Assembly: GCF_024643285.1 (NCBI RefSeq)
Contig: NZ_JAMSLW010000002.1
Coordinates: 1-64,000 of the forward strand
Length of the DNA: 64,000 nt
Reading direction: 5' to 3'
DNA from: Parapedobacter lycopersici
GTDB taxonomy: Bacteria; Bacteroidota; Bacteroidia; Sphingobacteriales; Sphingobacteriaceae
The notes beneath the pieces were generated by a model. It worked only from the letters and a program-made list of their open reading frames with translations. It was not told the DNA's origin and searched no databases. This document shows, one piece after another, positions 1 to 64,000 of the stretch. Numbering within the stretch: the first letter of the stretch is position 1; every line of letters starts with the position of its first letter. The position numbers and the translations under genes are program-made.

Positions 1-1
1 T

Positions 2-424
2 TTCCAGGAAAACCATCCTGAATATGCGGACGTGAAGCCGCTAACTTATCATTACTGCGATAACAAAAAGGATGCTGACGAATGTGCAGACCTGGTTGTA
101 AAGAAAATCAAGCAAGCAACTTCGCCTTCAGTCTGGTGGTTTGAAAAATATAACGAAGAATTTCCGAAAATTGGCGACCTGGCCATCATTACCAATTGGG
201 ACGGAGAGCCTAAAGCTATCGTCAAAACCATAAGAACCGAAATTGTAAAATTCAAGGATATTACCGCTGAATACGCCCGGATAGAAGGAGAAGGCGATAA
301 AAGCTTAGCATACTGGAAAGAAACGCACTGGGCGTATTATACGAATGAAATGAAGGGGTTTGGCGAGCAGCCGACACTGGATATGGAAATTGTCTGTGAA
401 TATTTTGAAACGGTTTGGGTGTAG
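2..424 (+). CDS. ASCH domain protein (5' end outside window)
   Basis: The reading frame is open from base 2, so the GTG at 32 is probably an internal codon and the gene starts upstream of the window. The visible 140 codons carry an ASCH-type (PUA-like beta-barrel) domain: a Trp-Trp-Phe segment, a G-D-L-A-I-I strand followed by a short W-D-G-E-P turn, and the characteristic late D-K-S-L-xx-W-xxxH segment. ASCH proteins are proposed RNA-binding or nucleic-acid-modifying domains; some are N4-acetylcytidine amidohydrolases. No catalytic claim is made here. The first visible residues (FQENHPEYAD) resemble the N-terminal helix of the longer ASCH family in which the domain follows a short helical lead-in, supporting a start shortly before the window. 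Confidence 0.75.
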   Translation, partial: FQENHPEYADVKPLTYHYCDNKKDADECADLVVKKIKQATSPSVWWFEKYNEEFPKIGDLAIITNWDGEPKAIVKTIRTEIVKFKDITAEYARIEGEGDKSLAYWKETHWAYYTNEMKGFGEQPTLDMEIVCEYFETVWV

Positions 425-740
425 GTTTAATTTGCTATTTGTATAATTTAAACAGGCTTAGAACCAAGAAATCCGCTAGTAATTAGCCGACAAAGTGCTC
501 CTTGAATTAAATTATGTTTTGCCCCTCCCCTCGCCATTTTTAGTGAATTGTTTCGAATAGATTGATTTTATCTTGGCGTCTTGGACATAAATAATTGACC
601 AAACATAACCAATCCCGCAACAGGAAACATAACAACGCTTCGAAATTGAAAAACCAAATCGGTTTATCTCAAAAATAATTTTCTTTCTTTTAGATTGTAT
701 AATGGTTTATTATTTAAATTGCAGTCAACTTATAACCATT
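425..740. other. Intergenic region, AT-rich
   Basis: About 315 bp without a convincing reading frame on either strand. It separates the ASCH gene from the lipoprotein pair. No clear TAnnTTTG promoter box was found close to 741; nothing else recognised. Confidence 0.5.
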
Positions 741-2027
741 ATGAAAAAAACCTTTACCGTATTCATCTTATTTGTCTTAATTATTTCATGTAAAAAAGGA
801 GAAAAGGATCCAGTACCTGCCGAGAAAACTTACACAGATCAGATCATTTTGAATGATTTAGATATCCAGGGAGACACCGTTAAGCTATCATGGTCTAAAT
901 TAGATACCGCTTCCTTTATCAAATACGTAGTGGCAAGGAGAGATTTTGACGGAGCCGAGTTATATGCTATGGGCAATGAAATCCAATCAAAGGAAACAAC
1001 CGAGGCAGTTGATGTAAATGTACCTTATAGCCCGGATGTGACTTACCAGATCCTTGGTTACCTTTCGGATGATTCGATCATATTCAGTAATGCCGTAAAC
1101 TATCATAGACCTGATATTACGGCATTGGACTTAATACCTTTTGACGTTATTTATCATCCAGAGGACGATTTATTATATTTCTTTGAGCGCCCAGGCCGAA
1201 TAAGTATATACGATCTAAAGGCGAAACAAGTGACCAAACAAATAGACACGGGTGGCAAGATTAGCTTTTCAGATTTTGAAGTATATCAAGGCAGAGAAGA
1301 ATTATATGTACCGAGGGACGATGGATGGGTTTTTATATATGATGCGCGCACATTGGAAAAAGTGGATGAAATCAATATCGGAGCGACTTCATCTAGTGTA
1401 ATTTCAAACAATAATATTCTTTTTATATCAAATATAAGCTGGATTGACAAAACCCTAAAAGTATATAACCGGGCAACAAAGCAAGTCATTTCGCAATCCG
1501 GTGGTGCTGAATCGGTCCGGTTCAAAAAAATACCACACAGCAGCACGAAGTTATTGGGGGCTAGATTAGGCTCCGGGCATCCGCATTATTATCAGTTTGA
1601 TGCTAATGGCTCCATTGAAAACAACTTTTATGGTCAGTATAGTGATTATGGAATGAGTGCTAATATTTTTGAGGTTTTTCCCAATGGGGAGAAATATATT
1701 ATGTCAAGCAATGGTGCCATCTTCAATATAGACCTAAGCTATGATAAAAGCTTACCACGCGGGAGTCTTCGGTTTATGGGCTTCGCCTTTAACCAGCAGG
1801 GAGATCTTATTTATGGCGCAACAACCACGAGAAGTATTGAGGTTTATTCGACACGGGATTTTGAACATATTAAAACGATCCCCACAAAAGCTTATCCTTT
1901 TAGAATTTTCGTAACCGACGATGCCGTGATCAGTGTAAGTCTTGCTTCACTTATCAACGGTGAAGTGGACCATTATTCTTTTTACGGGCTAGGCAATAAA
2001 GTAATCATGGAAGTATTGAATAAATAA
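741..2027 (+). CDS. Beta-propeller lipoprotein, paralog A
   Basis: Predicted surface or periplasmic lipoprotein of 428 aa. I chose ATG 741 because it gives a textbook lipoprotein signal (MKK, hydrophobic stretch, L-I-I-S-C lipobox, then a charged KKGEKDP linker); an upstream ATG at 702 would put a non-signal extension in front. After the linker comes an approximately 90-residue fibronectin-III-like segment (VKLSWSKLD ... VTYQILG), then a long region of repeated blades with D-L-K/SIYD-like strands typical of YVTN/WD-like beta-propellers. Function unknown; such proteins usually bind ligands or partner proteins at the cell surface. It is followed after 43 bp by a full-length paralog with the same architecture, so the pair arose by tandem duplication. 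Its codons are more AT-rich than most genes in the window. Confidence 0.85.
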   Translation: MKKTFTVFILFVLIISCKKGEKDPVPAEKTYTDQIILNDLDIQGDTVKLSWSKLDTASFIKYVVARRDFDGAELYAMGNEIQSKETTEAVDVNVPYSPDVTYQILGYLSDDSIIFSNAVNYHRPDITALDLIPFDVIYHPEDDLLYFFERPGRISIYDLKAKQVTKQIDTGGKISFSDFEVYQGREELYVPRDDGWVFIYDARTLEKVDEINIGATSSSVISNNNILFISNISWIDKTLKVYNRATKQVISQSGGAESVRFKKIPHSSTKLLGARLGSGHPHYYQFDANGSIENNFYGQYSDYGMSANIFEVFPNGEKYIMSSNGAIFNIDLSYDKSLPRGSLRFMGFAFNQQGDLIYGATTTRSIEVYSTRDFEHIKTIPTKAYPFRIFVTDDAVISVSLASLINGEVDHYSFYGLGNKVIMEVLNK

Positions 2028-2070
2028 CTATAATTCTTGTTAAAAATATCAAAATCAACCAGTAATTCAT

Positions 2071-3372
2071 ATGAAAAAGTACGTTGCCATATTTATTTTA
2101 TTGGGCTTAATTATTTCCTGCAAAAAAGGAGAAAAAGACCCAGCACCAGTAGAGACTTATACTGATAAGGTCGTTTTGAATAAGTTAGACATTCAGGGAA
2201 ACACGGTTAAACTATCGTGGTCTAAATTGGACACCGACAAAGCTTATAAATATGAGGTGTTGAGACGGGATTTTGATGGTGCGGATTTCTATCCTATCGG
2301 TGAACAGATTCTTCTGCCTAAAGAAACGACAGAGACTGTCGATATGACTGTTCCTTACAGCCCGAATGTAAGCTACCAAGTCCGTGTTCGGCTTTCGAGT
2401 TCAACCATATCCAGTAATATCGTGAACTATCAAAGACCGGATATTACACTATTGGATTTAATACCTTTTGATGCTTTTTATCATCCCACTGATAAATCGT
2501 TGTATATATTCGAACGAGGTGGCCGGATAAGCATTTACGACCTAAACGCACAACAGCTGACCAAGCAAATAGATACCCGTAGTGTGATTGGCTTTCCAAT
2601 TTTCGAAACTTATCAGGGCAGAGAAGAACTATATGTACCAAGGAACGACGGATGGGTTTTCGTTTATGACGCGAAAACATTGGAAAAAGTAGACCAAATC
2701 AGTACGGGAATTCCCTCAACTTCTGTCGTTTTGAACAACGATACCCTTTTCGTATCAACTGACGACTCAGGCCGCAAACACTTGAAATTATATAACCGAA
2801 TAACGAAGCAGTTTATTTCCGAAGCCGCAGGTGACGGATTCGCGCGACTGAAAAAAATACCCGATAGCAACACAAAGCTATTGGCAATTACCTTAAACGT
2901 AAGTCCTGTACAGCTACATTACTATCAATTTGACAATCAGGAATTGATTGAGGGCAATGCGTACGATTTATATCATGAGAATTATGATATAGACGCCAGT
3001 ATTTTCGAGTTTTTTCCGGATGGTAAAAAGTATATTTCTTCAAGCAACGGCGCTATATACAATATTGACCTGAGCCGCGATAAATACCTTCCGCGCGGGG
3101 ATCTCCAATTTAGGGGTTTCGCCTTTAATCAACAAGGTGATCTTATTTACGGGGCATCAACCACGAAAAGCATTGAGGTTTATTCAGCACAGGGCCTTGA
3201 ACATATTAAGTCCATACCTACAAAAGCTTATCCCTTTAAAATTTTCGTAACCGATGACGCCGTTATAAGCTTGGGCCTTGCATCTGTTTATAATGGTTAT
3301 ATAAATACTTTTGACTCTTATGGGCAATACGGCGACGTCAATAAGGTACTTATTGAAATACTGGATAAATAG
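2071..3372 (+). CDS. Beta-propeller lipoprotein, paralog B
   Basis: 433-aa paralog of the preceding gene. The same lipobox (L-I-I-S-C), the same KKGEKDP linker, the FN3-like domain and the propeller all align without large gaps, and long blocks are shared nearly verbatim (for example YQGREELYVPR, TKAYPF+IFVTDDAVIS). Differences cluster in the middle blades and the C-terminal 25 residues, suggesting that the two copies diversified in the presumed ligand-facing loops. Same orientation and 43-bp spacing imply cotranscription. No enzymatic motif is visible; substrate unknown. Confidence 0.85.
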   Translation: MKKYVAIFILLGLIISCKKGEKDPAPVETYTDKVVLNKLDIQGNTVKLSWSKLDTDKAYKYEVLRRDFDGADFYPIGEQILLPKETTETVDMTVPYSPNVSYQVRVRLSSSTISSNIVNYQRPDITLLDLIPFDAFYHPTDKSLYIFERGGRISIYDLNAQQLTKQIDTRSVIGFPIFETYQGREELYVPRNDGWVFVYDAKTLEKVDQISTGIPSTSVVLNNDTLFVSTDDSGRKHLKLYNRITKQFISEAAGDGFARLKKIPDSNTKLLAITLNVSPVQLHYYQFDNQELIEGNAYDLYHENYDIDASIFEFFPDGKKYISSSNGAIYNIDLSRDKYLPRGDLQFRGFAFNQQGDLIYGASTTKSIEVYSAQGLEHIKSIPTKAYPFKIFVTDDAVISLGLASVYNGYINTFDSYGQYGDVNKVLIEILDK

Positions 3373-3636
3373 GTAAATCGGATATGATGGGATATTATTC
3401 CAATCCTATGGAAACCATTGTAGCCGATGTCATTGAAAAGCCGTAATTAAAAAACATTCGGATGCATTGAATTCGAAAATAGGCTGATTGATTCTTCAAG
3501 CTATCTCAATATTACTACACTAAGACAAATCTAATCTTCTTTATTCATTGTATGACAATACACTGGAAAGCCACTTTTGAAACAATTGCCGCATTTTACC
3601 GGGTGGAGTCTGCGAGTTTTTTTTAAATTAGCTCGT

Positions 3637-4509
3637 ATGTCAAGACAAATTTATAACAGGACAATAAAGATTAATGGAATTGATGTTTTTTACAGAGAGG
3701 CCGGAGATGTAAGGAACCCTTCTCTCCTGCTTTTGCATGGGTTTCCAACTTCATCAATAGCGTTCAAAAACTTGATGATTGCAATGTCCGATCAGTATCA
3801 CCTTATTGCTCCGGATTATCCAGGATTTGGCTTCAGTGAGTTTCCGGTGCCCGCTGATTTTGAATATACCTTTGGGAATATTGCGGCGTTGATGAATGCG
3901 CTAACCGAGGAGATAAAATTGGATCGGTTTTTTATTTATCTCCATGATTACGGTTCGCCGATCGGGCTTCAGCTATGCGTAAATCACCCGGAAAAGATCG
4001 CCGGAATAATTGTACAGAGTGGCAATGCCTATCGTGAAGGAATGGGTCCGGAATGGGATGAGTATATTGACTACTGGTACCACCCGACTGCTGAAAAAAA
4101 GAAAAAGCTGACGCAGTTTCTAAGCGCTGAGGGTATAAAAAACCAATACTTCGGCGGGCTTCCCCCGGAAATATTGCTGCGGGTGAGTCCGGAGTTATGG
4201 ATGCTGGATTGGGAACTCCTGAAAAGACCGGGTAATATTGAAAGGCAGTTTGAACTGAATTGTGATTTCAGGACGCACCTGGAGATGTTTCCGGTTTACC
4301 AGGAATTTTTCCGTAACCACCAACCGCCGGCCCTGGTTATTTGGGGAAAATATGAGATCTTTTTCTCGGTAGAGGAAGCGCATTGTTATAAGCGGGACCT
4401 GCCCAATGCGGAAATCCATATTTTAGACGGGGGGCACGATGTACTGGATACGCATTTTGATGAGGTATTGACGTTGATACGGAATTTCCTACAGCGAACG
4501 GACGCGTAG
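3637..4509 (+). CDS. Alpha/beta hydrolase, haloalkane dehalogenase/epoxide hydrolase-like
   Basis: 290-aa alpha/beta-hydrolase when started at ATG 3637 (the frame also offers TTG 3577, which adds 20 residues not matching the fold). Visible motifs: HGFP oxyanion-hole segment (about residues 34-37); nucleophile elbow H-D-Y-G-S-P with Asp104 as nucleophile, the form found in haloalkane dehalogenases and epoxide hydrolases rather than the Ser of esterases; a W-G-K-Y acid-region strand; and the C-terminal G-G-H-D catalytic His. A cap domain lies between about 130 and 230. Asp-nucleophile enzymes hydrolyse C-halogen or epoxide bonds; which one cannot be told from sequence. No signal peptide, so cytoplasmic. 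It stands alone, followed by degraded DNA. Confidence 0.8.
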   Translation: MSRQIYNRTIKINGIDVFYREAGDVRNPSLLLLHGFPTSSIAFKNLMIAMSDQYHLIAPDYPGFGFSEFPVPADFEYTFGNIAALMNALTEEIKLDRFFIYLHDYGSPIGLQLCVNHPEKIAGIIVQSGNAYREGMGPEWDEYIDYWYHPTAEKKKKLTQFLSAEGIKNQYFGGLPPEILLRVSPELWMLDWELLKRPGNIERQFELNCDFRTHLEMFPVYQEFFRNHQPPALVIWGKYEIFFSVEEAHCYKRDLPNAEIHILDGGHDVLDTHFDEVLTLIRNFLQRTDA

Positions 4510-4523
4510 TACCGCTGCCAATG

Positions 4524-4571
4524 CTATTTTACAACGTTGTACCTGATATGTGTCACCACGCCTGTACCGCT
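4524..4571 (-). pseudogene. C-terminal remnant of a second dihydrofolate-reductase-family gene
   Basis: On the minus strand this stretch encodes SGTGVVTHIRYNVVK followed by TAG, exactly the C-terminal 15 residues of the intact gene at 10286-10897. The similarity spans 58 bp (4516-4573 against 10278-10335), including 8 bp beyond the stop, with three mismatches, all synonymous third-position changes. Homology ends abruptly upstream, so the rest of the gene was lost. This is a true gene fragment, not a chance match. Confidence 0.9.
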
Positions 4572-4638
4572 TAAACTTTGACGCTTTTATCATCAGAAGA
4601 AAATTTTGATTAACTTTGTTAATACGGGAGATATAGTC

Positions 4639-4802
4639 ATGGATAGGAATAAAAACAAGCAAAAAACAACGAGTATAAAGAGTACCCAACAAGCAGGTCT
4701 GTAGCGCAGTACTCCGATGCCGCCTTCTTCAAAAAGAAGGATGAGAAAGCTAAAAAGTTCCTAGATAAACATCCGATACCAAATACGTTCTGGGAACAAT
4801 AG
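4639..4802 (+). pseudogene. Possible frameshifted small gene
   Basis: An ATG at 4639 opens a Lys-rich peptide (MDRNKNKQKTTSIK...) that stops at 4702-4704; the adjacent frame continues with a natural-looking, Lys- and Phe-rich C-terminus (YSDAAFFKKKDEKAKKFLDK then HPIPNTFWEQ) ending with TAG at 4800-4802. Joined by one frameshift near 4700, they would make a basic protein of about 54 aa. I do not recognise the family. Either a broken gene or chance; it lies in a stretch that already contains another gene fragment. Confidence 0.3.
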
Positions 4803-5095
4803 CAGACAGCATACGCTTCGATTGCTCCTAATCTTCGATGGCATTATATACGATTAATTTATAATACAACTCCTATACCCAAAGGCAGACCGCTAAACCT
4901 TTACTATAACAGGAATTTCAGCGTTTACTTTTAGTAGGGTATTGATAAACGTATCGTTATTATCTTATGGGCCAGTGCCGGGCGAAAAGCCTACCCCATA
5001 ATTATGCCAGTGTTTACCACGCAGAGCACAAAGGAAAGCCCCGAAACAGGGAGAAAAAACAGCTACACCATTAACCTGATAAACTCAGAAAAAAC
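4803..5095. other. Intergenic, decayed sequence
   Basis: No supported reading frame on either strand. Together with the flanking fragments this makes roughly 800 bp of apparently decaying DNA between two intact genes. No repeat, RNA or terminator could be identified. Confidence 0.4.
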
Positions 5096-5270
5096 CTACC
5101 ATTGCTTTTGGTGCGTCGAGAAATAGAGGTGGCTGCGCGCGCGCTGCCGTTCCTCGGAGCATGCCATGAGTTGTAACATATCCATGTTATAATCAAATAG
5201 CAGCAGCCGGCTCATCCCAGTAGGCACCAAAAGCGTGTTATTGTTCAGCAGGGAGAATACGTCATCGTTA
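5096..5270 (-). pseudogene. Possible C-terminal gene remnant, unknown family
   Basis: A minus-strand frame of 58 codons reads NDDVFSLLNNNTLLVPTGMS, then RLLLFDYNMDMLQLMACSEE and RQRARSHLYFSTHQKQW before TAG (rc of 5096-5098). Composition is protein-like, but the frame is closed upstream by a stop near 5280 and has no good start unless an internal ATG (GMS) is used. Best read as a decayed gene end; family not recognised. Confidence 0.3.
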
Positions 5271-5279
5271 CAAATTAAA

Positions 5280-5300
5280 CTGTAATACTATTCATTACAG
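5280..5300. promoter_or_regulatory. Probable Rrf2-family operator (autoregulation)
   Basis: Perfect inverted repeat CTGTAAT-N7-ATTACAG. Its core, TGTAA-N9-TTACA, recurs with identical spacing at 5759-5777 in front of the next gene. It ends 14 nt before the TAnnTTTG box of the Rrf2 gene, so a bound dimer would cover the -33 region. Confidence 0.7.
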
Positions 5301-5314
5301 TTGTAGTTTATTTC

Positions 5315-5322
5315 TACCTTTG
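5315..5322 (+). promoter_or_regulatory. Promoter -7 element (TACCTTTG) of the Rrf2 gene
   Basis: Exact match to the Bacteroidota -7 consensus TAnnTTTG, eight bases before the ATG at 5331, implying a very short or absent 5' leader. Confidence 0.65.
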
Positions 5323-5330
5323 TTGCCCAT

Positions 5331-5741
5331 ATGAACAATACACGGTTTGCAACACTTATCCATATTCTGACCATCTTGGCCAAGAGCCCTGGTGAATGGC
5401 TGAGCTCGGACTGGATTGCAGGTAGTATTCAGATCAACCCAGTCATTGTCCGCAAAGAACTGGGTGCACTACAGGAACAGGGGTGGGTAACCAGCCGAAA
5501 GGGAAAAGAAGGCGGTTCTATGTTGCTTGTTTCGAGCGATGAAATCACCTTGGCAGACATCTATAAGACCGTAAAAAACTCAAATGTGCTGGGGAAGAAG
5601 AACCTCTCCCCTAGCCCCAAATGCCCCATCGGAAAGAACATCAACAAGGAGCTGGAAGAACTGTTTGACGAAACGGATGAAATCGTATTTGTCGCGCTCC
5701 AGCGCCGTACCTTGGCGGGTTTTGTAGATCAGTTCAACTAA
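5331..5741 (+). CDS. Rrf2 family transcriptional regulator
   Basis: 136-aa winged-helix regulator of the Rrf2 family. The N-terminal half has the typical start (TRFATLIHILTILA), a recognition region (SSDWIAGSIQINPVIVRKEL) and a wing with the K-G-K-E-G-G-S motif seen in the family. It lacks the three-cysteine cluster that binds iron-sulfur clusters in IscR and NsrR (only one Cys, in PKCPIG), so it belongs with the YwnA/HypR-like members that sense oxidants or electrophiles through a thiol or otherwise. It sits 49 bp upstream of a QorB-like quinone reductase; both genes carry the same TGTAA-N9-TTACA dyad. In proteobacteria qorB-type genes are paired with the redox-sensing QorR repressor (an HxlR protein); here an Rrf2 protein seems to fill that role. 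Confidence 0.85.
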   Translation: MNNTRFATLIHILTILAKSPGEWLSSDWIAGSIQINPVIVRKELGALQEQGWVTSRKGKEGGSMLLVSSDEITLADIYKTVKNSNVLGKKNLSPSPKCPIGKNINKELEELFDETDEIVFVALQRRTLAGFVDQFN

Positions 5742-5757
5742 AAAAATTTAAACACTA

Positions 5758-5778
5758 CTGTAATAAGTTTTGTTACAT
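5758..5778. promoter_or_regulatory. Probable Rrf2-family operator upstream of the qorB-like gene
   Basis: TGTAA (5759-5763)-N9-TTACA (5773-5777), same core and spacing as the dyad at 5281-5299. It overlaps a degenerate -7 element (AAGTTTTG, 5765-5772), as expected for direct repression of the gene starting at 5791. Confidence 0.65.
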
Positions 5779-5790
5779 AAATAGATTATT

Positions 5791-6639
5791 ATGAAGATAG
5801 GGATCACTGGAGCTACCGGACAACTAGGTCGTTTGGTAGTAGAAAAACTAAAACAACGGGTAAATTCAGAAACGCTTGTGGCACTGGTCCGCTCTCCCGA
5901 TAAGGCTGCCGACCTTGGGATCGAAGCAAAAGCATTCGATTACACCAAACCAGAAACCCTGGCAGCTGCCCTACGAGGGATTGATTACCTATTGCTGATT
6001 TCGGGAAGCGAGGTTGGTCAGCGTAAGGAACAACACCAAAACGTCATCAATGCTGCCCGCGAAGCTGACATCAAATGGATCGTATACACAAGCCTGCTCC
6101 ATGCGGATACCTCTTCATTGAGCTTGGCTGCAGAGCACGTAGCAACGGAAGAACTGCTAAAGGCATCTGGCATACCGTACACCCTGTTAAGAAACGGATG
6201 GTATACAGAAAACTACACAGCTTCGATACCGGGTGCTCTGGGAGCCGGTGCATTTGTAGGCAGTGCGGGTGATGGTAAGATCTCCTCGGCCACCCGCGAA
6301 GACTATGCCGAAGCAGCGGCCGTGGTATTAACCACCGAAGGGCATGCGGGCAACGTGTATGAGTTGGCGGGCGATGTAGCCTATACGCTCAACGATCTCG
6401 CGGCGGAGGTATCCAGCCAAACCGGAAAAGACATCCCGTACAACAACCTATCCGAAGCAGAATATGCCGGGGTATTGAGATCATTAGGTTTACCAGAAGG
6501 ACTTGCCCAGGCAATTGCCGGTTGGGATATTGGGGCTTCAAAAGATGACCTGTTGGATGATACTCGTGTGCTTTCCAAATTGATCGGCCGCCCAACTACA
6601 CGTTTGGCTGATACCGTTAAGAATGCATTGAATTCGTAA
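5791..6639 (+). CDS. NmrA/QorB-like NAD(P)-dependent quinone oxidoreductase
   Basis: 282-aa atypical short-chain dehydrogenase of the NmrA branch, closest in layout to E. coli YtfG (QorB), an NADPH:quinone reductase. The N-terminal Rossmann glycine motif G-A-T-G-Q-L-G (residues 6-12) follows strand 1; other family landmarks are the I-D-Y-L-L-L-I-S-G strand, the K-W-I-V-Y-T-S-L-L segment, L-R-N-G-W-Y-T-E-N-Y and the late Y-E-L-A-G-D motif. The YxxxK active site of classical SDRs is absent, as usual in NmrA/QorB. No signal peptide. Likely role: two-electron reduction of quinones or other electrophiles under control of the adjacent Rrf2 regulator. A GC-rich hairpin terminator follows. Confidence 0.85.
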   Translation: MKIGITGATGQLGRLVVEKLKQRVNSETLVALVRSPDKAADLGIEAKAFDYTKPETLAAALRGIDYLLLISGSEVGQRKEQHQNVINAAREADIKWIVYTSLLHADTSSLSLAAEHVATEELLKASGIPYTLLRNGWYTENYTASIPGALGAGAFVGSAGDGKISSATREDYAEAAAVVLTTEGHAGNVYELAGDVAYTLNDLAAEVSSQTGKDIPYNNLSEAEYAGVLRSLGLPEGLAQAIAGWDIGASKDDLLDDTRVLSKLIGRPTTRLADTVKNALNS

Positions 6640-6658
6640 AACAATCGAGTGTCCTCTC

Positions 6659-6695
6659 ACCGCCCTGCATACCGTTCGGTACAGGGCGGTTCCTT
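6659..6695 (+). terminator. Rho-independent terminator after the qorB-like gene
   Basis: Stem ACCGCCCTG / CAGGGCGGT (6659-6667 and 6682-6690) with a 14-nt loop, followed by a short T-containing tail, 20 nt after the stop codon. Confidence 0.7.
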
Positions 6696-7131
6696 AAGTT
6701 TTGAACCTAGCCTTTTGGTAATAACCCGAAAGGGTTAAATGTTGCTAAATGAAGAAAAACTCGTGCATAATATTTTTACTTCCCCTTATCATTTCTATTT
6801 TGACAATAGCGTGATTTAGCGTAGCATCTACATTAGATGCACATTAACCAGTTATGTAGTATCAGGCACAACTGCACCAAGATTTTCTTCAACCGCTGAA
6901 AAACTTTTGTCTTTATGATTTCTTCAATTACTCCTGAAAATTCAAGTTCTCAGTATATTTTATCTACGTATTTCATTTCCTTTAGCTCCTTGTCCTGCTT
7001 TTCCCCGATCTTAAATCCGACGCGATCCCTATCTCCTATCTGGCAATAATGCCGGTGAGGCAATGAAATAGCTCAAAACGCGACGGTGAACGAAAGAACG
7101 ATAAAGGTATGAATTTGCTGGTTTTTAGCAT
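6696..7131. other. Intergenic region with decayed fragments
   Basis: About 440 bp. Two weak fragments are visible: a plus-strand 21-codon ORF at 6749-6814 whose product (MKKNSCIIFLLPLIISILTI + A) looks like a signal peptide cut off by TGA, and the minus-strand fragment listed separately at 6950-7072. Neither is an intact gene. Confidence 0.4.
6950..7072 (-). pseudogene. Possible C-terminal gene remnant, unknown family
   Basis: Minus-strand open stretch of 40 codons ending with TGA (rc of 6950-6952). Its C-terminus (GDRDRVGFKIGEKQDKELKE, then MKYVDKIY) has a protein-like charged pattern, but a stop lies directly upstream and no start is available. Probably the tail of a deleted gene; family not recognised. 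Confidence 0.25.
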
Positions 7132-7139
7132 TATCTTTG
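7132..7139 (+). promoter_or_regulatory. Promoter -7 element (TATCTTTG) of the DEAD-box gene
   Basis: Exact TAnnTTTG match, 13 nt before ATG 7153. Confidence 0.6.
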
Positions 7140-7152
7140 ACACCCAACCACC

Positions 7153-8460
7153 ATGCAGATGTTAAAGCAAGCACTCCGTAATCTAAAAATAAATGCACTT
7201 AACGAAATGCAGCAGGCTGCCATCCATGCCGCCGACAAGGAAAATCTCATCTTGCTTTCGCCCACAGGTTCGGGAAAGACGTTGGGCTTTTTGCTCCCGC
7301 TGCTTTCTTCATTAAACGCCGATATACCTACTGTCCAGGCAATGATTATTGTGCCTTCGCGGGAGCTTGCCCTGCAGATTGAGCAGGTTTTCCGAACCAT
7401 GGGCAGTGGATTTAAAGTGAATTGCTTTTATGGCGGCCATCCTGTTCCGGTTGAAATCAATAACCTGTCGCAACCACCGGCTGTATTAATCGGCACACCC
7501 GGCCGGTTGGCCCACCACTTGCGCCGCAAGACGTTTGATACGGCTACGGTGAGCACCTTGGTGCTTGATGAGTTTGACAAAGCATTGGAATTTGGTTTTC
7601 AGGAAGATATGGCCTATATCATCAGGCAATTGCCCAATCTCAAAAAACGCGTGCTTACCTCGGCTTCGCCGATGGATGACATCCCGCCGTTTACCGGCAT
7701 CACGAAGCCGACGACGCTGAATTACCTGGCGCACCAAGCTTCGGCCCCCAATCTGACACAAAAGGTGGTCATCACTGAAGCTGCCGATAAGTTGGATACG
7801 CTGTTTGCGCTGATCTGTAAGGTTAGTACGGCGCCGACATTGGTATTCTGCAATCACCGCGAAGCGGTGGAGCGCATCAGCGGCCTCCTGTGGGACAGGC
7901 GGCTGGTGCACGGTATCTTCCATGGCGGAATGGAACAGGACGACCGGGAGCGCACCTTGCTTAAGTTCCGTAATGGCAGCCACCGGATATTGGTTACCAC
8001 CGATCTGGCGTCGCGCGGCTTGGACATTCCCGAAATCGAGCATATAATCCATTACCAGCTACCGCATAACGAGGATGCGTTTCTGCACCGCAACGGACGT
8101 ACGGCGAGGATGCACGCTACGGGCACATCGTACCTGCTCCTTACCCCGGATGAGAACCCCGGCTATTTAACCGAATTCCCCGAAAAAGAAGCGATACCGG
8201 AAAATCCTGCTTTACCCCCGCCAACTAACTGGGCAACGCTTTACATTGCCGCGGGGAAAAAAGAAAAAATAAACAAGGTAGACATCGTGGGGTTATTGCT
8301 AAAAAAAGGCCAATTGGCAAAAGAAGACCTGGGGCTCATCGAGGTATTGGACAGCTCGGCCTATGCAGCGGTAAACCGGGGTCAGATTGAGCGCGTAGCA
8401 CAATTGGTGAGAAACGAAAAAATCAAAGGCAAAAAAATCAAAATAGAAATTTCACGATAA
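7153..8460 (+). CDS. DEAD-box RNA helicase with DbpA-like RNA-binding domain
   Basis: 435-aa RNA helicase. Motifs in order: Q-motif region NEMQQAAI (about 17), motif I SPTGSGKT (about 36-43), Ia PSRELA, Ib TPGR, motif II D-E-F-D instead of D-E-A-D, motif III S-A-S instead of S-A-T, motif V TTDLASRGLD, motif VI HRNGRTAR. The C-terminal 75 residues (TLYIAAGKKEKINKVDIVGLL ... IKGKKIKIE) match the DbpA/CsdA RNA-binding domain, which in DbpA recognises hairpin 92 of 23S rRNA, so a role in large-subunit assembly is likely. The changes in motifs II and III are in positions that couple ATP hydrolysis to unwinding; they may weaken but need not abolish activity. Followed after 18 bp by a DUF1456 gene. 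Confidence 0.88.
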   Translation: MQMLKQALRNLKINALNEMQQAAIHAADKENLILLSPTGSGKTLGFLLPLLSSLNADIPTVQAMIIVPSRELALQIEQVFRTMGSGFKVNCFYGGHPVPVEINNLSQPPAVLIGTPGRLAHHLRRKTFDTATVSTLVLDEFDKALEFGFQEDMAYIIRQLPNLKKRVLTSASPMDDIPPFTGITKPTTLNYLAHQASAPNLTQKVVITEAADKLDTLFALICKVSTAPTLVFCNHREAVERISGLLWDRRLVHGIFHGGMEQDDRERTLLKFRNGSHRILVTTDLASRGLDIPEIEHIIHYQLPHNEDAFLHRNGRTARMHATGTSYLLLTPDENPGYLTEFPEKEAIPENPALPPPTNWATLYIAAGKKEKINKVDIVGLLLKKGQLAKEDLGLIEVLDSSAYAAVNRGQIERVAQLVRNEKIKGKKIKIEISR

Positions 8461-8478
8461 CGGCATTGAATTTATACC

Positions 8479-8706
8479 ATGAGCAACAATGACATCATGA
8501 AAAAACTCCGGGTGGCTTTAAAGTTCACGGACGACGACATCATCGAAGTATTGGCGCTGGCGAATTTCAGGGTAACGAAAACCGAGCTCGGTGCGATATT
8601 CCGGAAAGAAGACCATCCAAATTTCAAACCATGCGGCGATCAGTTGCTCCGCAATTTCTTAAACGGACTGATTATTTACAAGCGTGGCCCCAAACCCCGC
8701 AAGTAA
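8479..8706 (+). CDS. DUF1456 (YehS-like) protein, single repeat
   Basis: 75-aa protein matching one repeat of the DUF1456/YehS family (NND-xxx-LRVAL, FRVTKTELGAIFRKEDHPNFKPCGDQLLRNFLNGLI, K-R-G-P). E. coli YehS has two such repeats in about 156 aa; this gene has only one, so it is either a natural half-length version acting as a dimer or a truncated gene. It begins 18 bp after the helicase stop, suggesting cotranscription. The biochemical role of the family is unknown. Confidence 0.75.
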   Translation: MSNNDIMKKLRVALKFTDDDIIEVLALANFRVTKTELGAIFRKEDHPNFKPCGDQLLRNFLNGLIIYKRGPKPRK

Positions 8707-8846
8707 GTCCGCCAACCTTGCACCCCCTGAAGTTGTCTTTGCCGCGGCCATACAGGCTCCGGTTATCGTAGGGATTGCATCGGGCGTTTTTGGCAGCTTT
8801 GATAGGGAAATAACGGAAGGAACAATTAAAAAAACAAAATATCAAC

Positions 8847-9713
8847 ATGAAAAAAAGAGCAGTTTATTGGTTGGTAGCTGTATTTGCCGTAAGCGTGTTA
8901 AGTGGCTGTGCCGCACCTGAGGATAAGACAGTTTCGATTATTCAACTGACCGATCCGCAGCTCAATTTTTATTCCACTCCTGAATCGTTTGAAAAGGATG
9001 TGACGACTTTCACCAGGGCCATAGCGGCGGCCAACCGGCTCAATCCGGACTTCGTGATTGTTACCGGCGATTTGGTGAACACCCCATTTGATGCGGAACA
9101 GATTAAGGAATACAACCGGATTGGCGGTCTTTTAAAACCGACCATTCCGCTATACAACCTGCCGGGAAACCACGATGTGGGCAATGCACCCACGGCGGAG
9201 GACATCAGCGCCTATAACGAGGCCTTTGGTGCGGATTACTACACGATTGAGCAGGACGGTCTTTTTGCAGTGGTGTTAAATTCGCTGTACCTGCACCATC
9301 CGGAGCATGTAATGGATAAGGCGCGTGACCAAGAAACCTGGCTGGAAGCCAAATTAGCGGAGGCACAGCAGAAAAAAGATAAAAATGTGGTGGTGTTCCT
9401 GCATCACTCGTTGTTCTTAAACCGGTCGGATGAGGCAGATGAATACTTTAATATTCCTACGGAAACACGGATGCGCTACCTTGAGTTATTCAAGAAATAC
9501 GGGGTAAGCCACGTCTTTTCGGGCCATTATCACCGGAATGCGTTTGGGACGTACGACGGCATGGAAATGGTTACCTCCGGTCCGGTTGGCCAGCCGTTGG
9601 GTGACGATCCGTCGGGCCTGCGCATCATCAATATTAGCGGGGGAAACATCCGGCATCAGTATTTTCCGTTGGATTCCCTGCCGGAGGATATTCATTTAGC
9701 GGAGACTAATTAA
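8847..9713 (+). CDS. Calcineurin-like metallophosphoesterase, lipoprotein
   Basis: 288-aa lipoprotein (lipobox L-S-G-C at residues 18-21). The metallophosphoesterase motifs appear in order: D-P-Q (36-38; Gln replaces the usual His of the first D-x-H), V-T-G-D-L, L-P-G-N-H-D, F-L-H-H-S and G-H-Y-H-R. This arrangement is that of CPPED1-like and related phosphodiesterases with a two-metal centre; the Gln at the first motif is also seen in CPPED1-type proteins. Substrate unknown, location periplasm or cell surface. Followed after 32 bp by an exported RidA-like protein in the same direction. Confidence 0.85.
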   Translation: MKKRAVYWLVAVFAVSVLSGCAAPEDKTVSIIQLTDPQLNFYSTPESFEKDVTTFTRAIAAANRLNPDFVIVTGDLVNTPFDAEQIKEYNRIGGLLKPTIPLYNLPGNHDVGNAPTAEDISAYNEAFGADYYTIEQDGLFAVVLNSLYLHHPEHVMDKARDQETWLEAKLAEAQQKKDKNVVVFLHHSLFLNRSDEADEYFNIPTETRMRYLELFKKYGVSHVFSGHYHRNAFGTYDGMEMVTSGPVGQPLGDDPSGLRIINISGGNIRHQYFPLDSLPEDIHLAETN

Positions 9714-9745
9714 TTACACGCGTAAACAATTAACCAATTAAATAA

Positions 9746-10243
9746 ATGAAACGTAGAGAAATCCTGAAAAGTCTGACCGTGCTTCCCTTAGCCGGTGCGG
9801 CGGCGATAGCGCCCGGAAAGGCAGCGGAGGCCCCAACAAAAAAAGAATGGACCCCCAAAAAAGAAGCGATACCATTGCCGGGCTCATCAACTTCCTCTCC
9901 ACTGTCTTCATGTATCCGATCGGGCAACTTGCTGTTTATCTCGGGTATCGGAGGCTGGTATGAGGCACAGCGGAAAGAGCCAGGTGATATCCAGGTTCAA
10001 ATTAAAAGTGCGCTCGAGCGCATGAGGGAACTGCTTGAAAATGCGGGGTCATCTATGGCCAATGTACTGAAGGTACACATGACACTGGCCGATGCCAATA
10101 AGAATATTGGTCCGCTCAACGAGGTATATGGCGATTTTTTCCCGGATCCGAAGCCGGCACGCTCTTATAGTGCGGCAGGGGCAGATCAGATGGGCCGCCT
10201 CGGGGTGCTGGTGCAGATTGATTGCATAGCGTATGTGGATTAG
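9746..10243 (+). CDS. Exported RidA/YjgF-family protein
   Basis: 165 aa. Residues 1-27 form a Tat-like signal (K-R-R-E-I-L-K-S-L, Ala-rich core ending near GKAAEA), unusual because most RidA proteins are cytosolic. The rest is a RidA domain: GNLLFISGIGG, the helix VQIKSALERMRELLENAGSSMANVLKVHMTLAD, and P-A-R-S with the family's substrate-binding Arg. The C-terminal V-E-I-E-A motif is V-Q-I-D-C here, so the Glu used for enamine/imine deamination in RidA is Asp. It could still hydrolyse imines, or bind a small molecule in the periplasm. Paired with the upstream metallophosphoesterase. Confidence 0.8.
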   Translation: MKRREILKSLTVLPLAGAAAIAPGKAAEAPTKKEWTPKKEAIPLPGSSTSSPLSSCIRSGNLLFISGIGGWYEAQRKEPGDIQVQIKSALERMRELLENAGSSMANVLKVHMTLADANKNIGPLNEVYGDFFPDPKPARSYSAAGADQMGRLGVLVQIDCIAYVD

Positions 10244-10285
10244 CACCGCGGCAGTGTGGCGAGCTGCGGCTGGTTAATGCCAATG

Positions 10286-10897
10286 CTATTTTACAACGTT
10301 ATACCTGATATGCGTCACCACGCCTGTTCCGCTTACCTCAACCGGCTCAAGCTTGAGATTCGGTACGCCTTCAAAAAGCCTTGAGCCGGCGCCAATGGTA
10401 ACGGGTACCAGGTGCAGCCATAATTCGTCTATGAGACCAGCCGCCAGATATTGATTGACGGTATTTGCACCGCCCATGATCTTCACGTTTCGACCTCCGG
10501 CCGTTTCCTTCGCCTGGTTCAGTGCGGCTTCGATACCGTCTGTAACAAAATGAAATACCGTTCCGCCTTCCATTGTTATGGGTGGGCGTTCGTTATGGGT
10601 GAGCACAAAAACCGGGGCATGGTACGGCGGATTGTTGCCCCACCACCCTTTCCATGCTGATGTACTTCTCCTATCCTTAGGCCCAAACATATTGCTGCCC
10701 ATGATAAATGCGCCTGCATCAAGAATAGCGGCTATCTCTTTTTTATGCTGATGCTTTTCAGGTTCGGAAAACATCCAGCGATCCAGCAGGTCCGCATCAA
10801 ACCGATCGCCAAATGGCCTTTCAAAACTTTGATTGTGCCCCGCAGCAAAGCCATCAAGGGAAACGGTTAATCCGCTTGTTACTTTTGGTTTTTCCAT
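10286..10897 (-). CDS. Dihydrofolate reductase family protein (RibD C-terminal-like)
   Basis: 203-aa member of the RibD-C/dihydrofolate-reductase superfamily of small NADPH reductases: N-terminal strand VTSGLTVSLDGFAAG, G-A-F-I-M-G-S-N-M-F-G, the central G-G-A-N-T-V-N-Q-Y-L-A-A-G-L-I-D-E-L motif for NADPH binding, and the final G-A-G-S-R-L-F-E segment. Enzymes of this group in Bacteroidota are mostly uncharacterised and not the folate-pathway DHFR. It is convergent with the RidA-like gene. The C-terminal coding end exists a second time as a fragment at 4524-4571. Confidence 0.85.
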   Translation of the reverse strand: MEKPKVTSGLTVSLDGFAAGHNQSFERPFGDRFDADLLDRWMFSEPEKHQHKKEIAAILDAGAFIMGSNMFGPKDRRSTSAWKGWWGNNPPYHAPVFVLTHNERPPITMEGGTVFHFVTDGIEAALNQAKETAGGRNVKIMGGANTVNQYLAAGLIDELWLHLVPVTIGAGSRLFEGVPNLKLEPVEVSGTGVVTHIRYNVVK

Positions 10898-11009
10898 GAT
10901 TAGACATTTTTATTAATGTTTCTTTCAAAGCTAAACAATCTTGTTGATTGTGCTGCCTGCGGCGGGCCGGCTTAATCGTTACCTACCGGATGCGGCCGGA
11001 AGATTAATC

Positions 11010-11041
11010 ATTGACGAATTGCCTATAATTGGTTAGCTTTG
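11010..11041 (+). promoter_or_regulatory. Promoter of the alkaline phosphatase gene
   Basis: ATTG (11010-11013, near-consensus -33) and TAGCTTTG (11034-11041, consensus -7) separated by 20 nt; predicted start about 30 nt before ATG 11077. Confidence 0.6.
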
Positions 11042-11076
11042 GGTAAGGTTAACCATAATATTTATTTCCTATCAGC

Positions 11077-12162
11077 ATGAATAAGCAAGTAATTGGTGTG
11101 ATGATAATCTTGTCATCGTGTTTCGGTATGTCGTTTGGCCAACAAATGAAACAAAAAGTGAAAAAGGCCAAAAATGTCATCGTTATGATTGGCGATGGCA
11201 TGAGCGCGGTGCAGATATATGCGGGTTTGACCGCCAGCAAGGTGCCGTTGAACCTGGAACAATTCAGTTATATTGGGTTTTCAAAAACGAACTCCACCAG
11301 TTACGTTACTGATTCGGGCGCCGGTGCCACGGCAATTTCAACCGGCCACAAAACCAACAATGGTGCAATAGGTGTCGATTCGCTGGATAATCCGGTGCCG
11401 ACGATCCTCGAGATTGCGGAAGCGCATGGGCTGACAACGGGCCTGGTAGCAACGACATCCATTACTGATGCGACGCCGGCTTCGTTTGTGGCTCACCAAC
11501 CGAAGCGGAGCATGCAGCAGGAGATTGCGGCTGATTTCCTGAAATCGGGCGTTGATGTTTTCATCGGTGCGGGCATGACTGATTTTACCGACCGGACTGA
11601 CGGGAGAAACCTGGTTGATGAGCTACGGCAAAACGGGTACCTGGTTGCTACTGACATGGAAGAAATTATCGGTGTTAATGCCGGGAAATTAGCGGGGTTT
11701 TTGCCTGAACGGTCGGTGAAGGAGCGCGGTGACCAGCTTGCGCGAACGGCAATGACTGCGATCAATATCGTTAATCGGAATAAAGATGGGTTTTTCCTGC
11801 TGATTGAAGGGTCAAAAATAGACGACGGCGGCCACGCTAATGATGTGGGTGTGGTGATTGATGAAATGATTGATTTCGACCAGACCATCGGGAAGGTGCT
11901 GGAATTTGCCCGGAAAGATAAACACACCCTGATTGTGATTACGGGCGACCATGAAACCGGCGGACTTACGTTAACAGACGGTGATCTGGCCACGGGCAGG
12001 GTTAAAGCGGAATTCTCCACGGAGGATCACACGGCCGTGATGGTGCCGGTGTTTGCCTATGGCCCCGGCGCGGAGGCGTTTACGGGGATTTACCATAATA
12101 ACACCATCTTTGATAAACTGCTCGCAGCCTTCGGATTCCGCCATCAGAATGAAAAGCAATAA
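11077..12162 (+). CDS. Alkaline phosphatase (PhoA superfamily), exported
   Basis: 361-aa secreted phosphomonoesterase. Signal peptide 1-21 (MNKQVIGVMIILSSCFGMSFG). Catalytic features: I-G-D-G (Asp40, metal ligand), the nucleophile motif T-D-S-G-A-G-A-T-A with Ser80, H-x-N-D region KIDDGGHAND, and the metal-binding G-D-H-E-T-G-G near residue 290. About 100 residues shorter than E. coli PhoA, as in many Bacteroidota homologs lacking the crown insertions. Releases phosphate from organic phosphates in the periplasm. It has its own promoter; no Pho-box could be recognised. Confidence 0.88.
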   Translation: MNKQVIGVMIILSSCFGMSFGQQMKQKVKKAKNVIVMIGDGMSAVQIYAGLTASKVPLNLEQFSYIGFSKTNSTSYVTDSGAGATAISTGHKTNNGAIGVDSLDNPVPTILEIAEAHGLTTGLVATTSITDATPASFVAHQPKRSMQQEIAADFLKSGVDVFIGAGMTDFTDRTDGRNLVDELRQNGYLVATDMEEIIGVNAGKLAGFLPERSVKERGDQLARTAMTAINIVNRNKDGFFLLIEGSKIDDGGHANDVGVVIDEMIDFDQTIGKVLEFARKDKHTLIVITGDHETGGLTLTDGDLATGRVKAEFSTEDHTAVMVPVFAYGPGAEAFTGIYHNNTIFDKLLAAFGFRHQNEKQ

Positions 12163-12245
12163 TGGGACATATACGTAATAGTTGGTTTCAACCTTTCGGA
12201 ATTTAATTGCATATATGCCGCGGACTCTTATTTATAACTAAAAAA

Positions 12246-13037
12246 ATGAAAATAGCACTGGCAACCCCTCCTCTTCCCACATCACTGGCACATGGGCTGC
12301 TGTTATTAGACCAGTTGGTTTCGGACGCCGCGTTACAGCGGGCGGAAATGGTGTGCTTTCCGGAGTCTTTTTTGCCGGGATATATAGGTATGGGGTATCC
12401 GCCCGAAGACCGTACGGAACAGGCTTTACGGGATGCGTTAGCCCGTGCGGCCGACATCGCCAGGAAACACCGGATTGCCGTGATTTTGCCGATGGACGGT
12501 TTTATCGGGGGTCAAATCCATAACCTGGTGTATGTGCTGTCAGCTGAGGGTGAGGTATTGGGATACCAAACGAAAAACCAATTGGACCCGAGTGAGGATG
12601 GGTTTTGGACAGCAGGTGAAAAACGGCAGCTGTTTGAAATAAATGGACTGAAATTCGGGATTACCATTTGCCACGAAGGCTTCCGTTATCCGGAATCTGT
12701 GCGTTGGTGTGCGTACAATGGGGCGCATTTGGTGTTTCATCCGCATTTTGCGGGAAGTAATGACCATGGGCAAGCCTGCAAAACGTTTGGGGCGTTTGAA
12801 AACCCGTATTATGAAAAGGCGATGATGATGCGGGCGCTGGAAAATACGATCTATTTTGCCAGTGTAAATTATGCTTCGAAATACCAGGAATCGGCGTCGG
12901 CGGTTATTGCCCCGGATGGTTCCTGCATCGGGTACCAGCCATATGGCGAGCCTGGTGTTCTGGTTGTGGATATTGACCCGGAGAAAGCCTCAGGAAGGCT
13001 GGCGAAGCGGTTTAAACCTCAGTTATTGCAGTATTGA
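12246..13037 (+). CDS. Carbon-nitrogen hydrolase (nitrilase superfamily)
   Basis: 263-aa nitrilase-superfamily amidase. ATG 12246 was preferred to 12207 because the domain begins immediately (MKIALATPP). The Glu-Lys-Cys triad is complete: Glu40 in C-F-P-E-S-F, Lys110 in Y-Q-T-K-N-Q-L and Cys142 in I-T-I-C-H-E-G-F-R-Y-P-E. Late motifs N-T-I-Y-F-A-S-V-N-Y-A and G-S-C-I-G-Y-Q-P support the fold. Substrate unknown; these enzymes hydrolyse amides or carbamoyl groups. It is downstream of and codirectional with the alkaline phosphatase (83-bp gap), and convergent with the toxin-antitoxin pair. Confidence 0.85.
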   Translation: MKIALATPPLPTSLAHGLLLLDQLVSDAALQRAEMVCFPESFLPGYIGMGYPPEDRTEQALRDALARAADIARKHRIAVILPMDGFIGGQIHNLVYVLSAEGEVLGYQTKNQLDPSEDGFWTAGEKRQLFEINGLKFGITICHEGFRYPESVRWCAYNGAHLVFHPHFAGSNDHGQACKTFGAFENPYYEKAMMMRALENTIYFASVNYASKYQESASAVIAPDGSCIGYQPYGEPGVLVVDIDPEKASGRLAKRFKPQLLQY

Positions 13038-13061
13038 TCAATAAACATCCGCTATCGGATA

Positions 13062-13352
13062 TCAAGTAAACATCGGCTCCTGCCGATTATCCCAGAAACA
13101 AATGATAGTGACGGTTTGGTCGTTTACCTTGTACAGCAGGGAACAGTTTTTATGGATGATACATTTCCGGACCCGGGTTTCTTTAACAATAACGGGGTAT
13201 AAGAACGGAGTGATGCTTAAGGTGGTTAATGCTTTGGAAATCCGATCTTCAAATTTTTGTACAAAGTGGATTCCCCAACGCTGCTGTAGTTGTAAAGATA
13301 ATGCATCATAAGTATCTTCCGCCTCGGGAGTAAATCTGAGGGTATAAGACAT
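13062..13352 (-). CDS. RelE/ParE superfamily toxin
   Basis: 96-aa protein with the RelE/ParE fold pattern: N-terminal strand-helix (SYTLRFTPEAEDTYDALSLQLQQRWG), the helix KFEDRISKALTTLSITPFLYPVI, then V-R-K-C-I-I-H-K-N-C-S-L-L-Y-K-V and a final V-T-I-I-C-F-W-D-N-R strand; this matches the Bacteroidota ParE-like group. Expected to be a DNA-gyrase inhibitor or ribosome-dependent mRNase; the sequence does not decide. The partner antitoxin is encoded 43 bp upstream in the same operon. Confidence 0.8.
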   Translation of the reverse strand: MSYTLRFTPEAEDTYDALSLQLQQRWGIHFVQKFEDRISKALTTLSITPFLYPVIVKETRVRKCIIHKNCSLLYKVNDQTVTIICFWDNRQEPMFT

Positions 13353-13395
13353 TAATTAGTGTAGATTTAGTTTAGGTTGCTCGTATTTTGGCTAG

Positions 13396-13605
13396 TTAAC
13401 GTTTCAGAAAATGCTTCTCCTTAAACGTTTCTAATCCAATAGTTTTTCCTTCAGAAGCCTGCTCCAGCCCTTTGTTAATACTTTCTGTTACATGATCTGG
13501 CAAGCTACTGGATTGTGATTCAAAAGGCACCTTTAACGCTTTAAGCATCGATTTAACGGTTTTGAGCTGTTCAGCATTTTCAGGATGTATTGTAATTGCT
13601 TCCAT
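13396..13605 (-). CDS. Antitoxin, DUF2683-like
   Basis: 69-aa acidic-basic small protein (MEAITIHPENAEQLKTVKSM, then LKALKVPFE...). The N-terminal strand-helix and the flexible, charged C-terminus (LETFKEKHFLKR) are those of the short antitoxins that precede ParE-like toxins in Bacteroidota. It is first in the operon, as in most type II systems, and probably neutralises the toxin at 13062-13352 and represses the promoter directly upstream. Family assignment rests on context and overall pattern. Confidence 0.75.
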   Translation of the reverse strand: MEAITIHPENAEQLKTVKSMLKALKVPFESQSSSLPDHVTESINKGLEQASEGKTIGLETFKEKHFLKR

Positions 13606-13623
13606 TTTTCAACTGCTACAATA

Positions 13624-13631
13624 CAAAACTA
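13624..13631 (-). promoter_or_regulatory. Promoter -7 element of the toxin-antitoxin operon
   Basis: On the minus strand TAGTTTTG, an exact TAnnTTTG match, 18 nt before the antitoxin start at 13605. Confidence 0.6.
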
Positions 13632-13910
13632 ATAAAAATTAACACAGGTATCCTAATCTGCTCCTTGATTTCTGTTTGATAAACAGCCTACTAAACGTAT
13701 TTATCCATGTATGGGACCGGCCGCAGACCGTTTTCTTGCAGTTAGCCGGCACACAATATTGGTTTAACGCTTGGGTGACTGATATAGCATCTAATGTACT
13801 CAAATATTGAATAGCGCCGTATTAGGTGCCTTGCGAGAAATTCTTTGGGCAGACCGGGTTATTTCTACCTGCTATCCTTGCATTTCAGACAGCTGAAGGA
13901 GTTTTTCTAC

Positions 13911-14024
13911 ATGACTTACCATGGAGTCACCGGGCTGTCTGTGTTGAAAGTCAATAGTATTTTTGGTATACTGGTTGTACTGATTTCATTGGCTTTTGTG
14001 CTGTTCCTAAAGTCGCAGCAATAA
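13911..14024 (+). CDS. Candidate 37-aa single-pass membrane protein
   Basis: ATG 13911 is preceded by AAGGAG (13896-13901) at 9-nt spacing, an unusually good Shine-Dalgarno for this phylum. The peptide is MTYHGVTGLSVLKVNS followed by one clear transmembrane helix (IFGILVVLISLAFVLFL) and a KSQQ tail. It may be a real small membrane protein or the end of a lost one. The remaining sequence between 13632 and 13910 shows nothing recognisable. Confidence 0.35.
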   Translation: MTYHGVTGLSVLKVNSIFGILVVLISLAFVLFLKSQQ

Positions 14025-14098
14025 AAGTATCTTTGAAAAGCTGCATCTTCCCACGGTGTGAAACTGATCGCAGGAAGATGCCGTAATTTTGATATTAG

Positions 14099-14302
14099 AT
14101 GTATCCTTACCACAATAAAATAAAGCAGCGGATAAAAAACGGGGAGCTGGTAAAGTTTGAGTTTGTTGAAAAATACAAAAACATCAGCCCTTGTTTGCTC
14201 CTCTATTTCAGTACGGAGCCTTACATAAGGCCGATAAGGGCCCATCGGTTCGAAGCGTATGACTTATTGCTGAAGACGGTGAAAAACGTATCCGGCAAAT
14301 AG
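14099..14302 (+). CDS. Small conserved hypothetical protein
   Basis: 67-aa basic protein (MYPYHNKIKQRIKNGELVKF, EFVEKYKNISPCLLLYFSTE, PYIRPIRAHRF...). Its even composition, aromatic-rich strand pattern and the P-Y-I-R-P-I-R-x-H-R-F motif look like a real small domain that I recall among Bacteroidota hypothetical proteins, without known function. Preferred over the opposite-strand frame in the same place, which is Arg/Thr-biased noise. Convergent with the DUF2911 gene. Confidence 0.6.
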   Translation: MYPYHNKIKQRIKNGELVKFEFVEKYKNISPCLLLYFSTEPYIRPIRAHRFEAYDLLLKTVKNVSGK

Positions 14303-14343
14303 CCCGAGCCCGTACAAGCCTGTTAAATTATTTACACTCCCCC

Positions 14344-15192
14344 CTATTGCTGCGCTTCGGCAATTACCTGACCATTCAGCTTTACGTATTCCGGATTGTT
14401 CTGCTGTTTGGCAATCTCGATACCCTGTGTTGCGGTTGCAACGGCACCAGCTTTATCGCCTGCCTTGATTTGGATCCGTGCCTTCCAATACTTAATATAG
14501 GGAACGGGTGCTGACGCTTTATCGGCTTCATTTACCCATTCAAGCGCCTTTTGAATATCTTTATTATTGGTATAGTAATATTGGGCCGCCAGGAAAAATG
14601 GTTTTGTTTCTCCCTTCATGGCCTGGTCTATTGAAGCCATTATCTCGGCATCCTGATCGACTGTCAGATCAAAACTGATTTTTATTTTTTCCCACGCGAT
14701 ATCCAGCTTTGCACTTTGGGGCTGCACATCGGAAAAGGATATCGTAAATGTTTCGGTGGCTTTATCCAGCTGCTCGGGCTTTACCTCAAAGCGGAATAGG
14801 TCTTCGCCTTGGTTATACGCATATGCGCCCCATTGTTGACTGTTTTTACTGAAGATGATGGTCCAGCGATCTTCCCCTGGTATTGTCAGTAATCCGTAGG
14901 TCCCGGCATCCACCTGACTGCCGGCTACCGTGACGGGGGTATCAAACGTAATGCTTGGAATGCCGTTAGCGCCGGTGCGCCACACTTCACCGTATGGTGC
15001 CAGATCCGTAAATACAGCTCTGCCGTTGGTATTCGGGCGGCTGTACGTAAGCGTTATGGTACTGATGCCCAAGCTCTGGATCACCGTCTGGGAACTGCTG
15101 GCCGGTGGTAATTTCAGCTGCGCCGCTACGGGCTGCCCGCCTACGGTGACTGCAACGGCAATCATTGCCGCGATAATTAGTGGTTTTTTCAT
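14344..15192 (-). CDS. DUF2911 domain protein, exported
   Basis: 282-aa secreted protein. ATG at 15192 gives a clean signal peptide (MKKPLIIAAMIAVAVTVGGQ, PVAAQ) and was preferred to the upstream ATG at 15231. The DUF2911 domain occupies about residues 30-165: T-L-T-Y-S-R-P-N-T-N-G-R, Y-G-E-V-W-R-T-G-A-N, D-A-G-T-Y-G-L-L-T-I-P, W-T-I-I-F-S-K-N. The C-terminal 80 residues form helical hairpins resembling TPR units (QYYYTNNKDIQKALEWVNEA, YWKARIQIKAGDKAGAVATA). Function unknown; the family is widespread in Bacteroidota periplasms. Confidence 0.85.
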   Translation of the reverse strand: MKKPLIIAAMIAVAVTVGGQPVAAQLKLPPASSSQTVIQSLGISTITLTYSRPNTNGRAVFTDLAPYGEVWRTGANGIPSITFDTPVTVAGSQVDAGTYGLLTIPGEDRWTIIFSKNSQQWGAYAYNQGEDLFRFEVKPEQLDKATETFTISFSDVQPQSAKLDIAWEKIKISFDLTVDQDAEIMASIDQAMKGETKPFFLAAQYYYTNNKDIQKALEWVNEADKASAPVPYIKYWKARIQIKAGDKAGAVATATQGIEIAKQQNNPEYVKLNGQVIAEAQQ

Positions 15193-15281
15193 AGGTCCGA
15201 AGCTAACGAATATCGTTAAGCAACCAGCCACGCTACGGAAAAATTACAATACGGGTATTGTAATGGTCAGCGGCCTCAGTT

Positions 15282-16529
15282 TTATCGTATCTGGCCGTCG
15301 CCCCGCACCACCCATTTTTCGGTAACGAGCTTCTCCAACGCAAACGGACCGCGGGCGTGGAGCTTCTGGGTGGAAATGCCGATTTCGGCTCCCAGGCCAA
15401 ACTCACCACCGTCGGTAAAGCGGGTAGAGGCGTTGGCGTATACCGCGGCGGCATCCACCGCGTGCAAAAACGTATCGATATGTGCCTGATCGGTAGAAAC
15501 AATGCATTCGGAATGCTTGGAGGAATATGCTGCAATGTGATCGAGCGCTTCTTCCAGGCCCCCAACAACTTTGACGGAACACTTCAGATCCAGGAACTCC
15601 CGGCCGAAATCAGCTGCCGTGGCATGCTGCAGGTGGGGATATCCCACTTCCTCGAGCTGTTGGAAGGCCTGTGGATCGGCATAGACCTCCACCTGATGTT
15701 CGGCAAGATAAGGAGCCAGTTTGGCAAGTAAAGGGCCGGCAACCTGTTGGTCTACTAATACGGTATCCAGCGCATTGCAGACCGACGGACGCGATATCTT
15801 TGCGTTGGCAACGATACGGGCGGCTTTATCGAGGTCAGCGGTTTCATCCACATAGGTATGGCATACGCCGGCGCCGGTTTCGATGACCGGTACTTTGGCG
15901 TGTTCCCTGACAAAATCGATAAGTGCCTGCGATCCGCGGGGAATCAGAATATCTACATAGTCCTTGGCCGCGAGCAGCTCACCCATCAGCTCACGGGCGG
16001 TAGGCAGCAGTTGCACGATGTCGGGGTTGATGCCCGCTGCTTCGACAGCCTGCCGGATCAATGAAACGAGGTAACTGTTGGTAAACCAGGCGTCCGACCC
16101 GCCACGCAACAGGCAGACATTGCCCGACTGGATGCATAACGCAACCACATCGACGGTTACGTTGGGCCGCGACTCATAAATAACACCGACCACACCGAGC
16201 GCTACTGACCGCTTTTCGATTTGCAGGCCGTTTTCAAGGGTTTTCTGGAGTAACACCTTATCGGTGGGATCTTCCAGATTGGCCACGTCGATCACGCTGT
16301 CGGCCAATGCCTGGATGCGTTCGCGGGTGAGCTTCAGCCGGTCATATTTGGCGTCCTGCGGATCCATACGATCCAGGTCCTTTTTATTTTCGGTGATTAT
16401 GGCATCCTGATGGTCGACCAATAGTGCGGAAATAGCTTGCAGAAGCTGCTTTTTCTGGGGCAACGTCAGCATGTTCATCGCTTTCTTCGCCTGGCGTGCC
16501 TGTACCAACTGTTGTTTTATGCTATTCAT
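15282..16529 (-). CDS. proA: Glutamate-5-semialdehyde dehydrogenase
   Basis: 415 aa, full length for ProA (gamma-glutamyl phosphate reductase), second step of proline synthesis from glutamate: NADPH-dependent reduction of gamma-glutamyl phosphate to glutamate-5-semialdehyde. Seen: the ProA signature around V-I-Y-E-S-R-P-N-V-T-V-D, the P-T-A-R-E segment, E-T-G-A-G-V-C-H-T-Y and the catalytic Cys251 in I-S-R-P-S-V-C-N-A-L-D-T. The C-terminal F-T-D-G-G-E-F-G-L-G-A-E-I-G-I-S-T-Q-K-L-H-A-R-G-P signature is intact. It starts 9 bp after the proB stop, forming a proB-proA operon. Confidence 0.97.
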   Translation of the reverse strand: MNSIKQQLVQARQAKKAMNMLTLPQKKQLLQAISALLVDHQDAIITENKKDLDRMDPQDAKYDRLKLTRERIQALADSVIDVANLEDPTDKVLLQKTLENGLQIEKRSVALGVVGVIYESRPNVTVDVVALCIQSGNVCLLRGGSDAWFTNSYLVSLIRQAVEAAGINPDIVQLLPTARELMGELLAAKDYVDILIPRGSQALIDFVREHAKVPVIETGAGVCHTYVDETADLDKAARIVANAKISRPSVCNALDTVLVDQQVAGPLLAKLAPYLAEHQVEVYADPQAFQQLEEVGYPHLQHATAADFGREFLDLKCSVKVVGGLEEALDHIAAYSSKHSECIVSTDQAHIDTFLHAVDAAAVYANASTRFTDGGEFGLGAEIGISTQKLHARGPFALEKLVTEKWVVRGDGQIR

Positions 16530-16538
16530 CGGTTGTTG

Positions 16539-17573
16539 TTATAAGAGGACGATGTCGTCCGCGTGTGCGATTTCGATATTCTTTTTGTCTGTGGTGTTTT
16601 CAATCACCGCTGATTCGATCTTGGATTTGGCCACGGCATGTACAAGGCCCTGTTCGTCCACGATCTGGAACACTTCGCCGGTTGTGAAGCCACCGATCAC
16701 TTCCGTAACCCCGACGGCGAGCAGGCTTCGTCGTTTTTTTAACGCTTCCAGGGCACCCTTGTCGGCCATAACTTTGCCGGAAATGAGGCTGCCGGTAGCC
16801 ATCCACTTGTGGCGGGATGACACTTTCTTGGGCTGCGCCAGGCAGCGGGTGCCGGTTGTGCCTGTCACGGCTTTCAGAATGGCATCTTCGGTGCGCATAC
16901 TGAAAATGACTGCCTCGATGCCCAGCTGGTTGGCTAACCTGGCAAAATTCAGCTTGGAGGTCATGCCGCCGAGCCCTACTGCCGATTTTTCTTTGCGGGC
17001 TAACGACAGGGCCTGCTTGTCAATCACCGGGATTTCGCTGATCACTTGTCCGGCTGCATCCAGTACGCCGGGTACTGAAGTGCTGAACAGGATCTTTTCG
17101 GCGCCGAAACCTACGGCGATAAGTGTAGCGAGCTCGTCGTTGTCGGAAAACTTAAGCTCTTTATTGCTGACCACATCGTTTTCATTTGCAATGGGTACGA
17201 TGTGATTTCTCCACAGGGTCTCATAGGTGTTCTTCAATTGGAGAAACTGGTCGCGGTTGGCAAAATGCTGCCGCTCACAGAGACTCTGCGCCAGGGCGAT
17301 TTTGTACGGCCTGAAATGCGTGGCATAAATGCCAATCAGGAGGGGGTTGCCAATTGCCGCAGCTGCTTTGCGCTCCGGCAGTGTACCCTTGTACCGGGGA
17401 ATATAGGCTTTTCCTGCCGCCACGGCACCGGACGACACGAGTACCACGTTGTAATGTTCCTGTAGTTTGGCCGTCTGCCGCGCTATCTCCGTGATAATCT
17501 GTTCATCGACCAATCCGTCTGCCGTAGTAATCGCGGCAGAACCAAATTTGATGACAATGACGGGTTTCTTCAT
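16539..17573 (-). CDS. proB: Glutamate 5-kinase
   Basis: 344 aa from ATG 17573; the frame is open further upstream, but the conserved N-terminus (KKPVIVIKFGSAAIT) begins here. ProB phosphorylates glutamate, the committed and normally proline-feedback-inhibited step. Amino-acid-kinase motifs: K-F-G-S (substrate/phosphate), V-L-V-S-S-G-A-V-A-A-G, I-A-N-E-N-D-V-V-S and D-N-D-E-L-A-T-L-I-A. The C-terminal about 80 residues (KWMATGSLISGKVMADKGAL ... GEVFQIVDEQG) form the PUA domain found in longer ProB enzymes. Cotranscribed with proA. Confidence 0.96.
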   Translation of the reverse strand: MKKPVIVIKFGSAAITTADGLVDEQIITEIARQTAKLQEHYNVVLVSSGAVAAGKAYIPRYKGTLPERKAAAAIGNPLLIGIYATHFRPYKIALAQSLCERQHFANRDQFLQLKNTYETLWRNHIVPIANENDVVSNKELKFSDNDELATLIAVGFGAEKILFSTSVPGVLDAAGQVISEIPVIDKQALSLARKEKSAVGLGGMTSKLNFARLANQLGIEAVIFSMRTEDAILKAVTGTTGTRCLAQPKKVSSRHKWMATGSLISGKVMADKGALEALKKRRSLLAVGVTEVIGGFTTGEVFQIVDEQGLVHAVAKSKIESAVIENTTDKKNIEIAHADDIVLL

Positions 17574-17577
17574 GAGC

Positions 17578-17585
17578 CAAAGATA
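17578..17585 (-). promoter_or_regulatory. Promoter -7 element (TATCTTTG) of proBA
   Basis: Exact TAnnTTTG match on the minus strand ending only 4 nt before the proB ATG, so transcription should start at or next to the start codon and the mRNA may be leaderless. Confidence 0.55.
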
Positions 17586-17841
17586 ATGCCTGCTAATTTC
17601 GTAAATTTTAACCGAATTCCGGGGGTTTTTGTACGGACAAACTGCTTTTCTTAGTTGCATGGCACGGCCACAGGCTATTCTTTGGGTCATTAGCTGCTTA
17701 ATGCAGAATTGCCGCCTTATTTTGAATTTATTCTATATGCTGCTGAAATGACAGAGTATATGCGGCTTTTAGGGACCGAACTGGGCAATGCTTATCGCAT
17801 CAAAGGACGCGTTACATGGCGCCGGCCGGGAGCATACATAA

Positions 17842-17875
17842 CAAAAAAGGCGGATAAGTAACCTTACCCGCCTTT
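17842..17875 (-). terminator. Rho-independent terminator of the amidohydrolase gene
   Basis: Stem AAAGGCGGATAAG (17846-17858) / CTTACCCGCCTTT (17863-17875), 4-nt loop, one mismatch; read on the minus strand it is followed by a run of six T. Located 18 nt after the stop codon of the gene at 17893. Confidence 0.85.
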
Positions 17876-17892
17876 GGACATATTGCAAATTT

Positions 17893-19335
17893 TTATAACT
17901 GCTGTGCAGCGACGGGTACCTGAGCCAGTGCCGGCCTATGTTCCTCATCGACATCACTATGGGCTCTTCTTGCCGGTTGCGGAAGGTTAATCGGTTTAAT
18001 ACGACCATTCAGGTTGTACTCTACGTTTCCACCCCGAATGGTGATTTCATTGACGATGCGTTTGGTACCGTCAACGTAACCGTCATTACCCCAGAAACCA
18101 AACTTACCGTCGCGGACTTCAAAAATGGCAATATCGGCAATTGCACCTTCTGACAGGTGACCAAGTTCAGGCCGTTTGATTTCCTGTGCCGGTTCCCACG
18201 TACTTGCTGCCACAACGTCCTGCAAAGGCATGCCCATGGCCATGAATAAGCCCATGATATTCTGCATATCTTTCATAGCCGTGTTCATGCTGTTGATGTG
18301 CTGATCGGAGCTGATGGAGTTCGGGAGAAATCCAGCTTTGAAAGCTGGGGTAGCCCTGCGGAACGTAAAGCTGGAACCGCCGAAGCCGACGTCAAAAATA
18401 ACACCTTTTTCACGGGCCGCAAGCACGAAGTCCTTTACTGTTCCGTCTTCGTTCATCAGATCCCTGCCGTAGATATGTGTAAAAATATCACCGGGACGGA
18501 ACAATTCCATTGTTTTTTCTGAAAGCTGCCCGTCAAGCATGAAGATACCGCCCATTATTCCGGCAGCCTTAATGCCTTCCCTGATCGGCACCAGGTTACC
18601 ATCGGGCTTTCCGGTATTGCCGTTGCCATAGTGTGCATTTTTTACCCCCACAATAATATCGGGATATTTCAGCCCCATTTCTCCGGTCTTCTGTGCGTCT
18701 ATCTCGGCTTCGTTATTCTCTCCTTGACCGTCCATACCCGTGCCGATAATATTCAGCAAAGCAAGCACACGGGTTTTGGACACATCAATGGTCTGTCTTT
18801 TAAATTTCTCAAAATCCCGCCAGCCGGAACTACCGGCATCCACTACGGTAGTTACCCCTGTGCGAAGCGTAAATCCATCGGGCTGTATGCCGTTGGGGCC
18901 ATCTTTGTAGTTAATGCCACCCATGTTGGTTCCCCAGAAATTGTGGGTGTGGATGTCAACAATACCGGGCGTTACATACAGGCCAGTAGCATCGATTACC
19001 TGTACGGCCAGGTCCGGGTCGATATTTTTTGCGACCAGGGCAATATGACCATCGGTACCTTTTACAGCAGGACGCGCCGGTTCAGCCGGACGGTCCGGCC
19101 GCCCGTTGGTGCCGGGACGTGCGGGTTGTGCATCCCGTGCCTCCATGGAGGGTGTCCATTCATGATCGATAGCGATATCCATCACTTCATCGATATTGTT
19201 CTTGGGGTCAATTACGTGACCTCCTTTGATCACGTATTTGTACAACTTAGCGGGAGCTGCCGCCGGTTGCTGTGCTTTTACGCTGATACTGATCAGAAAA
19301 AGCGATGCCAGCACGGGTACGAATATTTTTTTCAT
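17893..19335 (-). CDS. Exported amidohydrolase/deacetylase family metallohydrolase
   Basis: 480 aa with signal peptide 1-21 (ISVKAQ). Amidohydrolase-superfamily fold: N-terminal beta-sandwich (YKYVIKGGHVIDPKNN), the metal-binding V-T-P-G-I-V-D-I-H-T-H motif, R-T-G-V-T-T-V-V-D-A-G-S-S-G, the K-N-A-H-Y-G segment, T-H-I-Y-G (His ligand), F-D-V-G-F-G-G and S-S-D-Q-H (catalytic Asp). This is the amidohydrolase/deacetylase subgroup related to dihydroorotases and D-aminoacylases. Odd feature: a Pro/Ala/Arg-rich insertion at about residues 64-92 (DAQPARPGTNGRPDRPAEPA, RPAVKG) in the N-terminal sandwich, probably a disordered loop; a second P-Q-P-A-R-R-A tail lies at the C-terminus. Periplasmic; substrate unknown. 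Confidence 0.85.
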   Translation of the reverse strand: MKKIFVPVLASLFLISISVKAQQPAAAPAKLYKYVIKGGHVIDPKNNIDEVMDIAIDHEWTPSMEARDAQPARPGTNGRPDRPAEPARPAVKGTDGHIALVAKNIDPDLAVQVIDATGLYVTPGIVDIHTHNFWGTNMGGINYKDGPNGIQPDGFTLRTGVTTVVDAGSSGWRDFEKFKRQTIDVSKTRVLALLNIIGTGMDGQGENNEAEIDAQKTGEMGLKYPDIIVGVKNAHYGNGNTGKPDGNLVPIREGIKAAGIMGGIFMLDGQLSEKTMELFRPGDIFTHIYGRDLMNEDGTVKDFVLAAREKGVIFDVGFGGSSFTFRRATPAFKAGFLPNSISSDQHINSMNTAMKDMQNIMGLFMAMGMPLQDVVAASTWEPAQEIKRPELGHLSEGAIADIAIFEVRDGKFGFWGNDGYVDGTKRIVNEITIRGGNVEYNLNGRIKPINLPQPARRAHSDVDEEHRPALAQVPVAAQQL

Positions 19336-19472
19336 TGTTTTTGGTTATATTTTCAAAGCTAATATAGGTATACCAGCCTTTGTTGCAAATAGAATAGCTT
19401 TTTGGCAGTATTTAAGTTACAAAAGGGTAAAGTCCTGCTGGGCTCAAAACAATGTTTCGGATGGCCGGCGAG

Positions 19473-20027
19473 TTAAGCCCTTATCCATTCTTCCTTTAGT
19501 AAGCCCGTTATACATTCATCCATGACTGCACCATTGGCCATGGAGATATAGGCCTTTCTTCTTACGCCCTCAACTTTATATCCCAGTTTTTCCTGCATTT
19601 TAAAGGACACTTCATTTCCTTTAAAATAACCGTTTTCCAAACGTCTCAACTTCAAGTCTTCAAAGGCAAACTCAATCCGCTTACCAAAAGCCTCAGCTCC
19701 GTACCCCCGGCCATGAAACTTGTCATTTAACCAAATGCCACCACCGGCAGTCCCCTGGGAGAAGTTGATTTTATCAAGGCTTAAACCGCCAATGACTTTT
19801 TGAGCTGATTTAAGTTCAATGGCCAAATGATAGTCGGTTCTTTCCTTGCCGTTGCCTGAACTATTGAGGCAGTACTGTATCCACTTTTCAGCATCGGCAA
19901 CTGTATATGGGTGTGGGACAAAGGCTAACCATTTCACTACATCCATATTATTTAACCCTTCTACCAAATCATCAATGTCGGTTAAATTCCATTCTCTTAA
20001 AATCAATCGGTTTGTTTCTAGTACCAT
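19473..20027 (-). CDS. GNAT family N-acetyltransferase (RimJ/RimL-like)
   Basis: 184 aa from ATG 20027 (MVLETNRLILREW), preferred over 20093 because the family always begins T-x-R-L-x-L-R. Visible GNAT motifs: I-G-G-L-S-L (motif D/A strand), G-G-I-W-L-N-D-K-F-H-G-R-G-Y-G-A-E-A-F (acetyl-CoA pyrophosphate loop, RGYG-A form) and the C-terminal N-E-V-S-F-K-M-Q-E-K-L-G-Y-K-V-E-G-V-R-R-K. Belongs to the RimJ/RimL-like branch that acetylates protein N-termini or small molecules. A TAnnTTTG box (TAGTTTTG, minus strand 20187-20194) lies 160 bp upstream. Confidence 0.85.
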   Translation of the reverse strand: MVLETNRLILREWNLTDIDDLVEGLNNMDVVKWLAFVPHPYTVADAEKWIQYCLNSSGNGKERTDYHLAIELKSAQKVIGGLSLDKINFSQGTAGGGIWLNDKFHGRGYGAEAFGKRIEFAFEDLKLRRLENGYFKGNEVSFKMQEKLGYKVEGVRRKAYISMANGAVMDECITGLLKEEWIRA

Positions 20028-20331
20028 TGTTACTGTATTAATGGGAATGATGTAAAGCGCTTCAAAAATAAAAATCACAATTTTTGACACCAAATGTTGG
20101 TAAGCAGGGGTATCATCGATACTGTTGTGAAAATTCTGCTGTTGTCGTATAACAGGTAGTTGCTTCTATTTTCAGTTACTATATCGCAAAACTAATAAAA
20201 ACAAGGACTAACGGCATGTCGTGTCAATCGGGTATTCTCCCTGAAAATATGTCTTGGTTTGCAAGCCCTCAGCTACTACTTTTGTTAGTAACCCGAAAGT
20301 TGACATACTAAATTATATAAAACGAAAAACC
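20028..20331. other. Divergent intergenic region
   Basis: About 300 bp between the GNAT gene (minus) and the VOC gene (plus). Carries a minus-strand TAGTTTTG box (20187-20194) and a plus-strand TACTTTTG box (20277-20284, 47 nt before ATG 20332). No gene recognised. Confidence 0.5.
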
Positions 20332-20784
20332 ATGGCAAACAACAAATTACTACGGATGGATAACGTCGGAATCGTTGTGGAATCGCTAGACAAAGCCATT
20401 TCTTTTTTTTCGGAAATAGGCCTGAAGCTCGAAGGACGGGCAACAATAGAAGGTGAATGGGCGGGCCGCGTTACCGGGCTGGGCAATCAGCATGTTGAGG
20501 TCGCCATGATGGTGACACCGGATGGACACAGCCGGCTTGAACTTTCGCAATTCCACACACCGCCAATTATTTCAGACCATCGTACAGCTCCGGTGAATGC
20601 GCTCGGCTACCTCCGTGTCATGTTTACGGTTGAAGACATAGACGAGCTGGTATCCAGGCTCAGCGAACACGGCGCACAGGTCGTTGGTGAAGTGGTTCAG
20701 TATGAAAACGCATATCGGCTTTGCTATATCCGCGGGGCCGACGGACTCCTTATCGGACTGGCAGAACAGCTTGGCAATAAATAA
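20332..20784 (+). CDS. VOC family protein (glyoxalase/bleomycin-resistance fold)
   Basis: 150 aa from ATG 20332 (MANNKLLRMDNVGIVVESLD); the frame extends upstream without a better start. Two beta-alpha-beta-beta-beta modules: the first from D-N-V-G-I-V-V-E-S-L-D-K-A-I-S-F-F, the second from Y-L-R-V-M-F-T-V-E-D-I-D-E-L-V-S-R-L, ending Y-I-R-G-A-D-G-L-L-I-G-L-A-E-Q. Candidate metal ligands are the His in R-L-E-L-S-Q-F-H region and the final Glu. Members act as lyases, dioxygenases or antibiotic-binding proteins. It lies 26 bp upstream of an Arr-type rifampin-inactivating fusion, suggesting a joint detoxification operon. Confidence 0.85.
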   Translation: MANNKLLRMDNVGIVVESLDKAISFFSEIGLKLEGRATIEGEWAGRVTGLGNQHVEVAMMVTPDGHSRLELSQFHTPPIISDHRTAPVNALGYLRVMFTVEDIDELVSRLSEHGAQVVGEVVQYENAYRLCYIRGADGLLIGLAEQLGNK

Positions 20785-20810
20785 GACTTACCACAGCAAA
20801 ATAATGAGCG

Positions 20811-21554
20811 ATGGAATTTAACCCAAACAGCAAGATTGTAAAACTATGTATCCAGGGAATGGGCCTGGAAGAAAAAGGAAGACCGGAAGAAGCGGGTAGC
20901 ACATTTCTTCAAGCCTGGAATGAGGCAGCAAACGACTTTGAAAAATTTATTGCCGCACATTACGTTGCCCGGCATCAACAAAATGTTTCCGACAGATTAA
21001 AATGGCTCGAAACAGCTTTACAGCTTGCATTGAAACTAAATGATGACTCCGTTAAAGCGGCTTTTGCTCCGTTATATACAAGTATTGCTAAATGCTATGC
21101 CGATTTGAACGACTTTGACAGCGCCAAAAAGAATAATGAACTGGCGGATCTGGCCATGCAAGGCCCCACTGACAAGGGTCCGTTTTATCACGGCACAAAG
21201 GCGGATCTGCGCGTCGGCGATCTGCTGACCGCAGGTTATGGTTCAAACTACGATCCGAAACTCACCATGAACCATATTTATTTCACCGCCTTGGCTAATG
21301 GAGCCGGGCTTGCTGCGGCATTGGCTAAAGGGGATGGACATGAGCGCGTTTATATCGTTGAACCAACAGGTAGCTTTGAAAATGATCCGAACGTTACGAA
21401 CAAAAAATTTCCGGGCAATCCAACACGCTCCTATCGCACGGCTGCACCTTTGAAAATTGTCGGTGAAGCAACTGACTGGGTGAAACAAACAGCCGAGGAA
21501 CGTCAAAAATGGCGTGAAAAGCTGGCAAATAACAAAGGAGAGATCATCAATTGA
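20811..21554 (+). CDS. arr: TPR-Arr fusion: putative NAD+-rifampin ADP-ribosyltransferase
   Basis: 247 aa. Residues about 122-222 match the Arr domain, which inactivates rifamycins by ADP-ribosylating the ansa-chain hydroxyl: G-P-F-Y-H-G-T-K-A-D-L-x-V-G-D-L-L, N-H-I-Y-F-T-A, the run Y-I-V-E-P-T-G-S-F-E-N-D-P-N-V-T, and K-K-F-P-G-N-P-T-R-S-Y-R-T. The residues corresponding to the His-Tyr-Asp set of mycobacterial Arr are present as His127, Tyr157 and Asp192. Classical Arr proteins are about 140 aa; this one carries an extra N-terminal helical domain (1-118) with TPR-like pairs (GMGLEEKGRPEEAGSTFLQAW, YTSIAKCYADLNDFDSAKKN). The extension may position another substrate or partner. Second gene of a VOC-arr pair. 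Rifampin resistance is inferred, not shown. Confidence 0.85.
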   Translation: MEFNPNSKIVKLCIQGMGLEEKGRPEEAGSTFLQAWNEAANDFEKFIAAHYVARHQQNVSDRLKWLETALQLALKLNDDSVKAAFAPLYTSIAKCYADLNDFDSAKKNNELADLAMQGPTDKGPFYHGTKADLRVGDLLTAGYGSNYDPKLTMNHIYFTALANGAGLAAALAKGDGHERVYIVEPTGSFENDPNVTNKKFPGNPTRSYRTAAPLKIVGEATDWVKQTAEERQKWREKLANNKGEIIN

Positions 21555-21583
21555 TCCTACTGGCCGATATCCTTAATAACAAT

Positions 21584-22450
21584 TCAAATCAAGGCTATTA
21601 ACGCCTGGTAATAATTTTCCAGTAGATTTTTATCACCATTAAAAAACAAATACGGCTCGATCAATTCCAATTCCATCAATGTAAATGAATTGTTTACAAT
21701 GACACCATCTACTCTTGCGTAGAGCGTAGGCTGCGGCAGGTGCTTTAAATAAGTCCCGGCCTGCGCGACGTGCAACGCGTTGGGTGCCGGATAACTAATG
21801 CTGCCGCCGTGGTGATGCTGTACTCTGAAGTCATCCTTTTTAGGCGTTTTTAATGCACAGTGGCTGTACCTACCATTAAAAAACAGAAAAGACCATTCGC
21901 CATTTTTAATTTCTTCCACAAACGGTTGTACAATGTAATCCGTTGCTTTTAAAAATTGTGCGATTTCGTCTAACTGTTCGTGATAATTGTTTTTACTAAT
22001 GGTTATCGTGTTCTGCGCCCCTGCGCTTACACAGGGTTTTAACACCAGTTTATCCGTACCGAATACTTCAAAGAAATGAGGGTCAAATAGGGATCCCTTT
22101 TCAAGGTATTCAGCAGAAATTACCGAAAGTCCTTTTTTTGCAAGGTCCTTCAGGTATAGTTTATGGCTGTTCCATTTGATAATTTCTGTCGGGTTCAATA
22201 CATGGACGCCCAGTTTATCCAGGCTATCCAGCCACATCAGAAATGCCGTCAAATGATTGTGGTAATCCCAGGGGGATTTAATGATGGCCACGTTAAACTC
22301 GCTCCAGTCTACCGCACGATCATTCCAGATCGCGGGGACCGCGTCTGATCCTTTGCCCTTCAAAAATTCAATGAGGTCTGTATCTTCATCATTGGCAACG
22401 CCCTGTGTGAATTTTTCCTGTTTCTTATAACTGACTATGGCAATTTTCAT
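21584..22450 (-). CDS. ATP-grasp domain protein
   Basis: 288-aa cytoplasmic ligase-type protein. ATP-grasp features: the pre-domain ending I-I-K-W-N-S-H-K-L-Y-L, the K-L-V-L-K-P-C-V-S-A-G-A-Q-N-T strand and loop (ATP-binding Lys and Gly-rich flap), I-V-Q-P-F-V-E-E-I-K-N-G-E-W-S-F-L-F-F and the metal-binding end segment M-E-L-E-L-I-E-P-Y-L-F. This is the layout of the DcsG/glutathione-synthetase-like ATP-grasp family, which joins a carboxylate to an amine or hydroxyl via an acyl phosphate. Substrate unknown. Convergent with the Arr fusion gene. Confidence 0.8.
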   Translation of the reverse strand: MKIAIVSYKKQEKFTQGVANDEDTDLIEFLKGKGSDAVPAIWNDRAVDWSEFNVAIIKSPWDYHNHLTAFLMWLDSLDKLGVHVLNPTEIIKWNSHKLYLKDLAKKGLSVISAEYLEKGSLFDPHFFEVFGTDKLVLKPCVSAGAQNTITISKNNYHEQLDEIAQFLKATDYIVQPFVEEIKNGEWSFLFFNGRYSHCALKTPKKDDFRVQHHHGGSISYPAPNALHVAQAGTYLKHLPQPTLYARVDGVIVNNSFTLMELELIEPYLFFNGDKNLLENYYQALIALI

Positions 22451-22751
22451 CTTCGTGCTGTCTTGATTAAATATGTTTCTGCCTGCCTTGCAAATTTATG
22501 CCAAGTATAAGCTTTAGAATAAAATACCATTAGCTAAAATTCCGAAGGAAAACGGTCTGCTTTTAAGGGAAGACGAAATCCGATGGCTTGGCGGTAGCAG
22601 CTGTTGGCTCCGGAATAGCGCATGAACGGCAATCATTAACCGAGAATAAATCATTATCATTTGGCGTGCTGTCTCTTGTAGAAGGTTCACTGGACCGGTT
22701 ACATTCGCATGGAACAGCCTTTAAAAAGCCCTGCAGCCTAACTGGCATATC
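22451..22751. other. Intergenic region
   Basis: About 300 bp. A minus-strand frame (22563-22748) overlapping the receptor stop encodes a 61-aa Cys-containing peptide that may be chance; no other feature recognised. No hairpin terminator for the receptor gene was seen. Confidence 0.4.
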
Positions 22752-25211
22752 TTAGCCGCCACCTCTGATCCGCTGTTGCTCGTCCTCGGATCCCGTCCGT
22801 CGATCACGGGCCTGGATTTGCTGCCCGAAACGGAAAGTGGCTGAAAGGGTGACTATGCGTGAATCCAGGTTGAACCGCTGCCGCATTACCACCCCATCTG
22901 CTACGGACGTAGGGCGATAATCCATCGTCCGGAAAATGTCTGTTGCGGCCAGCTTGACCGTTAATCTTTCCTGTACCAGTTTCTTCATCAAACCGGCCGC
23001 TACCGCACCGTAAGCATTGACGCGGAATACCCCATCGGCCTGTGGCGTTTGGTATTCGCCGATCACCTCCGCGCCCCACCCGTTACCAAAGGAAAACGTA
23101 TTGATGGAATTGAATGTGGCCGACCACTGGGCGTTGTCGATGATCTCCCCGTTGAAGGAACCACGGTAACGGTTGTTAAACCCATTGAGGTTGTTAATAC
23201 TTGTCCAGAATCCAGCTGGCTTCAGGGTATAGTTGAGATTCACACCCACGTTATAAAACCCGTCGATATTCTGCAGACTTTGGATCGTCACGTTTTGCTG
23301 CGGCAACTGGGTTAACACGCTGGTCATAACGTCATTGATGTATGTATAATACACGGCGGCACTCAACGTGCTGCCGAGCATTGCATTAAGCTCAAAGGCG
23401 TGGACCAATTCGGGCCGCAAATAAGGATTTCCTTCCCAGAAAACAAAAGCATCCACGTAATAGCGGAACGGATTGAGATCGTCATAATCAGGCCGCTGAA
23501 TACGCCTGCTATAGGATAACTGAATACTACGGTCCGCATGGGGCTTATAGGCGACTGAAATGTTGGGGAACAACTGTGTATAATGCCGTTCGGTAAGCTG
23601 ATCAGCGGTAATTTGATGCCCTTCGGTACGGGTGTGCTCTAAACGGAGTCCGGCCATCACATGCCACTGCTCACGCTCCAGACTGTAACTCGCATAGCCT
23701 GCATGAATCTGCTCCCGGTACCGGAAATGGTTGCTTGTGCCGGCATCGGGTATCCAGCTGCCATCACGCAGTGTATCATTCATTGCATTATTGTCTGCAT
23801 CGATCCAGCTGCTTTTCCAGCCGGCTTCGATTTTCTGACCGTTACCAATGTGATGCAGGTAATCCATTTTGCCAACGAAGACCGTAGTTGTGGATGGCGT
23901 CTGCCCACGGCGGACGGAGGTGAACGCATCCTGAAAGGCGGTTTGCTGGAAATCAGAAACCAGGTTTTGGTCGGCGGAGTAATCGGCATAGGTGTAATCA
24001 AAATTGGCCGACAGCTCGTGGTCGCGCGGACCGATTTTACGGAGTAAATTCAGGTTCAGGCCCTGGGTATTCCATAAACTGACCTGTTTGTTGTCGGTTA
24101 ATGCATTGGATACCATACTGCCGTCAAGAAAGGCGACGTCGTTATAACCCTCACTCAGGTTTTTATAACTTCCGAAATTACCGGTCCACAATGCGCCGAG
24201 CGTAAGCCGTTCATCGGCGTTGTAGTCTATGCCGAATTTGGCATTGTGGGTAGCCAGCGGCTCGTCCGTTTGCGAATACTGGTTAGATACCTTCGATGAA
24301 TCCGGGCGGGCAGCATCGTTGAATTGCCTCAGGAACGTCCGGTATTCGCGCTCGCCCCGATAGCTGTAATCATAACCCGCTACGGCATTCCAACGATTGT
24401 GCCGTGCATTGAGGGCAAGCCCTCCCCCATACCGCGGTTTGCGGCTGGTTGCGGCAAAAGAATGTGCCGTACCGTTTATCCCGCTGCGGCGGTCGCTTTT
24501 CATCACGATATTGATCAGGCCCGCATTTCCCGCGGCGTCAAACTTCGCGGAGGGATTCGTAATGAGCTCAATGCTCTTGATCGACGAGGATTGCGTGCCT
24601 TTCAACAGCAATGCCAGCTCCTTCTCAGAAAGATAGGAAAGCTTACCGTTGATCAGTATCTGTACCCCTGATTTACCGCGCATTGTGATGTTGCCATCGT
24701 TATCCACACGAACACCGGGAGCCCGTTGAAGTATTTCAAGCACGGTCATCCCATCGGCGAGTATACTGTTCTCCACATTAACCACCATCCGGTCGCTACG
24801 TTGTTCAACCAGCCGCTGCGGCCGGTTGATCACTACTTCGGTCAACAGTTGATCATCTACCATTAGTTGATGGGTTCCCAGGTCAGCGGTACCGGATACT
24901 ACAGCCACGGAGCCGCTAACGAGTGGTTTATAGCCCAGGAAAGAGATCCGGAGCAGGTAGCTGGCAGGGAGTAACTGTACTTCAAAACGGCCTTCCAGGT
25001 CTGTAGCAATCGTTGCCACTACCGTACTATCGGCCGTGGCCGCCAGTACCTCTACGGTAGCCATTGCCACCGCCTGCCGCGCCTCATCCACCACCGTGCC
25101 ACGCACGATAGATTGTGCACATACTAAACCGCTCAGGAAACAAAAGAAGAAAGTGGTGCTGATTAGCTTTTTTATAGTATTGGTCAACAGAAAACGGTAT
25201 TGCTTCGTCAT
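22752..25211 (-). CDS. Outer membrane beta-barrel receptor with carboxypeptidase-regulatory and plug domains
   Basis: 819 aa. Signal peptide 1-32 (FFFCFLSGLVCAQ), then a carboxypeptidase-regulatory-like beta-sandwich (about 35-115: I-V-R-G-T-V-V-D-E-A-R-Q-A-V), a TonB-plug-like domain (about 125-225: M-T-V-L-E-I-L-Q-R-A-P-G-V-R-V-D, with G-K-S-G-V-Q-I-L-I-N-G-K and the SIELITNPSAKFDAAG motif) and a C-terminal outer membrane barrel (OMP_b-brl_3 type, Y-S-R-R-I-Q-R-P-D-Y-D-D-L-N-P-F). This TonB-dependent-receptor-like group takes up ligands through the outer membrane; substrate not evident. It is divergent from an AraC-type regulator (43-bp gap), a layout common for siderophore or peptide receptors. 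Confidence 0.88.
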   Translation of the reverse strand: MTKQYRFLLTNTIKKLISTTFFFCFLSGLVCAQSIVRGTVVDEARQAVAMATVEVLAATADSTVVATIATDLEGRFEVQLLPASYLLRISFLGYKPLVSGSVAVVSGTADLGTHQLMVDDQLLTEVVINRPQRLVEQRSDRMVVNVENSILADGMTVLEILQRAPGVRVDNDGNITMRGKSGVQILINGKLSYLSEKELALLLKGTQSSSIKSIELITNPSAKFDAAGNAGLINIVMKSDRRSGINGTAHSFAATSRKPRYGGGLALNARHNRWNAVAGYDYSYRGEREYRTFLRQFNDAARPDSSKVSNQYSQTDEPLATHNAKFGIDYNADERLTLGALWTGNFGSYKNLSEGYNDVAFLDGSMVSNALTDNKQVSLWNTQGLNLNLLRKIGPRDHELSANFDYTYADYSADQNLVSDFQQTAFQDAFTSVRRGQTPSTTTVFVGKMDYLHHIGNGQKIEAGWKSSWIDADNNAMNDTLRDGSWIPDAGTSNHFRYREQIHAGYASYSLEREQWHVMAGLRLEHTRTEGHQITADQLTERHYTQLFPNISVAYKPHADRSIQLSYSRRIQRPDYDDLNPFRYYVDAFVFWEGNPYLRPELVHAFELNAMLGSTLSAAVYYTYINDVMTSVLTQLPQQNVTIQSLQNIDGFYNVGVNLNYTLKPAGFWTSINNLNGFNNRYRGSFNGEIIDNAQWSATFNSINTFSFGNGWGAEVIGEYQTPQADGVFRVNAYGAVAAGLMKKLVQERLTVKLAATDIFRTMDYRPTSVADGVVMRQRFNLDSRIVTLSATFRFGQQIQARDRRTGSEDEQQRIRGGG

Positions 25212-25254
25212 TATTTAAATTAATTCTAAACAACGGCAAAATTATTGCTTAATA

Positions 25255-26283
25255 TTGCATTTCATTTACGCAAACAGACAAAAAGCAATAACGATTTTGG
25301 CCACGAATAAACTCGCCCCGGGAACGGTTACTTTAGCGGAATACCAGCGTGGGATTACGGAGATACATGACAACCATCAATTGTTTGTAAACAAAATAGC
25401 GGACCTGGCCATCAGGGAAAAACAGATGAAGTATGCCGGCGTGGAGGTTGTATACCGGGAAATTGACATCGAAAACCCATGCATACTTGAGGTGGTTCAT
25501 CCGGCGGGCCTTCTGAAATTACAGTTTGAGCTGATGGGACATTCCGAATTTACACCCAATAAAAACACCCCTTCATCAATCCCCGTGCTCATCCCCTGCG
25601 GTCAATTCAATGGTATTTACATGCCGCATATTGCCGGACAGCTTTACTACCCACATTCCCGTAAATGTCTGGACGTGACCATGACCTTGGATTACCTGCA
25701 TCGCGTCCTTGGGCCGCAAACCCGAGTCATTGCTGATTTTCTATCCCAGGTAGCGCGGAGACAGCCATGCCTGCTCCATAAACGTGCGCAACGGATAACC
25801 GTGGAAATGCACCGCTGCATCAATGAAATCATTAGACCGAGCGTATCTGCCCATCTTCAGGCGCTATTCATTTCCAATAAACTTGACGAACTTATCCTGC
25901 TGATTGCCGATGATATCAGCAGACAGACCAACCCGCTTCCGGCACTGGATAATCTCGATGACCGCGGCAATATACTGCGACTTAAACAGTGGATCGCCGA
26001 GCACGTCACTGATCCGATCACACTCTCCCAACTGGCAGCCATTGCCGGGATGAGCACGTCCAAACTCAAAACTGTTTTCCGGTCCAGTGCAGGGTTGCCG
26101 GTCATGACCTACGTAAGGCAGCAAAAAATGGAATTTGCGTACCACCTGCTTTTTGCACAGCAATATACCGTCGGTGAGGTTGCGGCAATGGTTAATTACC
26201 AACACACCCAACACTTCACGGCGGCATTCAAGCGGACATTTGGCAAACTTCCCAGTGAAGTGGCTTACCAGCGTGCGGTTTAG
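25255..26283 (+). CDS. AraC family transcriptional regulator (PchR-like)
   Basis: 342 aa if started at TTG 25255; no ATG start lies early in the frame and the true start could be the TTG near 25300. The last 100 residues hold the two AraC helix-turn-helix units (PITLSQLAAIAGMSTSKLKT, VFRSSAGLPVMTYVRQQKME; TVGEVAAMVNYQHTQHFTAA, FKRTFGKLPSEV). The long N-terminal part with a conserved helical linker (LDELILLIADDIS) is that of PchR-like regulators, which often sense a siderophore and control the adjacent TonB receptor. It is divergently placed next to the barrel receptor gene. Confidence 0.82.
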   Translation: MHFIYANRQKAITILATNKLAPGTVTLAEYQRGITEIHDNHQLFVNKIADLAIREKQMKYAGVEVVYREIDIENPCILEVVHPAGLLKLQFELMGHSEFTPNKNTPSSIPVLIPCGQFNGIYMPHIAGQLYYPHSRKCLDVTMTLDYLHRVLGPQTRVIADFLSQVARRQPCLLHKRAQRITVEMHRCINEIIRPSVSAHLQALFISNKLDELILLIADDISRQTNPLPALDNLDDRGNILRLKQWIAEHVTDPITLSQLAAIAGMSTSKLKTVFRSSAGLPVMTYVRQQKMEFAYHLLFAQQYTVGEVAAMVNYQHTQHFTAAFKRTFGKLPSEVAYQRAV

Positions 26284-26505
26284 CCGTTAAATAAGACGCT
26301 GCCTCCCCCATTTGCGCGGATCCGCCGGCATAGCTTATTGCAATGGCGTACTGCATGTATGTCCGCTTTCGAACAGCTAGTGTACGGACTTGAACAGCCC
26401 CTTAGCTCAAAAAGCCACTTTTAACACCGTGGGAAGGCATTATTAGTGACGGCACCGTTGTTGCCAATCCTCCCGCGAAATAAAACACTTCTTTTAACTT
26501 CAACG

Positions 26506-27909
26506 ATGATTAACATGATCAATATGGTATTTAAGTACCTTGTCTGTACACTGGCGGTGGGCGTAACGGGCCATGCCGCCGTAGCTTGCACTATTTTTAT
26601 TGCGTGTGATAAACATACTGTGCTGGTAGGGAATAATGAGGATTTTACACCCGGCACACCTACATTTTTATGGGTAAGGCCACCGCAGGCTGAAAAAGCC
26701 GGGTATGTGTTCTGGGGATTTGAGGAAAAATACCCCGAAGGCGGGATGAATGATGCAGGCCTGTTTTTCGATGCGGCTGCGCTGCCGGAAAAGATAGCGA
26801 TCAAAAAAGACCCGGAAAAACCGGATTTCGACGGATACCTTGTTGAGACGGTATTGTCGACGTGCCGTACCGTACCTGAAGCCGTTGCCCTTGTACAGCA
26901 ATATAACCTTACCTGGCAGGAAAAAGCACAGATTATGATTGCAGACAAAAGCGGCGATTATGCTATTATCCACGCCAATTATGTGATCCGGAAAACGGAC
27001 CCGTTATTTGCCCTAACCAATTATGCGCTGATGGGAGAACAACCGGCGAATTTTAGCTGCTGGCGGCGCGAAACCGTTTATCAGCTACTTGATCATCAAC
27101 AGCCCACCGTGGCACGGATGAAAGAGGCCCTCAGCCAGACTACCCAGAAATCATCGGATAATGCGACACTGTACTCCCAGATATGTGATTTGAAACAGGG
27201 TGTGATCCACCTGTTTCAGCAACACGATTTTTCACAGCATGTAACACTCAGGCTGGCAGACTACTTAACACAGGGTAAGAAGGACCTGCGCATCGCTTCG
27301 CTCTTTCCGACGCGGATTGCCGACACGCTGCATGCATACCTACAGACGCACACGATCGCGGAAACCATAACGCATTATCATACCCTGAAACAGGAGAACG
27401 GCGCTGCATTTGATTTCGCGGAAGATGAGCTGGACCGGCTCGCCTACCGGCTTATAGATGAAGGCCGCTCTGCCGATGCATTGATACTACTGCAGCTGAA
27501 TCTGGAAAATTTCCCGGACGCGGACCGGGCCAAGGCTTCCCTCGCCAATGGCTATTTATTGAACGGTAATGCTGAGCGGGCCGATAGTTTATACAGGGAA
27601 GCCGCGACAATTAACCCGAATAATAATTATGTCGGCCTGTTCGGGCAGACCAGCGGTCAGGTCAATTTTCAGATTAAGGGAATGCCCGGGGCAAAAAAGA
27701 TCGCGCTCGTCGGGTCGTTTACCGACAATGGAATGCCGGAAGAATTATTGACCCGCGAAGGCGATACCTGGAGTTATCGCAAAACGCTGCCTGCCGGAAG
27801 GTATACGTATAAGTTTCTCGTAGACGATACCTATTGGATGGAGGATCCCGGAAACCGGGTACACACCAAGGTGCAGGACTGGTATGACTCCACCCTTATC
27901 GTCAGGTAA
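26506..27909 (+). CDS. Exported Ntn hydrolase (linear amide hydrolase) with TPR and glycogen-binding-like domains
   Basis: 467 aa from ATG 26506 (ATGs at 26515 and 26524 also possible; the frame extends to 26446). A signal peptide ends A-V-A and the next residue is Cys (A-V-A|C-T-I-F-I-A), so signal cleavage would expose an N-terminal Cys nucleophile as in bile-salt hydrolase/penicillin-acylase-type Ntn enzymes; G-N-N-E-D-F and G-M-N-D-A-G-L-F-F-D support this. Around 305-375 are TPR-like helices (SADALILLQLNLENFPDADR, ANGYLLNGNAERADSLYREA), and the C-terminal about 80 residues (K-I-A-L-V-G-S-F-T-D ... Y-T-Y-K-F-L-V-D-D-T-Y-W-M-E-D-P) form an AMPK/CBM48-like glycogen-binding module. Probably periplasmic amidase acting on a glycan-linked or surface substrate; the combination is unusual. 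Confidence 0.8.
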   Translation: MINMINMVFKYLVCTLAVGVTGHAAVACTIFIACDKHTVLVGNNEDFTPGTPTFLWVRPPQAEKAGYVFWGFEEKYPEGGMNDAGLFFDAAALPEKIAIKKDPEKPDFDGYLVETVLSTCRTVPEAVALVQQYNLTWQEKAQIMIADKSGDYAIIHANYVIRKTDPLFALTNYALMGEQPANFSCWRRETVYQLLDHQQPTVARMKEALSQTTQKSSDNATLYSQICDLKQGVIHLFQQHDFSQHVTLRLADYLTQGKKDLRIASLFPTRIADTLHAYLQTHTIAETITHYHTLKQENGAAFDFAEDELDRLAYRLIDEGRSADALILLQLNLENFPDADRAKASLANGYLLNGNAERADSLYREAATINPNNNYVGLFGQTSGQVNFQIKGMPGAKKIALVGSFTDNGMPEELLTREGDTWSYRKTLPAGRYTYKFLVDDTYWMEDPGNRVHTKVQDWYDSTLIVR

Positions 27910-27967
27910 TTTCAGCGATGCTTCCCACCGGTATCCGTCGGCCGGAGCTGGGCAAATAAAGGCTATC

Positions 27968-28006
27968 AGCTTTCACAATACCGATAAATAGGGTATTGTG
28001 AAAGCT
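27968..28006. repeat. Perfect 15-bp inverted repeat
   Basis: AGCTTTCACAATACC (27968-27982), 9-nt loop, GGTATTGTGAAAGCT (27992-28006). Lies 60 bp after the Ntn hydrolase stop. It would fold into a stable hairpin, but no T-run follows on either strand, so a terminator role is uncertain; it could also be a protein-binding site. Confidence 0.6.
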
Positions 28007-28098
28007 GTACTGTTAAGCTAAATTTGCCCGGGCTCCGGCCGATGGATACAAAACGGCTACAGTTAGCTGTCAAATTATCATTTTTAGTCATTCAGACC

Positions 28099-28515
28099 AT
28101 GAAATACTGCCTTACGCTTTTCACATTGCTTATCCTATTCGGTTTAAACAGTTGTTCCAAAGGAGAGGGCAACCTCCTCGATAAATATCGGTATGAAGTG
28201 ACCGGTACGGTCACTGCGCCCGTGCATATCCAGTATACGCCGGATATCACAAAAGCCATTCCCGATGACGACGATTTGGACGATTACGAGGTGACCACCA
28301 CACTGCCCTGGTCTAAAGCCGTCGAGCTGCATCCAAATGTCTCGGGCGCAGGCTGTTCAGCCGGCACTTCGGATGCGGTACCCGGACAAACAATCAATAT
28401 CAAAATCTTTAGAGACAATAACCTGGTGGCCGAGCACGAAACCGTGGTGGATGCAGATGGATACGCCCAGCTTCTGCTGAATTATTACAAGGACGGGACG
28501 GTTAATAAGTATTAA
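28099..28515 (+). CDS. MmpS-like small lipoprotein
   Basis: 138 aa from ATG 28099 (MKYCLTLFTLLILFGLNSCS), chosen for its lipobox L-N-S-C; the frame opens further upstream without a signal. The mature part (Y-R-Y-E-V-T-G-T-V-T-A-P-V-H-I-Q-Y-T, then T-T-L-P-W-S-K, and N-I-K-I-F-R-D-N-N-L-V-A-E) follows the beta-sandwich pattern of the MmpS domain, best known as the accessory subunit of mycobacterial MmpL lipid exporters but also found singly in Bacteroidota. No RND partner is adjacent. Function unknown; acidic loop D-D-D-D-L-D-D could bind cations. Confidence 0.7.
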   Translation: MKYCLTLFTLLILFGLNSCSKGEGNLLDKYRYEVTGTVTAPVHIQYTPDITKAIPDDDDLDDYEVTTTLPWSKAVELHPNVSGAGCSAGTSDAVPGQTINIKIFRDNNLVAEHETVVDADGYAQLLLNYYKDGTVNKY

Positions 28516-28644
28516 TTGAGACCATCCGTTTTCATAAGCGGGGTTCGTCGATACAGGAGCTGCTGAATGAAGACACCCGGAACCGGCAGACTGCTTCTGT
28601 ACCATTGGAGATCAACCGTAGAGCAAGTGATAACAGGTCCTTAA

Positions 28645-29607
28645 TTAACGCGTAATAAACCCGATAACCTCATCCACGACCCGTTGATGTACCGCCGACC
28701 TGTCAATATTTTCGGCGTCCTGAAAATAGACAGGGCTCTGCTCTTTTTGTAAAGCCGATCCCTCGGGCAGGAAAATATAATGGCCGATATCGCCTTCCAG
28801 CAGGATATACTTGGATGTATTGATCAATTGGTGGTAATGGGCGGCATTAGTGGCCACAGGAGCTATCTCATCTGCTTCGGCGCCGATAATAAGTAATGGC
28901 CGGTCTATCGCTTTAAATTGTTCTTTGCTGCCGAAGCCAAGTCCCCAGGCAGGTGCAAGCGCAACAAAATAAGCTATCCTGCGGTCTTTTAAGTTATCGG
29001 GCGCCTCACTAAAATCGACTTCGTCTACGTACTGCATCAGATCCGCTAGTTCAGGAATGGCTATTTCCCTTTCATACTTAGGATCCGTCATGTTTGAAAA
29101 CAGCAACTCGGTATCCATAACCGCTCCCGCTAAAGCAATGGACGTATACCCACCGAACGAGAATCCAATCATGCCGACGCGGCTGAAATCGAGCCTGTCT
29201 TTAAACTCCGATTGTTCCAGATAATCCAGCACAAACGAAATGTCAAGAGGTCGCTCCCAGTACCTTAGAAAGTAGGCCGGAATGATGCTTTCGGAACTAT
29301 TGCCATAGTGCTCAACCGACACGACGAAAAAGCCCTGTTCAACGAGACTGCTGGCAAGCCACGAAAGACTAAACCGGTTGCCTCCCGTACCATGCGACAG
29401 CAGGACGATGTGATGTTTTGTGGGGCCAATAGCACTAATACTCACCTCCCGATCCGCTGTGCCCGCATCGGGGGGTGCCCAGTATGCAATGGTGACGGGC
29501 CGGTTTCTGGAAGAATCACGGAGCTCAATGGTGATGCCTGATTTTACCTGGGCATAACCAAGGAATGCAGTAAGCGAAAATGTAAGCAGCAAAAATATAG
29601 GCTTCAT
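28645..29607 (-). CDS. Exported alpha/beta hydrolase (dienelactone/PAF-acetylhydrolase-like)
   Basis: 320 aa from ATG 29607 with signal peptide MKPIFLLLTFSLTAFLGYAQ. Fold landmarks: H-I-V-L-L-S-H-G-T-G-G-N (oxyanion region), V-G-M-I-G-F-S-F-G-G-Y nucleophile elbow (Ser in G-F-S-F-G), P-L-L-I-I-G-A-E-A-D-E-I-A (acid) and the late G-D-I-G-H-Y (His). The pattern is that of secreted esterases related to dienelactone hydrolase and platelet-activating-factor acetylhydrolase. Substrate unknown. Convergent with the MmpS-like gene. Confidence 0.83.
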   Translation of the reverse strand: MKPIFLLLTFSLTAFLGYAQVKSGITIELRDSSRNRPVTIAYWAPPDAGTADREVSISAIGPTKHHIVLLSHGTGGNRFSLSWLASSLVEQGFFVVSVEHYGNSSESIIPAYFLRYWERPLDISFVLDYLEQSEFKDRLDFSRVGMIGFSFGGYTSIALAGAVMDTELLFSNMTDPKYEREIAIPELADLMQYVDEVDFSEAPDNLKDRRIAYFVALAPAWGLGFGSKEQFKAIDRPLLIIGAEADEIAPVATNAAHYHQLINTSKYILLEGDIGHYIFLPEGSALQKEQSPVYFQDAENIDRSAVHQRVVDEVIGFITR

Positions 29608-29731
29608 AGCATAGGAAGACAATTGATGGCCTAAATATACTTTAAATCAGCAATAATGTGTCACGCATTGGCTAAATTTTGCCTTTGTGGCTGCGCTGTT
29701 TAAGCGGTGTCCATTAAAATCGCATAGCACG

Positions 29732-31126
29732 TTACGCGCAGCTGATGAGCTGGTTCGTGGCCGACCAGGCCGCCATGCCACCTGAGAAGTTTTTCACATC
29801 CTTGAAGCCGTTGGCCGCCAGCAGTGCCTGGGCAATGGCCGAACGGGCACCCGCCTGGCAATGGATGACGAGCTGTTTGCTGCGATCCAGTTTTTCCAGG
29901 TTATCCGCAAGCGTACCGACAAACAGGTTAATGGCACCAGGTACATGTCCCGCGGCATATTCAGTGGCGCCGCGCACGTCAACTACCTGAATATCATCCC
30001 GGCCGAGCAAAGACTTAAACGTGTCAATATCGATAATATCGCGGGTTTCCAATGCCAGTCCCAGGTCGCTGACCGTTGGAATGTATCCAATGATACGGTC
30101 CATACCGATACGCATAAGTTTGCGCGTCAGGTCTTCAATCTGCGCATCGTCGGCTACCAGCACGAGCGTTTCATCGTATCCAACCAGCCAACCTACCCAC
30201 GTAGCGAACGAAAGGCTGTTCTCCACGCCGAGGCTACCGGGAACGGCACCTTTGGCGTGCATGTCCTTCGGGCGGGCGTCAATAATGCGGGCACCATCCC
30301 GGTATGCCGAAAGGAATTGTTCTTTGGTGAGCCTGGGGTGTTTTGGCACTTCCGTCAACAGCGGGCGATCCACTTTATTCCGTTTTTTCATCGTGGCAAA
30401 ATACCGCGGTGGCTCGGGCTGACCGGTCAATAGATAGTCAACGAATCCCTTTTCATCGTTTTCGAAGCGGAATGCCCAGTTCCGTATCAACTCATAACCC
30501 ACCGTTGTACTGGGCACGGCACCCAGGGCCTTCCCGCAGGCCGATCCGGCACCGTGACCCGGCCAGACCTGCACATAAGGCGGCAGCTCACTGAACTTCC
30601 GCAACGACTGGAACAATTCACGTGCACCGATATCCTGTGTGCCCACCAATCCCGCTGCTTTTTCCAGCAGGTCGGGGCGGCCGACGTCGCCCACGAAAAC
30701 AAAGTCGCCGGTAAAGAGCATGACCGGCTCATCCGTAGCCGGATGGTCGCGCAGCAGGAAACTGATGCTCTCGGGCGTGTGGCCGGGTGTATGGATGACC
30801 TCCAGGGACAGGTTGCCCACTTTGATAACACTTCCCTCCCGAAGTCCTTCGTGCGGGAATTCGTATTGCCAGTCCGGACCACCCTCGTCCGAAAGATGCA
30901 TAGCAGCTCCCGTCAGCGCCTCAAGCTCGCGGGTGCCGGAAAGGAAATCCGCATGGATGTGCGTTTCGGTGAGGTGCGTAATGCGCAGCCCGTTTTGCTT
31001 CGCAATATCGAGGTACGTGTCTACATCGCGCTTGGCATCAATGACGATGGCCTCGCCGGTCGCCTGACAGCCGATCAGGTAACTGCCCTGAGCGAGTGAT
31101 TTATCATAAATGTGCTGGAAAAACAT
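29732..31126 (-). CDS. Metallo-beta-lactamase/rhodanese protein (persulfide dioxygenase-like)
   Basis: 464 aa, cytoplasmic. Residues 1-250 are the glyoxalase II/ETHE1-like MBL domain: T-H-I-H-A-D-F (metal ligands), H-T-P-G-H-T-P-E-S, F-T-G-D-F-V-F-V-G-D-V-G-R-P-D and V-W-P-G-H-G-A-G-S-A-C-G-K. Two rhodanese domains follow: the first (about 265-350) lacks the catalytic Cys, the second (about 368-460) has the active loop H-C-Q-A-G-A-R-S. ETHE1-type enzymes oxidise glutathione or low-molecular-weight persulfide to sulfite; fused rhodanese domains move sulfane sulfur. Last gene of a sulfur operon with two YeeE/YedE transporters (43 bp downstream of them), a TauE/SafE exporter and a Crp regulator, pointing to thiosulfate/sulfide detoxification. 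Confidence 0.9.
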   Translation of the reverse strand: MFFQHIYDKSLAQGSYLIGCQATGEAIVIDAKRDVDTYLDIAKQNGLRITHLTETHIHADFLSGTRELEALTGAAMHLSDEGGPDWQYEFPHEGLREGSVIKVGNLSLEVIHTPGHTPESISFLLRDHPATDEPVMLFTGDFVFVGDVGRPDLLEKAAGLVGTQDIGARELFQSLRKFSELPPYVQVWPGHGAGSACGKALGAVPSTTVGYELIRNWAFRFENDEKGFVDYLLTGQPEPPRYFATMKKRNKVDRPLLTEVPKHPRLTKEQFLSAYRDGARIIDARPKDMHAKGAVPGSLGVENSLSFATWVGWLVGYDETLVLVADDAQIEDLTRKLMRIGMDRIIGYIPTVSDLGLALETRDIIDIDTFKSLLGRDDIQVVDVRGATEYAAGHVPGAINLFVGTLADNLEKLDRSKQLVIHCQAGARSAIAQALLAANGFKDVKNFSGGMAAWSATNQLISCA

Positions 31127-31168
31127 GGCTTTTGATTTTGTCTTAGCTGAATATTGAATGAATTATGC

Positions 31169-31684
31169 TTAATGGGGTAGGTTATCCCGCAGTTTACCGT
31201 ACAACCAGGTACCCGCAATTGCGCTGAGCAGTACGACGGCTACCACAGTGGCTCCCGTACCGATCTGGACGAATAGGGGTCCCGGACAGGCACCGGTAAG
31301 GCCCCAGCCCAATCCAAAGAGCAGGCCCCCGTAAATCTGCCCTTTGTTGAATGTTTTCGGTGTAAACGTAATGGGCTCACCGTAAATGGTCCTGATATTA
31401 AACTTCCGGATCAGCCATACGGATAGCATACCCACGATCACCGCCGATCCGATGATGCCATACATGTGAAACGACTGAAACCGGAACATTTCCTGGATGC
31501 GGAACCAGCTGATGATTTCCGCTTTTACGAAAACGATCCCGAACAGAACCCCCACCACCAGATACTTTATGTTGTGATACCACCGATGCTGTAACTGCGA
31601 TTCATTGACGCACATGGTATCCTGTCTGCGCACTTCCGAATCCGTATGGTTCATTGCTGTACTTCTTGTTATTGAATTTTCCAT
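31169..31684 (-). CDS. YeeE/YedE family transporter subunit (DUF6691-like)
   Basis: 171-aa membrane protein with about four transmembrane helices and the signature G-L-G-W-G-L-T-G-A-C-P-G-P-L-F-V-Q-I-G, which matches the conserved Cys-containing motif of the YeeE/YedE (TsuA) thiosulfate transporters. These split proteins (two halves of about 170-190 aa) are common in Bacteroidota beside rhodanese genes. It starts 4 bp after the stop of the other half, so the pair is translationally coupled and likely assembles into one channel for thiosulfate or related sulfur species. A short hydrophilic N-terminus (about 35 aa) precedes the first helix. Confidence 0.85.
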   Translation of the reverse strand: MENSITRSTAMNHTDSEVRRQDTMCVNESQLQHRWYHNIKYLVVGVLFGIVFVKAEIISWFRIQEMFRFQSFHMYGIIGSAVIVGMLSVWLIRKFNIRTIYGEPITFTPKTFNKGQIYGGLLFGLGWGLTGACPGPLFVQIGTGATVVAVVLLSAIAGTWLYGKLRDNLPH

Positions 31685-31688
31685 CGTC

Positions 31689-32255
31689 TTATCCTAAAAT
31701 CAGTGGGAGTAATACATTCGCCATCAGGAATCCTCCGGCCATGAAGCTTATGGTTGCGACGAGCGAAGGCCATTGCAGGGTACTCAACCCCATGATGGAG
31801 TGCCCGCTGGTGCAGCCCCCTGCATAGCGGGAACCGAAGCCGACCAGAAAACCGCCACCAACCATCATGATAAGGCCTTTTGCCGATAACAGGTAATCCC
31901 AGTTATAGAGCTGCTGCGGCACCATGGAACTGTAGTCGTTGATGCCGTACCCGGCAAGTTCGGCAACGAGGGAAGCGTTTACCTCAATCGGCTGGGGATT
32001 GGCCAGCCACAAACTGGCGACGATACCTCCGCCGAACGCGCCGATCACGAAAAACAGGTTCCAGAATTCCTTTTTATAATCGTATTTAAAAAATTTGATA
32101 TCCGAGGGAAAACACATGGCACAGGCATGGCGCAGATTAGCTGAAATGCCGAAGTGCTTATTTCCAAGGATCAGGAGTACGGGAACCGTAAGTCCCACCA
32201 ACGGCCCGGCAATATACCATGGCCAGGGTTGTTTTAACCATTCCATCATATGCAT
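31689..32255 (-). CDS. YeeE/YedE family thiosulfate-type transporter subunit
   Basis: 188-aa membrane protein, first half of the split YeeE/YedE transporter. Conserved thiol motifs known to relay thiosulfate in TsuA are visible: R-H-A-C-A-M-C (cysteines 45 and 48) and [17 protein letters not shown]. About five transmembrane segments. A GTGA-N6-TCAC Crp-type site and a TACTTTTG promoter lie directly upstream, so transcription of this gene, its partner and the MBL/rhodanese gene can start here under control of the Crp/Fnr regulator encoded upstream. Confidence 0.87.
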
Positions 32256-32280
32256 TAATTAATTTTCAAGTATCATGATA

Positions 32281-32324
32281 CAAAAGTACTGACGATCACT
32301 GCTCCGGTTGGTGACTTGCATCAC
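32281..32324 (-). promoter_or_regulatory. Crp-type site and promoter of the yeeE-MBL operon
   Basis: Minus-strand promoter box TACTTTTG (32281-32288) preceded, 22 nt upstream, by GTGA-CTTGCA-TCAC (32311-32324). The dyad core is the classical CRP/FNR-family GTGA-N6-TCAC, and this spacing corresponds to a class II activator position near -41. The same arrangement recurs at 33160-33203. Confidence 0.7.
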
Positions 32325-32338
32325 TTTCAGCCATTATT

Positions 32339-33136
32339 TTAACAAAGGAAAAGCTCATTAACCAGAATGTACAGGCTCATCAGCAACACAAACCACCCAA
32401 AACCTTTCTGCAGGCGGTGGCTGGGTACCCTAGCGGAAACGCCATTACCTACATAGAATCCAAGGATAGCCAGACCGGTGACCAGCAGCAGGAACCCCCA
32501 GTCGATGGGCATATTAGTCACATCACCGGTAAAACCCAGCAGGGACTTGGCGGCAATGATCAGCAGGGATGTGCCAACGGCCATCTTCATGGAGAGCCTG
32601 CTCAGCAACACCAGCGCCGGGATGATCAGGAATCCGCCGCCGGCTCCCACCAGTCCCGTCAGCGAACCAACGAGAATCCCTTCCAATAGGATCATCGGAT
32701 AATTGTACTGTATTACCGCATCATCGGGACAGTCCCTGCACGGTTTCTTGCGGATCATGGAAATGGAAGCCGCCAGCATCATCAGCGCAAAGAGCAGCAT
32801 GACCGCCACCGGCTTGCCCAGGGCAAAACCGCCTACGGTAAAGATTGGGTCCGGAATCGCCGGCACCAGGTACTTGCGCGTAGCGTACACCGTAATGATG
32901 GATGGGATACCGAATATAACGGCTGTTTTAAGGTCTACCAGCCCTTTGCGGTATTTTGGCCAGGCCCCCACCAGACTGGTAGCCCCTACAATAAAGAGCG
33001 AATAAGCCGTAGCCGTAATGGGCGGCAGGCCAAACAGGTAAACCAATACGGGAACGGTGAGTATGGAGCCTCCACCGCCGATCAGGCCGAGGGCAATACC
33101 AATAAATAATGAAGCCAGATAACCAACGAATTCCAT
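32339..33136 (-). CDS. Sulfite exporter TauE/SafE family protein
   Basis: 265-aa integral membrane protein with about eight transmembrane helices arranged as the two-fold TauE/SafE repeat: G-I-A-L-G-L-I-G-G-G-G-S-I-L-T-V-P-V-L in repeat one and G-S-L-T-G-L-V-G-A-G-G-G-F-L-I-I-P-A-L in repeat two. A cytoplasmic loop has K-K-P-C-R-D-C-P-D-D, a CxxC not essential to the family. TauE/SafE proteins export sulfite, sulfoacetate or related anions. In this operon it would expel sulfite made by the persulfide dioxygenase-like enzyme. A Crp-type site lies upstream. Confidence 0.9.
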   Translation of the reverse strand: MEFVGYLASLFIGIALGLIGGGGSILTVPVLVYLFGLPPITATAYSLFIVGATSLVGAWPKYRKGLVDLKTAVIFGIPSIITVYATRKYLVPAIPDPIFTVGGFALGKPVAVMLLFALMMLAASISMIRKKPCRDCPDDAVIQYNYPMILLEGILVGSLTGLVGAGGGFLIIPALVLLSRLSMKMAVGTSLLIIAAKSLLGFTGDVTNMPIDWGFLLLVTGLAILGFYVGNGVSARVPSHRLQKGFGWFVLLMSLYILVNELFLC

Positions 33137-33159
33137 TTGCGATTACAGTCTAACTATCG

Positions 33160-33203
33160 CAAAGGTCGCTCATCATACGGCTAATCTCGGTGACCCAGGT
33201 CAC
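33160..33203 (-). promoter_or_regulatory. Crp-type site and promoter of the tauE-like gene
   Basis: GTGACC-CA-GGTCAC (33190-33203), a perfect 14-bp palindrome with core GTGA-N6-TCAC, located 22 nt upstream of the minus-strand promoter box GACCTTTG (33160-33167, one mismatch to TAnnTTTG). Spacing identical to the site before the yeeE gene. Confidence 0.7.
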
Positions 33204-33231
33204 ACGATATATATTTTACATTACCGGTTCA

Positions 33232-33882
33232 TCACCGAAACCCATCCAGCAGCTGGATGGCATTGCGCTGGAGGGCTACTTTTCCGTGCTGCTCCATCTT
33301 TTTGAGCAGGCGCGAAATAACTTCCCTGGAAGAGCCCAGGTCGCTGGCAATCTGCTGGTGTGTGGTATAGAGCTCATTGGAGCCGGATTGCCTGCTGAGT
33401 TTTTTGAGGTGGTACTCCAGCCGCTCGTCCATGCTTTTAAACGCAATATGGTCAATGACTTCCAGCAGTTCCTCAAAACGGGAGCGGTAAGTTTCAAGCA
33501 CAAAATAATACCACGTCTTATATTCCCGCATCAGGTCATCCATCATTGCAATGGGAACGAGCAATGCAGTGGTGTCCTCAACCGCTGTCGCGAGTACCTC
33601 GCTCCTTTCCTGCTTGGTCGCGCAAATGATGGACAGCGCACAGGCACTGCCGGGTTCCAGGTGATAAACGAAAAACTCACCACCCTCTTCCCCCTGGCGG
33701 TATACCTTAACCAGGCCCTCGACGATCAGCATGGTCGACTTAAAATACTGGCCGGGTTGCATCAGCTGTTCACCCGCGGGGAAGGTCCTGACGCTGCACA
33801 CTGCCGTCAATGCATTTCGCAGGCCGGGCTCGAATTGACTGAACCGGGTGGCCAAGATGTCGTGTATATCGGTTGTTTCCAT
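33232..33882 (-). CDS. Crp/Fnr family transcriptional regulator of the sulfur operon
   Basis: 216 aa: cyclic-nucleotide-binding-like beta-roll (about 15-135), dimer helix, and a winged helix (T-H-Q-Q-I-A-S-D-L-G-S-S-R-E-V-I-S-R-L-L-K-K-M-E). The recognition helix has R-E-x-x-x-R in register with E. coli CRP Arg180-Glu181-Arg185, the residues that read GTGA; this fits the two GTGA-N6-TCAC sites found before the next genes. It lacks the N-terminal FNR cysteine cluster, so it is not an FNR-type oxygen sensor, but Cys residues lie near 20-30 and in the roll (A-C-A-L-S-I-I-C-A). First gene of the sulfur cluster; probably an activator responding to sulfide, polysulfide or a related signal (inferred). 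Confidence 0.87.
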   Translation of the reverse strand: METTDIHDILATRFSQFEPGLRNALTAVCSVRTFPAGEQLMQPGQYFKSTMLIVEGLVKVYRQGEEGGEFFVYHLEPGSACALSIICATKQERSEVLATAVEDTTALLVPIAMMDDLMREYKTWYYFVLETYRSRFEELLEVIDHIAFKSMDERLEYHLKKLSRQSGSNELYTTHQQIASDLGSSREVISRLLKKMEQHGKVALQRNAIQLLDGFR

Positions 33883-33966
33883 GATATCCGTTGCTGGTGC
33901 TGAACGTTGATAAAGTTACGCGTTTTACCGCAACGGCGCAAAATACCGGGCAGATCGCGGTACTTG

Positions 33967-34368
33967 CTAAACACCCAGTATCCACCTCACATCAAAGGCA
34001 TCGGTTACCTCAACCAGCTTTTGGCCTTCGTCAGCTACGGCAAAAAGATGCGCTTTATTAGTCTTCAGTTTTCCAATAAGCGCCTTCCGGTCATCTCTGT
34101 TTTTGCAATGCAGAAAAATAGCCAGGTAATTACCGAGCGTTCTTCCTTCGTTATGTATCAGGTCCGAACCATGGATAATGATGCGATCGGAAACAAGTGA
34201 CCCACTGACGACAGGCTTTTCCGGGTAACCCGGCAATTCCTGTTCAAACATTTCAAATTGTACGGTACCACCAAAGCAGGTTTGGTAATGGGTGAGTGCT
34301 TTCCTGCAATTGCCGGAAAACGTAATGAATACGGCACTCACCCATTTTCGACGATTAGGGTCAGCCAT
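33967..34368 (-). CDS. VOC family protein (PhnB-like)
   Basis: 133 aa. Begins with the PhnB/3-demethylubiquinone-like lead S-A-V-F-I-T-F-S-G-N-C-R-K-A-L-T-H-Y-Q-T-C-F-G-G-T-V-Q, then I-I-I-H-G-S-D-L and N-Y-L-A-I-F-L-H-C-K-N and a terminal E-V-T-D-A-F-D-V-R-W. One VOC domain; the metal ligands of glyoxalases are not all present, so a binding role is possible. Last of five closely spaced minus-strand genes (34-36 kb) beginning with an SRPBCC gene at 36050; 11 bp from the preceding gene. Confidence 0.82.
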   Translation of the reverse strand: MADPNRRKWVSAVFITFSGNCRKALTHYQTCFGGTVQFEMFEQELPGYPEKPVVSGSLVSDRIIIHGSDLIHNEGRTLGNYLAIFLHCKNRDDRKALIGKLKTNKAHLFAVADEGQKLVEVTDAFDVRWILGV

Positions 34369-34379
34369 AGCAGATCAGA

Positions 34380-34829
34380 TTAAGCATCCGGAATTTCAGG
34401 TTCTACAAGCTTCATTAATTTATCCAGCGACTCCTGCCAGCCTAAATAACACATTTCAACCGGTATTTCCGCCGGGATTCCCTCCTGCACCACCTTGAGT
34501 TCGGTGCCGCACGAAACCGCGGTTAACCATACGGTTGTAGTCATTTCTCCGGGTAAATTGGGGTCGTCGAACGTATCGCTGTACCGGATAAATTCATTGG
34601 GTTTTATTTCAAGATACGTTCCGCTGAAAGAATGTCCGTTTCCCGTGCTGAAATTAATAAACGTCATATTGTACGTCCCGCCCACCTTAAAATCCATGTG
34701 TTGTACTGTGCATACAAAACCATAAGGTGGCAGCCAGGTTGCATGGGCTACCGGGTCGGCAAATGCCCGAAATACCTTCTCCGGGCTAGCCTTGATTACC
34801 CGGTGTAATGAAACTGAATTGTTTTTCAT
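34380..34829 (-). CDS. SRPBCC/AHSA1 domain protein
   Basis: 149-aa START/Bet v1-like protein of the activator-of-Hsp90 (AHSA1) group: S-L-H-R-V-I-K-A-S-P-E-K-V-F-R-A-F-A-D-P at the start, Y-N-M-T-F-I-N-F-S-T-G-N-G-H-S-F-S-G-T-Y-L-E-I in the middle and G-W-Q-E-S-L-D-K-L in the final helix. The domain has a hydrophobic cavity that binds lipids or aromatic compounds. Member of the five-gene operon; ligand unknown. Confidence 0.85.
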   Translation of the reverse strand: MKNNSVSLHRVIKASPEKVFRAFADPVAHATWLPPYGFVCTVQHMDFKVGGTYNMTFINFSTGNGHSFSGTYLEIKPNEFIRYSDTFDDPNLPGEMTTTVWLTAVSCGTELKVVQEGIPAEIPVEMCYLGWQESLDKLMKLVEPEIPDA

Positions 34830-34865
34830 GATATTAAAATTTAATGGGTGATTAATTCATTCGTC

Positions 34866-35237
34866 TTACTTCTTTGCTTTTTCCTCATTCTCCTTTTTCC
34901 GGAATGCGACAATTTTTCTGATCAGCGCTTCGGGCAGCGGTTTATCGGTAGGAATCTGAATCACCGATTTACTGGTTTTATACCCTGCCAGATCCGCCTT
35001 GAAATGTTCCCAGAATGCCTCACTGTAGGGATGCGATATGGAGACATGTTTCGGAAAAGCACAGTAGTAGATCAAATAACCGTGGTATTTAAAACAAGGT
35101 ATCTGGTAGCTGATGCTTTCCGCCGCATCGGGTACGGTTTCGTGAATGATTTTCCGGATGGTCTGCATCCGCGCCAACGCCTCACCGCTAAATGCCCCGT
35201 AATATTCATCAATGGTTTGATAATCTGTCTTAGCCAT
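34866..35237 (-). CDS. DUF1801 (YdhG-like) protein
   Basis: 123 aa from ATG 35237 (MAKTDYQTIDEYYGAF); the longer frame to 35291 adds a segment lying inside the upstream gene. DUF1801 hallmarks: D-E-Y-Y-x-x-F, R-x-x-I-H-E-T-V-P-D-A-x-E-S-I-S-Y-Q-I-P-C-F-K-Y-H-G, Y-C-A-F-P-K-H-V-S-I and the C-terminal P-L-P-E-A-L-I-R-K-I-V-A-F-R. Related to the iron-chaperone-like Fra/YdhG group. Overlaps the preceding gene by 8 bp, hence translational coupling. Confidence 0.85.
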   Translation of the reverse strand: MAKTDYQTIDEYYGAFSGEALARMQTIRKIIHETVPDAAESISYQIPCFKYHGYLIYYCAFPKHVSISHPYSEAFWEHFKADLAGYKTSKSVIQIPTDKPLPEALIRKIVAFRKKENEEKAKK

Positions 35238-35613
35238 GTGTATGGATTTTATGGTTATATACATAAGAAATCGCAAGAATACCCAGCACAATCAGCGGCA
35301 GCAGCATAAACCCAACGTTCTGGTCTACAAATGCATGACTGATAAAGGCAAAGATTAAACTAAACGTAAGTCCTGCATACGCCCACTCCCGTAGCCTGCC
35401 CGGTGTTTTCGGGTAGGCAATGGCGAAAACACCGAGTGCTTTGGCGATGATCAGTGTATGGGCAAAGTAATCGGGGTAGCCTAACGGCTTGGTACCGGCG
35501 TTCGCGTACTCCGGCGCAAACAGCAGCGTGCTGAGCGGCATAATCCCCTCCCAAAGGATGATGATGGTGGTCGCTACCCAAAAGATAATTTTGTACTTTT
35601 TCATTTTACTCAT
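35230..35613 (-). CDS. DoxX-like family membrane protein
   Basis: 127 aa with four transmembrane helices (IIFWVATTIIILWEGIMPLS, HTLIIAKALGVFAIAYP, WAYAGLTFSLIFAFISHAFV, FMLLPLIVLGILAISYVY), the size and helix layout of DoxX-like family proteins; K-A-L-G-V and the A-Y-A-G-L-T-F segment are typical. Role unknown. It lies between an SRPBCC gene (17 bp) and a DUF1801 gene (8-bp overlap), the same trio often seen together in Bacteroidota. Confidence 0.8.
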   Translation of the reverse strand: MSKMKKYKIIFWVATTIIILWEGIMPLSTLLFAPEYANAGTKPLGYPDYFAHTLIIAKALGVFAIAYPKTPGRLREWAYAGLTFSLIFAFISHAFVDQNVGFMLLPLIVLGILAISYVYNHKIHTHG

Positions 35614-35630
35614 TATTAACGGTCTATAAA

Positions 35631-36050
35631 TCAGTTTGATTCAACAAAATTCACAAAATTGTTCAGGATGGCCTGCCATCCCTGTTTCTGAAATTCAGGG
35701 TCATTTTCTGTTTCCGCATCAAATGTGGTGGCAATGCTTGTCTTGCCGTCCTGTTCGGTAAACAGGGTGGTCGCCTTTCTCCCGTCCGGCATAGTGTAGG
35801 TAATCTCCCGATGGGGATCCACCTGATCATAAGTGCCTTCAAAGTCAAAACCGAAACTGCCATCCTTCGCTTCCATCCGATGCTTAAACTTACCACCTAC
35901 GCGCAGGTCATTTTCACTGCTTGGGCTGTGCCAGCTTGGATCGGGTGTGTTCCATTGCATAATATCGCCCGGGGTATTCCAGGCTTCCCAGACTTTTGCT
36001 ACGGGCGCATTTACTGTTGCTTCTACCGTAATTCGTGTTGCTTGTGCCAT
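35631..36050 (-). CDS. SRPBCC/AHSA1 domain protein
   Basis: 139 aa. T-R-I-T-V-E-A-T-V-N-A-P-V-A-K-V-W-E-A-W-N-T-P is the standard lead of the AHSA1 branch; D-F-E-G-T-Y-D-Q-V-D-P-H-R-E-I-T-Y-T-M and the last-helix F-Q-K-Q-G-W-Q-A-I-L-N-N-F follow. First gene of the five-gene minus-strand operon. It is divergent from a GlxA-type regulator, and a minus-strand TAATTTTG box (36083-36090) is 32 nt upstream. Confidence 0.87.
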   Translation of the reverse strand: MAQATRITVEATVNAPVAKVWEAWNTPGDIMQWNTPDPSWHSPSSENDLRVGGKFKHRMEAKDGSFGFDFEGTYDQVDPHREITYTMPDGRKATTLFTEQDGKTSIATTFDAETENDPEFQKQGWQAILNNFVNFVESN

Positions 36051-36082
36051 TGTCTTTTTTTTGTTTATTGATTTTTACAATT

Positions 36083-36090
36083 CAAAATTA
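36083..36090 (-). promoter_or_regulatory. Promoter -7 element of the SRPBCC-DoxX-DUF1801 operon
   Basis: TAATTTTG on the minus strand, exact TAnnTTTG, 32 nt before the start at 36050. No operator was found in the divergent spacer. Confidence 0.5.
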
Positions 36091-36190
36091 CAACGGGTCA
36101 GGAACTTACGGCGGTTGTGAAAATGACAATCTTAGGGGTAGATTATGACAAAACTATTTTCTACCTTGCAGTGTAATACCACTGATTGCT

Positions 36191-37168
36191 ATGCAGATTT
36201 CTGTCTTTGTACCGGAACACGGGGTAATTGAAGCGGTTACACCGCCATTCAGAACCTTCAATACCGCCAACGAGTTTTTAACCACATTTGGCAAAAAACC
36301 CGTTTTCAACGTCGAGTACGTCGGCTTAAAAGAATATGTGCCGGCAAATAACGGCGAATACACCATTAAAACCGACCGGTTGCTCAAAGACGTAACGGAA
36401 ACCGATTTATTGATTATACCACCGACATTTGGTGACACCGCCAAGGGAATCCAGGCCAATGCCGCGGCAATTCCCTGTTTTAAAAGGCTGCATGCGGGCG
36501 GATCAAGTCTTGCCAGTTTGTGTATCGGTGCATTCCTTTTAGCCGAAACGGGCTTACTTAACGGCAAAAAATGTTCTACACACTGGGCCTATATCAGCGA
36601 GTTTAAAGAAAGGTACCCGGATGTGGAAGTGGAAGATGGCGCCATCATCACCGAACACGATAATATTTACAGCAGTGGCGGGGCAAGCAGTTTATGGAAC
36701 CTGATACTATACCTGGTCGAAAAGTTCTCCGACAGGGAAACCGCCATCATGATTTCGAAATATTTTGCACTGGATATCGGTCGGGACAACCAATCGCAAT
36801 TTGCGATATTCAAAGGACAGCGGAATCACGGCGACGATGATATCCAGCAGGTACAGGATTACATCGAAAAAAACTACAGCAATAAAATAACCATAGAAAT
36901 ACTGGCCCAGTTAATTAATACGGGCCGCAGAACCTTTGAGCGAAAATTCAAAGAGGCGACCAACAATACGCCCATAGACTACATCCAACGGGTACGGATA
37001 GAAGCTGCCAAGAAATTCTTTGAAGCATCAAGACGGAACGTAAGCGAAATTATGTTTGATGTGGGGTATACGGATACGAAAGCATTCCGGGATACCTTTA
37101 AAAAGATTACGGGGCTTACACCAATTGAGTACCGGAATAAGTTCGCAAGGGTGGCCAATGAAATATAA
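36191..37168 (+). CDS. GlxA family regulator (DJ-1/PfpI + AraC HTH)
   Basis: 325 aa. Residues 1-190 form a DJ-1/PfpI-type amidotransferase-like domain with the nucleophile-elbow sequence S-L-A-S-L-C-I-G-A-F-L-L-A-E-T-G-L-L-N-G-K; C-I-G-A-F keeps the Cys of the elbow. The last 100 residues are an AraC double helix-turn-helix (ITIEILAQLINTGRRTFERK, FKEATNNTPIDYIQRVRIEA; NVSEIMFDVGYTDTKAFRDT, FKKITGLTPIEYR). GlxA-type regulators sense small metabolites and control adjacent catabolic or stress genes; the divergent SRPBCC-DoxX-DUF1801 operon is the likely target. Confidence 0.9.
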   Translation: MQISVFVPEHGVIEAVTPPFRTFNTANEFLTTFGKKPVFNVEYVGLKEYVPANNGEYTIKTDRLLKDVTETDLLIIPPTFGDTAKGIQANAAAIPCFKRLHAGGSSLASLCIGAFLLAETGLLNGKKCSTHWAYISEFKERYPDVEVEDGAIITEHDNIYSSGGASSLWNLILYLVEKFSDRETAIMISKYFALDIGRDNQSQFAIFKGQRNHGDDDIQQVQDYIEKNYSNKITIEILAQLINTGRRTFERKFKEATNNTPIDYIQRVRIEAAKKFFEASRRNVSEIMFDVGYTDTKAFRDTFKKITGLTPIEYRNKFARVANEI

Positions 37169-37249
37169 CCTGTTTTAGGCCGGCTGACCTTCGGTAATAT
37201 CCCCTCCCAGTTTGCTCCTTTCTTTTTTCTGTTAAAAAAATTACAAAAA

Positions 37250-37295
37250 TTTGCACAACCGAATGGTTGTGTTTATATTTGCAACCAAATGGTTG
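37250..37295 (+). promoter_or_regulatory. ArsR-gene promoter flanked by two palindromic operators
   Basis: TTTG (37250-37253), 20 nt, TATATTTG (37274-37281): a full Bacteroidota promoter. Two palindromes lie on it: ACAACC-GAAT-GGTTGT (37255-37270) inside the spacer and CAACC-AAAT-GGTTG (37282-37295) directly after the -7 box, with centres 26 bp apart. The placement indicates autorepression by the ArsR protein encoded at 37300. Confidence 0.75.
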
Positions 37296-37299
37296 TATT

Positions 37300-37638
37300 A
37301 TGATCGAAAGACGAGATGTTTTCCAGGCTATTGCAGACCCCACCAGAAGAATGATCATCCAGAAGCTGTCACGTGGACCGTTAAATATCGGCCAGATCGT
37401 GGAAGATTCGGGAATTACCAGGCAGGGGATTGCCAAGCACCTCAAAGTGTTAAATGAATGCGGCGTGATTTCGCTTACCCAGAAAGGCCGGGAACAATTT
37501 TGCGAAGCCCGGCTGGACCAGTTAGATGAAGTTGTTGATTGGGTAAATGCATCCCGCAGGCTGTGGAACCAGCGTTTTGAGAAACTGGACAAATTTTTAG
37601 CGGACACAAAAAACAACAATAATGAAACCACACGATAA
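37300..37638 (+). CDS. ArsR family transcriptional regulator
   Basis: 112 aa from ATG 37300 (MIERRDVFQAIADPTRRMII); the frame runs upstream through the operator, so earlier starts are unlikely. Winged helix: D-P-T-R-R-M-I-I-Q-K-L, T-R-Q-G-I-A-K-H-L-K-V-L-N-E-C-G-V-I as recognition helix, wing to about 70. It lacks the E-L-C-V-C-D-L metal-binding motif of arsenic/cadmium sensors; it belongs to the group always paired with an AHSA1/SRPBCC gene, here overlapping by 17 bp. Represses its own operon through the twin palindromes (inferred); effector unknown. Confidence 0.9.
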   Translation: MIERRDVFQAIADPTRRMIIQKLSRGPLNIGQIVEDSGITRQGIAKHLKVLNECGVISLTQKGREQFCEARLDQLDEVVDWVNASRRLWNQRFEKLDKFLADTKNNNNETTR

Positions 37639-38107
37639 AGAACTGCTGATCTCCCACTTGTTCGACGCCCCCATCGGGATCGTTTTTGATGCCTGGACCG
37701 ATCCGGAAAAGTTAACGCACTGGTATGCACCGGATGGATGTACCATAACCTACAGAACAATCGAAGTTAAACCGGGCGGGCGATTTCACTCCTGTATCCA
37801 TGATCCTGTACATGGCGAATGCTGGATCATTGGCACCTACCTGGAAATATTACCCCCCGAAAAGCTGGTTTTCACCATGCAGCTTTCCGATGAAAACGGG
37901 CACCATACCAATGCGCTGGAGGCCGGAAAGTCGGCCGACTGGCCCGCCGAAATACGAACTACCGTGACTTTCAAATCCATCGGCAACCAGACGACAGCAA
38001 CAATCCATCAAACGGTTTCAGAAACGGAAGCTAAAAAAACCGGTGCCTACCAAAGCTGGATCAAAATGTTCAACAGGCTCAACCGCCAATTAATCGCTGA
38101 ACGATGA
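37622..38107 (+). CDS. SRPBCC/AHSA1 domain protein
   Basis: 161 aa; ATG 37622 lies 17 bp inside the ArsR gene. Lead I-S-H-L-F-D-A-P-I-G-I-V-F-D-A-W-T-D-P-E-K-L-T-H-W-Y-A-P-D-G-C is the AHSA1 signature, followed by G-G-R-F-H-S-C-I-H-D-P and G-T-Y-L-E-I-L-P-P-E-K-L-V-F-T and the final Y-Q-S-W-I-K-M-F-N-R-L helix. Contains two Cys and several His at the pocket mouth, but no recognised metal site. The ArsR-AHSA1 pair is one of the most frequent gene pairs in soil Bacteroidota; its ligand is unknown. Confidence 0.88.
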   Translation: MKPHDKELLISHLFDAPIGIVFDAWTDPEKLTHWYAPDGCTITYRTIEVKPGGRFHSCIHDPVHGECWIIGTYLEILPPEKLVFTMQLSDENGHHTNALEAGKSADWPAEIRTTVTFKSIGNQTTATIHQTVSETEAKKTGAYQSWIKMFNRLNRQLIAER

Positions 38108-38547
38108 AAAAGATAATCAAGTACAACGCCGTGCTGGCAGCAACGGTGCTGGCAACCATGCTCGTAACTGCTTCCAGGGAAAAAAGCCACAGCATCAGCC
38201 GGAATAAAAAGGTGGTGATGGATTATATGGATGGATTTAATGCGGGCGACCATCAGCGGATATTGGCGTGCCTGACGGATGATGTCATATGGGAAATGCC
38301 GGGAGTCTATCTCCATTCCGGCAAAGCGGCATTTGATAAGGAAATAGAAAACGACGCGTTTGAAGGCCGGCCAATAATTCAGGTGACCCGCTTGGTTGAA
38401 GAATCGGATGTTGTCGTCGCCGAAGGCACGGTGCAGGGAAAACGGAAAGGCGGAGATCTATTTAATGCCGTTTTCTGCGACGTATTTCATATGCATAACG
38501 GCAGGATCAAAAAGCTGACCAGTTACCTGATGTTCGCCGGCCAGTAA
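38104..38547 (+). CDS. SnoaL/NTF2-like protein with N-terminal hydrophobic segment
   Basis: 147 aa; ATGA overlap with the preceding gene. Residues 1-24 are hydrophobic (ijoined signal anchor, YNAVLAATVLATMLVTAS) without a clear lipobox. The remainder is a nuclear-transport-factor-2/SnoaL-like cone: K-K-V-V-M-D-Y-M-D-G-F-N-A-G-D-H-Q-R-I-L-A-C-L-T-D-D-V-I-W-E-M-P-G-V, ending G-R-I-K-K-L-T-S-Y-L. Such folds act as small-molecule isomerases/hydrolases or binding proteins. Third gene of the ArsR operon. Confidence 0.8.
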   Translation: MKKIIKYNAVLAATVLATMLVTASREKSHSISRNKKVVMDYMDGFNAGDHQRILACLTDDVIWEMPGVYLHSGKAAFDKEIENDAFEGRPIIQVTRLVEESDVVVAEGTVQGKRKGGDLFNAVFCDVFHMHNGRIKKLTSYLMFAGQ

Positions 38548-38588
38548 CCAGGCCGGTTAACCGGGGTACTCGTTGCGGCGTTTAAAAT

Positions 38589-38632
38589 CCGAAAAGTTCA
38601 CCATGCGCATTTTCCTAAAAATGCCATCTTTG
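38589..38632 (+). promoter_or_regulatory. Shared AraC-type operator with promoter, copy 1
   Basis: CCGAAAAGTTCACCAT (38589-38604), then 20 nt, then GCCATCTTTG whose CATCTTTG (38625-38632) resembles the -7 element. An identical 16-mer with 21-nt spacing to GCCATTTTTG is at 39027-39071. ATG of the AraC-type gene is at 38641. Confidence 0.65.
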
Positions 38633-38640
38633 TCAGGACG

Positions 38641-39009
38641 ATGAAACGGGATACCTCAAAGCGAAGCAAGGAAATTACGGAAAGCTATTTCCGGTTTTTA
38701 GACGGACACATTGCCGATGTCATTTCCGGAAGAACGGCTGATTTCATGGAAATCGGCCAGATAGCACGTGAACTGTTCGTATCCCACAAACACCTGACCG
38801 ATACCGTACAAAAGGAAACCGGGGATCACCCCTGTCATTTCTACGACCTCAGAATCATCGACGAGGCAAAAAAAATGCTTTTGGAAACCGATAAACCCGT
38901 TGCCGAAATTGCAAGGATACTGACGTACGACCCTGCCAATTTCTCTAAGTTCTTCAAGAAGTTTGTCGGACAAACACCGGGTAATTTCAGAAAGGAAAGT
39001 CGGGACTAA
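38641..39009 (+). CDS. Short AraC-type (HTH-only) transcriptional regulator
   Basis: 122 aa consisting almost only of the AraC DNA-binding domain: first helix-turn-helix EIGQIARELFVSHKHLTDTV, second VAEIARILTYDPANFSKFFK, followed by the family end K-F-V-G-Q-T-P-G-N-F-R. No ligand-binding domain, so it may respond to abundance or to a partner. A 16-bp sequence directly upstream is repeated before the next gene, an SDR, which is therefore its probable target. Confidence 0.85.
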   Translation: MKRDTSKRSKEITESYFRFLDGHIADVISGRTADFMEIGQIARELFVSHKHLTDTVQKETGDHPCHFYDLRIIDEAKKMLLETDKPVAEIARILTYDPANFSKFFKKFVGQTPGNFRKESRD

Positions 39010-39026
39010 CCCTTTTTATAAAATTC

Positions 39027-39071
39027 CCGAAAAGTTCACCATAATTTAGCCGTTCAACCTTGCCATTTTTG
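39027..39071 (+). promoter_or_regulatory. Shared AraC-type operator with promoter, copy 2
   Basis: CCGAAAAGTTCACCAT (39027-39042), 21 nt, then GCCATTTTTG with -7-like CATTTTTG (39064-39071). Exact repeat of the 16-mer at 38589-38604; ATG of the SDR gene is at 39107. Confidence 0.65.
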
Positions 39072-39106
39072 CAATATCCATTGTAAGAATTAAAAAAACA
39101 ACTGAA

Positions 39107-39862
39107 ATGGCAAGAAACGATTTAAACGGAAAGGTCGCCTTAATTGCCGGCGGCGCAAAAAACCTCGGCGGCCTGTTGAGCCGTAACTTTGCGGCCAGGG
39201 GCGCAAAAGTAGTTATCCATTACAACAGCGACAGCACAAAAGCAGCAGCCGAAAAAACACAGGCAGCTATTACAGCCGCCGGCGGTGAAGCGTTGCTGGT
39301 TCAGGCGGATTTGACAAAAGTGGATAACATCAAAACCCTTTTTGAAGAAGCAAAATCCACATTCGGGGGGATTGATATTGCGGTCAATACCGTCGGGATG
39401 GTCCTGAAGAAACCTTTCCTCGATACCACCGAAGCGGAATACGACACGATGTTTGACATCAACTCGAAAGTCGCCTATTTCTTTATTCAGCAGGCGGGAA
39501 AAACACTGAACGACAACGGGAAAATCTGCACGATCGTCACCTCGCTGCTGGCGGCTTATACTGGTTTGTATTCGACCTACGCAGGGGCAAAGGCCCCCGT
39601 TGAACATTTTACAAGAATGGCCTCCAAGGAGTTTGGAAGCCGGGGGATCTCGGTCACCGGTGTCGCTCCCGGACCGATGGACACACCGTTCTTCTACGGG
39701 CAGGAAAGCGACGAGGCCGTTGCTTACCACAAATCGGCTTCGGCTCTTGGCGGCCTAACCGATATCAAAGACATCGCGCCACTCGTTGAATTCCTGGTAA
39801 CCGACGGCTGGTGGATTACCGGGCAAACTATTTTTGCCAACGGCGGTTATACAACAAGATAA
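39107..39862 (+). CDS. Short-chain dehydrogenase/reductase
   Basis: 251-aa classical SDR. Cofactor motif A-G-G-A-K-N-L-G-G-L (TGxxxGxG variant with GG-A-K-N-L-G-G), D-L-T for adenine binding, N-T-V-G (N-A-G equivalent), catalytic Ser in I-V-T-S-L-L and Y-x-x-x-K in S-T-Y-A-G-A-K (Tyr and Lys four apart), and the end motif I-T-G-Q-T-I-F-A-N-G-G. The HYNSDS after strand two suggests NADP preference. It resembles the FabG/LinC-like SDRs of mixed specificity. Probably controlled by the short AraC regulator through the shared 16-mer. Confidence 0.9.
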   Translation: MARNDLNGKVALIAGGAKNLGGLLSRNFAARGAKVVIHYNSDSTKAAAEKTQAAITAAGGEALLVQADLTKVDNIKTLFEEAKSTFGGIDIAVNTVGMVLKKPFLDTTEAEYDTMFDINSKVAYFFIQQAGKTLNDNGKICTIVTSLLAAYTGLYSTYAGAKAPVEHFTRMASKEFGSRGISVTGVAPGPMDTPFFYGQESDEAVAYHKSASALGGLTDIKDIAPLVEFLVTDGWWITGQTIFANGGYTTR

Positions 39863-39929
39863 AATCGATCACATTAAAAGGCAGGCAACTGATTTCATTG
39901 TTTGCCTTTTACATAGCAACACCAAACCG

Positions 39930-40280
39930 ATGATACTGAAAATACTGAACACTGCGCTCATCCTGTTTGCCGTATTTATGGGCCTGAAACACGGCTGGAG
40001 CATGCTTACCGCCAAGCCCGAAATGCTAACGATGTTCGGCAAGTGGAATTTCAGCAAAAATGCAGTGATCCTAAACGGCGCGGTAACGCTGCTTGCATCC
40101 GTTTTAATCCTGTTTCCCAAAACGTTTGTCTGGGGGAATTTTCTGATGGCGGCCGGAATCCTGCTGATTACCTGTCTGCAGTTACTGCACAGGGACCTGA
40201 AGGGTGCGGCAATCGAAATTCCATTTCTACTGCTCAACCTGGTCATCATCTATCTGCAGCATCCCCTTAAAAACCAATGA
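39930..40280 (+). CDS. Small integral membrane protein, DoxX-like
   Basis: 116 aa from ATG 39930 (MILKILNTALILFAVFMGLK), chosen because the upstream frame would overlap the SDR end. Four hydrophobic helices (1-20, 44-60, 66-86, 93-112) and the motif G-L-K-H-G-W-S-M-L suggest a DoxX-like or related four-helix protein. Follows the SDR by 67 bp and may be cotranscribed. Function unknown. Confidence 0.7.
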   Translation: MILKILNTALILFAVFMGLKHGWSMLTAKPEMLTMFGKWNFSKNAVILNGAVTLLASVLILFPKTFVWGNFLMAAGILLITCLQLLHRDLKGAAIEIPFLLLNLVIIYLQHPLKNQ

Positions 40281-40379
40281 GTGTGCATTTGATCTTTCCG
40301 GTCCCTCCACTTGCATGCTTACGTATTAAAAAAATAAGCTAACCCATTTTCCCAAAACAGCGGAACAACCCGAAACAAA

Positions 40380-40706
40380 ATGGACTTAACAACAATCACC
40401 AACGAAAACGTCAGAAAAGCGATCGAAGCCCTACAGGCAAACGATAAACATACCTGGTACACCTATTTTGCCAGGGAAGTAAGTTTTACCGATGACGGCC
40501 GAACACTGGATTTCAGGACATTCTTTGATAATGCATTCGATAAAAAGGAAAAATTCCTGGCCATCGAAAAGGTAGAAGACGGCGGGAAAAGCATCTATGG
40601 AAATTTCGATGCCGGGCAATGGGGAACATTCCGTGTTTACTTTAAATTTCACCAAAACGCAGCCGGGGAATTCGATGGGCTGGCCATTGGCCAAGCGCCA
40701 CGATAA
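40380..40706 (+). CDS. NTF2/SnoaL-like small protein
   Basis: 108 aa, no signal peptide. A-L-Q-A-N-D-K-H-T-W-Y-T-Y-F-A-R-E-V-S-F-T-D-D-G-R-T-L-D-F and the two late strands (SIYGNFDAGQWGTFRVYFKF, then H-Q-N-A-A-G-E-F-D-G-L-A-I-G-Q-A) fit the curved sheet of the NTF2-like superfamily. Probably a ligand-binding or isomerase-like protein. A strong MarR-type operator lies after it, for the next gene. Confidence 0.75.
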   Translation: MDLTTITNENVRKAIEALQANDKHTWYTYFAREVSFTDDGRTLDFRTFFDNAFDKKEKFLAIEKVEDGGKSIYGNFDAGQWGTFRVYFKFHQNAAGEFDGLAIGQAPR

Positions 40707-40783
40707 AACGGGTATCGGCTGGCGAAGGCCGACGCAGTTAGCCTGAAACCACGGAAACAGAAAAAACAGCTTTTTATTTTTTT

Positions 40784-40807
40784 AGTTAGGATAACTAACT
40801 ATATTTA
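40784..40807 (+). promoter_or_regulatory. Probable MarR operator, copy 1 (before the CPVC gene)
   Basis: AGTTAG-GATAA-CTAACT (40784-40800) is a perfect palindrome with a 5-nt centre; 16 bp (GTTAGGATAACTAACT) are identical to 41100-41115. A -7-like TATATTTA (40800-40807) follows directly. The ATG is at 40848. Confidence 0.75.
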
Positions 40808-40847
40808 TAGCGGCAATATTGCCGCAGAACGTTAAATGCTTAGTATC

Positions 40848-41081
40848 ATGGCAAAATCAGTTTTTTATCATGCAGGCTGTCCTGTTTGCGTAAGCGCGGA
40901 ACACGACATTATTAACCTTATCGGTGCCGAAAATGTAGAAGTAGTACACATTGGCGAAGTACGGAACAGAATTGACGAGGCAGAAAAAGCGGGTGTAAAA
41001 TCAGTACCTGCACTGGTAACACCAACCGGCAATGTACTGCACATTAACTACGGCGCTTCAATAGCCGACGTAAAAGGTTAA
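40848..41081 (+). CDS. Thioredoxin-fold small protein with CPVC motif
   Basis: 77 aa from ATG 40848 (MAKSVFYHAGCPVC); the ATG at 40836 would add four residues. Compact glutaredoxin/thioredoxin-like layout: strand S-V-F-Y-H, redox motif C-P-V-C followed by helix V-S-A-E-H-D-I-I-N-L, strand V-E-V-V-H-I-G, helix R-I-D-E-A-E-K-A-G-V, the cis-Pro loop S-V-P-A-L-V (Pro before strand 3) and T-P-T-G-N-V-L-H-I-N-Y-G. Likely a thiol oxidoreductase or selenium/sulfur/metal carrier. Its promoter has the same palindromic site as the DUF2024-marR operon, so it belongs to that MarR regulon. Confidence 0.82.
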   Translation: MAKSVFYHAGCPVCVSAEHDIINLIGAENVEVVHIGEVRNRIDEAEKAGVKSVPALVTPTGNVLHINYGASIADVKG

Positions 41082-41086
41082 AAATT

Positions 41087-41118
41087 TTTGCCCTATATTG
41101 TTAGGATAACTAACTTTG
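41087..41118 (+). promoter_or_regulatory. Probable MarR operator and promoter, copy 2 (DUF2024-marR)
   Basis: TTTG (41087-41090), 20 nt, TAACTTTG (41111-41118) is a full promoter. The site GTTAG-GATAA-CTAAC (41100-41114) covers the upstream part of the -7 box, so a bound repressor blocks initiation. Identical 16 bp to 40785-40800. Confidence 0.78.
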
Positions 41119-41155
41119 TAGGGCCTTTTAATGTAAACAAACAAAAACAACAGAC

Positions 41156-41419
41156 ATGCAGGTAGCCGTTTGGGACACTTACGTAACAAAAGATGACGGA
41201 AGTGTCATGCACTTTGACATCATTACGCCCCATGAGGTAAAAGACACCGCCGTAATTTACGGTTACGGTAAGGAATACCTTGAAACCAAGGGCCAGGAAA
41301 GCCATACACTAACGGCAGCGGAATGCCGCTTTTGCCATATAGAGACTGTAAAACCGCATTGGGAAAATGAAATCAGAAGAAAAGGTTATTATATTTATGA
41401 AATGGAAAATTGCAGCTGA
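41156..41419 (+). CDS. DUF2024 family protein
   Basis: 87 aa, the usual length of the family. Conserved start M-Q-V-A-V-W-D-T-Y-V-T-K-D-D-G, middle M-H-F-D-I-I-T-P, and the C-terminal L-T-A-A-E-C-R-F-C-H-I-E with C-x-x-C-H, then I-R-R-K-G-Y-Y-I-Y-E-M-E. The C-x-x-C-H could bind zinc or act as a redox thiol; no function is assigned to the family. It begins 3 bp upstream of a MarR gene, downstream of the palindromic operator. Confidence 0.88.
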   Translation: MQVAVWDTYVTKDDGSVMHFDIITPHEVKDTAVIYGYGKEYLETKGQESHTLTAAECRFCHIETVKPHWENEIRRKGYYIYEMENCS

Positions 41420-41422
41420 TGA

Positions 41423-42040
41423 ATGATGAATAAATCTGATTTTGACTTAACACACCAGAACCGGCACACTGCGAGTAAAATCGTGGCTTCGCTGGAACGG
41501 ATTGCCCAGGCTTTCCGTGTGCTGCTATGGCAGGAGAGCAAGGCGCATTCATTAAGCCCCATCCAGGTGCAGGTATTGCTGTTTTTGCGCTATCACAGTG
41601 ATGAAAAAAGAAAAGTAAGCTACCTCGCAGGTGAGTTCAACATGACCAAAGCCACAATTAGCGACACGGTTAAAACGCTGGAACAAAAACACCTGATTGC
41701 CAAAGCATATGAACCGGATGATACGCGGAGCTATATCATCAACCTGACACAGAAAGGCAGGGAAATAGCGCACCAGACTTCACTTTTCACCAAAGAGATC
41801 CGTACACCCATTGATAAGCTTCACCCCGATGAGCAGGAAAACCTGTTGCTGAGCCTGCTCCAGGTCATCCGGCACTTAAATAAAGCAGGGGTAATTACCA
41901 TCCAGCGCATGTGTACAACCTGCTCCCATTATCAACCATCCGCCGATGGAAAGACACATTTCTGCAAGCTGCTCAACCAGCATTTACATGTTACGGAACT
42001 GCGGGTCGACTGCCCCGAACACGAATTTGAGTTGACTTAA
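41423..42040 (+). CDS. MarR family regulator with C-terminal four-cysteine tail
   Basis: 205 aa, longer than the usual 140-160. Winged helix: L-S-P-I-Q-V-Q-V-L-L-F-L-R, recognition helix M-T-K-A-T-I-S-D-T-V-K-T-L, wing D-D-T-R-S-Y-I-I-N-L-T. After the dimer helix a tail of about 45 residues carries Cys164-x2-Cys167-x13-Cys181-x15-Cys197 with nearby His166-199 region residues, a spacing suitable for a zinc or iron-sulfur site or a thiol switch. Gene starts 3 bp after DUF2024 and shares its promoter. The palindromic site GTTAGGATAACTAAC found before this operon and before the CPVC gene is the expected operator. ATG 41426 is an equally possible start. Confidence 0.88.
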   Translation: MMNKSDFDLTHQNRHTASKIVASLERIAQAFRVLLWQESKAHSLSPIQVQVLLFLRYHSDEKRKVSYLAGEFNMTKATISDTVKTLEQKHLIAKAYEPDDTRSYIINLTQKGREIAHQTSLFTKEIRTPIDKLHPDEQENLLLSLLQVIRHLNKAGVITIQRMCTTCSHYQPSADGKTHFCKLLNQHLHVTELRVDCPEHEFELT

Positions 42041-42200
42041 TCTGCCTGCTGTGACCATGGAATACAGCAGGCAACTGCGTTCCGCTTTCACAGCTATCGG
42101 AAAACCCTCCCCAACGTTCAGCAACACCCCGGTAAAATCAGTATCGCTGTCCGTTGAAAAATAAATTTCGCCAAACCCATTCACTGCCTATCTTCGCGCC

Positions 42201-42665
42201 ATGAAATTTTCGATGGTGGTGATGGCCCTACTGCTGGTATTCGGCTGTAAGATAAAAACCCTGACCGGGACGGTTGTACGTGTAGCGGATGGCGATACGT
42301 TTACCTTGCTGGTAGACGGCAATAGGCAGATACGGGTACGGCTGCACGGCATCGATTGCCCGGAGCGCGGCCAGCCCTACAGCCGTGCAGCCACCGATCA
42401 CCTGAAGGCATTACTGGCAAAAGGGAATATCCGGGTAACGGAAATGGATACCGACCGCTATGGCCGCACCATCGGCATGGTCTATGCAGGTGGTGTAAAT
42501 GTAAACGAAAGTCTACTCGCCAATGGCCTGGCCTGGCATTCCAGCGTTTTCGATCAGCGTCCGGCCTGGGCGGAACTGGAAGCCTTAGCCCGCGAGCAAC
42601 AGCTGGGGTTGTGGGCGGAGCGTAATCCGGTGGCCCCGTGGGATTGGCGGAAAACCAGGCGGTAG
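42201..42665 (+). CDS. Thermonuclease family lipoprotein
   Basis: 154 aa with lipobox L-V-F-G-C (Cys16). Staphylococcal-nuclease-like OB fold: G-T-V-V-R-V-A-D-G-D-T-F, R-V-R-L-H-G-I-D-C-P-E-R with Arg47, Asp52 and Glu55 corresponding to Arg35, Asp40 and Glu43 of SNase, and D-R-Y-G-R-T-I-G-M-V-Y with Arg89 as the second catalytic Arg. Threonine 41 of SNase is Cys53 here, as in many bacterial homologs. Anchored nuclease at the cell surface or periplasm, for degrading extracellular DNA or RNA. Confidence 0.88.
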   Translation: MKFSMVVMALLLVFGCKIKTLTGTVVRVADGDTFTLLVDGNRQIRVRLHGIDCPERGQPYSRAATDHLKALLAKGNIRVTEMDTDRYGRTIGMVYAGGVNVNESLLANGLAWHSSVFDQRPAWAELEALAREQQLGLWAERNPVAPWDWRKTRR

Positions 42666-42711
42666 CCTTTTCACCCACCGGCTGTTTACCACGATCGGGC
42701 GGTGCATCCGG

Positions 42712-43569
42712 TCACCGGCTGCGGGCGGGCGGGTAAAAATAGTGCAGTCCTTTTACGAAGCTCAGCTGGCCGGTGTCCATATGGTCAAGGAAATTGTAAA
42801 TAAAGGCATTCAAGTACAGGTTAGGGATGCTTTGATCGTTAAAAAGCGCCGTCAGTTTCTGAATCGGTGCCAAGGTCCATTCACTGCTTTCCAAATCACC
42901 GGCCGTTATGATGATGTTCAGCGCACCCGCTAAATCAGTTGATGCCAGCTGCCCGGGCAATTGGTTGAGGTAAAAATCATGATACCATAACGTGGGGCTT
43001 GCCGATACAATATTTGAAAAGATAACCTGTCCCTCCATCGCTTGTTGCAATGCCGTATAAAGCGCAAAATAACCGCCGAATGAGTGCCCCAGAAGGGTGC
43101 GCTGTGTGGTATCTACGCGTAAATCGGCTTCCAGGCGGGGCAGTAATTCACCGGTAACAAAGCGATAGAAGTCAAGCCCTCCGCCGGGTGCAGCCAATTC
43201 GTCGGACGGCAAGGACTGTGGGTAGAGCAGGTCACGCGTCCGCAGGGAATCCATCCGCCGGAAATCGCCATAGCCAATCCCCACCAAAATCATCGGCGGC
43301 AGCAATCCGACCATTTCATACTGCCGCAATAGCGGTGCCATGGTCGGGAAATAGAAATCGCCGTCGGTCAATACGACTACGGGATACCGCTTAGCTGGAT
43401 TAGCCGTATATTCCTTAGGCCATTGGATACTGACCGTGAAGGTATCTTTAACGTTTTCTGAATAAAATCTGACCGTCCGTTCCGGACGATCCGGCATCGG
43501 GTTATTTAATTGCGACATGCCCAATAAAGGCAGAAACAAGAACAGCAAAAGAATAGGTGCATTTTCCAT
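42712..43569 (-). CDS. Exported esterase (enterochelin esterase/esterase D-like alpha/beta hydrolase)
   Basis: 285 aa; signal-peptide-like start (APILLLFLFLPLLGMSQ). Esterase-D/Fes-like domain: Y-P-V-V-V-L-T-D-G-D (oxyanion region), nucleophile elbow L-L-G-H-S-F-G-G-Y-F-A (Ser), acid in I-I-T-A-G-D-L-E-S and His in F-L-D-H-M-D-T. Such secreted enzymes deacylate xenobiotics or siderophores and are commonly annotated as enterochelin esterase-like. Standalone, convergent with the nuclease gene. Confidence 0.83.
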   Translation of the reverse strand: MENAPILLLFLFLPLLGMSQLNNPMPDRPERTVRFYSENVKDTFTVSIQWPKEYTANPAKRYPVVVLTDGDFYFPTMAPLLRQYEMVGLLPPMILVGIGYGDFRRMDSLRTRDLLYPQSLPSDELAAPGGGLDFYRFVTGELLPRLEADLRVDTTQRTLLGHSFGGYFALYTALQQAMEGQVIFSNIVSASPTLWYHDFYLNQLPGQLASTDLAGALNIIITAGDLESSEWTLAPIQKLTALFNDQSIPNLYLNAFIYNFLDHMDTGQLSFVKGLHYFYPPARSR

Positions 43570-43861
43570 GGCTTACTGATTAAGTGAGCGTAAAAGTAAC
43601 GGGTTAACTTACACCAGTTGAATGATTTAACGTTTTTAACAACTTTTACATTATTTAACAGAAATCCCGATTTAGCGTCTACCCGTATTGCAAAAAAAGT
43701 ATACCGCAATTCACTGGCATCTATTGGAGATACAACCGGCAACCGTACTGGAAATTAAATGCATCACGCGGGTTTCCTCCCGGACGAAATAATACATTTT
43801 ATTAAACTGGTTCAATGGATCTAACTGATATCCCCCGTAACTTAGCTTAAAACAAAACAAC
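43570..43861. other. Divergent intergenic region
   Basis: About 290 bp between the esterase (minus) and the mini-ferredoxin (plus). AT-rich, no convincing frame, no recognised operator. Confidence 0.4.
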
Positions 43862-44068
43862 ATGAAAACATACGAATACACCAACGGAGAAGTTACGATC
43901 CTTTGGAAACCTGAAAAATGCATCCACTCGGGTGTTTGTGTCCGTGCCTTACCCCAGGTATATAACCCAAAGGAACGTCCCTGGATTAAACCGGAAAAGG
44001 CAACAAGTGAGCAGCTGACCGACCAGGTAGCCCAATGTCCATCCGGTGCGTTAAGCTTAAAGAAATAG
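43862..44068 (+). CDS. Divergent 4Fe-4S mono-cluster protein (Fer4_19)
   Basis: 68-aa mini-ferredoxin. W-K-P-E-K-C-I-H-S-G-V-C (Cys20, Cys26) and V-A-Q-C-P-S-G-A-L (Cys59) match the divergent single-cluster family PF06902, usually described in Bacteroidota. Only three cysteines are present, so the fourth ligand is another residue (His22 is placed suitably) or the cluster is 3Fe-4S. Cytoplasmic electron carrier or sensor; partner unknown. The neighbouring cupin and OsmC genes suggest oxidative-stress context. Confidence 0.85.
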   Translation: MKTYEYTNGEVTILWKPEKCIHSGVCVRALPQVYNPKERPWIKPEKATSEQLTDQVAQCPSGALSLKK

Positions 44069-44195
44069 GGTTTCACCAATCCATTTATAACAACAGGCAA
44101 TGGCTGCGAATGCATTCGAAATGCGGTCGCCGGGTAACGAATACCCCCACCTGTGGAAGCACTGGATTGGATCAACAAAACGGTTCCCGCATAAC

Positions 44196-44543
44196 ATGAA
44201 AATAACAAAGATTTATACAGATGATCTTGGAGATTCCTTTTTCCAGGACATCGAAATTCCGTTGGTTGAACAGGGAGCCATCGGCTTTCTTTCGGAAAAT
44301 ATAGCCGTTACGAATCTACAGATCAGAAAGGTCCGTGCGGATTATGACTATGACTTCCACTGCGCCCCCCAACGGCAGTACATTGTATTATTGGATGGAG
44401 GCGTGGAGATTGAAACGTCGCGTGGCGAACGGCGAAAATTTCAAGCCGGTGAAATCCTATTGGTTGAAGACACGTTTGGAAAAGGCCATCGGACTAAAAA
44501 CCTGCAAAAGCGGGAACGGACCTCATTATTTATACATATATGA
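44196..44543 (+). CDS. Cupin domain protein
   Basis: 115 aa from ATG 44196 (MKITKIYTDDLGDSFFQDIE); earlier in-frame starts lie in sequence that does not fit the fold. Small cupin-like barrel: D-Y-D-F-H-C-A-P-Q-R-Q-Y-I-V-L-L-D-G-G-V-E-I, then E-I-L-L-V-E-D-T-F-G-K-G-H. Metal ligands are partly kept (His near 59, Glu, final His). Probably a small-molecule binding protein or dioxygenase-like. It shares a 4-bp overlap (ATGA) with the downstream OsmC gene. Confidence 0.72.
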   Translation: MKITKIYTDDLGDSFFQDIEIPLVEQGAIGFLSENIAVTNLQIRKVRADYDYDFHCAPQRQYIVLLDGGVEIETSRGERRKFQAGEILLVEDTFGKGHRTKNLQKRERTSLFIHI

Positions 44544-44953
44544 AATACATTTTGGAATCCCCCATCGTGGGAAAGATAGGACAGCAGAAATTTAAAACAG
44601 CTATCGTTTGGCGAAATGGCGCGTTTATAACGGACGAGCCGGAGAAGATCGGCGGACAGGACCTGGGACCAGACCCTTATTCGCTGTTACTGTCATCGCT
44701 TGTCGCATGCACGCTGGCGACACTGCGCCTGTACATTGATCATAAATCCCTCGAAATAAAGGACATCACAGTGGAGGCCAACATGTATCAAAAAATAGTT
44801 AAGGAGCAAATCGTGACCTATATAGACCGGTCGATCACGTTCGATGAAGCGCTGACACCGGAAATTAAACAACGGTTACTGAAAATTGCAGAAAGTTGTC
44901 CCGTATCAAAAATATTGAAAGGAAACGTGGAGATAGCCACTCAATTGCCTTAA
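44540..44953 (+). CDS. OsmC family protein
   Basis: 137 aa, ATGA-coupled to the cupin gene. OsmC/Ohr fold: N-terminal strands, then D-P-Y-S-L-L-L-S-S-L-V-A-C-T-L-A-T-L-R-L-Y with the peroxidatic-type Cys of the conserved A-C-T/x-x-M helix, and the C-terminal I-A-E-S-C-P-V-S-K-I-L-K with the second conserved Cys. Both Cys of the OsmC/Ohr pair are therefore present, consistent with hydroperoxide reduction. Confidence 0.87.
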   Translation: MKYILESPIVGKIGQQKFKTAIVWRNGAFITDEPEKIGGQDLGPDPYSLLLSSLVACTLATLRLYIDHKSLEIKDITVEANMYQKIVKEQIVTYIDRSITFDEALTPEIKQRLLKIAESCPVSKILKGNVEIATQLP

Positions 44954-45085
44954 GACCAGGGAATGGTTGCCAAACTTCTACTGGCATTACATGTTGGGAA
45001 AACGGAGGTGTATCAACAGTTCATCATCAAAACGATCATGTCCGAAATCGTAAATAATACTCGGCCTGCAGCATGTTCCCGCTTA

Positions 45086-45258
45086 TTCGTCGACTGCCCT
45101 TCGGGTGTGCTTCGAGGGTTGTTCGAGTGCGCTTCGACTCCGCTTCGACCGCGCTTCGGGGCTGCTCGCAGTGCAATGGTTTGCGTTCCGAAGAAGTCCG
45201 AAGACACACCGAAAAAGTCCCGAATCAGGGTCAAAGGAATCCCGAATAAGAGTCGAAG
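45086..45258. repeat. Helically phased 11-bp TTCG / CGAA repeat array
   Basis: TTCG starts at 45100, 45111, 45122, 45133, 45144 and 45155 (exactly 11 bp apart). After a gap of about 30 bp the complementary CGAA follows at 45189, 45199, 45210, 45221, (CAAA 45232), 45243 and 45254, nearly all 11 bp apart. Only the TTCG/CGAA core is conserved; the flanking 7 bases vary. The region has several overlapping open frames but no recognisable protein. It sits between the OsmC gene and the metA promoter. Confidence 0.8.
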
Positions 45259-45464
45259 CAACCTGCAATGCCGGCCGGACAGCAGTCAACGCCAGGAAAG
45301 GCACGCCGGGGCACCACCGCGGGCTGGTCCTTTCCCACGGCGTACTTTTCAAAATACCCTTATCAGGCACGATTGAAACTAACCCCAATGTCAAAAACCG
45401 GATCATCACAGCCCGCGCAGTGAAAAGTACTTCCATGAAAAGTTTAAAAACCTAAAATTCTCCT

Positions 45465-45472
45465 TATTTTTG
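45465..45472 (+). promoter_or_regulatory. Promoter -7 element (TATTTTTG) of metA
   Basis: Exact TAnnTTTG, 26 nt before ATG 45499. The implied leader is about 20 nt, too short for a SAM riboswitch. Confidence 0.6.
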
Positions 45473-45498
45473 TATGCAAAGGAGCGAGAAGAAGTAGT

Positions 45499-46443
45499 AT
45501 GCCAGTAAAGATACCAGACAATCTGCCAGCGATAGCACAACTCAAAAAGGAGAACATATTTGTCATGAATGATCTCCGGGCGAATACGCAGGACATCCGT
45601 CCGATGCGCGTGATTATCCTGAACCTGATGCCGTTGAAGATTTCCACGGAAACGGATTTCATCAGGTTGTTGTCCAATAACCCGCTGCAGGTGGAGATTG
45701 AATTTCTGCGGCTGGATACCCATACCCCAAAAAACACACCCATGGAACATCTCGAATTGTTCTATAAAGGTTTCAGTGAGGTGGCGGAAAACTATTACGA
45801 TGGCATGATCATTACCGGTGCACCGGTGGAGAAACTGGAATTTGAGGAGGTTTCGTACTGGGATGAAATGAAAATGATTTTCGACTGGGCAAGAACCCAC
45901 GTTACGTCCACCCTGTATATCTGCTGGGCCTCCCAGGCAGCGCTGCATCATTTTTACGGCGTCCGGAAAATACCCCTGGATAAAAAATTGTTCGGGGTGT
46001 TCAAACATACCGCGCCCGATAAAAAGCATCCGCTGTTCCGCGGGTTCGACGATGAGTTTTATATCCCGCATAGCCGGCATACGACCATCCTGGATTCGGA
46101 TTTAACAGGCTTGGCCGAAGTGGACATCCTATCGCAGTCAGCCGAAGCGGGTACCGCTATCATTGCTTCCCGGGGAGGGCGTGAATTTTACCTGACCGGG
46201 CACTCGGAATATGCACCATGGACCCTCCATGAAGAATATACCCGGGACCTGCAACAGGGGGCATCAATTGACATGCCCAGGCACTATTACCCCGGAGACA
46301 ATCCGGAGCAGCCGCCCGTTGTACGCTGGACCGGCCATGCCAACCTACTGTTCAACAATTGGCTGAATTACTTCGTTTACCAGGAAACTCCTTTTGATCT
46401 AAAGGAAGTTGCGCAGCTGAAAGAAATTAAACCACACAGCTGA
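45499..46443 (+). CDS. metA: Homoserine O-acetyltransferase of the MetA family
   Basis: 314 aa, full length for the MetA family, which activates homoserine for methionine synthesis. Catalytic residues align exactly with E. coli numbering: Cys142 (Y-I-C-W-A-S-Q-A-A), His235 and Glu237 (T-G-H-S-E-Y). Position 111, which decides acyl-donor choice (Gly for succinyl-CoA in E. coli, Glu for acetyl-CoA in Bacillus-type enzymes), is Glu111 here (G-A-P-V-E-K-L-E-F-E-E-V), so the product should be O-acetylhomoserine despite the usual succinyltransferase name. Short-leader promoter; no riboswitch seen. Confidence 0.93.
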   Translation: MPVKIPDNLPAIAQLKKENIFVMNDLRANTQDIRPMRVIILNLMPLKISTETDFIRLLSNNPLQVEIEFLRLDTHTPKNTPMEHLELFYKGFSEVAENYYDGMIITGAPVEKLEFEEVSYWDEMKMIFDWARTHVTSTLYICWASQAALHHFYGVRKIPLDKKLFGVFKHTAPDKKHPLFRGFDDEFYIPHSRHTTILDSDLTGLAEVDILSQSAEAGTAIIASRGGREFYLTGHSEYAPWTLHEEYTRDLQQGASIDMPRHYYPGDNPEQPPVVRWTGHANLLFNNWLNYFVYQETPFDLKEVAQLKEIKPHS

Positions 46444-46456
46444 TATTGATGGTTTT

Positions 46457-46509
46457 GTAAGGCGCCTTACTTTTGCAATACCCTTGCATCACTATTATCC
46501 GTACCTTTG
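46457..46509 (+). promoter_or_regulatory. Putative metal-responsive control region of the efflux operon
   Basis: Contains a 14-bp palindrome GTAAGGCGCCTTAC (46457-46470), a dyad TGCAA-TACCC-TTGCA (46474-46488) and the promoter box TACCTTTG (46502-46509), 9 nt before ATG 46519. The dyad is the size of a Fur-family box and lies 13 nt upstream of the -7 element; a Fur-family regulator is encoded in the same operon. The 14-bp palindrome has no loop, so it is not a good terminator for metA. Confidence 0.5.
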
Positions 46510-46518
46510 TGGGTAGTA

Positions 46519-46914
46519 ATGAAGCCCGTATTATCCATAGCGTTCAGTTTACTTTTTTTCGTGCAGGCGATACAGCCCAGCATGAATTTCTTCTGTGAAC
46601 TGCAAAAGCTTCCCGCACTTTTTGAACACTATCAGGAGCTGCGGGAATCGGAAGGGGTTTCTTTTCTACCGTTCCTCAGCCAGCATTATGCGGGTCGGGA
46701 CGGGGCCACTGATGATCACCGGGATGAGCATGACAGCCAACTCCCCTTTCATGGTGCACATCAATGCGGCCACGTGTATGTATTCGTGCCATCGGGCACA
46801 GCGAACCTGCACCTGGAAGTACCGGAACTTCTCCTGAAAAACGACGCCAACATTTCCATAGCCGCCATTCGGTCGGCCGATATTGACACGCCTTTCCAGC
46901 CACCAAAATCCTGA
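46519..46914 (+). CDS. Small exported protein of the metal-efflux operon, unknown family
   Basis: 131 aa from ATG 46519 (MKPVLSIAFSLLFFVQAIQP; four codons of an upstream ATG at 46507 would precede the -7 box end). Signal peptide about 1-20. The mature protein is rich in potential metal ligands: Q-H-Y-A-G-R-D-G-A-T-D-D-H-R-D-E-H-D and F-H-G-A-H-Q-C-G-H near residues 56-85. I do not recognise the family, but similar His/Asp-rich small exported proteins sit at the head of heavy-metal RND operons. It is 140 bp upstream of the CzcA-TolC gene; a metal-binding or sensing role is inferred. Confidence 0.65.
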   Translation: MKPVLSIAFSLLFFVQAIQPSMNFFCELQKLPALFEHYQELRESEGVSFLPFLSQHYAGRDGATDDHRDEHDSQLPFHGAHQCGHVYVFVPSGTANLHLEVPELLLKNDANISIAAIRSADIDTPFQPPKS

Positions 46915-46981
46915 TCTACAGACATTACCTGGCAACATCCATTTGATGGCACACCCATCATCACGGATGCGCTGTGTCTGG

Positions 46982-46998
46982 ATGGTTTTTTAAACCAT
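46982..46998. repeat. Inverted repeat ATGGTTT-TTT-AAACCAT
   Basis: Perfect 7-bp arms, 3-nt loop, between the small exported protein and the pump gene. Could form a small hairpin that tunes distal expression; purpose unknown. Confidence 0.4.
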
Positions 46999-47054
46999 GG
47001 GTAACAACATTGTCAAATCGTTGCTAACAAGACAGGAATTCAACTGCAATTGCC

Positions 47055-50000
47055 ATGCTGGATCGCATTATTCAATTTTCCATCAGGAACAAACTGATCA
47101 TTGGCCTTTTTACGCTTGGCCTGATCATCTGGGGGAGCATTTCCCTTACCCGCCTTCCCATAGATGCTGTACCGGATATTACCAATAACCAGGTGCAGAT
47201 CATTACCTCATCGCCTTCCCTCGCCGCACAGGAGGTGGAACGGCTCATTACTTTTCCCATTGAAACCAATATGGCCACCATTCCCGATATCGAGGAGATC
47301 CGCTCGTTCTCCCGGTTCGGGCTTTCAGTGGTGACCATCGTATTTAAAGAACAAACAGATATCTATTGGGCCAGGCAGCAGATTGCCGAGCGCCTGTCGC
47401 AGGCAGCAAAGGAAATCCCGCCCGGTTCGGGTGATCCTTATCTTGCCCCCATCAGTACCGGGCTTGGCGAAATTTACCAATATACACTCCAGGCGGAACC
47501 GGGCTATGAAGACCGCTTTTCGCTCATGGAGCTCCGCACCATACAGGACTGGATCGTACGCCGGCAATTGCTTGGCACCCCGGGCGTTGCCGAGGTGAGC
47601 AGTTTCGGCGGTTACCTTAAACAATACGAAGTGGCTATTGATCCCGACCGGCTCCGCGCGATGAATATCACGCTTTCGGAGCTTTTCGGGGCGCTGGAAA
47701 AAAACAACCAGAATACCGGGGGTGCATACATCGAAAAGCAGCCCAATGCGTACTTTATCCGTTCATCAGGACTGATCAGCGGCTTAAAGGATATCGAAAA
47801 AATTGTCGTGCGCGTGAATCCAAACGGCATACCGGTACTGGTGCAGGATGTAGCTACGGTACAGCTTGGCCATGCGACCCGCTATGGGGCAATCACCCGG
47901 AACGGAACGGGGGAAGCGGTAGGTGCGGTGGTGATGATGCTGAAAGACGAGAATGGCGCCCAGGTGATTAAACGGGTAAAAGCGCGCATCGCCCAAATCG
48001 AGGAAGCATTACCGGAGGGGGTTTCGATCAAACCGTTCATTGACCGCACAACGCTGGTCGATAAAGCCATTGGTACCGTTTCCAAAAACTTGATTGAGGG
48101 TGCGCTGATCGTCATTTTTATTCTCGTCCTCTTCCTGGGGAACGTACGCGCCGGACTGGTAGTGGCCTCCGTCATTCCGCTGGCCATGCTCTTTGCCATC
48201 TCGATGATGAATGTTTTCGGTGTTTCGGGAAACCTGATGAGCCTCGGCGCCATTGATTTCGGGCTGATCGTGGATGGTGCGGTTATTATTGTAGAAAGTG
48301 TGGTGCACCGCATCACCGGAAGCAAGCTGCGCTATGCAGGTGTTGCCCGGCTTAACCAGCAGCAAATGGACGAGGAGGTGTACAGCGCATCGAGTAAAAT
48401 CCGCAAGTCAGCCGCTTTCGGCGAAATCATCATCCTGATTGTATACCTGCCCCTGCTGACACTGGTGGGTGTTGAAGGAAAGATGTTCCGGCCCATGGCC
48501 ATGACGGTGAGCTTTGCCATCCTGGGGGCCTTTATCCTTTCCCTCACCTATGTGCCCATGATGTCGGCGTTGTTCCTGGACAAACGGACGGAACACCGGC
48601 GCAATTTTTCGGACCGGATGATGGATTTTTTTCAGCGGCATTACCAGCCCGTCATCGCCTGGGCACTGAAAAGCCGGAAATCGGTGGTGTTTTCCGCCGT
48701 TGTGCTGTTCGCCTTTAGCCTGTTCATGTTTTCACGCATGGGCGCGGAATTTATTCCCACGCTGGACGAGGGGGATTTTGCCATCGGCACGATGGTCATG
48801 ACGGGCAGCTCGCTTACAGAAAGTGTGGAAATATCCAATAAGGCAGCCAAAATACTCATGGATGAGTTTCCCGAAGTGGTAGAAGTGGTAGGCAAGACCG
48901 GCTCCGGGGAAATCCCTACGGATCCCATGCCCATCGAAGCTACGGACATGATTGTGGTGCTGAAAGACCGTAAAGAATGGACCAGTGCCCGGACCAGGGA
49001 AGAACTGGCAGCCAAAATGAATGATGCGCTGTCCGTACTGCCCGGCGCACGCTTTAGCTTCCAGCAGCCGATTCAGATGCGTTTTAATGAGCTGATGACA
49101 GGGTCCAAGCAGGATGTCGTGCTCAAGATCTACGGCGACGACCTGGATGAGCTCAGCCGGCAGGCAGACCGGGTGGGTGCCCTGGTGAATACCGTTGCCG
49201 GTGCTGCGGATCTATATGTCGAAAAAGTAACCGGCCTGCCACAGATTGTGGTGGAGCTGGACCGCGACGCCATCGCCCGCTACGGGCTCGACGTGGAGAC
49301 AATCAACAACGTCATTAATACCGCCTTTGCCGGGCAGCCGGCCGGACTGGTGTATGAGGGGGAACGGCGTTTCGATCTGGTGGTACGGTTAGGGTCGGAT
49401 TACCGGAAGGACATCACGGACGTAAAAAGCCTGTACATCAGCACGCCAACCGGCCAGCAGGTACCCATCACGCAGGTGGCTGACATCCGGCTTGTACCCG
49501 GTCCGGTTCAGATTCAACGTGACGACACAAAACGCCGGATCACCATCGCGTTCAATGTGCGGGGGCGTGATGTGGAAAGCATCGTCGACGAGATCAGGGA
49601 AAAGGTTGCCCAATCCATCAGCCTGCCCTCGGGCTATTATATGACATACGGTGGCCAGTTTGAAAACCTGATTGAAGCCCGCCAGCGGCTGGCAGTGGCC
49701 GTGCCCCTGGCCCTTGGGTTAATCTTTGCATTGCTCTACTTTACTTTCCATTCGGTAAAACAGAGCATCCTGATTTTCATGGCAATCCCGATGTCGGCTA
49801 TCGGTGGCGTGTTCGCACTTTACCTGCGTGATATGCCGTTCAGTATCTCCGCGGGTGTCGGCTTTATCGCGTTATTCGGTGTAGCTGTACTGAACGGTAT
49901 CGTGCTTCTCGCCGAATTCAACCGCCTCAAGACTTCGGGGGTGGTCGACCTGGGTGAACGGGTACGCCGCGGCACGCAGACCCGGTTACGGCCGGTGCTG

Positions 50001-51434
50001 ATGACCGCACTCGTGGCGTCCCTGGGGTTCCTGCCCATGGCGCTTTCCACATCGGCCGGTGCGGAGGTACAGCGCCCCCTGGCTACCGTGGTTATCGGGG
50101 GGCTCTTTACGGCCACCCTGCTCACCCTGATCGTGCTGCCCGTACTCTACACATTCTTCGAAAACGGAATTAAACAACGCAACGGTGCGACGGGCGCTGT
50201 TATCCTGTTGTTGGGCATGCTGGCACTGCCGGCGGCAAACGGCGCCCGGGCACAGGAAGCCCCGCAACGATACACCCTGGAGCGCGCCATTGATGAAACC
50301 CTGCAAAACCATCCGGCACTCCGGGCGGACAGTTACCGGATTGCCAGCGGCCGCGCATTGAAACGGACGGCTTTCGACCCGGGCAAGACGGATGTAGCAA
50401 TGCAGTACGGAAAGTACAATAGTTTCGAAAACGATCTTTCGTTCACACTTTCCCAGCGTTTTTCGTTTCCAACGGTATATACTGCCCAGGCAAAACTGCT
50501 TGCCGAGCAGCTTACGGGTCTTGAACTGAAGCGCGCCGTTACCGCCAATGAACTAACGGCCAACGTCAAAGCGGTATGGTATCAACTGGCCTATCTTGAT
50601 GAGGCCAGGCGCCTGCTGCTCCGGCAGGATACCATATACAGCGCATTCGCCCGGGCGGCCGATATCCGGTTCCGCACCGGCGAAACGAACCGGCTCGAAC
50701 AGGTGACGGCTGAAACCCAATTGATGGAAGTCCGCAACCTGCTTATGCAAAACCGGGCAGACTACCGGAACTGGTACCGGCAGCTGCAGGTATTGGTGAA
50801 TACGTCCGATACGCTGATGCTTGATATTGGCAGGCTCGAGGCCCGCCCGCTCACCCTGCAGCTCGATACGGCTGCGTTGTCCCGTAACCCCGGACTGGCT
50901 CAGAGCCGGCAGCAGATTGCCGTGGCCGGGCAACGCCAGCGGGTGGAAAAGGGCCTGTTGCTGCCCGACCTGACGGTTGGTTACCTGAATCAGTCGCTGA
51001 TCGGCAGCCCGCTGGTAAACGGTAGTACAGCGGCCATGGGTAACCGGTTCTCGGCCGTTCAGGCCGGCATCGGTATTCCCCTGTTCTTTGGCGCACAAAC
51101 GGCACGCATCCGTGCCGCCACGGAAGTCCGGCTGGCCGCCGAAGCCGATTATGCCGCTGCCGAAAATGCACTCCAGGCCACATATTCCCGGCAGCTGCAG
51201 GCGTACCTGAAGTTAACGGATACGCGCGCCTATTACGAACTCCGCGCACTGCCCCAGGCGGAGGTCATACTGGAAAACGCCGATAAAGGATTCCGCGAAG
51301 GGGCAATCGGCTATGTCGAGTATGTGCAGGGGGTACAGCGCGCCATCGATATCAAGTCGGGTTATCTCGACGCACTTAATCAGTACAACCAGGCTGTGAT
51401 TAACCTGGAATTTCTTTTCGGTCAATCCCAGTAA
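47055..51434 (+). CDS. CzcA-type heavy-metal RND pump fused to TolC-like outer membrane factor
   Basis: 1459 aa. Residues 1 to about 1040 are a heavy-metal-efflux RND pump (CusA/CzcA): N-terminal helix and porter lobes, transmembrane helix 4 motif D-F-G-L-I-V-D-G-A-V-I-I-V-E with Asp401, Asp407 and Glu414, matching Asp402/Asp408/Glu415 required for proton relay in Cupriavidus CzcA, and late helices F-I-A-L-F-G-V-A-V-L-N-G-I-V. Residues about 1068-1459 are a TolC-like outer membrane factor (two repeated helical hairpins). The junction (about 1045-1067, A-V-I-L-L-L-G-M-L-A-L-P-A ... A-R-A-Q) still looks like a signal peptide with a cleavage site, so the OMF may be released after export. Followed after 13 bp by the adaptor gene. 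Such fusions are known in Bacteroidota. Confidence 0.92.
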   Translation: MLDRIIQFSIRNKLIIGLFTLGLIIWGSISLTRLPIDAVPDITNNQVQIITSSPSLAAQEVERLITFPIETNMATIPDIEEIRSFSRFGLSVVTIVFKEQTDIYWARQQIAERLSQAAKEIPPGSGDPYLAPISTGLGEIYQYTLQAEPGYEDRFSLMELRTIQDWIVRRQLLGTPGVAEVSSFGGYLKQYEVAIDPDRLRAMNITLSELFGALEKNNQNTGGAYIEKQPNAYFIRSSGLISGLKDIEKIVVRVNPNGIPVLVQDVATVQLGHATRYGAITRNGTGEAVGAVVMMLKDENGAQVIKRVKARIAQIEEALPEGVSIKPFIDRTTLVDKAIGTVSKNLIEGALIVIFILVLFLGNVRAGLVVASVIPLAMLFAISMMNVFGVSGNLMSLGAIDFGLIVDGAVIIVESVVHRITGSKLRYAGVARLNQQQMDEEVYSASSKIRKSAAFGEIIILIVYLPLLTLVGVEGKMFRPMAMTVSFAILGAFILSLTYVPMMSALFLDKRTEHRRNFSDRMMDFFQRHYQPVIAWALKSRKSVVFSAVVLFAFSLFMFSRMGAEFIPTLDEGDFAIGTMVMTGSSLTESVEISNKAAKILMDEFPEVVEVVGKTGSGEIPTDPMPIEATDMIVVLKDRKEWTSARTREELAAKMNDALSVLPGARFSFQQPIQMRFNELMTGSKQDVVLKIYGDDLDELSRQADRVGALVNTVAGAADLYVEKVTGLPQIVVELDRDAIARYGLDVETINNVINTAFAGQPAGLVYEGERRFDLVVRLGSDYRKDITDVKSLYISTPTGQQVPITQVADIRLVPGPVQIQRDDTKRRITIAFNVRGRDVESIVDEIREKVAQSISLPSGYYMTYGGQFENLIEARQRLAVAVPLALGLIFALLYFTFHSVKQSILIFMAIPMSAIGGVFALYLRDMPFSISAGVGFIALFGVAVLNGIVLLAEFNRLKTSGVVDLGERVRRGTQTRLRPVLMTALVASLGFLPMALSTSAGAEVQRPLATVVIGGLFTATLLTLIVLPVLYTFFENGIKQRNGATGAVILLLGMLALPAANGARAQEAPQRYTLERAIDETLQNHPALRADSYRIASGRALKRTAFDPGKTDVAMQYGKYNSFENDLSFTLSQRFSFPTVYTAQAKLLAEQLTGLELKRAVTANELTANVKAVWYQLAYLDEARRLLLRQDTIYSAFARAADIRFRTGETNRLEQVTAETQLMEVRNLLMQNRADYRNWYRQLQVLVNTSDTLMLDIGRLEARPLTLQLDTAALSRNPGLAQSRQQIAVAGQRQRVEKGLLLPDLTVGYLNQSLIGSPLVNGSTAAMGNRFSAVQAGIGIPLFFGAQTARIRAATEVRLAAEADYAAAENALQATYSRQLQAYLKLTDTRAYYELRALPQAEVILENADKGFREGAIGYVEYVQGVQRAIDIKSGYLDALNQYNQAVINLEFLFGQSQ

Positions 51435-51447
51435 TCATCATCAATCC

Positions 51448-52698
51448 ATGAATACCATGAACACTTCCATAATACCCGCCGGACGATCCTTAACGGCCAA
51501 CCGGCTCTGTTTAATTTATTTATTCTGCATGCTGCTGGTATTGGGCGCATGTTCAGCTGAAACCGCCACTGAAACGGAAGCCGATGGAACGGCTGCTGCT
51601 GAACAGGATAGCGGACACGACGATGAAAATCTTACCACGCTGACAGCCGCCCAGTTCAAGGCCGCTGGCATCACGGTAGGCGGCATTACCGTACGGAACC
51701 TGAGCAATACGCTCCGCGTAAACGGCACGGTGGACGTTCCGCCGCAAAACCTGATTAACATCAGCGCACCGATGGGTGGATTTATCCGGAAGACCGAGTT
51801 ACTGCCTGGTATGGCCATCAAAAAAGGGCAGTTGCTGGCCGTTCTCGAACATCCGGATTACGTGACGCTCCAGCAGGAATACGTCGAAAGCAGCAATGAA
51901 TTGGCGTACATGGAGCTGGAGTACCGGCGGCAGCAGACGCTGAGCTCGGAAAACGTCAGCGCGCTGAAGACATTCCAGCAAACCGAGGCCGCTTATAAAA
52001 ACTTACAGGCCCGTGTGAAAGCGCTGGAAGAGAAACTGGCCATCATCGGCGTGAAGGCGACGGGACTTACCGCAGCGAATATCTCGCGCTATGTCAATCT
52101 GTACGCACCTGTTTCGGGCTATGTATCCGCTGTGGATGTTAACCTCGGCAAATATGTGACCCCTACCGATGTGCTGTTCCGGCTGATTGATGCCGAGCAC
52201 CTGCACGCAGACCTTACCGTGTATGAAAAGGACCTCGCCAAAGTCCGCGCCGGGCAGCGGGTCTGGTTTACCGTACCCAATGCCCCGTCCAAAACGCATC
52301 AGGCTGAAGTGTACCTGATCGGCAAGCAGATTGAGGACGACCGGAGTATCCGCGTACATGCCCATCTTGAAGAAGAAGGAAACGATCTGGTACCCGGCAT
52401 GTATGTCCAGGCGGTCATCGAAACCGGTGCTAACCCGGTACCCGCGGTACCGGACGAGGCACTGGTACAATTTGAAGGGAATTATTATGTTTACATAGTC
52501 CGCGGAACACCAGCAGGTAATGCAGCAGATTATACTTTTGAAATGACGGCGGTGCAGACCGGTGTTTCCGAAAATGGCTTCACGGAAGTGGTGCTTCCTG
52601 ACAGCATAGACTCCGCCGCGGCGACGGTGGTAACAAAAGGTGCATTCACCTTGTTAGGAAAGATGAAAAACAGTGAGGAGGCCGGTCATGCACACTAA
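51448..52698 (+). CDS. RND efflux periplasmic adaptor lipoprotein (CzcB/CusB-like)
   Basis: 416 aa. N-terminal hydrophobic segment ends with the lipobox V-L-G-A-C (Cys35) after a long lead. Adaptor layout: beta-barrel/lipoyl half (N-I-S-A-P-M-G-G-F-I-R-K-T-E-L-L-P-G-M-A-I-K-K-G-Q-L-L-A-V-L-E-H-P), a coiled hairpin (about 145-200, Y-V-E-S-S-N-E-L-A-Y-M-E-L-E-Y ... K-A-L-E-E-K-L-A-I-I), second lipoyl half (Y-A-P-V-S-G-Y-V-S-A-V-D-V-N-L-G) and a barrel and membrane-proximal domain. The acidic segment after Cys35 (E-T-A-T-E-T-E-A-D) and the His-rich C-terminus E-A-G-H-A-H could chelate metal. Links the inner-membrane pump to the fused outer membrane part. Confidence 0.92.
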   Translation: MNTMNTSIIPAGRSLTANRLCLIYLFCMLLVLGACSAETATETEADGTAAAEQDSGHDDENLTTLTAAQFKAAGITVGGITVRNLSNTLRVNGTVDVPPQNLINISAPMGGFIRKTELLPGMAIKKGQLLAVLEHPDYVTLQQEYVESSNELAYMELEYRRQQTLSSENVSALKTFQQTEAAYKNLQARVKALEEKLAIIGVKATGLTAANISRYVNLYAPVSGYVSAVDVNLGKYVTPTDVLFRLIDAEHLHADLTVYEKDLAKVRAGQRVWFTVPNAPSKTHQAEVYLIGKQIEDDRSIRVHAHLEEEGNDLVPGMYVQAVIETGANPVPAVPDEALVQFEGNYYVYIVRGTPAGNAADYTFEMTAVQTGVSENGFTEVVLPDSIDSAAATVVTKGAFTLLGKMKNSEEAGHAH

Positions 52699-52728
52699 CA
52701 CAATTACGCTCATTCAACTGATCTGAAC

Positions 52729-55221
52729 ATGAAAAAAGTGACATTACAAATTCCGCTGGTGTTGCCGCATGTACCGGATGAAAAAGACCGGTGTGTCGAC
52801 CAGCTTGTAAACCGGCTGCGCGAAAGCGAAGGACTTGAAAAGGTGCACATTCAGGTACAGGATAGCGTTCCATTGCTCTGCCTGCATTACGATCCGGAAA
52901 AAATAACAATCGACCGTGTGCGTTCGCTGGCACAAAAAGCCGGCGCCGCAATCAGCGAACAGTTTGGACATGCCCTTATTGAGGTGCAGGGAATCCGGCA
53001 TACGCGGCACGCCCGCCACATTGCCGCCGGTCTACAGGCCGTACCGGGTATCCTGGAAGCCGCTGTCTCGGCCTCGGGAATGGTCCGGCTCGAATATGAT
53101 GCCACACAGACGGATGCATCGGCAATTCATGGGGCATTGCGCCGGATGGGACTGGAAATCATCGATCCGGAAGTACCGGCCGCCCGTTTCCTAACCGTAT
53201 CGGCCGGCGGGAAAGACGAAGCGGCACATGTGCACGGGGAAGGAGAAGCGCATGAGGGGGCGCATCACCACACGCACGGCGGACTGTTTGGTAAAAACAC
53301 CGAACTCTTCTTTTCGCTCCTTTGCGGCGCATTGCTGGGTATTGGTTTCGGATTGTCCTTTGCGGAGGCAGTTCCTGCCTGGGTTAGTCTGACGCTTTAT
53401 ATCGGCGCTTACTTCTTCGGCGGCTTTTACACGGCCAGGGAAGCCGTGCAGACCATCGCACGGGGAAGCTTTGAAATCGATTTCCTGATGTTGGTTGCTG
53501 CCATTGGTGCCGCTATCCTCGGGGAATGGGCGGAAGGTGCCCTGCTACTGTTCCTCTTTAGCCTGGGGCATGCCCTGGAACATTACGCGATGGACAAAGC
53601 CCGGAAATCCATTGCGGCACTGGCCGACCTGGCACCTAAAAAAGCGCTGCGTAAACAAAATGGCCAAACTGTTGAAGTACGCATTGATGAGCTGCGGGTC
53701 GGTGACATCATCGTGGTAAAACCCAACACCAAAATTGCGGCGGACGGTGTGGTAGTGGCCGGTAGCGGAAGCGTCAATCAGGCACCGATCACCGGAGAAA
53801 GTATGCCGGTCGACAAGGAGCCGGTTTCCGATGCCGGAAAAGACTGGTCAGCCGAAACCAATATCAGTGACGTGAACCGCGTCTTCTCCGGGACGCTCAA
53901 TGGCAACAGCACATTGGAGGTGCAGGTAACCCGTGCTGCTTCCGATTCGACGCTTTCCCGGTTGGTTAAACTGGTTAACGAGGCACAGACCCAGCAATCG
54001 CCCACACAACAGTTTACCGATAAATTCGAGAAATACTTCGTCCCCGCCGTACTGATACTGGTGGTATTACTCAATTTTGCCTTTTTGGTGATAGACGAGG
54101 ATTTTGCCGACAGTTTCTACCGGTCGATGGCTGTACTCGTGGCCGCAAGCCCCTGTGCACTGGCCATTTCCACACCGAGCGCTGTGCTCAGTGGTGTGGC
54201 GCGGGCGGCCAGAAGCGGTGTACTGATCAAGGGCGGACGGCCATTGGAAGATCTTGGTGTACTCACCGCGCTGGCGTTTGACAAAACCGGAACACTGACC
54301 GAAGGAAAGCCAAAACTCACCCAGGTGGTCACGCTGGCCGAAATGGATGAGACGGCGCTGCTGAAGGCCGCGGTAGCCGTGGAGGCACTCAGCGACCACC
54401 CCCTTGCCAAGGCCATCGTACGCGACGGTACCGAACGGTTGAAGGGTATGGATATTCCCGTTGCCTCCCAGCTGGAAGCCGTATTGGGCAAAGGGATTAA
54501 AGCGACGCTGGGCACCGATACCGTATACATCGGCAATGTGGAACTTTACCAGTCGCTGGATGGGCCCGTACCGCCAGCCGGCGTAATTGAACAGGTACAG
54601 TCACTGGAATCGGCGGGGAATACCACCATGCTCATCCGCAAAAATGAACAATACGTCGGCATTATTGCCCTGATGGACACCCCCCGGCCCGAGGCGGCAC
54701 CGACATTGAAACGCCTGGAAAGGCTCGGCATCCGGCGCATGGTCATGCTGACGGGCGACAATCAGCATGTTGCTGACGCAGTTGCGGCGCAAATCGGCCT
54801 GACCGATGCCTGGGGCAGCCTGCTGCCCGAAGAAAAGGTAGCGGCCGTCCAGCGGCTCCGGCAGGAGGTTTCCCGGGTCGCCATGGTAGGTGACGGGGTA
54901 AACGATGCCCCCGCCATGGCCAACAGCACCGTAGGCATTGCCATGGGGGCTGCCGGCAGCGATGTGGCGCTGGAAACGGCCGATATTGCCCTGATGGGCG
55001 ATAAACTGGAAACCCTACCCTTTGCCATCGGCCTCAGCCGGAAAGCCAAGCGCATTATCCGGCAGAATCTATGGATGAGCCTCGGCGTAGTGGCACTGCT
55101 GATCCCGCTGACAATCGCCGGTATAGCCAGTATCGGTCCGGCGGTAATGGTGCATGAGGGTTCCACGCTGCTCGTTGTGTTCAATGCCCTGCGTTTACTG
55201 GCCTACCGGGATCATGCATAG
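52729..55221 (+). CDS. P1B-type heavy-metal ATPase with SPC motif (P1B-4-like)
   Basis: 830 aa. Transmembrane metal site is S-P-C (474-476), and the last helix has H-E-G-S-T-x5-N (His809-Asn819): both define the P1B-4 group (CoaT, PfeT, CtpD), which export Co2+, Fe2+ or Ni2+, rather than the C-P-C of Zn/Cd/Cu pumps. Other P-type landmarks: Asp518 in D-K-T-G-T, T-G-E-S, H-P (S-D-H-P-L) and G-D-G-V-N-D. Two N-terminal HMA-like domains (about 1-75 and 80-150) lack C-x-x-C; a His-rich linker (167-187, H-V-H-G-E-G-E-A-H-E-G-A-H-H-H) may serve instead. Encoded 30 bp after the adaptor and followed by a Fur-family gene. Confidence 0.92.
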   Translation: MKKVTLQIPLVLPHVPDEKDRCVDQLVNRLRESEGLEKVHIQVQDSVPLLCLHYDPEKITIDRVRSLAQKAGAAISEQFGHALIEVQGIRHTRHARHIAAGLQAVPGILEAAVSASGMVRLEYDATQTDASAIHGALRRMGLEIIDPEVPAARFLTVSAGGKDEAAHVHGEGEAHEGAHHHTHGGLFGKNTELFFSLLCGALLGIGFGLSFAEAVPAWVSLTLYIGAYFFGGFYTAREAVQTIARGSFEIDFLMLVAAIGAAILGEWAEGALLLFLFSLGHALEHYAMDKARKSIAALADLAPKKALRKQNGQTVEVRIDELRVGDIIVVKPNTKIAADGVVVAGSGSVNQAPITGESMPVDKEPVSDAGKDWSAETNISDVNRVFSGTLNGNSTLEVQVTRAASDSTLSRLVKLVNEAQTQQSPTQQFTDKFEKYFVPAVLILVVLLNFAFLVIDEDFADSFYRSMAVLVAASPCALAISTPSAVLSGVARAARSGVLIKGGRPLEDLGVLTALAFDKTGTLTEGKPKLTQVVTLAEMDETALLKAAVAVEALSDHPLAKAIVRDGTERLKGMDIPVASQLEAVLGKGIKATLGTDTVYIGNVELYQSLDGPVPPAGVIEQVQSLESAGNTTMLIRKNEQYVGIIALMDTPRPEAAPTLKRLERLGIRRMVMLTGDNQHVADAVAAQIGLTDAWGSLLPEEKVAAVQRLRQEVSRVAMVGDGVNDAPAMANSTVGIAMGAAGSDVALETADIALMGDKLETLPFAIGLSRKAKRIIRQNLWMSLGVVALLIPLTIAGIASIGPAVMVHEGSTLLVVFNALRLLAYRDHA

Positions 55222-55284
55222 GCAACTTACGGCACAGGATTTGAACTATTCGCTATTGGAAAACGGTTTATAATAATACAGGCA

Positions 55285-55707
55285 ATGTCAAACACCTTTG
55301 AAGAAAAACTGACTGCAAAACAGATCCGGCCCACCGCCATGCGGCTGCTGGTACTGGAAACATTATCCTGGCAGGAATCGGCCATCAGCCTTTCGGAACT
55401 CGAAAAATCCTTCGGGAAATCCGATCGGATCACGCTGTACCGGGCGCTTAAAACGTTTGAAGAAAAGGGCCTCGTACACAGCATAGACGACGGAACGGGC
55501 GCACCGAAGTACGCCCTGTGCCCCGATGGGTGCAATTGCGATATCGCAAACGACCTGCACGTGCATTTTCATTGCAATGTCTGTGGCGAGACGTTCTGTT
55601 TACCGTCCTATAAAATTCCCGCGTTTTCGCTGCCTGACCGATTCCGTGCCGACTCGGCCAATGTGGTCATCAAGGGCGCGTGTGCACGCTGCATCCAACC
55701 TGAATAG
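55285..55707 (+). CDS. Fur family metal-dependent regulator
   Basis: 140 aa. Winged helix (I-R-P-T-A-M-R-L-L-V-L-E-T-L, K-S-D-R-I-T-L-Y-R-A-L-K-T-F) and dimer domain with H-V-H-F-H-C-N-V-C-G-E-T-F-C and C-terminal G-A-C-A-R-C, which provide the structural C-x-x-C pair(s) and the metal ligands of Fur/Zur proteins. The extra C-P-D-G-C-N-C segment before the domain is unusual and may add a metal site. Last gene of the efflux operon (63 bp after the ATPase); candidate regulator of the operon's own promoter (46457-46509). Whether it senses Fe, Zn or Co cannot be decided. Confidence 0.85.
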   Translation: MSNTFEEKLTAKQIRPTAMRLLVLETLSWQESAISLSELEKSFGKSDRITLYRALKTFEEKGLVHSIDDGTGAPKYALCPDGCNCDIANDLHVHFHCNVCGETFCLPSYKIPAFSLPDRFRADSANVVIKGACARCIQPE

Positions 55708-55749
55708 GTCGATGCAGACACCCATAGCCGGCCCTGTACAGCTTATGCC

Positions 55750-57003
55750 CTATTTTGAATCTTCATATACCCATATGAAAGAATGGCGTTGATTTTCGGC
55801 CATCAGGATCCTGCCCGCTTTATCGGCACAGATCACCCCCACCTGGGCGGTGTTTTCCGGCCATCCGATCGTATTGATCGACCCCATCATGGGGTTGTAA
55901 TTAATCAGCCATGAATTATCTTCATCCCTGCCGCCGAGCATGTAAAGGTTATCGTCTCCTCCATAAGCCAATGATTTCAGGTTCCAGTACTGGAATGCCT
56001 TTCCTTTGTTTACCACCGTCGACGTGGATGGATAAAACTTAAAAAGAAAGCCATCGTTAATCGTTCCGCACCAGAATCCGCCGTCCTTTGCCCGGATAAC
56101 GGATGCAATGCCGTTTTCATAAAGCGGGTCGGAATCCATGCCGGTTTGTGTGGGAATGACTGCTCCCGTAAAAACCGGTGTATCGCTGCCTGGCGTAAGC
56201 CGATAGATACGGCCGCCCTTCAATGTAGACCGGGTTTGCTGGCCTGTTTCGTTTGCAGTTCCGTTTTCAGCTCCCTTATTTTCCCGCAGATAAGTAGCGT
56301 AATAGAGCGTCCCTGCATCGTCCAGGAAAAGGACTTTAGGTACGCCGCGCCACGATACCTGGCCAAAATCTTTAACCCGCCATGGCGTCATTACTTCACC
56401 GAAATCCGTGATGTTTCCCGTACCGATGGTATAGGAAAATAAATGTCCCGCAGGGTAAGTCACGCCATATACAATCCCACGGGCAGTATCTACGGTAATG
56501 CAATTTATCCCCTGTCCCGGGGCAATGATACCGTAATCATCGAGTTGCCGGCTTGCGGGGTTGAACGAAAATAGCCGGCCGCCTTCATACGTGTTCCCGC
56601 TGTCATCGAATACGTCATTTGACGACGACGTTGAGCCGATTATTACGTTCCCTTTTCCGATAGCAATGTCCGTTATTGCGATTTGCTGGGGAAATTTGGA
56701 AGTCAGGTCCAGCACATGTTCCACCTGTTCGCTGTCGGTCCTGAACAGGTGGCACTTAACTCCTCCCCAGGTACCTTTGGTGCTGCCGTATACCCAGCCA
56801 TCCTCCAGCAGCAGCAGGTCTGTAACCGCGCTCTCCCCCCCTTTTATGGGTCCCGATGGACCGTTGGAGACCAACAGCCTCCTGGATATGGATTGCTCGG
56901 GGATGCCCCCCACGCGTTGGCTGTACACCGTGCCCGGGTTTAATCCGAATACGAGTAAAAACAGGATGGACCAGGCGGCTATATTTTTGTGTTGTGGTAT
57001 CAT
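55750..57003 (-). CDS. Secreted beta-propeller protein
   Basis: 417 aa. Signal peptide MIPQHKNIAAWSILFLLVFG then L-N-P-G-T-V-Y-S-Q. The rest consists of repeated blades of about 45 residues (W-V-Y-G-S-T, G-R-L-F-S-F-N-P, G-I-V-Y-G-V-T, L-F-S-Y, G-R-I-Y-R-L-T-P, F-W-C-G-T-I-N-D-G-F-L-F-K-F) typical of streptogramin-lyase or SMP-30-like propellers. Adjacent paralogous-looking propeller gene 57 bp upstream in the same orientation. Role unknown, likely extracellular binding or polysaccharide-associated. Confidence 0.82.
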   Translation of the reverse strand: MIPQHKNIAAWSILFLLVFGLNPGTVYSQRVGGIPEQSISRRLLVSNGPSGPIKGGESAVTDLLLLEDGWVYGSTKGTWGGVKCHLFRTDSEQVEHVLDLTSKFPQQIAITDIAIGKGNVIIGSTSSSNDVFDDSGNTYEGGRLFSFNPASRQLDDYGIIAPGQGINCITVDTARGIVYGVTYPAGHLFSYTIGTGNITDFGEVMTPWRVKDFGQVSWRGVPKVLFLDDAGTLYYATYLRENKGAENGTANETGQQTRSTLKGGRIYRLTPGSDTPVFTGAVIPTQTGMDSDPLYENGIASVIRAKDGGFWCGTINDGFLFKFYPSTSTVVNKGKAFQYWNLKSLAYGGDDNLYMLGGRDEDNSWLINYNPMMGSINTIGWPENTAQVGVICADKAGRILMAENQRHSFIWVYEDSK

Positions 57004-57060
57004 GATCAGTTCATTTTCAGGTATAATGATTAGGAAAATTCGCTTTGGGCGGATACCCGG

Positions 57061-58374
57061 TTAATCAAGCTCCGCAGGTGGTTCGTATTTTACGAGGTAT
57101 GGCCGTGTTGCCGGCTTACCGTCGCGGCCCAATTCCAGTTTACCGTTTTCATACAGGTGGCCGAAACTGCTGAAATAAACGGTATGGTCATTTGCGACTA
57201 ATGCCCCGAAACATCCTTCCAGCCCATCGACCTGGCCCATCCAGTGAAACTTTCGTTTATTCAGGTCAAGCACCGTAATTAAATTCAGTGCTTCCCTTAG
57301 TATCGGGCCACCATGATTACCGGCAATAAAGTACAGCCTCCCCCATTCCTCGTCCAGCGCAATATTTGGCGTGTAATGCCCCTGCTCGGGCATCCCAAGG
57401 ATATGGCCATATTCCTCCAGTTGGTTACGCTTAATATCATAACTCCAGACAAAACCATCGGTAGTTATGGCGTAAATAATGTTTTTGGATGAAACAACAC
57501 TGGCCCGGAAATCCGCCAATTTACCCGGGAGTTTGATGTCAATATCGGTAAACTCATGTGTGTCCGGGTCAAACCGGGTTAAACCGCCGACATCATTGGC
57601 AAAATAGCAATAGCCGTCCCGGTCCATGATCATCTCACGGACACGGTCGGTCACCCTGCTCATCCGACCGATGGATTCATAGCGAAACAATTCCATGGTC
57701 GTCAGGTCAATGGACCAGAACTTAGCCCTGTCCACGGTTAATCCGCTGATTAAATTCCGTTTTTCATCGTATTTCAACGCGACGATACCACCGTTTGGAA
57801 ACGGGACCCCGAAATTCACCACTTCATCTTTGGTGGGGTCATACCTTATAATTGCCCCTCCCGCATAACTTTTGGGGTAATAGGCCCGGGTATATTCGTG
57901 ATTATAGGAGCCTCCAAGATACCCCGCAAAATAGATTCTGCCCTTCGAATCGGTAATGATATCGGAATGGGTCTTCCCGTGCCCCGGGGTTTCTGCGTTT
58001 GAAAAAATAGTGCTCGCCCGGTCGAATTCAACCGCTACCGCTGTCTGATCCGTTTTGGGATCGTAACTTGATAATACGGTGTTTCCGAATCCCCATAACC
58101 GATCGTACCGGTCGCCTTTGTCCCAGGTACCGGTTACCTCATCGGTTCCCCAGTGGTCTCCTCCGGCAAACCAGATCCTGCCGTCGGGAGATTGGGAAAT
58201 TTTGTTCCAGTTCGTGTTCTGCGTCTTCTCTCCCCGCCATTCCAGACCGCCGACGGGAATCATGCTTAGCCTGAGCTTCTTAATGCTCTTCACATCCAGC
58301 TGCTGGGCGGCAGCCTGGAGGGAGCCCATCATGACTGCCAATAATAAAAGCAGTCTCCATTTGTTAGGTTTCAT
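57061..58374 (-). CDS. Secreted beta-propeller protein
   Basis: 437 aa; signal peptide MKPNKWRLLLLLAVMMGSLQ, then A-A-A-Q. Blade repeats such as G-R-I-W-F-A-G-G-D, G-R-I-Y-F-A-G-Y, N-L-I-S-G-L-T, G-Y-C-Y-F-A-N, and the end segment H-T-V-Y-F-S-S-F-G indicate a six- or seven-bladed propeller similar to its downstream neighbour but not identical in sequence. No metal or catalytic signature. The two genes probably form one operon with a promoter in the 58375-58645 gap. Confidence 0.82.
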   Translation of the reverse strand: MKPNKWRLLLLLAVMMGSLQAAAQQLDVKSIKKLRLSMIPVGGLEWRGEKTQNTNWNKISQSPDGRIWFAGGDHWGTDEVTGTWDKGDRYDRLWGFGNTVLSSYDPKTDQTAVAVEFDRASTIFSNAETPGHGKTHSDIITDSKGRIYFAGYLGGSYNHEYTRAYYPKSYAGGAIIRYDPTKDEVVNFGVPFPNGGIVALKYDEKRNLISGLTVDRAKFWSIDLTTMELFRYESIGRMSRVTDRVREMIMDRDGYCYFANDVGGLTRFDPDTHEFTDIDIKLPGKLADFRASVVSSKNIIYAITTDGFVWSYDIKRNQLEEYGHILGMPEQGHYTPNIALDEEWGRLYFIAGNHGGPILREALNLITVLDLNKRKFHWMGQVDGLEGCFGALVANDHTVYFSSFGHLYENGKLELGRDGKPATRPYLVKYEPPAELD

Positions 58375-58645
58375 AGTCTATCGGGATTAAAATTGGTGTT
58401 CTTTTCTGATTGGTTCTCCCTTCAAGTAGTACCTGTTTTACCAAACCACTTACCTATAGGTTCTGAAAATTGGCAAAAGTCCCATTCCGTCCCGTCATTT
58501 TATTGTTTATGGAATAGCTTTTTAATGGATATGCTCAACCTATCAATTGATAAATACGGCCGTGATTGATCATAAACACCGATTATTATTGCAACAATGT
58601 ATCAATAACAGAAAAAATGGTTAATTTTGAAATAAAACAGTTGAC

Positions 58646-59248
58646 ATGGCAGAATTCTGGGAGGACAACTTTATCGAAAAGCAGGAGATGTGGGGTTTTG
58701 AGCCGGCGCATTCGGCTGTCTGGGTGAAGGAACTATTTATGGAGCATGGCGTAACGAGTGTGCTCATTCCCGGCATTGGTTACGGCAGAAACGCAGCGGT
58801 ATTCAGCGGCAGCGGAATGAAAGTAACGGGCATTGAAATTTCAAAAACCGCGATTGGGCTGGCCAAAAAACACTACGGGCCAGACCTGGTGATTTACCAC
58901 GGCTCGGTAACGGAAATGCCTTTTGACAACAGCCAATACGATGGGATATTCTGCCATGCGTTAATTCACTTGTTGGACAAAAAGGAAAGGGGGAAGTTCA
59001 TCCGGGACTGTTATCATCAACTGGCACCGGGAGGTTACATGTGTTTTACGGCGATCACAAAGGCGGCCCCGACCTATGGACAGGGCTCCCCGGTAGGCAA
59101 AGACAGGTTTGAGCAGTTCGGCGGCGTAAGGTTATTCTTCTACGACATGGCGACAATCAGGAAGGAGTTTGCTTCGGTGGGACTGATGGATGTAACCACA
59201 ATAAGCGAGAATTACCCCTTCTATATCATTAAATGCCATAAAATATAA
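58646..59248 (+). CDS. SAM-dependent methyltransferase (thiopurine-methyltransferase-like)
   Basis: 200 aa. Class I methyltransferase: motif I V-L-I-P-G-I-G-Y-G-R-N-A (SAM-binding glycine loop), acidic end of strand 2 V-T-G-I-E-I-S, motif post-I V-I-Y-H-G-S-V-T-E-M-P-F, motif IV Y-D-G-I-F-C-H-A-L-I-H-L-L and the late H-Q-L-A-P-G-G-Y-M-C-F-T. N-terminal W-E-D-N-F-x-E-K-Q-E-M-W-G resembles TPMT/TehB-like enzymes that methylate thiols, selenium or tellurium compounds. Substrate unknown. Confidence 0.85.
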   Translation: MAEFWEDNFIEKQEMWGFEPAHSAVWVKELFMEHGVTSVLIPGIGYGRNAAVFSGSGMKVTGIEISKTAIGLAKKHYGPDLVIYHGSVTEMPFDNSQYDGIFCHALIHLLDKKERGKFIRDCYHQLAPGGYMCFTAITKAAPTYGQGSPVGKDRFEQFGGVRLFFYDMATIRKEFASVGLMDVTTISENYPFYIIKCHKI

Positions 59249-59269
59249 CACAGTTACAGAACCGCTGCA

Positions 59270-59632
59270 TCAGCTGTTTTTTTCTTTCCCTATTTTACCG
59301 AGATGCGTGTTGGTGAACGAATCACTGAATTTAAGTCCGTACCCCAAAGCCCGGTCAAGCGATATATGTGCAAACAAGATAACGGCAGCCAACTGCCAAT
59401 ACACATTTCCACTGGTCAGTGCGTAAAGGGCAACCACGGACGCAACCAAACGATGATGCAGCAGATTGTAGGTAAATGCACCGGTTTTAGGACCAAAAAC
59501 ATAGCCTATCATACCAAGGTCGGGTGCTAGCAGCAACGCAATAAACCACCACCACGGAAGATTTAACAGGCTGAATAAGAAAACGCACAGGAAAAACAGG
59601 GCGATCTCTTCCGACTTTACTAAATAGTTCAT
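59270..59632 (-). CDS. DUF4260 family membrane protein
   Basis: 120 aa with about four transmembrane helices. DUF4260 features: E-E-I-A-L-F-F-L-C-V-F-L-F, W-W-W-F-I-A-L-L-L-A-P-D-L-G-M-I-G-Y, G-A-F-T-Y-N-L-L-H-H-R and F-A-H-I-S-L-D-R-A-L-G-Y-G-L-K. Function unknown. Convergent with the methyltransferase, 21 bp apart. Confidence 0.87.
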   Translation of the reverse strand: MNYLVKSEEIALFFLCVFLFSLLNLPWWWFIALLLAPDLGMIGYVFGPKTGAFTYNLLHHRLVASVVALYALTSGNVYWQLAAVILFAHISLDRALGYGLKFSDSFTNTHLGKIGKEKNS

Positions 59633-59907
59633 TTTCTAATCTGATTTCATTATGTAAATGCCATGCACAGTGCCGGCACCGCTTGGGAATACCACGTCCG
59701 ATAGCTTGTTTGTGGTACGGTTCCTTCCGGCTGGTTTCCGTGCAGGGTAAAGGTAGCCTTTTCCCGAAATTATTACCAACACGCCGGATCCACGTATAAC
59801 TGTCCTGTTTACCCCTTTCGATTGTCGCGTTTGTCACCGGCTAATCCGGGGAATATCAGCTAACTTGGCTGTATAAATAACAGGATTAATTCATTAACTA
59901 AAAAAAC

Positions 59908-60432
59908 ATGGACACGTCACTATCAGCACAGTTGAATATGATCATCCCCGCCTACAGGATGCATACACAGATCTTTATGAACGCGTTGGATGGTATATCG
60001 GAAGAAGATGCGCTAAAAAGAATTGAAGGCCGAACCAACCATGTGGCCTGGATGGCGGGTAATTTTGTCAACACGCGCTATGGCCTGGCCGGGGTGTTGG
60101 GCATTAACGAAAAGGATCCTTTCGACGAACTATTCTTCCAGGGCAAAGCATTGGACACGCAGGTTACGTATCCCACGCTAAGCGAACTTAAAGCGAATTT
60201 CCATAAAATATCACCGGTTGTATATGACGCACTGCTGAAGATCACCGACGCCCGCTTAAAAGAAGAGGTACCGTTACACATGAATATCTCCTTTTTCCCG
60301 GAAACGCTGCTCAACTTTATCGGCATGTGTATCGGCCGGGAAGACTACCTCTGCGGCCAGATCGGACTAATGCGCAGGATATTGGACTACCCGGGCATGA
60401 AATACGAAGTGAACGAGCAACTGAAATACTAA
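59908..60432 (+). CDS. DinB family protein
   Basis: 174 aa. Four-helix DinB-like fold: A-Y-R-M-H-T-Q-I-F-M-N-A-L, the N-H-V-A-W-M-A-G-N-F-V segment and L-N-F-I-G-M-C-I-G-R-E-D-Y-L. Canonical DinB metal binding uses three His; His47 of N-H-V is present while the late C-terminal position is occupied by Arg-Glu, so a metal site may be incomplete. Such proteins include mycothiol/bacillithiol transferases and stress proteins. Standalone gene. Confidence 0.75.
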   Translation: MDTSLSAQLNMIIPAYRMHTQIFMNALDGISEEDALKRIEGRTNHVAWMAGNFVNTRYGLAGVLGINEKDPFDELFFQGKALDTQVTYPTLSELKANFHKISPVVYDALLKITDARLKEEVPLHMNISFFPETLLNFIGMCIGREDYLCGQIGLMRRILDYPGMKYEVNEQLKY

Positions 60433-60470
60433 AGGTCAATGACAGCGGATGACCAATCTCCGTGTGGCAC

Positions 60471-60929
60471 TTAATTGAAATGATAAAGGAACACCACATC
60501 GCCGACGTAAGCCGGTTTGGCGTTGTCCCTGATCAATAAGGTAGCCTGAATAACGGCTTTCACCGTCCCCCGGAGGTTGGTGATTGACTGTACCTTGGCC
60601 TGTAGCTGTACCTCGTTATCGACCAGCACGGGCTGTCCGAACTTCAGGTTTTCTATGCCGTAGTTAATTTCCATTTTTACGTTCCTGATATCCGCAATTT
60701 GCTTCCAGAGGTAGGGGATCAGCGCCAGTGTCAGGTAGCCGTGCGCAATTGTGGACTTAAATGGCCCTTCGTTCTTTGCGCGTTCCTTATCCACATGTAT
60801 CCACTGATGGTCCAGTGTGGCATCGGCAAACGTGTTGATTTGCTGCTGATCAATGCGGTGCCAGTCGGAAAGGCCAACGACCTTTCCTTCGTATGATTTG
60901 TACTCTTCGAAATTAGTTATGACCACCAT
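60471..60929 (-). CDS. MaoC family dehydratase
   Basis: 152 aa hot-dog-fold hydratase. Signature A-D-A-T-L-D-H-Q-W-I-H-V-D with Asp and His of the catalytic (R)-specific enoyl-CoA hydratase motif, then G-P-F-K-S-T-I-A-H-G-Y-L-T-L-A-L and I-N-Y-G-I-E-N-L-K-F. Hydrates enoyl-CoA in fatty-acid or polyhydroxyalkanoate metabolism. Single-domain size matches NodN/MaoC members. Promoter not evident; divergent-to-convergent neighbours suggest independent transcription. Confidence 0.88.
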   Translation of the reverse strand: MVVITNFEEYKSYEGKVVGLSDWHRIDQQQINTFADATLDHQWIHVDKERAKNEGPFKSTIAHGYLTLALIPYLWKQIADIRNVKMEINYGIENLKFGQPVLVDNEVQLQAKVQSITNLRGTVKAVIQATLLIRDNAKPAYVGDVVFLYHFN

Positions 60930-60983
60930 CGTTCAATCGTTGTTTTTATATTGTGTAACCTGGAAATTCACGGCCAGCGCCAA

Positions 60984-61784
60984 TCAGCTGGTTGGCCTGG
61001 CGCCGGGCCTGCGCTTCACGCCGTACAATAATAGCCTTTTGAACGCATAAATTGCAGGGAAGGAAACAAATTGCGCTTGTATTCTTTTTATAAACGCCGA
61101 CCTGAACCGTTTTTGCTGATCCGCATCCAGCCGTTCCATGTAGGGAATAAGCGCAGAGCCGGAAATGAATTGATATAAATCCGTTTCGTTTGCTGCAATG
61201 ATCGGATAGACCCGCAGCGAAATATTCAAGTCCGTAAGCTCCCCATCGAACATCAGTTGTGCGTATTCATCCAATTGCAATAGCGGGGACTTTTGGACAA
61301 AACCATCCAGCCAATCAGCAAACGGTTTTTCGGATGCCATTTCCAACAGGATCCTGTTTAAGCTATTTTCTGTTTGAAAGGGCATCTGCACGGCAAACTG
61401 CCCGCCGGGATTCAGCTGGGCAATCAGTTCCGGAAACAATGTCCGGTGGTCATCGGACCATTGAAGGGCTGCATTGCTGAAAATTAAGTCCCACGTGGCT
61501 GCTGACGAGCGGATAAACGGCTCCATGGCAGTCAATTCAAAACGCAGGTTTTCCTTCGTAAACTGCCCCGATCCGGCGAGCATTTCTACGGAAGAATCAA
61601 TGCCGAGAAAATCAGCTGTCTTAAACTTATCTGCAAGTATAGCCGACTGTTCTCCGGTTCCGCACCCGATGTCCACCCCGTTACCGTTTCCCAGCTGTGC
61701 CCCTGAAATTAAGCTCATCAGGTCCAAAAACGGCCTTAGGCGAATGTCCTTAAACTGATTGTATTTAGTAGGGTCCCAGGGCAT
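60984..61784 (-). CDS. Trans-aconitate 2-methyltransferase-like SAM methyltransferase
   Basis: 266 aa, the length of Tam (about 252-260). Begins M-P-W-D-P-T-K-Y-N-Q-F-K-D-I-R-L-R-P-F-L-D-L, the Tam N-terminus; motif I V-D-I-G-C-G-T-G-E-Q-S; D-F-L-G-I-D-S-S; then D-L-I-F-S-N-A-A-L-Q-W-S-D-D-H and G-G-Q-F-A-V-Q-M-P. Tam removes inhibitory trans-aconitate as the methyl ester. The specific substrate is inferred from similarity only. Confidence 0.85.
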   Translation of the reverse strand: MPWDPTKYNQFKDIRLRPFLDLMSLISGAQLGNGNGVDIGCGTGEQSAILADKFKTADFLGIDSSVEMLAGSGQFTKENLRFELTAMEPFIRSSAATWDLIFSNAALQWSDDHRTLFPELIAQLNPGGQFAVQMPFQTENSLNRILLEMASEKPFADWLDGFVQKSPLLQLDEYAQLMFDGELTDLNISLRVYPIIAANETDLYQFISGSALIPYMERLDADQQKRFRSAFIKRIQAQFVSFPAIYAFKRLLLYGVKRRPGARPTS

Positions 61785-61911
61785 GTTATTTTTCCTTTAG
61801 CTTATGTTGTTCTTCCAATGAATCAGATTCAGCAAATAAATAAGCGGCTATGACAAAACGGTTGCAGCAGACAACAGCAGCAAGGTTTTCACAACGCTTC
61901 GTTTAACATCA

Positions 61912-63156
61912 TCATGCGGGATTTTTTGATGATGTGGTAAGCAGTATTTGTGAATCCAGGCGTGTCTCTGCCGCGTCAGCATCTTTTCCATCAAAGGGGA
62001 TGACAACCTGCTGCCCACCATCGGACCGTCCAAACCGGACAAGCCCCTCCTTCGCATAATAATACACGTCGCCGTTAACGATTTGCAGGTTGGAAACTGG
62101 CTGGTAATCCAGCGGAGACAGTTCAACCGCACCAGTATCCATGGTCAATGTAAACAGTTTATTTTCCGCAGTATATCCATAGATAAGTGCACCGTCCTGT
62201 ACAATAAATTCGATATCACCCTCAACAGCCGCTTTCCATTGCAGCTGCCCGTCCGCGGCTACCAGGCAATAAACGCCCGAATGGCTTCCATCGGTCTCGG
62301 TCGCAAAATAAACCTTATCCCCGGCGGTAAAAATTTTCTTGTTGATGTTGTATTCATCTTCGCCGATCTCAAACTCCCAAACCGGAGCCAGGTCCGCCGG
62401 AGCGAGCCCATAAACGGTTTTGGACTCGTTTGGAATGATGACCAAATGACCGTCGGTCACCGGTTTGCCGTACATCGCGCGGGGAAATCCGCGCTGGTAA
62501 AGCGGCTGGCCGCTGGCCGCGACAAAATTATATACGTAGGGCGCATTTTGCAGGTATAAGGTGTCATTCAAAACCAGGTTCGGCAGGTTATTATATGGAT
62601 AAACAAGCTTATAATTCCACTGCAGTTGCCCATCCGAGGCACTTATAGCATAAATATTGGAGTTATTGCTGCTCAGGAATAACATATCCCGATAAGGTAC
62701 CAGCGACTGTCCTCTTAACACCAGTTCGCCGGTGTTCAACCCGATTTTGGACTCCCAGAACAGGCTTCCGTCAGTCGCGTTTATAGCATAAATGTAGCCC
62801 GTCATGTAGGCGGTGAACAGTACCCCGTCCTGATAATAAAACTGGTTCCGGCCGTTGTTCAACCGTTCGGTATCGGTTGGGGTAAACGACCACAGCTTTT
62901 GGAAGTCGGTATTGTAACATTCCAGTACGCCATCATAACGGTTAATTATCCAGCGTGGGCCGACCGTTTTATTGTATATCAGGTATTCATGGAATGTTTC
63001 CACGTACATATCCTCAGCCGTAAAAACCTGATTATTCGAATAGTCGGGTTTGTCTGACTTCGGTGCGGGGTTGGGTGCAATGGCCTGACCGAATGAATGA
63101 CCTACGTAACAGGTGGCGGCCAGGAATATGCTCAGGTACTGGATGGCTTTTTTCAT
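61912..63156 (-). CDS. Secreted PQQ-type beta-propeller protein
   Basis: 414 aa; signal peptide MKKAIQYLSIFLAATCYVGH (then SFGQ). Repeats of the PQQ/WD-like type with W-x-F/Y and G-x-L-x-W-x (L-W-S-F-T-P, G-S-L-F-W-E-S-K-I-G, G-Q-L-Q-W-N-Y-K-L, P-V-W-E-F-E-I-G, G-Q-L-Q-W-K-A-A-V) make a propeller of the PQQ-like BamB-type. No catalytic ligands for a quinoprotein dehydrogenase were seen. Probably an extracellular scaffold protein. Confidence 0.83.
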   Translation of the reverse strand: MKKAIQYLSIFLAATCYVGHSFGQAIAPNPAPKSDKPDYSNNQVFTAEDMYVETFHEYLIYNKTVGPRWIINRYDGVLECYNTDFQKLWSFTPTDTERLNNGRNQFYYQDGVLFTAYMTGYIYAINATDGSLFWESKIGLNTGELVLRGQSLVPYRDMLFLSSNNSNIYAISASDGQLQWNYKLVYPYNNLPNLVLNDTLYLQNAPYVYNFVAASGQPLYQRGFPRAMYGKPVTDGHLVIIPNESKTVYGLAPADLAPVWEFEIGEDEYNINKKIFTAGDKVYFATETDGSHSGVYCLVAADGQLQWKAAVEGDIEFIVQDGALIYGYTAENKLFTLTMDTGAVELSPLDYQPVSNLQIVNGDVYYYAKEGLVRFGRSDGGQQVVIPFDGKDADAAETRLDSQILLTTSSKNPA

Positions 63157-63270
63157 TTGCTATCGCAATTAGGTGCGCTTTTCCGTAGCTAAGATACCAT
63201 CACATTGATAAAGAAACAAATCGGCTACTGAAACTGCTCCCTATTCATTCATCCTGCTGGCCTGCTCATT

Positions 63271-64000
63271 TTACCCTACCTGTTGTTCCGTATGGAGTTC
63301 CTTTCTTATTTTGTTGGTCAGCATGGGTAATTTTACCCAGATGGGCAATAGGCTCAGGAATAACCAGCTGAAATGATTTACCATAATTACCGAATCTCTT
63401 TTTTCCAGTTGCCGGATACAATACTGCGCAACCTTATCGGGGTTTAATGACGTTATTCTGGCGAAAAAACCCTGTGCTTCGATCCTTCGGGTACTGTCTT
63501 CATTGGTTTTCATCGGCCCGGGATTTACCACGCTGACAAAGACGTTGGTGTTTTTTAATTCCTGATACAAACCCCTGGAGAATGAATGAACAAACGCTTT
63601 GGACGCGGGGTACACCGTTTTATACCCAATGGGTGAAAATGCAGCCAGACTCGATACATTCAGGATGTAGGCTTTCGTTCGCTTGTGCAGATTCGGAAGC
63701 AGCTGGTGTGTCAACAGGGCGGTTGCCAACACATTGAGCTGGATGATAGTGTCGATATAGCCGGTGGAAGCGTCTTCAAATTTTTTAGTGCCGCCGACAC
63801 CGGCATTATTGATCAGCATACAGACATCAAATTGGCTGTTGATCCATTCGGCAACGGAAAGTATACTTTCCTTTTTACTTAAATCGGTTTCACAGGCATG
63901 GGCTTTGATGCCAAACTGATCCTGCAAATCCGCACACAGGGCCGACAGTCGCTGGTCCGGCAGGCTGATTAATACCAAGTTGATTTTCCGCCTGGCCAAT
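63271..64000 (-). CDS. Short-chain dehydrogenase, 5' end outside window
   Basis: The frame runs off the window end, so the N-terminal glycine-rich cofactor loop is missing; the TTG at 63999 is an internal codon. The visible 243 residues hold L-I-N-N-A-G-V-G (N-A-G motif), the catalytic Ser in L-N-V-S-S-L-A-A and Y-x-x-x-K in V-Y-P-A-S-K with the run on S-F-S-R-G-L-Y. P-G-P-M-K-T follows. The C-terminal extension with a hydrophobic segment (H-F-S-W-L-F-L-S-L-L-P-I-W-V) suggests membrane association, as in lipid-modifying SDRs of the DltE/YqjQ-like type. Confidence 0.85.
   Translation of the reverse strand, partial: LARRKINLVLISLPDQRLSALCADLQDQFGIKAHACETDLSKKESILSVAEWINSQFDVCMLINNAGVGGTKKFEDASTGYIDTIIQLNVLATALLTHQLLPNLHKRTKAYILNVSSLAAFSPIGYKTVYPASKAFVHSFSRGLYQELKNTNVFVSVVNPGPMKTNEDSTRRIEAQGFFARITSLNPDKVAQYCIRQLEKRDSVIMVNHFSWLFLSLLPIWVKLPMLTNKIRKELHTEQQVG

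Follow-up and report, generated by a model that had tools for sequence, protein, structure and literature searches.

We analyzed a window of 64,000 nucleotides from Parapedobacter lycopersici, in which positions 40784-42040 hold a cassette of three genes: a gene for a mini-thioredoxin with a CPVC motif, followed by a DUF2024 gene and a marR gene. The features of the cassette are as follows:

40784..40800, forward strand: operator 1, AGTTAGGATAACTAACT, matching the consensus AGTTAGGANTCCTAACT at 14/16 positions
40800..40807, forward strand: -7-like box TATATTTA, abutting the end of operator 1
40810..40825, forward strand: leader inverted repeat GCGGCAATATTGCCGC in the 5' leader, after operator 1 and the -7-like box
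40848..41081, forward strand: gene for the CPVC thioredoxin-like protein (77 aa), a relative of PDB 2k8s
41087..41118, forward strand: promoter-like TTTG-N20-TAACTTTG, its -7 box overlapping operator 2
41090..41124, forward strand: terminator-like hairpin GCCCTATA..TGTAGGGC then CUUUU, which overlaps the DUF2024-marR promoter and whose inner stem is operator 2
41099..41115, forward strand: operator 2, TGTTAGGATAACTAACT, matching AGTTAGGANTCCTAACT at 13/16 positions
41156..41419, forward strand: DUF2024 gene (PF09630; PDB relative 2hfq; CRFCH motif)
41423..42040, forward strand: marR gene, encoding a winged-helix protein with a C-terminal four-Cys module (C164, C167, C181, C197)

Our gene calls agree with the original prediction, which had named a 77-aa CPVC protein, DUF2024 and marR, with 3 bp between the last two, and had pointed to the CxxC-type motifs of the mini-thioredoxin (CPVC) and DUF2024 (CRFCH). 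Its account of an unusual MarR tail was likewise accurate: Cys 164, 167, 181 and 197 are the sole cysteines of the 205-aa protein, with none in residues 1-163. The winged-helix domain matches PF12802 (MarR_2) at 37.4 bits (cut-off 27), the best Foldseek matches are ST1710, MepR, MftR and PefR, and the fold also matches MexR and AbfR. An AlphaFold model shows a MarR fold with a mean pLDDT of 71, in which the tail is poorly resolved (about 60). The four tail cysteines never vary in an alignment of 12 close relatives or in one of 20 diverse relatives (set A3), and the pattern CxxC-x(10-17)-C-x15-C stands at the C terminus in 50 of 51 clustered MarR sequences; the exception, L123, keeps all four cysteines at a wider spacing. 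From the motif, we would guess that the tail binds Zn or an Fe-S cluster.

The DUF2024 protein matches PF09630 at 120.4 bits (cut-off 27) and resembles PDB 2hfq, and the PDB record titles give no function for DUF2024. The CPVC protein carries a GCPVC motif and finds no match in Pfam or NCBIfam; we class it as thioredoxin-like on this CxxC motif and on a solved thioredoxin relative found by sequence, PDB 2k8s (E 1e-23). Both solved relatives are from Nitrosomonas europaea. In the literature searched, a single paper names DUF2024: PMC6393860 lists a "metal-binding protein, DUF2024 family" as conserved in ammonia-oxidising Thaumarchaeota.

Operators, promoters and hairpins of the cassette

The window contains exactly two copies of the 16-mer GTTAGGATAACTAACT, one at 40785-40800 ahead of the CPVC gene and one at 41100-41115 ahead of the DUF2024-marR unit, just as originally claimed. 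With up to 3 mismatches, 0.32 matches are expected in the window, and at least two arise in 6 of 100 shuffles; two exact copies before adjacent genes are far beyond this chance level. Comparison with orthologs shows that GTTAGGATAACTAACT has diverged from a 17-bp palindrome, AGTTAGGANTCCTAACT, and operator 1 reaches one base further, to 40784, for a length of 17 bp. Both window operators depart from the consensus in the right half, and because this half-site has drifted, the window genome contains no exact match to GTWAGGANTCCTWAC. At the sequence level, the window MarR has a palindromic operator at a target promoter and at its own. It also bears two marks of the Cys4-tail subfamily as we define it, the C-terminal motif and the AGTTAGGANTCCTAACT operator (14/16 and 13/16).

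In the 3.6-Mb host genome, GTTAGN5CTAAC occurs three times, the third copy lying within an ORF. A whole-genome search for further operators with up to 2 mismatches returned 27 forward and 18 reverse matches, versus 56 and 50 for a reversed control, and both of the two extra sites that we checked lie within ORFs. Given these ORF positions and fewer matches than in the control, the host regulon looks limited to the cassette. At the truncated-globin locus of the host (L159), no site reaches 12/16.

Bacteroidota promoters follow the pattern TTTG-N19/20-TAnnTTTG. At operator 1, TATATTTA is one base off the TAnnTTTG box, and at operator 2 we find the full promoter that had been predicted, with TTTG at 41087-41090, N20, and TAACTTTG at 41111-41118. 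Among 34 first-gene leaders, a TAnnTTTG box begins at the operator's last base in 24, a TTTG -33 box stands at 18-21 nt in only 10, and both boxes are present in 8. Since the operators lie at or over the -7 boxes, binding should block RNA polymerase at both promoters. The original prediction that binding represses stands as far as it concerns a shared operator at promoters, kept in orthologous cassettes; repression itself is read from the position of the sites, and is well supported by position and conservation together. Autorepression of both units is very probable.

Operator 2 also lies within a terminator-like hairpin, GCCCUAUA..UGUAGGGC plus CUUUU, with a predicted folding energy of -19.8 kcal/mol (z -4.9). 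The site that would repress the downstream unit thus seems to be the terminator of the upstream unit as well. L091, L098, L101, L107 (second intergenic site) and L108 preserve the outer stem through other base pairs, 9-11 of them versus 8 in the window. In six presumably flavobacterial loci (L094, L107, L114, L116, L118 and L121), the hairpin pairs the operator with a second, imperfect copy of itself, and L105, L109, L117 and others have a weak stem or none. A simple promoter and terminator scan did not flag the hairpin at 41090 and found no excess.

The leader inverted repeat recurs as GGCAATATTGCC at a fixed offset just past the -7 box. Its three outer pairs, with variants including AGC/GCT and GAC/GTC, form in 17 of 34 leaders at offset 11 (shuffles: mean 6.4, maximum 12), and the window copy folds at -11 kcal/mol (z -1.6). 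We regard this element as weak and dispensable, because a control offset of 4 gives 15/34 versus 17/34 and only 7 of 24 distinct leaders without GGC/GCC form the three pairs.

Conservation of the operator across genomes and phyla

The original prediction would have fallen had the 16-mer been missing upstream of orthologous cassettes, and we found it conserved. Within 2 kb upstream of four-Cys marR genes, a site of at least 14/16 is present in 35 of 46 Bacteroidota loci, as against 0 in 100 dinucleotide shuffles; at 13/16 or better the count is 37/46 (shuffle mean 0.31). These 46 regions leave out L097, where the upstream sequence is too short, and L104, L125 and L131, whose MarR was not clustered. 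When the seven loci in which the consensus was noticed are removed, 28/39 and 30/39 remain at the two thresholds. In nine upstream regions (L082, L110, L119, L122, L123, L127, L128, L130 and L132) no site reaches 13, and two of these loci, L082 and L127, carry sites at other positions. CPVC genes show the same pattern: across 56 loci, 24 of 25 are preceded by a site of at least 13/16 no more than 150 nt away, the operator centres falling mostly 44-62 nt ahead of the start codon, and for the remaining gene, in Nostoc L085, a site lies at about 180 nt.

We also examined a sample of 395 genomes from the phylum, calling MarR-positive genomes at E 1e-25 with the 8 best candidates scored per genome. 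There are 28 such genomes; GTWAGGANTCCTWAC is present in 15, and 13 have both, so that the motif marks 13/28 MarR-positive versus 2/367 other genomes (p 5e-15). The figure of 13/28 is not blind, since the pattern was written after viewing sites in the loci of these same genomes; the independent part of the test is the rarity of GTWAGGANTCCTWAC outside MarR-positive genomes together with a reversed-motif control, which matched 16 genomes (1/28 MarR-positive versus 15/367 others). Thirteen of the 14 GTWAGGANTCCTWAC sites in MarR-positive genomes lie less than 2 kb from marR, and the other (G588) is inside an ORF. The sites in the two MarR-negative genomes we take as chance matches, one within an ORF (G591) and one before a ComEA-like gene (G421).

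DUF2024 follows the regulator as well, being found in 13/28 MarR-positive versus 6/367 other genomes (p 1e-12), a count in which one copy (G509) holds internal stops. In four of the six MarR-negative genomes that carry DUF2024, no site lies nearby; the other two have partial sites, 13/16 ahead of CPVC in L184 and 12/16 ahead of DUF2024 in L183, so a regulator may have been overlooked in those genomes.

Besides those in Bacteroidota, the window MarR has relatives of 29-35% identity in Proteobacteria, in Deinococcota and on a Nostoc plasmid. TAGGANTCCTA-type sites lie ahead of the Nostoc, Thermus, Shinella and Sinorhizobium loci and occur in Defluviimonas, Rhizobium and Sphingopyxis; the Deinococcus site is imperfect, and a search of the Paraburkholderia locus found no site of this type. 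P. aeruginosa, Enterobacter, Lelliottia and Citrobacter each carry a divergent MarR that shares the tail and faces a CPVC-type gene, whose motif reads CAIC in P. aeruginosa and CTVC in Enterobacter. The P. aeruginosa, Enterobacter and Citrobacter proteins match the A3 profile at E 4e-29 to 5e-33 (in a set of 8 sequences); we take the P. aeruginosa four-Cys MarR to be PA0942. DUF2024 and the Rho-binding antiterminator ROF come next in P. aeruginosa, Enterobacter and Lelliottia (ROF was checked against Pfam in Enterobacter), and the gene after the CPVC-type gene in Citrobacter is annotated as hypothetical only. The gammaproteobacterial sites follow GTATCGANTCGATAC, also a 17-bp palindrome, exact in Citrobacter and Enterobacter and imperfect in Lelliottia and P. 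aeruginosa, so that length and layout resemble those of the Bacteroidota operator, whereas the half-site differs. Overall, we read these MarR proteins as a subfamily with its own operator and a portable regulon, and we are confident of the predicted pairing of operator and regulator.

Gene neighbours and the candidate signal

To describe the regulon, we clustered 56 loci, some from outside Bacteroidota. CPVC is found near MarR in 25 of them and DUF2024 in 20 by clustering, or 22 with L013 and L082, whose DUF2024 genes the ORF picker had overlooked (that of L082 is taken from annotation). The DUF2024 cluster had mixed in truncated globins because of a fusion in L111, and its member from L016 is a globin only. 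A third family, P245, recurs in 10 loci as a secreted protein, with no Pfam match in any of the five members scanned.

The genes that join or replace DUF2024 and CPVC are protoglobin, truncated globin, cytochrome P460, HTHP, catalase and Tpx, along with nitrite reductase in Thermus. Protoglobin occurs in seven loci (L015, L113, L120, L123 and L127 by clustering, plus L082 and L106), and cytochrome P460 in six (L103, L124, L126, L129, L130 and Thermus L084). In L108 a truncated globin separates DUF2024 from marR, and in L111 DUF2024 and truncated globin form one fused protein, whose globin part scores 20.3 bits (cut-off 21); a truncated globin also persists as a remnant in L105 and lies nearby in L016. 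The MarR-negative genome G613 (L184) has CPVC, DUF2024 and a truncated globin together with an Rrf2 gene and a divergent cbb3-like oxidase. Further afield, P460 adjoins marR in Thermus and is followed by cytochrome c, a radical-SAM gene and nitrite reductase. The Nostoc locus combines Tpx, CPVC and MOSC with an AurF-type enzyme and a globin, that of Ruegeria carries HTHP, redoxin and MOSC, and in Defluviimonas NnrS, a truncated globin and hemerythrin lie no more than about 6 kb away. Hydroxylamine is oxidised by P460 cytochromes, yielding NO and/or N2O (PMC11928373).

The P460, globin and nitrite-reductase neighbours suggest reactive nitrogen as the signal, with oxidants second. Protoglobin is modestly enriched, in 5/28 MarR-positive versus 12/367 other genomes (p 0.004), and four of these five MarR-positive genomes, but no MarR-negative genome, have a site of at least 13 beside protoglobin. 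We count the modest p value against reactive nitrogen, as we do the catalase, Tpx and redoxin neighbours, which fit peroxide equally, and the YggS and PdxR/PtsJ neighbours, which hint at vitamin B6. The original prediction of a "redox- or metal-responsive" circuit stands in that there is a regulator, a shared operator and two targets with thiol or metal motifs; it was too open in that the neighbours favor reactive-nitrogen or haem-thiol stress over plain metal sensing.

We propose a model in which a MarR homodimer binds AGTTAGGANTCCTAACT at the two promoters and blocks transcription of the CPVC mini-thioredoxin and of DUF2024 together with marR itself. The Cys4 module (CxxC-x10..17-C-x15-C) would hold a Zn or Fe-S centre, and attack on this centre by NO, HNO, hydroxylamine or an oxidant would release the repressor. 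CPVC might then repair thiols while DUF2024 acts on the reactive species or its damage, a role that protoglobin, truncated globin, cytochrome P460, HTHP, Tpx and catalase may take elsewhere. Against the model we count the low confidence of the modelled tail, the missing operator at the host's own truncated-globin locus, the deviating right halves of the window operators, the nine upstream regions with no site and the scarcity of the TTTG -33 box. We lean slightly toward the model as a whole, that of an autoregulated switch for reactive-nitrogen or haem-thiol stress that senses through the Cys4 tail. Sensing through the tail is, taken by itself, fairly likely, and reactive nitrogen as the signal is an even call.

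The same repressor and operator could instead answer to peroxide, hypochlorite or another thiol oxidant or electrophile, through a tail disulfide or Zn release. Catalase in L013, L082, L096 and Rhizobium L157, Tpx in Nostoc L085, redoxin in the Shinella, Ruegeria, Lelliottia and Sphingopyxis loci and HTHP in L082 and L154 all fit such a signal, as does the entry of PA0942 among oxidative-response genes in a passage of PMC6335721. This account leaves unexplained why globins and P460 take the place of DUF2024 and CPVC directly under the operator, and we hold it to be possible but rather unlikely.

More doubtful still is a response to hydroxylamine or carbonyl stress on vitamin B6, with damage to pyridoxal phosphate being sensed or repaired. 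YggS adjoins marR or DUF2024 in L016, L094, L013 and L179-L182 and lies near the Enterobacter/Lelliottia cassette with PtsJ and a PfkB kinase, and neighbours in L180 (355 versus 320 bits) and L082 (363) score above the PdxR cut-off. The P460 chemistry on hydroxylamine (PMC11928373) and the DUF2024 of ammonia oxidisers (PMC6393860) would also agree with it, but such genes appear in few of the 56 loci (YggS cluster 3, PdxR-like cluster 2), and L179-L182 have no site of at least 13/16. We give a similarly low chance to a tail that is purely a structural zinc module, in a repressor whose effector, as for MepR or AdcR, is a small organic ligand or a metal. Four cysteines do fit structural Zn sites, and MepR stands with ST1710, MftR and PefR among the best Foldseek matches, yet the most widely shared clusters listed include neither an efflux pump nor a metal transporter, and the AdcR model scores 29.7 bits against a cut-off of 175. 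Finally, imperfect window operators and a local duplication able to yield two copies could make the repeated 16-mer a chance or duplicated-promoter coincidence, an idea that the cross-genome tests and the conservation upstream of orthologs leave with virtually no likelihood.

Relation to known regulators

MarR-family redox repressors include the OhrR, MexR, AbfR and HypR types. The window MarR resembles them in its winged helix, palindromic operator at its promoters, probable autoregulation and plausible thiol sensing, and differs in placing its Cys4 in an added C-terminal module and in its operator and regulon. OhrR-type peroxide sensors carry the sensing Cys in the N-terminal helix, and with no Cys in residues 1-163 the window MarR is not of this type. 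It shares the MarR fold and a possible metal site with the AdcR/ZitR zinc repressors, but falls far short of the NCBIfam AdcR model (NF038251; 29.7 bits versus 175).

The NsrR/Rrf2 nitric-oxide repressors belong to a different protein family but probably have a similar biological role; an Rrf2 gene stands close to the Shinella and Deinococcus homologs, and the MarR-negative L184 has one as well. In Thermus, passages of PMC5748679 report experiments in which an Rrf2-family NsrR with an Fe-S cluster controls nir and nor, from a site, CTTGACCNNGGTCATGG, that is unlike the AGTTAGGANTCCTAACT operator; that the regulator shown there in a denitrification context is NsrR, rather than the four-Cys MarR, we count against our reading. 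A passage of PMC9270275 describes a Thermus MarR-family gene, "norR", as syntenic in denitrification clusters beside nitrite-reductase genes. This gene and the four-Cys MarR of L084 are both of the MarR family and both near nitrite reductase, and they may be the same. The main text of PMC7694296, the source cited for Thermus norR, never uses the word "MarR"; the regulators that it describes are NsrR/NorR.

A search of the literature with few subscription journals found no study of a four-Cys MarR beyond this Thermus mention, and no report of MarR, a Rho-binding antiterminator and thioredoxin together. A match to "marr" in PMC11928373 was an author name, and PA0939-PA0942 appear as list entries in the passages inspected. 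The original view that the combination is not described holds in that the literature searched contains no functional study, and needs qualifying in that a possible relative, Thermus norR, has been noted in a passage of PMC9270275. A MarR autorepressor of stress genes is a known kind of system; the apparent novelty lies in the subfamily, its operator and regulon, and the operator-terminator layout.

Tentatively, MarR repressors that end in a four-Cys module (Fe-S or Zn) might form a family of reactive-nitrogen sensors outside NsrR, NorR, DNR and HcpR, present with a portable regulon in Bacteroidota, Proteobacteria, Deinococcota and Cyanobacteria. DUF2024 might then be a new NO- or hydroxylamine-handling protein that works with globins or is fused to them, and the operators might double as intrinsic terminators between regulon genes. 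An apparently uncharacterised cross-phylum MarR subfamily here gains a defined operator and regulon, and DUF2024 gains a testable stress context. The MarR/thioredoxin/DUF2024/ROF cassette of P. aeruginosa is included, so that work on the switch would inform on three protein families together.

Hairpins at the operators and in the CPVC leader

In the window, the second copy of the operator, the 17-bp palindrome predicted to bind MarR, is enclosed by a strong terminator-like hairpin (41090-41124). This hairpin is kept, with changed base pairs, in the orthologous loci L091, L098, L101, L107 and L108, and at six further loci an equivalent hairpin is formed by two operator copies. Loci L114, L115, L116, L117, L118 and L121 carry an additional operator immediately before marR, with a terminator-like hairpin, weak in L118, between this operator and the marR start codon, where it may act in attenuation.

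A short inverted repeat at 40810-40825 lies at constant spacing from the -7 box, the promoter element starting at the operator's last base, and probably sits at the 5′ end of the CPVC mRNA. Its three outer pairs form in half of 34 leaders.

Loss or fusion of DUF2024, and loci without the operator or a detected MarR

DUF2024 is gone from L012 (3500-3600) and L101 (about 4960-5040; the same locus as L018), with apparent 3′ remnants, judged by eye, upstream of marR; both loci retain the operator and marR. In L111, a single open frame (4369-5001) joins DUF2024 to a truncated-globin domain, the globin part matching slightly below the Pfam cut-off.

In the host genome, a FixH-like gene, a truncated-globin gene, a Ric/YtfE-like gene (identified by eye) and a hemerythrin-like gene form a cluster (L159; G000:C12, about 474164-477454) from which the operator is absent. 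Weak operator-like sites precede DUF2024 or CPVC in L183 (at 4838; 12/16 match to consensus) and L184 (at 5490; 13/16), in whose genomes the search at E 1e-25 revealed no MarR of the four-Cys type.

Neighbors of marR and DUF2024

In several phyla, MarR genes repeatedly have as a neighbor a member of P245 (L107 4325-5062, L086 4678-5394 and L154 4920-5681), a family of proteins some 245 aa long that look secreted; the five members scanned gave no Pfam match.

DUF2024 adjoins a YggS gene in L179-L182 and also MocR genes in L179-L181, that of L180 being PdxR by model, and lies near YggS and PtsJ in Enterobacter and Lelliottia (L150, L151). These YggS, MocR and PtsJ neighbors suggest a possible link between DUF2024 and vitamin B6.
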